From contig JALSPC010000071.1 in NCBI GenBank assembly GCA_026986155.1, positions 1 through 32,161 of the forward strand: a stretch of 32,161 nt of DNA, given 5' to 3'. Origin of the DNA: a bacterium. GTDB lineage: Bacteria; Desulfobacterota; S145-22. Under the pieces are notes generated by a model. The model ran no database searches. It was given only the letters and a program-made list of their open reading frames with translations, and had not been told where the DNA came from. Positions 1 through 32,161 of the stretch are shown piece after piece (the first letter of the stretch is position 1; every line of letters starts with the position of its first letter). The position numbers were made by a program, and so were the translations under genes.

Positions 1-603
1 CTGGGACTGGGCCGCCTTGATCTGGGCCGAAACCTGGGCCTCTTTTGCCTTGATGACCTTGATCATCTCCCGGGCCCGGCCCAATCCCGCCTTGGCTGCC
101 TTGTATTTCGCCTCTACCTCGTCGAATTCCTGTCGAGAGACGGACTCCGTCTTGATCAGGTTCTTGAAGCGGTTGTAGGTGACCTCCGCCAGGTGATACT
201 GGGCCTTGGCAGCCTCCAGGGCTTCCAGGGCCTCGCGGAGGTGCGCTTGAACCTCCACCTTCGCCTGCATGGCCGCCTTCTGGCCCGCCTCCGCCATTTT
301 GACCTTGGCGTTGATTTCGGGGCTTGAGATGGAGACGAGCTTCTGTCCTTTTTTGACGTGGTCTCCCTCCTTCACGTAGATGGCCCGGATGTAGCCCATA
401 ACCTTGGGAGACACCATGATCGTCTTCTCGGATCTGACCGTTCCGGTGGCCTCGTAGGGGGGATGAACGGCCTGTTTGTGGACCTGGTAGAGCTTTGTCA
501 CATGAATGGTGGGGCGTTCAACCTTCTTTTTCTCCGCCGACTTGTTACATCCGGCGCCGAGCAGAAGGAGCAAGATGAAAACTGTCCCGATTCCTTTCTT
601 CAT
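1..603 (-). CDS. RND efflux periplasmic adaptor (HlyD/MFP family lipoprotein), truncated by window start
   Basis: Reverse strand translates from ATG at 603: MKKGIGTVFILLLLLGAGCNKSAEKKK... (lipobox-like LGAGC), then ...GYIRAIYVKEGDHVKKGQKLVSISSPEINAKV..., a biotinyl-lipoyl-like hairpin, then Ala/Lys/Glu coiled coil. Not in the ORF track because it is open at the edge. Directly upstream of a TolC-family gene. Confidence 0.88.
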   Translation of the reverse strand, partial: MKKGIGTVFILLLLLGAGCNKSAEKKKVERPTIHVTKLYQVHKQAVHPPYEATGTVRSEKTIMVSPKVMGYIRAIYVKEGDHVKKGQKLVSISSPEINAKVKMAEAGQKAAMQAKVEVQAHLREALEALEAAKAQYHLAEVTYNRFKNLIKTESVSRQEFDEVEAKYKAAKAGLGRAREMIKVIKAKEAQVSAQIKAAQSQ

Positions 604-615
604 GGTCGTCTCCTC

Positions 616-2019
616 TTATTCAATCATTCTGCGTTTTTCCGGGAATTCCTTGCTCAGTTTTCCAATGACGAACCGCAGCCTTGCCAACCCCGTTTCGTAG
701 TTGTAAAGGGCCTGCGTGAGCCGCACCTCGGCGGACTTCAATGCCACCTCCCGGTCGAGAACATCCACGATAGTGGTGAGGCGGTTCTTGTAACGGTCCT
801 TGACGATTCTCAGGCTCTCCTTCGCCTGTGCCACGGCGTTTTGCGCCACCTTGATCTGCAGAGCGGCCGTCTTTATCTTGAGATAGGCCTGTTTGACCTG
901 GAGCTTGATCCCGCTCTCCATCCGAAGCCGCAGAAAATGAACCCGCTCGTAGTCCGCCAGGGCCTTGTCGTATTTCGCCTTGTCATATCCCCCTCGGAAG
1001 ATGTTCAGATTGGCCATGATCATCAGAGACCAGTTCTTCCCGCCGTCATCGGCGAAGTTCTTGTCGTAGTTCTCCCAGTTGCCCATGAGGTTGACCGAGG
1101 GTAGAAAGTGCAGTTTCGATTTCTTTATCTCTTTCATGAGGGCCTTTTCCTTGAACTTGAGGCTTTTAAGGTCGTTCCGTCGTGTCAAGGCCTGGTTCCA
1201 GAAGGTCTCCAGTGGCTGGGACGGGGGTGGTCCGCCCACCATTGTGCCGGTAAGCTTGTATTCCCAGGGGAGGGGGAACCCGATGGCGTCGTTCAAGGCC
1301 GACTTGGCGACGGCCACCATGTTCTTGGCGCGGATTTCCTCTTCTTGGAGGCTCAAGAGATAGACCCGGGCGCTCAAGAGGTCCGATTTGACCACCAGGC
1401 CCTGCTTATACATCGATTCGGCGATCTTGACATGTTGCCTGGCCGTCTTGACCGCGTCCTGGATGACGTTGTGAAAGGCCTGGGCCATCAGCACCCCGTC
1501 ATAAGCGTCGATGACTGAGAGAATCACGGCCTTTTCCTTTTGGGTCTTTTCCTCCCGGGTGCTTTCCACCATCAGCTTTGCCTGCTGGTGCCCGATCCAC
1601 ACGTCCCCGCCGTTGAAGATGGGCTGCACGATTTGAAGACGGGTCAGGAAGTTGTTCAGGGTCGGCGGATCGTTCAGGCGGTCGATCCGCATGTCGGACA
1701 TGACGAATTTCCCCTGGTTCAGGCGCATTCCGAAGAAGTAGACAGGATTGTTGCTACGGGAAAAGATCTCGGACAGGTCGAGCCTCGGAAAGAAGCCGGA
1801 GGCGGCCATCGATTTACGGGCCTGGGAGGACTGGTATTTCGCGCGGGCGGCCTTAACCTCCAGGTTTTGCTTCAGGGCGATATCAATGGCGTCCGCGAGC
1901 GTCAGAGACGCGGGCGGTGTGGCAATTCCCCCTTTGCCAGCAGCGGCAACCCAGGAAGAAAGTGAAAAGATTATCAGGAAGATGAGTGGGAGCGTGATTT
2001 CAAATCGATACCTGCGCAT
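616..2019 (-). CDS. TolC family outer membrane efflux protein
   Basis: 467 aa, signal peptide, LTLADAIDIALKQNLEVKAARAKYQSSQARKSMAASGFFPRLDLS, coiled-coil repeats typical of OEP; co-oriented with the RND adaptor. Confidence 0.9.
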   Translation of the reverse strand: MRRYRFEITLPLIFLIIFSLSSWVAAAGKGGIATPPASLTLADAIDIALKQNLEVKAARAKYQSSQARKSMAASGFFPRLDLSEIFSRSNNPVYFFGMRLNQGKFVMSDMRIDRLNDPPTLNNFLTRLQIVQPIFNGGDVWIGHQQAKLMVESTREEKTQKEKAVILSVIDAYDGVLMAQAFHNVIQDAVKTARQHVKIAESMYKQGLVVKSDLLSARVYLLSLQEEEIRAKNMVAVAKSALNDAIGFPLPWEYKLTGTMVGGPPPSQPLETFWNQALTRRNDLKSLKFKEKALMKEIKKSKLHFLPSVNLMGNWENYDKNFADDGGKNWSLMIMANLNIFRGGYDKAKYDKALADYERVHFLRLRMESGIKLQVKQAYLKIKTAALQIKVAQNAVAQAKESLRIVKDRYKNRLTTIVDVLDREVALKSAEVRLTQALYNYETGLARLRFVIGKLSKEFPEKRRMIE

Positions 2020-2197
2020 GGTTATCTCTCCGTTTGATCGGATGGGCCGTTGCTGTTTACGTCAATAGTTCCATACACTTATTCTCGCTCTTGTTGCCGG
2101 CATTCCTTTGTCGCGTGGGCGCAATTTACAAGGTTTTATATAGGCACCCCCGGGGCAAAAGTCAAGGGAACAAGGAAAATTGTTTTGGGAGACACCC

Positions 2198-2232
2198 TTG
2201 ACAAATTTATTTATTAAAATTAAACTAATTTT
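2198..2232 (+). promoter_or_regulatory. Candidate sigma70 promoter (TTGACA-N17-TAAACT) with palindrome AAAATTA-AAC-TAATTTT overlapping the -10
   Basis: TTGACA at 2198-2203, TAAACT at 2221-2226; perfect 7-bp inverted repeat at 2216-2222 / 2226-2232, just upstream of the XRE-cupin gene. Confidence 0.5.
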
Positions 2233-2261
2233 GAATCGAGAGAAAACGGGATTGGGGTAGG

Positions 2262-2852
2262 ATGGAAGAAATCAGCAGGAAACTGAAGGCGTTGGCCATC
2301 GGGGAAAAGATCCGGCGGATCCGCCAGTCCAAGGGATTGACCCTGGAGGATATTTCCCAACGGACGGGGTTGTCCAAGGCGTTGATCTCTCGGATAGAGA
2401 ATGAACACGTCTCTCCGCCCATCGCGACCCTTTTGCGTATCGCGTCGGCCCTGAAGGTGGAGATCAGCCACTTTTTCACCGACCACACCTCCCCCTACCG
2501 CGTGACGGTGGTGCGGCACCACGAGCGCTCCTCGACGCGGGATTCCATGATCGCCGCGGGACAGGACGCGGGCTATACCTACGAACTTTTGGCCTTCAAG
2601 AAGGACGACAAACACATGGAACCCTTCATCGTCGCGTTCGACCTGAAGGCGAGGGAAGAGGTTCCCATGCAAGTGCACAAGGGGGAGGAGTTCCTCCATG
2701 TCCTGGAAGGGCGGCTGGAATTCTTCACGGAGAACGAGGTGATTATCCTGGAAAGGGGGGACAGTATCTACTTCGATTCGGGGATTCCCCACGGTTACAG
2801 GGGATTGGGTGAAAAACCGCCCAAGGCCCTGGTCGTGGTCTACGCGCCATGA
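2262..2852 (+). CDS. XRE family transcriptional regulator with C-terminal cupin domain
   Basis: HTH_3 motif IGEKIRRIRQSKGLTLEDISQRTGLSKALISRIENEHVSPPIATLLRIASAL; cupin motif VPMQVHKGEEFLHVLEGRLEF...LERGDSIYFDSGIPHGYR. Confidence 0.9.
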   Translation: MEEISRKLKALAIGEKIRRIRQSKGLTLEDISQRTGLSKALISRIENEHVSPPIATLLRIASALKVEISHFFTDHTSPYRVTVVRHHERSSTRDSMIAAGQDAGYTYELLAFKKDDKHMEPFIVAFDLKAREEVPMQVHKGEEFLHVLEGRLEFFTENEVIILERGDSIYFDSGIPHGYRGLGEKPPKALVVVYAP

Positions 2853-2879
2853 AAGAAAATGGGCGCAGGGAGGAAACAG

Positions 2880-3425
2880 ATGCTTGAGATTCGATTTCAC
2901 GGCAGGGGCGGTCAGGGGGCCGTGGTAGCCTCTAAGATGCTGGCGGTGGCCTTTTTCAAGGAGGGAAAGGGCGTCCAGTCGTTTCCCACCTACGGCGCGG
3001 AGCGCCGGGGAGCGCCGGTGGCGGCCTTCATCCGCGTGGATGACAAACCCGTCTTGTATCACCATAATATTTACACCCCAACCCACGTGGTGGTCCTGGA
3101 TCCCTCCCTGATGGAGCGGGTGGATGTCACGCAGGGATTGAAAAAAGGGGGATTCGTCCTGGTCAATACGAAACTCGCGCCCACCGATTTCCCGGACCTG
3201 GAAGGATTCGAGGTCCACGTGGTGGACGCGAGCGGGATCGCGGTCAAACACGGCCTGGGAAGTCCGGAGAATCCCATCGTAAACACGGCGGTTCTCGGCG
3301 CTTTTGCCAAGGCGAGCGGACTCGTGGGGCTTCCGGCCGTCCTGGAGGCGGTGAAGGAGGAGAGTCCCATCAAGGTGAAGGCGAACCTCGCCGCCGCGGA
3401 AGAGGCGTATAACAAGGTCACTTAA
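2880..3425 (+). CDS. 2-oxoacid:acceptor oxidoreductase, gamma subunit
   Basis: MLEIRFHGRGGQGAVVASKMLAVAFFKEGKGVQSFPTYGAERRGAPVAAFIR is the typical POR/KOR gamma motif. Start placed at 2880 (GGAGG upstream) rather than 2859. Confidence 0.92.
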   Translation: MLEIRFHGRGGQGAVVASKMLAVAFFKEGKGVQSFPTYGAERRGAPVAAFIRVDDKPVLYHHNIYTPTHVVVLDPSLMERVDVTQGLKKGGFVLVNTKLAPTDFPDLEGFEVHVVDASGIAVKHGLGSPENPIVNTAVLGAFAKASGLVGLPAVLEAVKEESPIKVKANLAAAEEAYNKVT

Positions 3426-3458
3426 CGGACCAACAAATTTACGGAACGCGGGGGAAAT

Positions 3459-5171
3459 ATGCTCGGGAAATTAGTTCGGTTCAATGCGATTGGAGAGCTT
3501 CCGGAATCGCCGGTAACCGTTGGGAACACGCTGTGGAACCCCACAGGGACGTGGCGAAGCGTCCGGCCCCTTCACGTCTCCCGCCTGTCGCCCTGCATGC
3601 AGGGATGCCCGGCGGGAAACCCCATCGAGGCCTTCATCCGGAAGATCGAGGAGGGGGACGTGGACGGGGCGTTGGCGCTCATTCGGGAGGAAAACCCCCT
3701 TCCCGGCGTGTGCGGCCGGGTCTGTTTTCATCCCTGCGAGGGGATGTGCAACCGGGGAGCCATGGACCAGCCCGTGGCCATCCACGAACTGGAACGCTGG
3801 GTGGCCGAGCGCGGGAAATGGCAGCCGCCCGCTCCCGGGAAAGAGAGCGGAAAGTCAGTGGCCGTTGTGGGCTCCGGCCCCGCGGGACTGGCGGCGGCCT
3901 ATCACCTGCGGAGGCTGGGGCACGCCGTGACCATCTTCGAGAAGGAAAAAGAGCCGGGCGGGCTCTTGCGCTACGGCATTCCCGCCTACCGCCTTCCCAA
4001 GAAGGTCCTGGATAGGGAGATCCGGCACCTGAAGGCCATGGAAATCGCCTTCGAAACGGGCGCGACCCTGACGGAAGAGGGGTTTGAAAAAAGGGCTTTT
4101 AACGCCGTCCTGTTCGCTGTGGGGGCGCAGAAATTCCGAGACCCGCGCCTGGTGCACCAGGAGGGGGAAGGGGTTTGGCGAGCCCTGGAACTTCTCAAAA
4201 GGGTGAACGCAGGTGAAATCGGAAAATTGAGCGGCAAGGCCGTGGTCATCGGCGGGGGAAACGCCGCCATCGACGCCGCGCGCTGCGCCCTGCGCCTCGG
4301 GGCGGAGGTGACGGTGGCCTACCGCCGCGCGCGCGAGGACATGCCGGCCTTCGACGAGGAGGTGACGGCGGCCGAGGCGGAAGGGATCTCCTTCGTTTTT
4401 CTCGCCGCGCCGCAGAGCGTCAAGCGGAATGGAAAAGGAGAAGTCATCGGGGTTGGGTTCGCCCGCGCGGTGACGGGAAAAAAGGATGCCTCGGGGCGGC
4501 ACGCTATCTCCATCGACCCGCACGACACCTTTTCCATGGACGCGGATATCGTTGTCCTGGCAACGGGTGAGGAACCCGCTGAACTTCCCTGGCAGGTCGA
4601 TTATAAACCGGGACCCACCCTATGCGAGACGGACCGGCCCGGGGTCTTCGTGGCTGGGGACGTGGTGGGGACTGACCGGACGGTGGCCTATGCCATCGGG
4701 TGGGGAAAACGGGCGGCCGTGGCGATCGACGGATACTTGAAGGGGGAAGTTCCCAAAATGGAAAAGATCGCCCTGCCGGGAGGCGCGGGGATCTCCCTGC
4801 GCGCCTACCGGGGAGAGATTGAAATCCCTGCCGGGGAGGCCGTTTCGTTCGAGGCGGTCAACGAGTTCTATTTCCAAGACGTAAAACGGGTCAGCCCCGG
4901 GCAGGTGCCCGCAGCGCAGCGGGCTTCCGGTTTCAGCGAGGTCGTCAAGACCCTGGCCAAGCCCCAAGCCATGAAAGAGGCGAGTCGCTGTTTCCACTGC
5001 GGGGACTGTGTCATGTGCGACAATTGCCTGATCTTTTGCCCTGATGTCGCCATCACCCGAAAGGAGGACGCCCCGGGATACGACGTGGACCTGGATCACT
5101 GCAAGGGATGCGGGATATGCGCCCGTGAGTGTCCCCGCGGGGCCATCATCATGGTGGAGGAACGGGTATGA
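3459..5171 (+). CDS. GltD-like NAD(P)/FAD oxidoreductase fused to C-terminal 2x[4Fe-4S] ferredoxin (PorD-like delta subunit)
   Basis: N-terminal Cys region (CMQGCPAGNPIEAF...CGRVCFHPCEGMCNRG), FAD motif GSGPAGLAAAYHLRRLG, NAD(P) motif GGGNAAIDAARCALRLGA, C-terminal CHCGDCVMCDNCLIFCP and CKGCGICARECP. Confidence 0.9.
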   Translation: MLGKLVRFNAIGELPESPVTVGNTLWNPTGTWRSVRPLHVSRLSPCMQGCPAGNPIEAFIRKIEEGDVDGALALIREENPLPGVCGRVCFHPCEGMCNRGAMDQPVAIHELERWVAERGKWQPPAPGKESGKSVAVVGSGPAGLAAAYHLRRLGHAVTIFEKEKEPGGLLRYGIPAYRLPKKVLDREIRHLKAMEIAFETGATLTEEGFEKRAFNAVLFAVGAQKFRDPRLVHQEGEGVWRALELLKRVNAGEIGKLSGKAVVIGGGNAAIDAARCALRLGAEVTVAYRRAREDMPAFDEEVTAAEAEGISFVFLAAPQSVKRNGKGEVIGVGFARAVTGKKDASGRHAISIDPHDTFSMDADIVVLATGEEPAELPWQVDYKPGPTLCETDRPGVFVAGDVVGTDRTVAYAIGWGKRAAVAIDGYLKGEVPKMEKIALPGGAGISLRAYRGEIEIPAGEAVSFEAVNEFYFQDVKRVSPGQVPAAQRASGFSEVVKTLAKPQAMKEASRCFHCGDCVMCDNCLIFCPDVAITRKEDAPGYDVDLDHCKGCGICARECPRGAIIMVEERV

Positions 5172-6316
5172 AAAAGGTATTGATGGGGAATTTCGCCGCA
5201 TCCCACGGGGTGCGCCTGTCCCGGGCTCAGGTTATTTCTGCCTACCCGATCACACCCCAGACCCACGTGGTGGAAGAGTTGTCCGCCATGGTGGCGCGGG
5301 GGGACCTGGAAGCCAAGTTCATCAAGGTGGAATCGGAACACTCGGCCCTGGCCTGCTGTATCGCCGCCTCCGTGATGGGGGCGCGGGCCTTTACCGCTAC
5401 CAGCTCCCACGGTCTTCTCCTCATGCACGAGCTATTGCACTGGGCGGCGGGGGGACGTCTGCCCATCGTGATGGTGGCCGTTAACCGGGCCATCGCCCCG
5501 GGATGGAACATCTGGAACGAGCAGACCGATACCCTTTCCCAGCGCGACACGGGCTGGATACAGCTCTACTGCGCCAGCAACCAGGAAATCCTCGACACAG
5601 TCATCCAGGCTTTCAGGTTGGCGGAGTCCGTCAAGATCCCGGTGATGGTCATCTACGACGCCTTCATTCTTTCCCATACCTACGAACCGGTGGATATCCC
5701 GGAACAGGATACCATCGACGGTTTCCTGCCTCCCCTGGACAATCCGGAAGCCCTGAAGGTGGGGGAAGCGCGGGCCTTCGGCAGCGTGACCAATCCTGAT
5801 TTCCACATGGAGTTCCGTATCAAGATGCACAATAGCTACCGACGGGCGATGGAGGAATTTGAGCAGGTTGACAGGGACTACGCGGCGCTGACGGGGCGGG
5901 GCTACGGAATAGTGGAACCCTACCGTTGCGACGACGCGGACCTGATCATGGTCGCCGCCGGATCGCTGGCGGGGCCCGTCCGCATGGTGGTGGACGACCT
6001 CAGGGAAAAGGGAATCAAGGCGGGGCGCGTCAAGCTGAAGATGTTTCGCCCCTTCCCCGCGGCGCAACTGAAAGAGGCCCTGAAACCGGCGAAAAAGATC
6101 CTCGTTCTGGACCGGAACCTGTCGCCTGGGACGGGGGGTATCTTCGCCCATGAGATACGGTCGGCGATGAAGGACGATTCGCGGCCCATCTGGGGCTTCG
6201 TGGCCGGTCTGGGCGGCAGGGATATTACGCCCGAGCTCATCGCGTCCATGTTCTTCGACGCCCTCGGGGCCGAGGCGCCCGTTTCCAACACCATCTTCAA
6301 GGGGGTCCGGTTATGA
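5168..6316 (+). CDS. porA: 2-oxoacid (pyruvate-type):ferredoxin oxidoreductase, alpha subunit
   Basis: MKKVLMGNFAASHGVRLSRAQVISAYPITPQTHVVEELSAMV; YPITPQT motif; overlaps the preceding stop by ATGA. ORF-track start 5129 lies inside the upstream gene and is unlikely. Confidence 0.9.
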   Translation: MKKVLMGNFAASHGVRLSRAQVISAYPITPQTHVVEELSAMVARGDLEAKFIKVESEHSALACCIAASVMGARAFTATSSHGLLLMHELLHWAAGGRLPIVMVAVNRAIAPGWNIWNEQTDTLSQRDTGWIQLYCASNQEILDTVIQAFRLAESVKIPVMVIYDAFILSHTYEPVDIPEQDTIDGFLPPLDNPEALKVGEARAFGSVTNPDFHMEFRIKMHNSYRRAMEEFEQVDRDYAALTGRGYGIVEPYRCDDADLIMVAAGSLAGPVRMVVDDLREKGIKAGRVKLKMFRPFPAAQLKEALKPAKKILVLDRNLSPGTGGIFAHEIRSAMKDDSRPIWGFVAGLGGRDITPELIASMFFDALGAEAPVSNTIFKGVRL

Positions 6317-7200
6317 TTGAACCTACATACGTGATGGAGGAATCGGAGGAGCTGCTATTCCCCGGTCACCTGGCGTGCCAGGGTTGCGGGGCCACCATCG
6401 CCATGCGTTACGTCCTCAAGGCCCTGGGCAGGAAAACGGTTGTGGTCATTCCCGCCTGCTGCTGGTCGATTATTTCGGGCCTGTTTCCCTCCTCCTGTCT
6501 GGACGTGCCATTGATTCACACCGCCTTCGAGACAGCCGCCGCCGCGGCTACGGGTGTGCGCGCGGCCCTTGACGTGCAGGGGCAGGAAGACGTCAACGTC
6601 CTGGCCTGGGCGGGGGACGGTGGGACCTTCGACATCGGGTTCCAGGCCCTCTCCGGGGCGGCGGAGCGCAACGAAAACATCATCTACTGCTGCTACGACA
6701 ACGAGGCCTACATGAACACGGGGATCCAGCGCTCTTCCGCAACGCCCGTGGGGGCGTGGACGACGACCACCCCCAAGGGGGGGCTGGAGGACAGGCCCAA
6801 GAAGGACATCGTTCCCATCATGGCGGCCCACAGGATTCCCTATACCGCCACGGCGAACGTGGCCTTCCCCGACGATCTTTACCGGAAGGTCAAGAAGGCT
6901 CTTTCCTACAAGGGGATGAAGTTCATCCATATCCTCTCCCCGTGCCCCACCGGCTGGCGGATTCCCTCCTCCGAGTCCATCGAAGTGGCGCGCCTGGCAA
7001 CCCTGACGAACCTCTTTCCCCTCTACGAGGTGGAAAACGGGGACACGTGGCGGGTGACTTACCATCCCTCCAGGAAGATGCCCGTGGAAAAATACCTGGA
7101 CGCTCAGGCCCGTTTTCGGCTGATGAGCGGAGAGGATAGAGACCAGATTCAGAAAAACGTGGATAAAAGTTGGCAAGAATTGCTAAAAAGATCGGGTTGA
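6313..7200 (+). CDS. porB: 2-oxoacid (pyruvate-type):ferredoxin oxidoreductase, beta subunit (TPP-binding)
   Basis: HLACQGCGATIAMRYVLKALG; GDGGTFDIGFQALSGAAERNENIIYCCYDNEAYMNTGIQRSSATP; ATGA overlap with the alpha subunit. Confidence 0.92.
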   Translation: MIEPTYVMEESEELLFPGHLACQGCGATIAMRYVLKALGRKTVVVIPACCWSIISGLFPSSCLDVPLIHTAFETAAAAATGVRAALDVQGQEDVNVLAWAGDGGTFDIGFQALSGAAERNENIIYCCYDNEAYMNTGIQRSSATPVGAWTTTTPKGGLEDRPKKDIVPIMAAHRIPYTATANVAFPDDLYRKVKKALSYKGMKFIHILSPCPTGWRIPSSESIEVARLATLTNLFPLYEVENGDTWRVTYHPSRKMPVEKYLDAQARFRLMSGEDRDQIQKNVDKSWQELLKRSG

Positions 7201-7263
7201 AACACTTGAGGCCTCCGGAGCCGTTAGGGAAAGATTCACCGCAAAGCGAAGAGGGTGTCCTAT

Positions 7264-7335
7264 AAGGCGCCGATCAAGTTAGAGTTCATCGATGAACTCG
7301 CCTGTTACGCCACGGGAATGGTATTGCGGCGCCTT
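7264..7335. other. Candidate structured element: outer inverted repeat AAGGCGCCG/CGGCGCCTT enclosing the perfect 18-bp palindrome GAGTTCATCGATGAACTC
   Basis: Arms at 7264-7272 and 7327-7335 are exact reverse complements; 7282-7299 is a perfect palindrome. Intergenic, between porB and a terminator. Confidence 0.5.
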
Positions 7336-7414
7336 TTGGAGGAACGGGTCCAGTTCGCAAAAATTTCCGTCTGACTAACTCGGCGTGTTGTTTCCCCAAA
7401 CAGGGAGCTGTCCC

Positions 7415-7446
7415 GCGCGTGGGCGCGACACGCGCCTTTTTTTCTT
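7415..7446 (+). terminator. Rho-independent terminator
   Basis: Perfect stem GCGCGTG (7415-7421) / CACGCGC (7429-7435) followed by CTTTTTTTCTT. Confidence 0.8.
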
Positions 7447-7473
7447 GACATCCGCCCGGCGGGCGTTTATGAC
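7445..7473 (+). promoter_or_regulatory. Candidate sigma70 promoter of mgtE, TTGACA-N17-TATGAC
   Basis: TTGACA 7445-7450, TATGAC 7468-7473, 17-nt spacer containing the palindrome CGCCCG-G-CGGGCG. Confidence 0.5.
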
Positions 7474-7540
7474 GGTTCCGGGACGGATTTACGAACCCGT
7501 TTGAAATCTTCCAATCGAAAGCGACTTTTGGAGAGATGAG

Positions 7541-8887
7541 ATGTTTACGCGTCTGATTTTGCCGGATATCGAGGAACTGATCGAGAAGAAAGACTGGAAC
7601 GCCCTGAAACAAGTCCTGAGCGGGATCGATGTCCACGACATCGCGGAGCTGCTTGGAACCCTCGATGAGAAGGAGGCGGTGATTGTTTTCCGCCTTGTCT
7701 CAAGGGAAAAACAGGCAGACGTTTTCGCGGAGCTGGATCCCTCGTTACAGGAATATCTTTTGAGACATATCGTCGGGCGGGATCTTCAGGCGCTTATAGA
7801 AGACCTGTCCCCGGACGACAGGACCGCCCTGTTCGAGGACCTGCCCGGCCAGATGACCCAGAAACTGCTTAACATCCTGTCGCCGGAGGAGCGAAAGGAA
7901 TCCCTGGAGCTTTTGGGGTATCCCGAGGAGAGCGTGGGCCGCCTCATGACACCCGATTACGTGGCGGTGCGGCCCGGATGGACCATCGAGAAGGCCATCG
8001 CCCATATCAAGGAAAAGGGGCGGGACGCGGAGACCATCAACATGATCTACGTGGTGGACGACCGCTGGAAACTGCTGGACGATATCCCTATCCGGCGTTT
8101 CCTCCTCGCGGCGCCGGAACGGAGGGTTTCGGATATCATGGACCGCAAGTTCGTGGCCATCGGCGTCCTCGAGGACCGGGAGGAGGCCTACCTGGTAATC
8201 AAGAAGTACAACCTCAACGTCCTGCCGGTGTTGGACGACGAGGGTATCCTACTGGGGATCGTGACGGTGGATGATATCCTGGACGTTCTGGAAGAAGAAA
8301 TCACGGAGGATTTCCAGAAATCATCGGCCATCGTTCCCATCGAGGAAAGCTACTACGCGGTCGGCATCTCGACCCTCTACAAGAAGCGCGTGGGGTGGCT
8401 CATGCTCCTTCTGGTGACCGATTTCCTTTCCTCGAGCATCATAGCCCACTTTGAGAACGCCCTGAAGGCGGTCATCGCCCTGGCGTTCTTCATCCCCGTT
8501 CTCATCGACAGCGGGGGAAACATCGCCGCCCAGTCTTCCACCCTCATCATCCGGGCCCTTGCCATGGGGGAGGTCACGGTCAAGAAGTGGTTTTCCGTGG
8601 TCAGAAAGGAACTGGTCATCGGCCTGATGCTGGGGTTGACACTGGGGCTGATGCTCTATGTGCGCGGGTTTTTCTGGCGCGGCGGGCCCACGGTGGGGAT
8701 GGTCGTGGGACTGGCCATGGTGGTCATCACCCTCTGGTCGAACCTGCTGGGAAGCCTGCTCCCCATGCTCCTGACGAAGTTCAACCTGGACCCCGCCGTC
8801 ATCAGCAGCCCGTTGCTGACGACGGTCGTGGATTCAACGGGGTTGCTCATATACTTTTCATTGGCGCGGGTCGTGTTTCGTTTTTGA
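7541..8887 (+). CDS. mgtE: Magnesium transporter MgtE
   Basis: MgtE_N (LDEKEAVIVFRLVSREKQADVFAELDP), tandem CBS (SVGRLMTPDYVAVRPGWTIEKAI...), TM domain with ALAFFIPVLIDSGGNIAAQSSTLIIRALAMGEV. Confidence 0.95.
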   Translation: MFTRLILPDIEELIEKKDWNALKQVLSGIDVHDIAELLGTLDEKEAVIVFRLVSREKQADVFAELDPSLQEYLLRHIVGRDLQALIEDLSPDDRTALFEDLPGQMTQKLLNILSPEERKESLELLGYPEESVGRLMTPDYVAVRPGWTIEKAIAHIKEKGRDAETINMIYVVDDRWKLLDDIPIRRFLLAAPERRVSDIMDRKFVAIGVLEDREEAYLVIKKYNLNVLPVLDDEGILLGIVTVDDILDVLEEEITEDFQKSSAIVPIEESYYAVGISTLYKKRVGWLMLLLVTDFLSSSIIAHFENALKAVIALAFFIPVLIDSGGNIAAQSSTLIIRALAMGEVTVKKWFSVVRKELVIGLMLGLTLGLMLYVRGFFWRGGPTVGMVVGLAMVVITLWSNLLGSLLPMLLTKFNLDPAVISSPLLTTVVDSTGLLIYFSLARVVFRF

Positions 8888-8945
8888 AGCTCGTGGCCCA
8901 GGACGTTCAAAACTGGATATTACCTTTGTAAAGTGAAAAAACCCC

Positions 8946-10001
8946 ATGGCCGGTAGACTGATGGAAGGAATCGCGAAGGAGTGGCTCCTGGTTGGAAGCC
9001 TGGCCGGGCTGTTCCTGACATCCCTGCTTCAGCGGCGTTTTCCGACCTACACGGCCACCGATTTCCACGTGGTTTACATCCTCTTTGTGTTTCTCGTCAT
9101 CATCCGAGGGCTGGAGGAGAGCCGTGTCCTGAAGCGGATCGCGGCGAGGCTGGAAGGGGGGAGGGGAGTGGCCGTGAAAATGGTCTTCCTGACGGCGGTC
9201 CTTTCCATGTTCGTGACGAACGATGTCGCCCTGCTGACCGTGGTTCCCCTTACCCTGGCCCTGAACGTGGAAAGGAAACACATCCTGGTCATTCTCGAGA
9301 CCCTGGCCGCTAACGCCGCCTCGGCCCTGACACCCTTCGGGAATCCCCAGAACATCTTCATCTTCTACCATTACCACGTGCATCCCGTCGCGTTCGTTAG
9401 GGCGATTCTCCCTTTTTCCCTCCTCTTCGTTGGGATCATCCTCCTCTTTGCCGCGAGGGAGCGCGGCGAAACGGCGCGTGAGTACCCGCCCGCGCGGGTG
9501 AAGGTGGCGCCGAAGGGATGGATCTACGTCGCCCTTTTCGTGGTGTTTATCGTGGCGGTCCTGAAGTTCGCCCCCCTCGCCCTGGGGATCGTTCCGCTTG
9601 CCTACGCCCTCGTGGCGGACCGCCGCAGCCTAAGGATCGATTATCCCCTGCTCATCACCTTCCTGGCCTTCTTCGGGCTCACCGACAACCTCGTTCATCT
9701 CTTCCACTTCGACCTGCACACGCAGATTCGAACTTTTCTCTACGCCGCCCTGGGCAGCCAGGTCATCAGCAACGTTCCAAGCGCCCTCCTCTTTGCCGAC
9801 TTCACGCGGCACTGGCGCGCCCTGCTCTGGGGCGTGAGCGTGGGCGGCTTCGGAAACCTCGTCGGCTCACTGGCCAGCCTCATCGCCTATCGGCTCTACA
9901 AGGCGAAGACGGGTGAGACGCGGTCCTTTTTGGTCGCCTTGCACCTTTACGGGTATGCCGCGTTCTTCGCGGGCTGCCTCTTCTATTTCATCCTGAGATG
10001 A
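8946..10001 (+). CDS. SLC13/ArsB-like anion or sodium permease
   Basis: About 10 hydrophobic segments; FVTNDVALLTVVPLTLAL and ANAASALTPFGNPQNIFIF resemble ion-transporter (IT) superfamily re-entrant loops; SNVPSALLFADF. Confidence 0.8.
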   Translation: MAGRLMEGIAKEWLLVGSLAGLFLTSLLQRRFPTYTATDFHVVYILFVFLVIIRGLEESRVLKRIAARLEGGRGVAVKMVFLTAVLSMFVTNDVALLTVVPLTLALNVERKHILVILETLAANAASALTPFGNPQNIFIFYHYHVHPVAFVRAILPFSLLFVGIILLFAARERGETAREYPPARVKVAPKGWIYVALFVVFIVAVLKFAPLALGIVPLAYALVADRRSLRIDYPLLITFLAFFGLTDNLVHLFHFDLHTQIRTFLYAALGSQVISNVPSALLFADFTRHWRALLWGVSVGGFGNLVGSLASLIAYRLYKAKTGETRSFLVALHLYGYAAFFAGCLFYFILR

Positions 10002-10054
10002 GACGTGGCCGGGGAAACTTTTCATTAGATCAGACGTAAAAAGCCTCATATTCA

Positions 10055-10084
10055 TTGACAGGAACGCATGCCGGGGCGTATGAT
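10055..10084 (+). promoter_or_regulatory. Candidate sigma70 promoter TTGACA-N18-TATGAT
   Basis: TTGACA 10055-10060, TATGAT 10079-10084. The ORF-track start (10068) lies inside the spacer, supporting the downstream start at 10122. Confidence 0.6.
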
Positions 10085-10121
10085 TTTGTCGCGGCACGAG
10101 AACAGTCAGGGAGGTAGTGGT

Positions 10122-11312
10122 ATGGCCAAACGAAAGGCCCGCGTTCTTGAGAAGGGGGCGGAGGAGATCTACGAAGGGGATCGCCTGAAGCGGTTTTCGG
10201 AAAGAAACATCGCGTTCAAGAAGGTCTCGGAGGATCTGGGACAGCCCTGGTTCGAGGTCTGGTTGAAAAACATGCTGGGACAGTACAAACGCGCTCAAAT
10301 CGGCGACAAGGTTCACGTGAAAGATGTTAGGGAGGCGCGCGCCCACATCGCCCTCTGGGTGGGGGCCACCACCTGGAACCGCCTAACCATGCCCTACGGC
10401 GAGGGACACGAAAACGAGGGATTCCTGACTTGGAACCCCATCAACGTGCCGCCGCCGTTCCGGGGAGACCCCGAACCTGACCCCGACCCGGCAGACCTGA
10501 CGAAAAAGATCAAGCAGATTGCCCGATTGCTTGGGGCCAGCCGGGTGGGAATCGCCCAACTCAACCGGAAGTGGGTTTATGAAGAGACCTGTCGGAATAT
10601 CTACGCGCCGGACACGCCCGTGACTAAGAAGATTGTTTTCCGGGAAGTCCCGGCGCCGGAGGAAACGGAGACCGAGCTGGTGATTCCCGAGGATGTCCGG
10701 TATGCCGTGGTGTCCATCTTCGACGTGAACCGGACCCTGGCCTCGATCGGCTCGTCGTCCATCGACACGAGCGTGGCAACGAATATCGGGTATTCCCGGA
10801 TGGGTTTGACGGATGTCGCCCTGGCCGAGGCGATCCGCGCCTTCGGTTACACGGCCATCCCCTGCAAGAACGGCACGGGGTTGAGTATCCCCCTGGCGAT
10901 CGACGCGGGCCTGGGCCAGTTGGGGCGAAACGGCCTGTTGATCACGCCGGAGTTCGGCGCCTGCGTCCGCATCAGCAAGGTCCTGACGAACATGCCCCTC
11001 GTGCCGGACAAGCCCATCGACTTCGGTGTCACGGAGTTCTGCGAGAACTGCATGCGTTGTGCCAAGACCTGCGAGGTGGAGGCCATCACCCTTGGGGAAC
11101 GAACAACCGAGCCGCCGGTGGAGACGGGAAACCCCGGGGCGCTCAAGTGGTATATCGATGGGAAAAAGTGCCTCAACTACTGGATCGATTCCGGGGCGTC
11201 GTGCACGGCCTGCCAGGCGGCCTGTCCCTTTACACAGAGCCGCTACGAGGTTTTGGACCCTCCCACCGTGTGGGAGATGGATGTGCCCGTTCCCTATGGA
11301 ATAGAAACTTGA
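10122..11312 (+). CDS. Reductive dehalogenase-like Fe-S protein without Tat signal
   Basis: GLGQLGRNGLLITPEFGACVRISKVLTNMPLVPDKPIDFGVTEFCENCMRCAKTCEVEAI and CLNYWIDSGASCTACQAACPF match the RdhA C-terminal two-[4Fe-4S] arrangement; GGGAGG upstream of ATG 10122; no RRxFxK signal and no TM segment. Confidence 0.8.
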   Translation: MAKRKARVLEKGAEEIYEGDRLKRFSERNIAFKKVSEDLGQPWFEVWLKNMLGQYKRAQIGDKVHVKDVREARAHIALWVGATTWNRLTMPYGEGHENEGFLTWNPINVPPPFRGDPEPDPDPADLTKKIKQIARLLGASRVGIAQLNRKWVYEETCRNIYAPDTPVTKKIVFREVPAPEETETELVIPEDVRYAVVSIFDVNRTLASIGSSSIDTSVATNIGYSRMGLTDVALAEAIRAFGYTAIPCKNGTGLSIPLAIDAGLGQLGRNGLLITPEFGACVRISKVLTNMPLVPDKPIDFGVTEFCENCMRCAKTCEVEAITLGERTTEPPVETGNPGALKWYIDGKKCLNYWIDSGASCTACQAACPFTQSRYEVLDPPTVWEMDVPVPYGIET

Positions 11313-11461
11313 CGGCTTCGTAAAAAGTCCAATTTCTGCGTCGCGCTGCATCCCTCGTCATTGCAGCGTACTTCAAGTACGCCTCATTCCTCACGAATTG
11401 CGCTCCTTGAACTTGAGGCTTTTTACTTTGCCTTGAAAACATGTTTTTTTACGAGACCATC
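11311..11461. repeat. MITE/REP-like palindromic intergenic element
   Basis: Imperfect terminal inverted repeats GACGGCTTCGTAAAAAG (11311-11327) vs reverse complement of TTTTTTACGAGACCATC (GATGGTCTCGTAAAAAA; 13/17 identical). Internal hairpins CGCTGCA/TGCAGCG (11344-11350/11362-11368) and CGTACTT-C-AAGTACG (11367-11381). Confidence 0.75.
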
Positions 11462-11475
11462 AAACATAAGCCTCT

Positions 11476-11988
11476 TTACCTGGGCCTGGGTTTCACGGGC
11501 GGGCGTAGGCCGGGAGGCCTCGGCCGGATGGGTCTCGGGGAGTTGATTCCCGGGATCCAGGTATCGTTGTCGATACCCGTGGACCGCCTTTCGCCCGTTT
11601 CCCAGTGTCCCTCGGTCCAGTGCCCGTTTTTTTCCCAGTGGCCGGAGATCCAAACCTGCGTCTCATCCTCTGATCTCATGGCCCTCCAGCGTCCCATGAC
11701 CCATTTATTGTTGTCCCAGTCCCAGCGGGGGGAAACCCACTTCCTGCCGGGGGGAATGTTCTCGATTCTCGCCCAGTCGTTTCCCGTCCAGCGGTAAGGG
11801 CCTTCGTTGGGAGGCGCGGGAACCATTACCCACTTGCCCCCGGACCGGACCCAGGCCTTCCCGGCGGGAGGCGGGTAGGGATTTCCCTCGGACGCGGGTG
11901 CTGGAACGATTGAGAGGGCGAGGACGGAAAATGCCAGGATAAAAACCAGCCCAAATTTCAATGAAAAAAACCTGGCGGAACGTTTCAC
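11476..11988 (-). CDS. Secreted Trp-rich small protein with Pro/Arg-rich C-terminal tail
   Basis: Signal peptide MKRSARFFSLKFGLVFILAFSVLALSIVPAPASEG; repeated W-x-x-G-x-W-like spacing (WVMGRW, WISGHWEKNGHWTEGHWETG); tail PRPIRPRPPGLRPPVKPRPR. Confidence 0.7.
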   Translation of the reverse strand: MKRSARFFSLKFGLVFILAFSVLALSIVPAPASEGNPYPPPAGKAWVRSGGKWVMVPAPPNEGPYRWTGNDWARIENIPPGRKWVSPRWDWDNNKWVMGRWRAMRSEDETQVWISGHWEKNGHWTEGHWETGERRSTGIDNDTWIPGINSPRPIRPRPPGLRPPVKPRPR

Positions 11989-12000
11989 TGCCTTTCCTTT

Positions 12001-12942
12001 TTACGATTGGGGAGGTTTTAACGCGTTTAGTCTCTCGTAGATTTCCCTCGTTGTCTCGCAGGAAAGGCCGTGTTCTTCGCACAGGCGGAGGATCGCGCCT
12101 CCGAAGATCTCCCGTTCGTCCCTTTTCTGGGGATCCATGAAATCTTTCTGGAATGACGTGCGGGTCTCCGGCGGAAATCCCTTGGCCCTTTCCAGAAGAT
12201 CGGCCGCTGTTGATTCCGGCGGGCTGATGCCCATTTCGCGGGTCAGCCGGACAATCTCGTTCATAATGGCCTGGACGAGACGGCGCAGATTTCCCGAGGC
12301 AAGCACCTCCCCGATCGTCTTATCAAAACAGGCGCTCACGAGGCTGAAAGGCGCGATGAAGATGTATTTCTCCCATATCCGGGGGTAGGGATCTTCCACC
12401 CACTCGTGGTTGATGCGGGCGTTTTCAAAAATCTGGAGAATCTCGTCCTGGGATGTCCCGGGACGTGCGGGATCGTTGCCGAAGATGATCTTGCAAGGCC
12501 CGCCTGTCTGGGCAACGACCCCCGGGGCCTCGATGTGGGAGCTGATATAAGTGCAGCCGGGGAGAACCACCGCGCCAGGGATGACGTTTCGCACGCGCCG
12601 GTCGATGTCAATCCCGTTGAGAAGGGAGAGGATGACTGTCTTCTTCGTTACCCTTTCCTTCAGGGAGGCCAGCGTTTCCTCCAGGTCGAACCCCTTGACG
12701 GTGACAAGGCAGAAGTCGAGCGCCGGGAATTGCCTCATGTCATCTGACGCGAGGGAAGGGCGGCAGGTCAAGACGCCCTCGCTGACCGTTTTCACAGTCA
12801 AACCCTTCTCGCGAATGGCATCGAGATGCGCCCCCCGCGCCAGGAAGAAGATTTCCTGGTCCGGTCCCGCCGCCTTGCAGAGCTTCGCCCCGAAATACCC
12901 TCCGATGCCGCCCGTGCCGATAATGCCGATAGTTTTGATCAT
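12001..12942 (-). CDS. panE: 2-dehydropantoate 2-reductase (ApbA/PanE family ketopantoate reductase)
   Basis: MIKTIGIIGTGGIGGYFGAKL Rossmann motif; LLNGIDIDRRVRNVIPGAVVLPGCTYISSHIEAPGVVAQTGG; KYIFIAPFSLVSACFDKTIGEV. Confidence 0.88.
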   Translation of the reverse strand: MIKTIGIIGTGGIGGYFGAKLCKAAGPDQEIFFLARGAHLDAIREKGLTVKTVSEGVLTCRPSLASDDMRQFPALDFCLVTVKGFDLEETLASLKERVTKKTVILSLLNGIDIDRRVRNVIPGAVVLPGCTYISSHIEAPGVVAQTGGPCKIIFGNDPARPGTSQDEILQIFENARINHEWVEDPYPRIWEKYIFIAPFSLVSACFDKTIGEVLASGNLRRLVQAIMNEIVRLTREMGISPPESTAADLLERAKGFPPETRTSFQKDFMDPQKRDEREIFGGAILRLCEEHGLSCETTREIYERLNALKPPQS

Positions 12943-13046
12943 GTAAACCTTCCTTGTAAAAGTGTTCGGAAATGATTATTTCGAGACAAGTGTGATTTGT
13001 CAAGTTGGGGAGATTTGAATTGGCAGTAAATTCACGGAGATAAATG

Positions 13047-14921
13047 TCACGGCGGCGGCAGCTTATAGTTGCCCACGATATTTTTCGTGGGCTCCAGGTA
13101 TTTCTCGCGGATCGTTCCCGTCCACATGGGATAGTCTCCCGCCTTTCGGGCCCGGTAGTTGAAATCTTTGGGCAGTTTCCATTTGCCGCGGGGAAAAATT
13201 CGATTCTCACATTTCGGGATATCACCGGGATTATCGTAGTAGTCCCATGGATTTTTCGGGCTCAGGGCGTGCACCTTCCATCCCCAATGCCAGCGCCTCA
13301 ACGGGACCCAAGCGTTGCCGTCCTTTGGCGCGCCCGGGCGGAACATCAGGTATGTCTGAAAGTCCATGTCCCAGTAGATGGAGGCCGCCGAGGGTGGAAA
13401 CGGTGCGTTGGGCGTGTCCTGCATCGCGAATGGACCCGGCGAACACTGCGGGCCGTTATAGGGATAGCTGGTATCCAGCACCCTCTTGTAGACGTTTTTC
13501 CACCATTGGAAGTTGCCGGGGCCGCCAATTTTCTGGTAAGTTCTCAGCTGCCAGTTGTTCGCCTTGACCAACTGCACGTATTCCAGGCAAAAGGGTTTGC
13601 CGTTCGGGGTTGACACGGTACTGGTGACTTTCATGGACGGGCTGTCGGGGACCAGTTCGCACTCCTTCTTCGTATTGTTCCCCACGCCCCAGTCACTTCC
13701 GGGCTCCTCTTTCGTGCTGACCTGGGGTATCAGCGGCTTGAATGTCGTTTTCCCGGTCAACCCCTTGCTTTTCACCACGTATTTTACCACGCCCGTGGGA
13801 GGCTTCTGCCACCAGTAGAATTCAATTTCTTGCTTGTCTTTTTCCGCCTTGATCTTCTTTGTCCCGTTTTCAGAGGCCTGCCAGTCCTTCAGGATCTTGC
13901 CCTTGATGATCCACTTCCCCTTCGGCGGATTTTGGGTTTCGCCGGGGATCACGGCCAGCGCGCGCAGCGTCAGTCTTTCCCCCGGCAGAATCTTCTGCCC
14001 CTTGTCGCTCGGGGTCGCGTCGGTTATGTCTTGCCACTCTCCATCCACGAGCCTGTAAATCAGGATATAGGGTTTTAATCTTTCGATTTTCCAGGAAAGG
14101 GTGTAGGTCACATCGCCGTTCGGAGACTCTTCAGGCGTAAAAGGCTTTCCGTGATTCAGGGCCTTGGGCAGCAGGTTGACATCCACCTCGTCCTTTGGCC
14201 CATATGCACCGCAGTTGGACTTGGCCGTCCATGTCTTCTTTCCGGCCATCTTGCCGTTTTTCCTGATCTCATCGATAATATTGACGTTGATTTCCAGCTT
14301 CCGGCTGGAAGGTTTATAGAAACATTGGTATCTTGACCGTTCCTTTCCCCGAATGACGACCTCTTGGACGGAAACCCCGAACATGAACTGGTCAACCAGG
14401 ACGCCTTTTGGAATCATGTTCATGAAAAGGGTGCCTGCAGGGGCATTATTTTTGAACACGCTGGCCATGTGGTTCATGATGAGGTCGGCGGGCACGGGGA
14501 ATATGACGCATGTCGTTGTTCCCGTGCCTTCGTATTTTTCCCGGACGGGATCGCAGCCTTCGGGGGGATTTTGCTCGATAATGGTTTCGCGGTAGGAATA
14601 GATGGCCTTCATGTTCTGGATTTTGTAACAAACCATCGCAGCTGGGAGGTCGTAGGCCATGCTGCTCATTTCCCTGTTCAGTTTTAACACGCCTGCCGCT
14701 CTAATCGTTAATGCTCCATTGTTCCTGACGTCGCCTTCCGAGACGTCCCACTTGATATCCAGGTTTACCGTGGCCTGCAGGAATTCCCTCACCTTTTCTT
14801 TTCTCTTTTTGTTTCTTCCCTCCGCGGTTCCAGTCATCAATACCCAGAGGCATGCCACGGATAGCAAGGTCAACACGGCTGCATTGCGCCTAAAAATTTT
14901 TAAGAATGCGGTTCCGGTCAT
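13047..14921 (-). CDS. Secreted protein of unknown function (624 aa)
   Basis: N-terminal hydrophobic segment NAAVLTLLSVACLWVLMTGTAEG consistent with a signal peptide; long ORF with scattered Cys and Trp-rich C-terminal half; no family recognised. Confidence 0.7.
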   Translation of the reverse strand: MTGTAFLKIFRRNAAVLTLLSVACLWVLMTGTAEGRNKKRKEKVREFLQATVNLDIKWDVSEGDVRNNGALTIRAAGVLKLNREMSSMAYDLPAAMVCYKIQNMKAIYSYRETIIEQNPPEGCDPVREKYEGTGTTTCVIFPVPADLIMNHMASVFKNNAPAGTLFMNMIPKGVLVDQFMFGVSVQEVVIRGKERSRYQCFYKPSSRKLEINVNIIDEIRKNGKMAGKKTWTAKSNCGAYGPKDEVDVNLLPKALNHGKPFTPEESPNGDVTYTLSWKIERLKPYILIYRLVDGEWQDITDATPSDKGQKILPGERLTLRALAVIPGETQNPPKGKWIIKGKILKDWQASENGTKKIKAEKDKQEIEFYWWQKPPTGVVKYVVKSKGLTGKTTFKPLIPQVSTKEEPGSDWGVGNNTKKECELVPDSPSMKVTSTVSTPNGKPFCLEYVQLVKANNWQLRTYQKIGGPGNFQWWKNVYKRVLDTSYPYNGPQCSPGPFAMQDTPNAPFPPSAASIYWDMDFQTYLMFRPGAPKDGNAWVPLRRWHWGWKVHALSPKNPWDYYDNPGDIPKCENRIFPRGKWKLPKDFNYRARKAGDYPMWTGTIREKYLEPTKNIVGNYKLPPP

Positions 14922-15044
14922 CTGTTAATCCATCCTTTTGCTTGGGTCCATGGACTTCCGTTAAGGTTTCTCAATCATCGTCGTTCAACGGCGGCACCCG
15001 AAAGGTGTTTTGCCATAATCCTTCAACCCCGGCGATTTTACCTA

Positions 15045-16814
15045 TCACGGACTTGTGACGGTGATGGGCGTTTTGGCCAGCAGTTTGGCGCCGTAGCCCA
15101 TGATGTAGCGCACCTCGTAGGTGCCGGGTTTCTTGGGTGCCGTGAGCCTGGCCGGATTTCCCTGGTGGGCATACGCGATGCCGAGATAGCTGGTGGGTGT
15201 CTGGTCGGGCCTGGTGATGGTGATCAGGTCGTCCGGGTAACCCGGCCCTTGCCAGGACACCGTAAACGGCGACGCGGCGTTGACTGACGCCGGGGCCTGG
15301 AGGCCGGCGCTGACGGGTTTGACGGTGATGGGCGCTTTGGCCAGCAGTTTGGCGCCGTGTCCCAGGATGTAACGCACCTCGTAGGCGCCGGGATCGGCCG
15401 GAGCGCGCAGTCTGGCGGGGTTGCCGTCGCGGACATAGGCCATCCCGAGATATCCGTCTGGCGCCTGCTCCGCTCGGGCGATAGTAATCAGGTCGGCGGC
15501 CTCCTTCGGCCCCTGCCAGCGAACCTCGAATTTGCTCCCGGCGGAAACCGATTTCGGAGCCTCCACACCGGCCTCGGCGGCCTCGACGGTGATGGGCGCT
15601 TTGGCCAGCACTCTGGCGCCGTGTCCCAGGACGTAACGCACCTCGTAGGCGCCTGGATCGGACGGGGCGCGCAGACTGGCAGGATTACCGTCGTGAACAT
15701 AAGCGAAGCCTAAATAGCCGTCGGGCGCCTGGTCCGCTCGGGCGATGGTGACAAAATCGGTCGCGTAGGCCGGCCCCTGCCACTTGGCGGCAAACTTTGC
15801 CGCCACCTGGACACGGTCGGGAATCCAGACCTTTGCCTCAACCGGTGTCACCCGGATGTGCCGGCGGCCGATGACCCTGCCGGAATGCTCGTGAGTGTAG
15901 CGCAGCTCATAGTCTCCGGGCTCCCCGGGGGCGATCATGCGCACAGGGTTACCGGTTTTTGTATACGCGTAATCCACATATTGCATATCCTTTGATCCTT
16001 TTTTTGAGATGGCAATGTAGTCCCTCAGGCTGTTGGGTCCCTTCCATTTGACCTCAAAAGCTGCGCCGGCAGGCACGGCGTCCGGGGCGGTAAGTTCCGC
16101 CTTTCCCGGTGACTCCTTGATGACCGGGGGCGGCTGTTTCACTTTTTCGACGGTTTTCAACAGGGACGCGCGCAGGCTGCCGGCGTCGGACGCCGTCAGG
16201 AAAAGGCCGCCGGTCTTGTCCGCCAGGCATCGCAGCCTGGCCTGTTCAGTCTCGGTGAGGGCGAAACCTATCACGTGCACGGTAAAATCCACGCCCAGCA
16301 TGGCCAGTTTTTCCGCCAGCTTGCAGGGATCCGCGTTGCACGTCTCCAGGCCGTCGCTGACAAGCACGACGGTGGCCCGCTTTTTAGTATAACGCAGATT
16401 TTCGGCCGCCTGCTCGACCGCCGCGCTCAACGGGGTCTTGCCTTTTGGGTTCAATGCCTTGATTCTGGCTTTCAAGACCGCGGGATCGCACTTGCCTACC
16501 GGCACCAGCATTTCGATGTCCTTGCAGTCACCCTTGCGCCGATGGCCGTAAGCCATCAAGCCCACGTTCATACCGGCGGGAAGGCCGTCGATCAGGTCAC
16601 ACATGACGGACTTGGCGATCACGATCTTGGGGCTGCCATGCACCTGCCCCCACATGGAACCTGAGGCGTCCAGGACAAAAATCACCGATGCCGGGCGCTG
16701 TTGCAAGGCGGTTCTGGACATCGGTTTAACCTTGGCGGCGGGGACGTTTGCGTCAACCAGGAGGCTGCCTCCCAGCAAAAGAATAAGAAAAGAAACGACT
16801 AGCCTGACTTTCAT
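15045..16814 (-). CDS. Secreted VWA-domain protein with about four C-terminal 88-aa repeats
   Basis: Signal peptide; MIDAS VIFVLDASGSMWGQV; repeats ending ...YLGxAYxxxGNPAxLxAPxxPGxYEVRYxxGxGAxxLAKxPITV. DNA landmark GATGGGCG recurs at 15063, 15327 and 15591, a 264-bp period. Confidence 0.88.
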   Translation of the reverse strand: MKVRLVVSFLILLLGGSLLVDANVPAAKVKPMSRTALQQRPASVIFVLDASGSMWGQVHGSPKIVIAKSVMCDLIDGLPAGMNVGLMAYGHRRKGDCKDIEMLVPVGKCDPAVLKARIKALNPKGKTPLSAAVEQAAENLRYTKKRATVVLVSDGLETCNADPCKLAEKLAMLGVDFTVHVIGFALTETEQARLRCLADKTGGLFLTASDAGSLRASLLKTVEKVKQPPPVIKESPGKAELTAPDAVPAGAAFEVKWKGPNSLRDYIAISKKGSKDMQYVDYAYTKTGNPVRMIAPGEPGDYELRYTHEHSGRVIGRRHIRVTPVEAKVWIPDRVQVAAKFAAKWQGPAYATDFVTIARADQAPDGYLGFAYVHDGNPASLRAPSDPGAYEVRYVLGHGARVLAKAPITVEAAEAGVEAPKSVSAGSKFEVRWQGPKEAADLITIARAEQAPDGYLGMAYVRDGNPARLRAPADPGAYEVRYILGHGAKLLAKAPITVKPVSAGLQAPASVNAASPFTVSWQGPGYPDDLITITRPDQTPTSYLGIAYAHQGNPARLTAPKKPGTYEVRYIMGYGAKLLAKTPITVTSP

Positions 16815-17509
16815 GAGGACCTCCCTCCATCGCCGGGAAAGAATTACAGGTCTGATAGATAACTGCGCAGTGCGACGTTGAATAAATGAAGTTGCCGGCT
16901 ATTCTTATTTCCATATTGCATAATTATAAATTAAATGCAAGAGGGGATTTGATAGGAGGATTGTTGAATCACCAAACGCTGATAGTTTTGCGGATGAGGG
17001 CGGTGCGCATGGTCGTGAGAGGCAAGAATCCGGAAGAAATAGATCGCAAGAGTCTGCATCAATCTTCGGGCCATTTACCCGTGATTTGAAAAATACCGCT
17101 ATGGGAGAGGGGAAACCTTGAAAGCCAGGCTTATTCATGGATGCGCTCCGAAACTGAAGGTTTCCAAGCTGAGATGATTGTCGAAATTCACCAAGTAGAG
17201 AGACCCCCGGCAATTGTGTTTTCGCACTGTTCTTTTGATATTGGTAATGATTCGGGAGGTTGGCTGGGGGGGGATACTTGAGTGCTGGGGCGTGTATTGA
17301 AAGCTTCAGAATCGTTTACACAGGGCCTCGCAGCAGAATCAAGTCCTTGTAAGGAAATGGAGAAAGGGCACATATTCTGAGAGACACGCAGGTGGGCCAA
17401 AAAGGAGAAAGCCTTGATTATTTTTGAGGGCGAATCGAGGATACGCTCTAAATAACTGCATCTTCCTCGGGAAAGCGGCCAGTGATTCCACGGCAGCTCG
17501 GCATGGAAA

Positions 17510-17675
17510 GGCCGCTGTTGATTCCGGCAGACCTACGCACATTTCGCGGGCCAGCCGGATGTTCTCGTCCATGATGGCCCGCCCGTATGGGCGACGATCC
17601 CCGTGGCCTCAATGTGGGAACTGATGTATATGCTGCCTGGGAAGACGGTTGCTCCGGAAAATGTCTTTTTCACCC
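17510..17675 (-). pseudogene. Degenerate panE/ApbA fragment with internal deletion and frameshift
   Basis: Encodes MDENIRLAREMCVGLPESTAA (compare MNEIVRLTREMGISPPESTAA in panE) and, in another frame, GATVFPGSIYISSHIEATGIVAHTGGP (compare GAVVLPGCTYISSHIEAPGVVAQTGGP). 19-nt identity GGCCGCTGTTGATTCCGGC with 12202-12220. Confidence 0.8.
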
Positions 17676-18087
17676 TGAAATTTTTATTTGCCACTGCGTC
17701 ACAAATTAAGGTTTTTCTGGGCAGATTGAATGAAACTTGCGAGAAATGAAAGAAGCTGGAGTTTGTTTTGTTCAATGCGCATGAGCTTTTCAAGGGAAAG
17801 TTGAGAAATTTTTACCGAAAATTATCAGCCTTTATTAATCTTCATATTCTTATCCATTGTTTCTATTGCAGCCATTCATCAATTCCTTTTCATGTTTCCA
17901 GAAGATTTGTGATATCGTTTAAGGCCTTTTCTGATTACTTGAACGCCTGTCCACATTCTCTTGAAGTTTTGGAACAAACCATGTTATATTATTTTAGTCA
18001 GATAGGGGATGGCGTCTGGAGTGGCAGTGAAGAGGGGACGCCAAGGTGAATGCGCGTTTGCAATCTTTTTTAGGAGAGGAGGAATTT

Positions 18088-18432
18088 ATGCACGGGGGAG
18101 GATCGAGTGGTATCATTTTGATAATTGACCTTGTTATAGCGGTCATTATGATTGTTTCTGTCTGGAAAATTTTCGATAAGGCAGGAGAGCCCGGTTGGGC
18201 CGCTATCATCCCGATTTACAACCTTTACGTAATGCTGAAGGTGGCGGGCAAACCTGGATGGTGGTTGATTCTGTTTTTCATTCCCCTTGTCAACTTCATC
18301 ATCTTCATCATCACGGACCTGGCGCTTGCGGAGAAGTTTGGGAAGGGGGTCGGTTTTGCCATTGGGATGATTTTGCTGCCGATCATTTTCTTTCCCATCC
18401 TCGCGTTCGGCGACGCCCGCTACGCCGGGTAA
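18088..18432 (+). CDS. Small integral membrane protein, DUF5684-like
   Basis: SVWKIFDKAGEPGWAAIIPIYNLYVMLKVAGKPGWWLILFFIPLVNFIIFII...AFGDARYAG; strong RBS AGGAGAGGAGGAATTT before ATG 18088 (ORF-track start 18046 less likely). Confidence 0.8.
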   Translation: MHGGGSSGIILIIDLVIAVIMIVSVWKIFDKAGEPGWAAIIPIYNLYVMLKVAGKPGWWLILFFIPLVNFIIFIITDLALAEKFGKGVGFAIGMILLPIIFFPILAFGDARYAG

Positions 18433-18436
18433 CATG

Positions 18437-18468
18437 AAGGGCCGGGGCTTGACCGCCCGGCCCTTTCC
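18437..18468. terminator. Hairpin between convergent genes, possible terminator
   Basis: Perfect 10-bp stem AAGGGCCGGG (18437-18446) / CCCGGCCCTT (18456-18465), weak T-tract. Confidence 0.5.
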
Positions 18469-18491
18469 ATTCTTGTCTGGGTGATTTTTTC

Positions 18492-19637
18492 TTACCGCAG
18501 AAGTTTCTCAAGAAGCGCTTTGATCTTATGTGTAAGAAATTTTTTGTTTGTCCGGGGATCATACACAAGACAGCCGGATTCCTTGGAAAAGATGACGTTC
18601 CATCTGTAGCGCCCAAGTGAGATGACGGTATCGAGCACGTCACCCGGCGGACCCTTGTATACGTCTTTGAAGACGCAGACAAAATCACCGGCCTGGAGGG
18701 TGTCGCCGCTCGAGAAATCTCTTTCGGTCCCGATTTTAAGAGAATCAGGAAGGAGACGATCGTGATCCTTTCGAGGCGTGAAAGGCACCCCCGTGCGCCT
18801 GAAGACGAGCTGGAAGATTTGGCGCCCCGCGGCGCGCCACTTTTGTTCGTATTTGGTGGGGAACGGAAGGGCACCGTCGTCCGTTTGTTTGAGGAGGATG
18901 AAAAAGGGGGTTCCTAGGAAGTGCCGCCGCGTGTCCTCGGCGTAGTCCCGGTGGTCCGTGGTGAACCGGACCTCCCCGCCTTGTTTCAGGGCGCGGGCGA
19001 AGTCGCCCAGGGTTTCCGGTTGAATGAGACGGCGCTTTAGGTAGCGTTTTTTCTCCCAGGGATCCGGGAAGTTGATGAAAATGATATCGAGGCTTCCATC
19101 TGGAATGAAATAATGGAGGATATGAAGGGCGTTGTTGCGGATGAAGTAGATGTTGTCCAGGTGGGCCCTGGCGGTTTTTCGAAGGGCTTTCCTGAGGGTA
19201 AAACCGTTGATCTCCGCCCCGATGTGGAGGGTTCCGGGGGTCCGGAAGGCGTGATCGCAGAGAAATCCACCGTTGCCGCACCCGATTTCAAAGATTTTAG
19301 GGATGTCCGTCCGCCAATCGAAGGAATGGAGTTTTTCCTCGTTCAAGAGATAATCGGTTCCCAGGTCAGGTTTGAGCCGCCAGCCCAGGTTGCTTTTCAA
19401 GACACGAACCCTCAGCTCCCGCGCGACCTTTAGGAGGATCTCCTTGTGCTGGGTCAGGATGAGGTCGATGGGAGTCGTAAGGAGGGAAAGCCGGCATAGC
19501 GCGTCGTCAATGAATTTTATCTTGACGTAGTAAGGGCGTTCCGGGGTATGGACGTGGATGAGTTCCACGGGATCCCGGTCGTGTTTCCAACGCTCGGCGG
19601 GGAGGTTCTCGGGCGGGGTTATATACAAATGAGGCAT
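18492..19637 (-). CDS. trmB: tRNA (guanine-N7-)-methyltransferase
   Basis: IPKIFEIGCGNGGFLCDHA, IFINFPDPWEKKRYLKRRLIQPETLGDFARALKQGGEVRFTTDHRDYAEDTRRHF. Start placed at MPHLYITPP (ATG at 19637); the upstream part of the 812-aa ORF is antisense to kup. Confidence 0.88.
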   Translation of the reverse strand: MPHLYITPPENLPAERWKHDRDPVELIHVHTPERPYYVKIKFIDDALCRLSLLTTPIDLILTQHKEILLKVARELRVRVLKSNLGWRLKPDLGTDYLLNEEKLHSFDWRTDIPKIFEIGCGNGGFLCDHAFRTPGTLHIGAEINGFTLRKALRKTARAHLDNIYFIRNNALHILHYFIPDGSLDIIFINFPDPWEKKRYLKRRLIQPETLGDFARALKQGGEVRFTTDHRDYAEDTRRHFLGTPFFILLKQTDDGALPFPTKYEQKWRAAGRQIFQLVFRRTGVPFTPRKDHDRLLPDSLKIGTERDFSSGDTLQAGDFVCVFKDVYKGPPGDVLDTVISLGRYRWNVIFSKESGCLVYDPRTNKKFLTHKIKALLEKLLR

Positions 19638-19793
19638 AACAAATAATTTCTCCGTGTGGATTGGGCCGTATTTTTCCAGAAAGAGGATACGTTTGGCAAG
19701 GGCCGCTTTACGAGAAAGGGGGATTTTGTTAAGAAGGCGCAAAGGAATATTAGAAAAGCATTCATTGAGACGACTCAAGAAAGGCGGACGGGA

Positions 19794-21725
19794 ATGATCA
19801 AGAAACTGAACAAGAGGGAAACCCGGAAGGGGATAGAGACGTCGAGCCCTTCTAATGAAATGGATAGAAAACACCTCATGGCACTGTCCGTGGCCGCCTT
19901 GGGGGTTGTTTTTGGGGATATCGGGACCAGCCCCCTCTACGCGATTCGGGAGTGTTTCTACGGGGATTTCGGGATTGTCGTGACTCCAGCCAACGTGCTG
20001 GGGGTGCTGTCGCTCATCTTTTGGTCGCTTATCCTTGTGGTTTCGGTGAAATATCTCACCTTCATCCTGCGGGCGGACAACCACGGGGAGGGCGGGATCA
20101 TCGCCCTCACCTCCCTGATTCGCCCGAGGGGCTTGATGAAGATGGAGGGTAAGTGGATTCTTGTGGCGGTGGGGGTTTTCGGGGCGTGTCTCCTCTACGG
20201 GGACGGCATGATCACACCGGCCATCTCCGTGATGAGCGCTATCGAGGGAATGGGGGTTATCACGCACCGGCTCGATCCCTATATCCTTCCCGTGACGGTT
20301 GCCATCCTGGCGGGCCTTTTCATGCTTCAACCGCGCGGGACGGGGAGCGTTGGGGCCCTTTTCGGGCCGGTGATTTTCGTCTGGTTCTGCACGCTGGGAA
20401 CGTTGGGGGCGGTCCAGGTGTTCAAAAATCCAGCTATCTTCCACGCCCTGTTGCCCTGGCACGGGATCGATTTTCTTCTGAGGAACCACGTGCACGGCTT
20501 TCTCGTCCTGGGGGCTGTGTTTCTCGTGGTCACGGGGGCAGAGGCCCTCTACGCGGACATGGGGCATTTCGGGAAACGGCCCATCCGCCTCGTCTGGGTG
20601 GCGCTCGTTCTTCCCGCCCTCCTGCTCAACTACTTCGGACAGGGGGCGGTGTTGCTGGTGAATCCCCAGGCGGCTAAAGATCCTTTCTACGCTATTGTTC
20701 CGGCCTGGGGGATGATCCCCATGGTCTTTCTTGCCACCGCGGCGACGATCATCGCCTCCCAGGCAGTCATCTCCGGTGCCTTTTCCCTCACGCGTCAGGC
20801 GGTGCAGTTGGGTTACCTCCCCCGAATCAAGATCGTCCATACTTCCGCCAGGCAGATCGGGCAGATCTACGTGCCCCTCGTGAACTGGGTGTTGATGATA
20901 TCCACCATCAGCCTTGCGCTGGGATTCCATTCCTCCAGCAAGCTGGCGGCGGCCTACGGCGTGGCGGTAACCTCCACCATGCTGATCTCCACGATCCTAT
21001 TCTTTGTCGTGGCAAAGGAGAAGTGGAAGTGGTCGCCAATCTGGATGGCCATTTTCCTCGGCTTTTTTCTTGTAATCGATATCTCATTCTTTGCGGCGAA
21101 CATCAGCAAGATCTTTCACGGTGCCTGGTTCCCCCTGGTTATCGGGGGGATCGTCTTCGTGGTCATGATCACGTGGAAGCAGGGACGGGAAATGCTCTGG
21201 GCGCGCTTGCGGCGGCGCACCATGACCCTAAATAAATTTCTTGAATCTATTAAGTTGGATCCACCTGTCCGCGTGGACGGCCAGGCGGTCTTTCTGACAG
21301 GAAACCCAGATGTCGTGCCGGTGGCATTGCTACATAATCTCAAGCATAACAAAGTCATGCACACGCAGATCGCCTTCCTCAATTTCCGGACCCGGGAGAT
21401 CCCGAGGGTGCCGAATGATGAAAAGGTCGAGGTGACCAAGTTGGGCAGCGGGTTCTACAAAATCATTGCCTACTATGGGTTCATGGAGAACCCCCGGATC
21501 GAACATATCTTCTCCCTGGCGCGGGGGAAAGGGCTCGATTTTGATCCAGATAGGATCAGTTATTTCCTTGGGCGTGAGAAGTTGAGCATCAGCCGGAGGC
21601 CTGGAATGCGGCGTTGGCGCATCAAGCTCTTTTCCTTCATGTCACGGAACGCCATGGAGGCCTCGGATTTCTTCCAGATTCCCGGGTCGAAGATCATCGA
21701 ACTGGGAGTGACGCTGGAACTTTGA
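19794..21725 (+). CDS. kup: KUP/HAK/KT family potassium uptake protein
   Basis: MALSVAALGVVFGDIGTSPLYAIRECFYGDFGI; RADNHGEGGIIALTSLIR; GDGMITPAISVMSAIEG; TGAEALYADMGHFGKRPIR. Confidence 0.94.
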   Translation: MIKKLNKRETRKGIETSSPSNEMDRKHLMALSVAALGVVFGDIGTSPLYAIRECFYGDFGIVVTPANVLGVLSLIFWSLILVVSVKYLTFILRADNHGEGGIIALTSLIRPRGLMKMEGKWILVAVGVFGACLLYGDGMITPAISVMSAIEGMGVITHRLDPYILPVTVAILAGLFMLQPRGTGSVGALFGPVIFVWFCTLGTLGAVQVFKNPAIFHALLPWHGIDFLLRNHVHGFLVLGAVFLVVTGAEALYADMGHFGKRPIRLVWVALVLPALLLNYFGQGAVLLVNPQAAKDPFYAIVPAWGMIPMVFLATAATIIASQAVISGAFSLTRQAVQLGYLPRIKIVHTSARQIGQIYVPLVNWVLMISTISLALGFHSSSKLAAAYGVAVTSTMLISTILFFVVAKEKWKWSPIWMAIFLGFFLVIDISFFAANISKIFHGAWFPLVIGGIVFVVMITWKQGREMLWARLRRRTMTLNKFLESIKLDPPVRVDGQAVFLTGNPDVVPVALLHNLKHNKVMHTQIAFLNFRTREIPRVPNDEKVEVTKLGSGFYKIIAYYGFMENPRIEHIFSLARGKGLDFDPDRISYFLGREKLSISRRPGMRRWRIKLFSFMSRNAMEASDFFQIPGSKIIELGVTLEL

Positions 21726-21747
21726 GGCAAGGCAGGGTTTGGAGGGG

Positions 21748-22386
21748 ATGATGGGCAGGATAAACCTGGTCATGGATGGCCGGCCCGTGCTGTCCTTTAG
21801 GATTGGGACATCCCTCACGATGGGCCGGGGCCTGGACAATGACTTGCGGATCAACGACCCAAGGGTATCCCGGCATCACTGTGTCGTCGAGAATGGGCGC
21901 CTGGGATTTGTCATTAGAGATTTGGATAGCAGCAACGGCACATTTGTGAATGGGAGACGCATAACAAAAACATCGCTTTTTGATGGTGATAAGATTCTCC
22001 TGGGCGATACAACACTCGCTTTTGAACAGGAAGACGAAGCGGTTCAGAGTGATGCGGCCGAACGGGGGGGAGATGCCGAAAAAAAGTTCTATCGATTGAA
22101 TGGCGTGGGAAGCTTTTCCCGGGAAGGTGTTTACCCGGATTCCCTGCGCGCAACCTTCAACCGATTGACAACCCTCTTCGAGATAGGCAACATCGTCAAC
22201 ACCTATCGTGACCCCGACGCGCTGGTCCAGGTGGTCCGGCGGCAGAATGTTAGCATCATAGACGCGGATAGGTATTATCTTCTCCTCAAAAACAGGGAAT
22301 CGGATACCTTGGATGTCGCGGCGGTTCATCCCGAGCAGGCTGGTGAGAATGGAGGTATGACGGAAATCTCCAGAAATCGGCTATGA
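21748..22386 (+). CDS. FHA domain protein with partial GAF domain (probable truncated FHA-GAF-HD-GYP protein)
   Basis: FHA motif LTMGRGLDNDLRINDPRVSRHHCVVENGRLGFVIRDLDSSNGTFVNGRRI; GAF-like LTTLFEIGNIVNTYRDPDALVQVVRRQNVSIIDADRYYLLLKNRESDTLDVAA. Orphan HD-GYP fragments follow. Confidence 0.8.
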   Translation: MMGRINLVMDGRPVLSFRIGTSLTMGRGLDNDLRINDPRVSRHHCVVENGRLGFVIRDLDSSNGTFVNGRRITKTSLFDGDKILLGDTTLAFEQEDEAVQSDAAERGGDAEKKFYRLNGVGSFSREGVYPDSLRATFNRLTTLFEIGNIVNTYRDPDALVQVVRRQNVSIIDADRYYLLLKNRESDTLDVAAVHPEQAGENGGMTEISRNRL

Positions 22387-22517
22387 GATTCTATCCAATG
22401 TCGAGTGGGGGGAAGATCGCCCGGAACACGGGAGCTCAGTTCGATCCGGCGGTCGTGGAGGCCATGAGGGTCTGGGGGAAGGACAGTGACGGCTGGGGAA
22501 GGGATGAAATCAGTTGA
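22366..22517 (+). pseudogene. HD-GYP domain remnants in two frames downstream of the FHA-GAF ORF
   Basis: Frame A (CCA GAA ATC GGC...): PEIGYEILSNVEWGEDRPE. Frame B (AAG ATC GCC CGG...): KIARNTGAQFDPAVVEAMRVWGKDSDGWGRDEIS*. Both resemble HD-GYP sequence (HPxxGxxIL... and GTQFDPxVVEAF), with the catalytic core missing. Confidence 0.65.
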
Positions 22518-22550
22518 ATTTTCTAGGAATTTACGTTTTACTTATCTGTG

Positions 22551-24483
22551 ATGGACTATCCTGAGATTTTTCTGCCTTTGAAACGGAAAAGCCGAGGGCG
22601 TTGGTTCCTGGTGGGGGGGATCGGCGTGGTTGCTTACCTGTTTTCCCTTTGGCAAGTGGGCGTCTGGACAAGGAAATACGAGATGCAGCGTATCAAGCGT
22701 GCCTCCCGCGAGTCTCTGAGCGTCTATGTCGGGGATCTGAAGAGCGAGCTTGACAAGTTCAAGGCCCTGCCGCTGATTCTCTCCAGGAATCCCCTGTTCG
22801 TAGATCTCGTGAGCCGGCCCTTCTCTCTGTCCCGCCAAAGGGACGTCAATCTGGAACTTGAAAGGGTCAACGGTCTTGCAGAGACTTCCGCAATCTATAT
22901 CCTGAACAGTCACGGCGTCGCCATCGCGTCGAGTAATTGGCGGGGCCCAGTTTCCTTCATCGGCGAGGACCTGAGTTTTCGGCCTTACTACCAGCAGGCT
23001 ATCCAAGGAAAACCGGGGCACTATTTCGCCCTTGGGACCACATCCAAGGTTCGCGGTTACTACTTCTCGGCCCCCATCTTTTTTGCTGGAGAAGTCGCGG
23101 GTGTTATTGTCGTTAAGGTTCAGATGCGGCGGCTGGAAGAGAATTGGTCGCATGGCTCTGAAAGGGTTGTTGTGACGGATCGATACGGGGTCATTTTCAT
23201 AACCAGTTATGCGCCTTGGAAGTTCTGTGTTCTCGGTCCCCTTGACGAAAAGACCATGGAGGTGCTGCGTAAAAGCCGTCGTTACGGGAATTTTCACCCG
23301 GAATGCCTATGCGCAACTCCAGTGAAGATCCGGGACGGGGATGCCGCGGTAATCCATATCCTGCGAGACATGCTTCCCGAATTCGAGCAAAGAGGGGAGA
23401 AAATGCCTGAGCGTGTTCCCTTTCTTCTCCAGTCCCAGGAAATGCCCGAAGCGGGCTGGACTGTTCACATCCTGTCCGACTTATCCCGGGTGGTTGAGAG
23501 ACATGGTTCTCCTGACGGGATCGATGCTTCTGGCACTTTTTCTTGGCTTTCTCTTGCTTTATTATCGGCGCCGCGCGCGCCGAGAGCGGCTTTTTCTGGA
23601 AAAGGAGTCAAGAAGAGTGCTGGAACAAGCTAACAGGGCGCTGGAGCAGAAGGTTCGCAAACGCACCCGGGAATTGACGGAGATCAACGCTCGTCTGCGC
23701 GCGGAAATCGATGAACGACGAAGGACAGAGGAAGAATTGCGGGCCACGCAGGAAGGCTTGATCCAGGCGGGTAAGCTCGCGGCGATAGGTCAAATGGCCG
23801 CCGGTATAACCCATGAGATCAATCAGCCCCTTTCGGCCATTCAGATGTATGCGGACAATGCCCTCGTTTTTCTCGACCGGGGACATGTCCAGGATGTTCG
23901 GGCCAACCTGCGGAATATTACTGAATTGACCGGAAAAATGGCGGAGATAACGCGCCAACTCAAGACCTTCGCGCGCAAGTCCCCGGGGAGGGAGGTACCA
24001 GTCCCCATCGTGCAGGTATTGAGAAACGCGCTGGTTCTGCTCGAAAATAGAGTTAAGAAATTGAATGCGTGCGTCAAGTGTAATCCCGCTGTATGGGACG
24101 ATGATCTTATGGTGTGGGGGGACCCAATCCGCCTAGAGCAGGTTATGGTCAATATCCTGAAGAACAGCCTGGATGCCGTCGCAGGGTCATCCGTCCGAGA
24201 AATCTCCATAACTCTCCAGGAATTTCAGGAGAAGGTTGTCATCCATATCCGGGATACCGGAGATGGAATCGACCCGCGGGATTTGAACAGGCTGTTCGAA
24301 CCGTTTTTCAGTAACCGTAAAGACGGAAAAGGGTTAGGACTGGGGTTGTCCCTCTCACTGGGAATCGTGAAGGATTTCGGGGGAATGATCCGTATGGGCA
24401 ATCATCCCGACGGCGGCGCGATGGCCACCATCGAACTTCGCCGTTATACGGCAAAGAAAAAGGATGAAGTATGGAAAACGTGA
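22551..24483 (+). pseudogene. DctB-like sensor histidine kinase interrupted by a frameshift near 23490-23503
   Basis: ORF 22548-23633 gives a TM plus dCACHE sensor ending ...WTVHILSDLSRVVER; the +1 frame continues MVLLTGSMLLALFLGFLLLYYRRRARRERLFLEKES...GKLAAIGQMAAGITHEINQPLSAIQMYADN...GLGLGLSLSLGIVKDFGG. Confidence 0.8.
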
Positions 24484-25817
24484 GGGGATCCGTCATTTTT
24501 GTGGATGACGACGAATATGTTTGCCGGGCCGTGGAGCAGACCTTGAGGTTGGCCGGTTACGATGTCGTCACGTTCAGGAATCCCCGCCAGGCCATGAAGT
24601 TGATTTCCCGGGACTGGCCGGGGATCCTGGTGACGGACGTGAGGATGCCCGGGGTCGACGGGTTTTCTCTTCTTGATTGGACACTTCGGCGGGATCCTGA
24701 TCTTCCCGTGCTTCTCGTCACGGGCCACGGGGATATCAGTATGGCCGTGGAGGCCATGCGAAAAGGCGCCTATGATTTTATCGAAAAACCCCTGTCGGCG
24801 GATAGGTTTGTGGAAATTGTCGCACGCGCCTTGGAAAAGCGGGGGCTTATTCTCTATAACAGGAAATTGCGGGCGGAGGTCGCCCGGCGGAGTGGCATCG
24901 AATCGGTTATCCTCGGTCGCAGTGAACGCATGCGTCGCCTGCGCGAAAAGATTCGGGCCATTGCCGGCACCAATGTGGATGTCCTCATCGTTGGCGAAAC
25001 GGGGACGGGTAAAGAGCTCGTCGCCCGGTGCCTGCATCGCTACAGCCACCGGAGGGAGCGTCCATTCATTGCCATAAATTGTGGGGCTATTCCAGAGAGC
25101 ATTATCGAGAACGAACTTTTTGGGCATGACCCCGGAGCGTTTACAGGCGCTGATCGTATCTATATCGGGAAGATTGAGCAGGCCGACGGGGGAACGCTGT
25201 TCCTCGATGAGATTGAGTCCATGCCCTTGGTTCTCCAAGTCCGGTTGTTGCGCGTTCTGCAGGAGCGGTCCATCGAGAGATTGGGAGGAAGCAAGACCAT
25301 CGAGCTCGATTTGAGGGTTATTGCGGCGACAAAACGTAACCTTCTCGAAGCCAGTGAAAAGGGAGAGTTCAGGAGCGACCTCTATTATCGCTTGAACGTT
25401 GCCAATCTCGTGATTCCTCCCCTCAAGGACCGGGTCGAAGACATCCCCGCCCTGTTCATTCATTTCCTGCAGAAAGCGGCGAGTCGGCTTGGAAGGCCGG
25501 TTCCTGATATGGAAAGGATAGATTTACAGCCATTCATGCTGTACGCCTGGCCGGGAAATGTTCGCGAATTGCAGAATGTGGCGGAGAGAATGGTGCTTGG
25601 GATGGAGGATACCCTGCCCCCTTTGGAGGATGGAGAAAGCGTCGGACAAGGATCTCTGCAGGAGCGGGTGGAATCATTTGAAAGATATCTTATCGAGGAG
25701 GAACTCAAACGCCGGAAGGGGAATATTACGGCCACCTACCGGGCGCTTGGCCTGCCCAGGAAGACCCTCTACAATAAGATGAAAAAATATGGTCTTTTCA
25801 AAAAAGATTATTCCTGA
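24471..25817 (+). CDS. DctD/NtrC-family sigma-54-dependent response regulator
   Basis: Receiver SVIFVDDDEYVCRAVEQTLRLAGYDVV...LVTDVRMPGVDG; Walker A GETGTGKE; GAFTGA motif intact (ELFGHDPGAFTGA); Fis-type HTH NITATYRALGLPRKTLYNKMKKYG. Overlaps the kinase end. Confidence 0.93.
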   Translation: MENVRGSVIFVDDDEYVCRAVEQTLRLAGYDVVTFRNPRQAMKLISRDWPGILVTDVRMPGVDGFSLLDWTLRRDPDLPVLLVTGHGDISMAVEAMRKGAYDFIEKPLSADRFVEIVARALEKRGLILYNRKLRAEVARRSGIESVILGRSERMRRLREKIRAIAGTNVDVLIVGETGTGKELVARCLHRYSHRRERPFIAINCGAIPESIIENELFGHDPGAFTGADRIYIGKIEQADGGTLFLDEIESMPLVLQVRLLRVLQERSIERLGGSKTIELDLRVIAATKRNLLEASEKGEFRSDLYYRLNVANLVIPPLKDRVEDIPALFIHFLQKAASRLGRPVPDMERIDLQPFMLYAWPGNVRELQNVAERMVLGMEDTLPPLEDGESVGQGSLQERVESFERYLIEEELKRRKGNITATYRALGLPRKTLYNKMKKYGLFKKDYS

Positions 25818-26065
25818 CTGTTCTCCAGGACTGCCTTATTTTCTTTTTTTGCTGTGGGACAATTATGACTCGTTAAAAACAGGCAAATGAGTCATTTTTA
25901 CTCATAGTAGTGGGAGGGAAACGAGTTTTAAACGCTCCGCCCTCCTTCAGCGGAGTTCCGGCAGTCCGCAAAACATATTTAATTTTCTTGGGATTTCGAA
26001 AAGGAATGGCTGGATATTTACAACGCTGTTTCAAATAAATGTTTGCTTTGATTTTTTCGATGCTA

Positions 26066-26081
26066 TGGTATGAATTATGCA
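26066..26081 (+). promoter_or_regulatory. Candidate sigma-54 promoter TGGTATGAATTATGCA
   Basis: Matches TGGCAYRNNNNTTGCW with GG-N10-GC spacing and two mismatches; upstream of the SBP-DAACS operon and downstream of a sigma-54 activator gene. Confidence 0.55.
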
Positions 26082-26256
26082 AAACATAATTGCATGTATC
26101 CATATTTACTCGTTGGAGCAATAACGCCGCTTAGAACAACTTTTTGTATGCGTAGTCCGCGGAAATCCTACGGGGGTAGGCGGATGGTTGGGTAACTCCG
26201 AAACGGCCGCGGGGATCCGGCGTGTGGAAGGAGGAAAACTTTATGGAGGAGGTAAC

Positions 26257-27183
26257 ATGAAACGTGCGATCATGAAATTCCTGGGACTTTGGGCAATTGT
26301 TCTTTGTTTCGTTCTTTGCTTCGCGGTGTGCTTTGCGGTGGTTTCCGCTGCGGGGGAGATCGTGACGCAATCCCCCACACTTCAGAAGATAATGGCTCAG
26401 AAGGTCATCCGCGTGGGGGTCAACCCTAAGTTCAAACCCTTTTCGTTCAAGAAGGGTGAACAACGCGAGGGAGTGGATATCGATATTGCCAAACTCCTCG
26501 CCAAGAAACTCGGGGCCCGCGCGGAAATCGTTGTTCCCCACACCTTTTCAGATTTGATTCCCATGCTTCGAGGAAATGAAATCGATATCATCATGGCGGG
26601 GATGAGCATTACTTTCGAGCGGCAGAAGGTGATAGATTTTACGAATGCGTATTTCGATACTGGGCTTTCCATTCTACTCAACAAAATAACGACCACTAGG
26701 CTTGGGATTTCTGCGGCGACGAGTTACCGAGCCCTACATGACGAACTTGCACGCAGCGGCAAATGGAAAAACCTGATTGTGGCCGTTACGAAGGGCAAGG
26801 CGCCGGAACGTATCGTTCCACGGTTTTTCCCAGGGGCCAGGATCAAGGCATTTCCCACCAATGAGGCGGCGGCGGAAGCCGTTCTCAAGGGTGAAGCAGA
26901 TATCATGGTTCACGACGAGATGTTTCTCAAGGTATGGTTGAAGGAGAACGCGAAACGGGCGAGTTTTCGTGTGGTCGTGCTGGATCCTCCTTTTAAACCT
27001 GATTATTACGGTTTCGCCATTCGGAAGGGGAACCAGGATTTCCTGAATCTTCTGAATGTCTTTGTTTTGGAACTCCGGGCAAACGGATATGTGGATCAGT
27101 TTATCGGGGCTTATCTCCCGGTTAAATCCAGGGTAACCATTCGAAGTTTCAATATTACCGAAGATTATTATGGAGGGGACTAA
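26257..27183 (+). CDS. Periplasmic substrate-binding protein, SBP_bac_3 family
   Basis: Signal peptide; VIRVGVNPKFKPFSFKKGEQREGVDIDIAKLLAKKLGARAEIV...MLRGNEIDIIMAGMSITFERQKVIDFTNAYFDTGLSIL; RBS GGAGGAGGT before ATG 26257. Confidence 0.9.
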   Translation: MKRAIMKFLGLWAIVLCFVLCFAVCFAVVSAAGEIVTQSPTLQKIMAQKVIRVGVNPKFKPFSFKKGEQREGVDIDIAKLLAKKLGARAEIVVPHTFSDLIPMLRGNEIDIIMAGMSITFERQKVIDFTNAYFDTGLSILLNKITTTRLGISAATSYRALHDELARSGKWKNLIVAVTKGKAPERIVPRFFPGARIKAFPTNEAAAEAVLKGEADIMVHDEMFLKVWLKENAKRASFRVVVLDPPFKPDYYGFAIRKGNQDFLNLLNVFVLELRANGYVDQFIGAYLPVKSRVTIRSFNITEDYYGGD

Positions 27184-27184
27184 G

Positions 27185-28528
27185 ATGAGCGGCGCCGAAA
27201 AAAAGAAGAAGGGTTTGGACCTTCAGTGGAAAATTCTCATTGGAATTATCTTGGGTATTGCCCTTGGGATTATCTTGAATTTGACAGTGGGATCGGGCGT
27301 CACTTCCGGGCCCTTTTATTACCTGAAAACCCTGTTCAAATACGGTGGGGATGTTTTCATACGGCTCTTACGCATGCTGATAGTTCCTCTCGTGTTTGCT
27401 TCCATCTATATGGCTGTCGCCAATCTCGGGGATGTCCGTAAGCTTGGCCGGATCGGGGGGAAGACCATCGCCTATTACATGCTCACGACCGCCTTGGCGG
27501 TCTTGGTGGGGTTGATTGTCGTCAACATTATCAATCCGGGGCTGGGAATCGACAAAGGGGCGTTATCCGCGCTACACATCGGGACAGAGGTGCCCGCCAA
27601 GGTTGCGAAGCAGGGCGTGGGTCAACGGAGCCCGGTTATTATCATTGTGGATACCTTTGTGAACATGATCCCGAAAAATGCCGCCGCGGCCTTCGCTAAA
27701 GGAGATGTCCTTCAGATTATCTTCTTCACGATTTTTCTGGCGGTTTTCGCTTCAATCGTGGGGAGCGATTGCGAGCCAATGACCCGGGTTATCAACGCTG
27801 TTGACCGAATCATGCAAAAAGGAATCATGGCGATCATGGCGATCGCTCCCTACGCCATCTTCATGCTGGTTACGGCCATCTTCATGGATCTGGGGTTTGA
27901 GGCCCTGAAAGCGCTTGGCAAATACGGTCTGACGGTGATCCTCGGGTTGTTCATTCACGGGTTCATCACCCTGCCCATCCTCGTTCTTGTTTTTGGGCGG
28001 TATAACCCATTCCGCCTGATCAAGGCCCTTTCGCCGGCCATGATGACGGCATGGTCAACGGCATCGAGTGCCGCCACGTTGCCCATAACCATGAGCAATC
28101 TGGAAAACCGGGCCGGGGTGGACAGCCGCATCGGAAATTTTGTGCTCCCGCTGGGGGCGACCATCAATATGGATGGAACCGCTTTGTATGAATCGGTCGC
28201 TGTGATTTTCATCGCCCAGCTTCTTGGGGTGCACCTGACGACGGGGATGCAGGTAGTCATTTTTATTACCGCTTCACTGGCGGCCATCGGAGCGGCGGCG
28301 ATTCCCGGAGCGGGGCTGGTCACCATGGGTATCGTTCTGACCGCTGCAGGCCTCCCTCTGGATGGTATCGGCTTGATTCTTGCCATAGATCGAATCCTTG
28401 ATCAATTTCGGACGGCTATCAATGTCTGGGGCGATGCGACGGCGGCCGTCGTCGTGGGGCGCGGCGAGGACGCGATCAGGGAAGTGACGGAGTTGGATGT
28501 TCCGGCGGCCGAAACCGTATCAGCATAA
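27185..28528 (+). CDS. DAACS family dicarboxylate/amino acid:cation symporter (DctA/GltP-like)
   Basis: FIRLLRMLIVPLVFASIYMAVANLGDVRKLGRIGGKTIAYYMLTTALAVLVGL; AWSTASSAATLPITMSNLENRAGVDSRIGNFVLPLGATINMDGTALYESVAVIFIAQLLG; AAIPGAGLVTMGIVL. GGAGGGG RBS before ATG 27185. Confidence 0.94.
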   Translation: MSGAEKKKKGLDLQWKILIGIILGIALGIILNLTVGSGVTSGPFYYLKTLFKYGGDVFIRLLRMLIVPLVFASIYMAVANLGDVRKLGRIGGKTIAYYMLTTALAVLVGLIVVNIINPGLGIDKGALSALHIGTEVPAKVAKQGVGQRSPVIIIVDTFVNMIPKNAAAAFAKGDVLQIIFFTIFLAVFASIVGSDCEPMTRVINAVDRIMQKGIMAIMAIAPYAIFMLVTAIFMDLGFEALKALGKYGLTVILGLFIHGFITLPILVLVFGRYNPFRLIKALSPAMMTAWSTASSAATLPITMSNLENRAGVDSRIGNFVLPLGATINMDGTALYESVAVIFIAQLLGVHLTTGMQVVIFITASLAAIGAAAIPGAGLVTMGIVLTAAGLPLDGIGLILAIDRILDQFRTAINVWGDATAAVVVGRGEDAIREVTELDVPAAETVSA

Positions 28529-28543
28529 AAAAGGAGGGTACTG

Positions 28544-28825
28544 ATGGAATATCCGAGACAAATACTCGATTTCATGTTGCTCCATGTCACGGAACCCTGG
28601 TCTTACAAGGGGAAAGTCATGCAGAGCGCACAATACATCCGCCTTGGCACTCGTCTGAGTCTCCATATCCAGATGATCACGGATAAGGCGGGCAACCAGG
28701 AATACAGCTTACGTATCAGGGACAGTATCGTTTACGGAGGTATCAAGACCCTGGATGAGGCGATTACCATCGCAGGTGAAATTATCGAAGAGAACAAAAT
28801 GTTTGTGGGGGAAAAGGTCATCTGA
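28544..28825 (+). CDS. Small protein of unknown function (93 aa), third gene of the SBP-DAACS operon
   Basis: AAAGGAGGG RBS 5' of ATG 28544; 15-nt gap from symporter stop; followed by a terminator; no recognised family. Confidence 0.75.
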   Translation: MEYPRQILDFMLLHVTEPWSYKGKVMQSAQYIRLGTRLSLHIQMITDKAGNQEYSLRIRDSIVYGGIKTLDEAITIAGEIIEENKMFVGEKVI

Positions 28826-28863
28826 CCTTTTTTCATAGCCATGTGACAACATGGCACCTCCAA

Positions 28864-28916
28864 CGGACGGACCGTAAGAAATCGCACCCCTTAACGGTCC
28901 GTTCTTCTTTTTGTAG
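28864..28916 (+). terminator. Rho-independent terminator
   Basis: Stem ACGGACCGT-AAG / CTTAACGGTCCGT (one bulge; core arms 28867-28875 and 28894-28902) followed by TCTTCTTTTTG. Confidence 0.75.
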
Positions 28917-29104
28917 GAAAGAGGCACTCGTTTTCATGTAAATCCGAGAAACATAGGGTTATGTTTGTTGTTGATGGCTTCCCGTTTTCTACGATACTTT
29001 AATGGTTTGTTTCAGTGGCATCTTGCTTTTCCAAAAAGATTTTGGGATATAATGATCCCGGGGGTGGAAGCGAGGTGGGAAAGAGAAAAGCATGTTTTCC
29101 GAGA

Positions 29105-30373
29105 ATGGCCCTGGTGTGGCAGGAACTCTACCGGGAGGAGGTTTGCGACGTTCCGACCGTCGTCACTAAAGCCTTGAGAGACATGGCGTTGCGTGATCGG
29201 ATACGGCCCGGAATGCGGGTCGCGGTGCCTGCGGGGAGCCGGGGGATCGACCGGATTGACGAGATCATCAAGGCGGTCGTCGATTTTTTGAAGGATCGGG
29301 GCGCGCGGCCTTTCATCTTTCCCGCCATGGGAAGCCACGGGGGCGCGACACCAGAGGGCCAACTTTCCATCCTTGCGCACTACGGCATCACGGAGGCGGC
29401 GATGGGCGCGCCGATTCTTGCCTCCATGGAGGTAGTGGAAGTGGGTGAGACGGACCGGGGTGTGCCAGTCTTTCTTGACAAAAACGCGAGTGAGGCTGAC
29501 GCCCTCGTGGTTATCAACCGGGTGAAGACGCACACCAAGTTCGATGGCGAGATCGAAAGCGGCCTGTTCAAGATGATGGCCATCGGGATGGGAAAGCACC
29601 GGGGTGCCAGCGTGTATCACCGCGCGGCCGTGGAGCACGGGATGGAGACCATCATCGTGGATGCCGGTCGGATGGTGGTTGAAAAATGTCCCGTTCTTTT
29701 CGGGCTTGGAATCGTAGAGAACGGCGTGGACCGCATCACGCGGATCGCGGCCTTCACGCCGGAGAAAATGCTGGAGGGGGAAAAAGCGTTGCTCCGGCTT
29801 TCCAAGAAAGTCATGGCGAAGATCCCCTTTGACGACTTGGACCTGCTGATTATCGACGAAATCGGGAAGAACATCAGCGGGACGGGCATGGATACCAAGG
29901 TTGTGGGACGCCACAGGGATCTCATCGGGGATTTCTGGATCCATCCCCATCCCAAACGCATCTTCGTGCGGGACCTGACGGAGGCCACGGAGGGGAATGC
30001 CACGGGGATCGGGCTGGCCGATTTCACAACCCGGAGATGCATTGACAAAATAGATATGAGAAAAACGGCGGTCAACTGTATCACGGCTCTGTCTCCCGAG
30101 AAAGCGGCGCTGCCGCTCTCCTTTCCGACGGACCGGGAAGCCGTTGGAACCGCGCTCGAAACGGTGGGCCTGAAGTCCGTCGACGAGATGCGGGTCGTCC
30201 ATATCAGAAATACCCTTTCCCTCGAAACCCTTTACGTTTCGGAGAGCTTGGAGGCCGAAGTGGCGGGGAATCCGAGGCTGTCGTTTCTCTCGGGTTTTTC
30301 CGGGATGCCGTTCGATGCCTCGGGAACCCTGAAGGTCTCCTTTCACGGGCCGGAAGGGAAAGGAACCGCGTAG
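29105..30373 (+). CDS. LarA-like / lactate racemase N-terminal domain (DUF2088) protein
   Basis: MALVWQELYREEVCDVPTVVTKALRDMALRDRIRPGMRVAVPAGSRGIDRIDEIIKAVVDFLKDRGARPFIFPAMGSHGGATPEGQ...VINRVKTHTKFDGEIESGLFKMMAIGMGKHRGA. Start uncertain (track gives 29015). Confidence 0.75.
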   Translation: MALVWQELYREEVCDVPTVVTKALRDMALRDRIRPGMRVAVPAGSRGIDRIDEIIKAVVDFLKDRGARPFIFPAMGSHGGATPEGQLSILAHYGITEAAMGAPILASMEVVEVGETDRGVPVFLDKNASEADALVVINRVKTHTKFDGEIESGLFKMMAIGMGKHRGASVYHRAAVEHGMETIIVDAGRMVVEKCPVLFGLGIVENGVDRITRIAAFTPEKMLEGEKALLRLSKKVMAKIPFDDLDLLIIDEIGKNISGTGMDTKVVGRHRDLIGDFWIHPHPKRIFVRDLTEATEGNATGIGLADFTTRRCIDKIDMRKTAVNCITALSPEKAALPLSFPTDREAVGTALETVGLKSVDEMRVVHIRNTLSLETLYVSESLEAEVAGNPRLSFLSGFSGMPFDASGTLKVSFHGPEGKGTA

Positions 30374-30480
30374 GCCCCTCACCCTGTTTCGTCCGGGGGG
30401 CGTGTTTTTCTTCGTAACGGAAGTCCGTTTCGAGCAGTTGTGAGTGTGGCAGTGCGTGAAAAGGTAAGTGGAAATAGTTC

Positions 30481-30530
30481 TTGACAAACCAATAGAGATA
30501 CCATAGGATTTTTTAACGTTTGTTAAAAAA
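30481..30530 (+). promoter_or_regulatory. Candidate sigma70 promoter TTGACA-N17-TAGGAT followed by perfect palindrome TTTTTTAAC-GTTT-GTTAAAAAA
   Basis: TTGACA 30481-30486, TAGGAT 30504-30509; 9-bp arms 30509-30517 / 30522-30530. Confidence 0.55.
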
Positions 30531-30619
30531 GCGCGCAAAAGGAGCGGAATCGGTTAGAGTTAATTTTTCTATCTCAGTCAAGGCTCGACTATTCCAATAA
30601 CAAATTTTAGGAGATTTTT

Positions 30620-32161
30620 ATGGGTTACAAAGTGCGGTTTGAGCCGTCCGGAAGAGAAATAGACCTTGATCCCGACGAAACGATCCTCCAGGGAGCCATG
30701 TCGGCGGGGGTGCATATCAACGCCTCTTGCGGCGGGAGCGGGACCTGCGGGAAGTGCAAGGTGAAAATCGTGAAGGGAGAAACGACCCTGCCTCCCATGC
30801 CGCAATTACAGAAGTGGGAGATCGAGCAGGGATACCGACTGGCCTGTATGACAAAGCCCGTATCGGATATCGTGGTGGAGATTCCCGTTGAATCTCAGAT
30901 AGATCGGACGGTGCTCAGGAGGGAACGTGCGGGATTCGCCCGGGTGCTGTCACCCCAGGACATCAACCAGTTGGTGCAAGGCTGGTCTATCGACCCGACG
31001 GTGTTCAAACGTTATCTGGAACTGCCGCCTCCCACCAAGGAAGACAACATGAGCGACCTGGCGCGCATCTACCGTTCCCTGAAACAGCAATTCGGGTTTG
31101 AGGGGATTTCGGCCGACTTCCGAATGATCAAGAAGATGAGCCAGTTGCTCCGGGATGCGGATTGGAAGGTGACCGTGACGATGGTTCTCACCCGCAAGGG
31201 ATACAAACTCATCAATATAGAGCCGGGGGACACCGCGGAACACAACTATTCTATCGTCATCGACATAGGGACCACGACCATCTTCGGCCAGTTGCTCAAC
31301 CTCCACGAGTGCAAGGTCTTCGGCTGTCCGGGGCTGGACGTGGATGGAGCCGAGCGCTACACTCTGGCCATTGCCTCGGATTACAATCCCCAGATAAGCT
31401 ACGGCGAAGATGTTATCAGCCGCATCGTCTACGCCCTGAAGCCGGGGGGATTGGAGCGCCTCCAGGAGGTGGTGGTTCGCTCCATCAATAAGATTATCAA
31501 GGAGCTCCTCGTCATGGCGAAGGTGGAGAGGAGCCACGTGTCCCACATGGTCATCGCGGGCAATACGACCATGACGCAGCTCTTTCTGGGACTAAACCCA
31601 AAATATCTCCGGGAGGACCCCTACGTGCCCACAGCGAATTTTCTCCCGCCCGTCCGAGCGGTCAACGCGGGGATCGAACTGGGAGACCATGTCCACATCT
31701 ACCTCTTTCCCATGGTGGCCAGTTACATCGGGGGAGACATCGTATCAGGCGTGCTGGGTTCCGGGATTTTCCAGCGGGAGGACTTGACGCTCTTCATGGA
31801 TATCGGGACCAATGGAGAGATCGTTCTGGGCAACAAGGATTGGCTGATGAGCGCCTCCTGTTCTGCCGGTCCCGCCTTCGAGGGGGGCGGCATCAAGTTC
31901 GGGATGCGCGCCACGCGCGGGGCCATCGAGCAGGTCCGGATCAACCCGGCCACCTACGAACCCATGCTGATGACTATCGGGCGGGCCAAGGCCAAGGGGA
32001 TCTGTGGGTCGGGCCTCATCTACACAGTGGCCGAACTCCTGGAGACAGGCGCCCTGGACCAGAATGGAAAGTTCCGCCACGACCTGCCCACGAAGCGTAT
32101 CCGGAAGGGGGAGGACGGCTACGAATACGTCCTGTCGTGGGCCCGTGAGAACGCCATCGAC
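30620..32161 (+). CDS. Reductive activator of corrinoid enzymes (RACE/RamA-like): N-terminal [2Fe-2S] ferredoxin plus ASKHA domain; truncated by window end
   Basis: Open frame of 514 codons from ATG 30620 to the edge (not in ORF track). NASCGGSGTCGKCKVKIVKG...RLACMT; YSIVIDIGTTTIFGQLLNL...DYNPQISYGEDVISRIVYAL...VIAGNTTMTQLFLGL...LFMDIGTNGEIVLGNKDWLMSASCSAGPAFEGGGIKFGMRA. Confidence 0.92.
   Translation, partial: MGYKVRFEPSGREIDLDPDETILQGAMSAGVHINASCGGSGTCGKCKVKIVKGETTLPPMPQLQKWEIEQGYRLACMTKPVSDIVVEIPVESQIDRTVLRRERAGFARVLSPQDINQLVQGWSIDPTVFKRYLELPPPTKEDNMSDLARIYRSLKQQFGFEGISADFRMIKKMSQLLRDADWKVTVTMVLTRKGYKLINIEPGDTAEHNYSIVIDIGTTTIFGQLLNLHECKVFGCPGLDVDGAERYTLAIASDYNPQISYGEDVISRIVYALKPGGLERLQEVVVRSINKIIKELLVMAKVERSHVSHMVIAGNTTMTQLFLGLNPKYLREDPYVPTANFLPPVRAVNAGIELGDHVHIYLFPMVASYIGGDIVSGVLGSGIFQREDLTLFMDIGTNGEIVLGNKDWLMSASCSAGPAFEGGGIKFGMRATRGAIEQVRINPATYEPMLMTIGRAKAKGICGSGLIYTVAELLETGALDQNGKFRHDLPTKRIRKGEDGYEYVLSWARENAID

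Follow-up and report, generated by a model that had tools for sequence, protein, structure and literature searches.

Why should a solute-binding protein (SBP) of family 3 be encoded directly in front of a DAACS symporter, with a small protein behind it? A sequence-only reading of this Desulfobacterota contig, whose 32,161 nt are here called the window, had seen in the arrangement a candidate undescribed transport system under sigma-54 two-component control. It had offered two explanations, either an SBP-dependent secondary transporter or a periplasmic sensor serving a DctB-like kinase encoded upstream. The features of the locus are listed in Table 1.

Table 1. Features of the transport locus and its upstream region in the window.
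Feature	Position	Strand	Details
DctB-like histidine kinase gene, frameshifted near 23490-23512	22548..24483	+	ORFs 22548-23633 and 23413-24483
NtrC/DctD-type sigma-54-dependent response regulator	24471..25817	+	intact; Response_reg, Sigma54_activat, HTH_8
-24/-12-like promoter site TGGTATGAATTATGCA	26066..26081	+	equivalents in most loci linked to the kinase and regulator (HK-RR)
SBP_bac_3 solute-binding protein	26257..27183 (including stop)	+	308 aa; PF00497, E 1.2e-29; cleavable-type signal sequence
Shine-Dalgarno of the symporter inside the C-terminal codons of the SBP	27168..27184	+	TAT GGA GGG GAC TAA G ATG
DAACS/SDF (GltP/GltPh-type) symporter	27185..28528	+	447 aa; PF00375, E 2.9e-122 over residues 13-425
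P93, third core gene, soluble family without known relatives	28544..28825	+	93 aa; 26-member alignment
Rho-independent-type terminator hairpin with T-run, 3′ of P93	~28865..28912	+	-21.7 kcal/mol, z -3.3

The architecture proposed for the unit agrees with the coordinates. A single nucleotide separates the SBP stop from the symporter (SDF) ATG at 27185, the 93-aa protein (P93) follows the symporter after 15 nt, and the terminator expected behind it is present as a hairpin with a T-run. The absence of ABC genes was also borne out, as tblastn with permease and ATPase sequences found no homologue of either in the 32-kb window. The PF00497 domain, the fold and the signal sequence place the first protein in SBP family 3. 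Its AlphaFold model has the two-lobed SBP fold, and the nearest structures are amino-acid SBPs.

Contigs from about 85,000 genomes were scanned for relatives of the symporter, which returned 28 members of its clade (67-89% identity) and 7 distant DAACS proteins. With the window the clade has 29 members, which are not independent samples. An SBP lies directly upstream of the symporter in 26/27 members with a readable upstream side (window counted), and P93 lies directly downstream in 26/28 members with a readable downstream side. The symporter of L063 (= G008; L063/L040), which is 67% identical, stands alone with neither SBP nor P93 nearby, and L061 has a clade symporter without an adjacent P93; L063/L040 and L061 are natural controls for SBP-independent function. 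A family-3 SBP was found within 1.5 kb in none of 27 ordinary DAACS loci (L012-L038), using a profile that also detected all known SBP controls. A chance neighbourhood is ruled out by this contrast between 26/27 clade loci and 0/27 ordinary ones.

In the tree the symporter clade has 100% support and a long stem, and three well separated groups can be recognised: the main Desulfobacterota, the Alphaproteobacteria, and a distal group comprising L058-L060 and L075. Seven of the hosts are Alphaproteobacteria (L052-L057, L072; GC 56-65%) and the remainder are mostly Desulfobacterota. A phylum sample of 395 genomes contained only two close relatives of the symporter (G107, G008), and in G107, where it is 88% identical, the same five genes occur in the same order between different flanks. 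By tblastn, the only ABC gene near any module locus is a distant ATPase on an unrelated strand in L043. The survey for an SBP_bac_3-DAACS-93aa synteny free of ABC genes, which the sequence-only reading had proposed, was run and shows this synteny conserved in two phyla. SBP, SDF and P93 form a conserved and dedicated unit of three genes; it is translationally coupled, and ABC genes are absent. In keeping an SBP and a carrier together, with no other membrane partners, it has the genetic linkage expected of the functional class of SBP-dependent secondary transporters.

The bond between SBP and symporter is visible at the level of codons. In 22/26 loci the two genes overlap or leave a gap of 1-4 nt, and in the short-gap loci the Shine-Dalgarno of the symporter lies in the last SBP codons (..Y-GGA-GGN-D-stop, with GGG-GGN in the Alphaproteobacteria). 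In the short-gap homologues the ..YGGD tail keeps these codons, GGA GGN or GGG GGN. Because the ribosome-binding site is thus written into the SBP codons, it is a direct sign of translational coupling. In the draft assembly of Desulfosarcina cetonica JCM 12296 (L064, 4053-5386) the symporter is frameshifted at about residue 143, and despite this its ATG lies 1 nt after the SBP stop.

Evolutionary distances tell of the same bond: they are strongly correlated between SBP and SDF (r=0.94, permutation maximum 0.36), and also between SDF and P93 (r=0.81) and SBP and P93 (r=0.75), with all permutations at or below 0.40. Every one of the 26 SBP homologues is beside a symporter. In the phylum sample the module SBPs, all adjoining an SDF gene, score ~525 bits, against ~167 bits for the next SBPs. 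Of these four next-best proteins three are beside an ABC permease and one is an orphan. By sequence comparison, the module SBPs form a distinct clade of their own. An orphan SBP_bac_3 of lipoprotein type was noticed in L087 (1456-2325); it shares the MVHD motif, has no permease within 1.4 kb and is perhaps another non-ABC binding protein.

Two candidates for a docking site between SBP and symporter were considered and rejected. The conserved C-terminal ..DYYGGD of the SBP could be read as a docking peptide, but its conservation is largely due to the embedded Shine-Dalgarno; loci with a long intergenic gap do not have it, and in the AlphaFold model it is disordered. The periplasmic loops of the symporter clade are longer than in most DAACS, yet they also occur in the SBP-less L063 and in some others, and since L063 has them the enlargement is not SBP-specific. 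No natural SBP-SDF fusion was seen among the loci found. The N-terminus of the symporter lies on the cytosolic side, the SBP in the periplasm.

Conserved residues in both proteins bear on the likely substrate. The closest solved relative of the symporter in alignments is an aspartate transporter (E 1.6e-106), with which it shares the DRILD..RT..NV.GD, NMDGT, HP1 and HP2 motifs. Its full-length SDF domain with HP1, NMDGT, HP2 and TM8 motifs makes it a DAACS member. TM8 residues D402, D406, R409, T410, N413 and D417 are retained in the window protein, and we take D406, R409, T410, N413 and D417 to be the equivalents of GltPh D394, R397, T398, N401 and D405. As in GltPh, the arginine would bind the side-chain carboxylate and D406 the amino group, and the TM8 residues would also serve Na+. 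DctA-type carriers are without several of these residues. The residues found in TM8 predict a place in the acidic amino-acid subgroup of DAACS.

In the SBP, R122 and D220 are invariant across the 26 homologues; presumably these hold the alpha-carboxylate and the alpha-amino group respectively, as in amino-acid SBPs. Moreover, K181 is present in all 26 module SBPs, where related SBPs have T, S or V, and so is K247, which is T in most related SBPs. These two extra lysines on the pocket side would suit an acidic ligand, and a reasonable first guess from these signatures is that the ligand is glutamate or aspartate. One carrier of the module (locus L048) is 'Candidatus Desulfobulbus rimicarensis', for which an enrichment of glutamate/aspartate uptake genes relative to free-living relatives has been reported (PMC7117923); the genes meant may differ from the module.

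The third gene deserves more weight than it had been given. Its position was as described, and an alignment of 26 members reveals 22 invariant columns; P93 is as constant a member of the unit as the SBP, and had been underrated by the sequence-only reading. It has no hydrophobic segment and no signal peptide, and its predicted structure (pLDDT 85) consists of a small sheet and a helix at the C-terminus. Neither Pfam and NCBIfam nor the PDB, by sequence or by fold, nor viral folds gave a significant match; within Pfam the closest were NdhM (0.016) and DUF190 (0.054), which are not significant and were rejected. Searches of ~1,100 further genomes, covering the Desulfobacterota, the order of G107, and the family and class of the alphaproteobacterial carrier G622, found no P93 outside the module apart from one marginal match, and none was found on plasmids. 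In the order of G107 there were matches in 9/243 genomes: seven beside the symporter, one at a contig edge (L079) and the marginal one (L084, E 7e-4), which was rejected as a true P93. In the family (1/199 genomes) and class (1/289) of G622 the single match was that carrier itself. Most simply, P93 would be a cytosolic protein that partners or regulates the symporter.

Upstream of the unit, a DctB/DctD-like pair and a -24/-12 promoter had been proposed. Both genes are present, but the kinase ORF of the window is frameshifted, which had been missed, and this may be either a real inactivation or an assembly error. Its homologue in L039/L041 is one intact 639-aa ORF, and the DctB-type sensor is assigned through the intact homologue, which matches DctB structures 3e4o and 3by9 (E ~1e-33). 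Homologues of the response regulator, 60-70% identical, are upstream of the SBP in ~10 loci. The whole pair is directly upstream in ~10 Desulfobacterota loci, mostly with a good -24/-12 site before the SBP. Taken singly the promoter site TGGTATGAATTATGCA is weak, as 5% of shuffles equal its score, but equivalents are found 5′ of the SBP in most homologous Desulfobacterota loci. Alphaproteobacterial loci and those of the distal group, read over 2.9-6 kb upstream, retain SBP-SDF-P93 and are without the pair, and the -24/-12 site is missing from nearly all loci that lack it. Because pair and promoter are confined to one sub-lineage they are accessory; because SBP-SDF-P93 is kept without them, the core is the three genes, and serving that kinase is not the sole purpose of the SBP. 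A second, different two-component pair occurs directly 5′ of the SBP in L046, L047 and L050; in L047 it separates the SBP from the DctB/DctD-like pair.

Three other readings of the unit were weighed. The symporter could be self-sufficient, like GltP or DctA, and the SBP a periplasmic co-sensor for the DctB-like kinase or another receptor, the operon coupling sensing to uptake. The upstream pair with its -24/-12 sites in ~10 loci fits this, as does L063, which carries the symporter only, and activation of sensor kinases by SBPs is known (PMC11113362). However, the alphaproteobacterial and distal Desulfobacterota loci keep the three genes with no such kinase adjacent, the kinase already has a DctB-type ligand domain of its own, and both the stop-to-start coupling and the distance correlation tie the SBP to the symporter, not to the kinase. 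The second explanation of the sequence-only reading is weakened by this, and we regard a sensory role as rather unlikely.

Less likely still is mere co-regulation of SBP and symporter. In that case the SBP would feed an ABC permease for amino acids whose gene lies elsewhere, and the symporter would take up the same substrate by a parallel route of low affinity. An ABC permease can be shared by orphan SBPs, and there are five other SBP_bac_3 matches in the genome. Against this, the SBP belongs to a dedicated clade with invariant residues missing from related SBPs, it is co-inherited with the symporter across phyla, and the ATPase of L043 is the only ABC gene near the module. It is very improbable that the SBP-fold protein is a periplasmic enzyme, for instance a lyase resembling cyclohexadienyl dehydratase (CDT), whose product the symporter would import. 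CDTs evolved from SBPs, and ancestral CDT-type proteins are the nearest solved sequences; however, AncCDT-1, the top match, is described as a protein that binds amino acids, no module SBP departs from the amino-acid-SBP residues R122 and D220, and the substrates of SDF carriers are small acidic amino acids or dicarboxylates.

Genomic support for the SBP-dependent DAACS elevator comes from the conserved synteny in the absence of ABC genes, from translational coupling and co-inheritance, from the separate SBP clade and from the ligand-type signatures. SBP, symporter and P93 are probably parts of one such uptake system, with P93 as an accessory. GltPh and EAAT transporters are not known to depend on an SBP; the standalone symporter of L063 means that this symporter type may function without a partner, and together with the lack of any fusion protein among the loci found it limits our confidence. 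In the proposed mechanism the exported SBP would close on an acidic amino acid, most likely L-glutamate or L-aspartate, at low concentration, and the loaded SBP would dock on the periplasmic face of the trimeric elevator. The ligand would then pass to an outward-open protomer, whose transport domain would move it inward with Na+ (or H+). The outcome would be high affinity and one-way uptake, as SBPs give TRAP transporters and as has been proposed for TAXI-GltS. P93 would act in the cytosol, most likely binding or regulating the inner face of the symporter. In one Desulfobacterota lineage the DctB/DctD-like pair and -24/-12 promoter would turn the unit on when the DctB-type sensor detects a C4-dicarboxylate-like ligand.

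The system closest by working principle was described in 2025. In TAXI-GltS of Bordetella pertussis (BP0403/BP0402) the genes of an SBP and a Na+/glutamate symporter of the elevator type are translationally coupled, membrane genes of TRAP or ABC systems are absent, and the arrangement is kept in disparate bacteria (PMC12344293). Linkage, ligand binding, fusions and modelling led to the proposal that the two proteins work together, and coupling in transport is still a proposal (PMC12344293). In both systems an SBP gene is translationally coupled to that of an elevator-type symporter; they differ in that the module has SBP_bac_3 and DAACS where TAXI-GltS has TAXI and ESS/GltS, its gene order is reversed relative to that of B. 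pertussis, it includes P93, which TAXI-GltS does not have, and fusions are known for TAXI-GltS and none was seen for the module. Because both protein families differ, with neither a TAXI SBP nor a GltS/ESS carrier present, the module lies outside that class.

TRAP and TTT transporters are likewise secondary, ion-driven carriers fed by a soluble SBP, and TRAP is an elevator. The module, however, has no DctQM or TctAB genes, its SBP belongs to PF00497 and not to DctP, TAXI or Bug, and its carrier is a DAACS; Pfam gives SBP_bac_3 and SDF in place of the DctP/TAXI SBP and DctQM that define TRAP. The module belongs to neither class, nor to the ABC importers. GltPh, GltP and DctA (DAACS, TC 2.A.23) share the fold family and the substrate and cation motifs of the module symporter, but work without an SBP, whereas here the genes of SBP and P93 are its fixed companions. 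Among ABC importers for amino acids, those of the PAAT type use SBPs of the same family (GlnH/HisJ-type), yet the permease and ATPase genes that accompany such an SBP are not found near the module, and its SBP clade is distinct, with K181 and K247. The regulation of dctA by DctB/DctD resembles that seen here in having a DctB-type kinase, an NtrC-type regulator and a -24/-12 site before a DAACS gene; the module adds SBP and P93, and other module lineages lack the pair.

No earlier description of an SBP_bac_3-DAACS system was found in the open-access literature, outside whose scope most subscription papers lie. The term undescribed holds to that extent, while the principle has its precedent in TAXI-GltS (PMC12344293). 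The arrangement points to a class of systems for nutrient uptake that has so far gone undescribed. Somewhat less firmly, but still on balance, we favour a further class of SBP-dependent elevator in which an SBP_bac_3 feeds a symporter of the DAACS/GltPh fold, with P93 as a new family of cytosolic subunits and the module spread between phyla. Few elevator transporters are understood as well as the DAACS carriers (GltPh, EAATs), which are regarded as acting alone. If true, an SBP-dependent member would test the 2025 proposal that elevator mechanics permit SBP use, for which further classes were called for (PMC12344293), and would do so on a fold for which solved structures are plentiful and assays ready to use. 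Such a member would also join the world of SBPs to the fold of the human glutamate transporters, and the default assignment of family-3 SBPs to ABC importers would need correction. P93 introduces an uncharacterised small family as a fixed member of the system.

An empty site is found in G003, a genome of the window's own family: at locus L104 Kup, a 513-aa FHA/GAF/HD-GYP gene and LarA are adjacent and the five genes are absent. The module therefore behaves like a single block, acquired or lost at this position. In the window the FHA gene before the transport module (21739-22517) is decayed, with an N-terminal half and short C-terminal remnants. A LarA-like nickel-pincer isomerase (29015-30373; NCBIfam NPN_iso_grp_22) is found beside a RACo/AcsV-type corrinoid reactivation protein (30620-32161), a neighbourhood that recurs in the family relatives L106 and L108, with a different orientation in L108. 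In several Desulfobulbaceae, genes of oxidative stress lie beside the module, 3′ of P93 (L045, L046, L047, L050, L074). By appearance these are rubrerythrin, peroxiredoxin, catalase-peroxidase and Fur/PerR, and a catalase-peroxidase gene is also found ~6 kb from the module in L041 (14252-15337).
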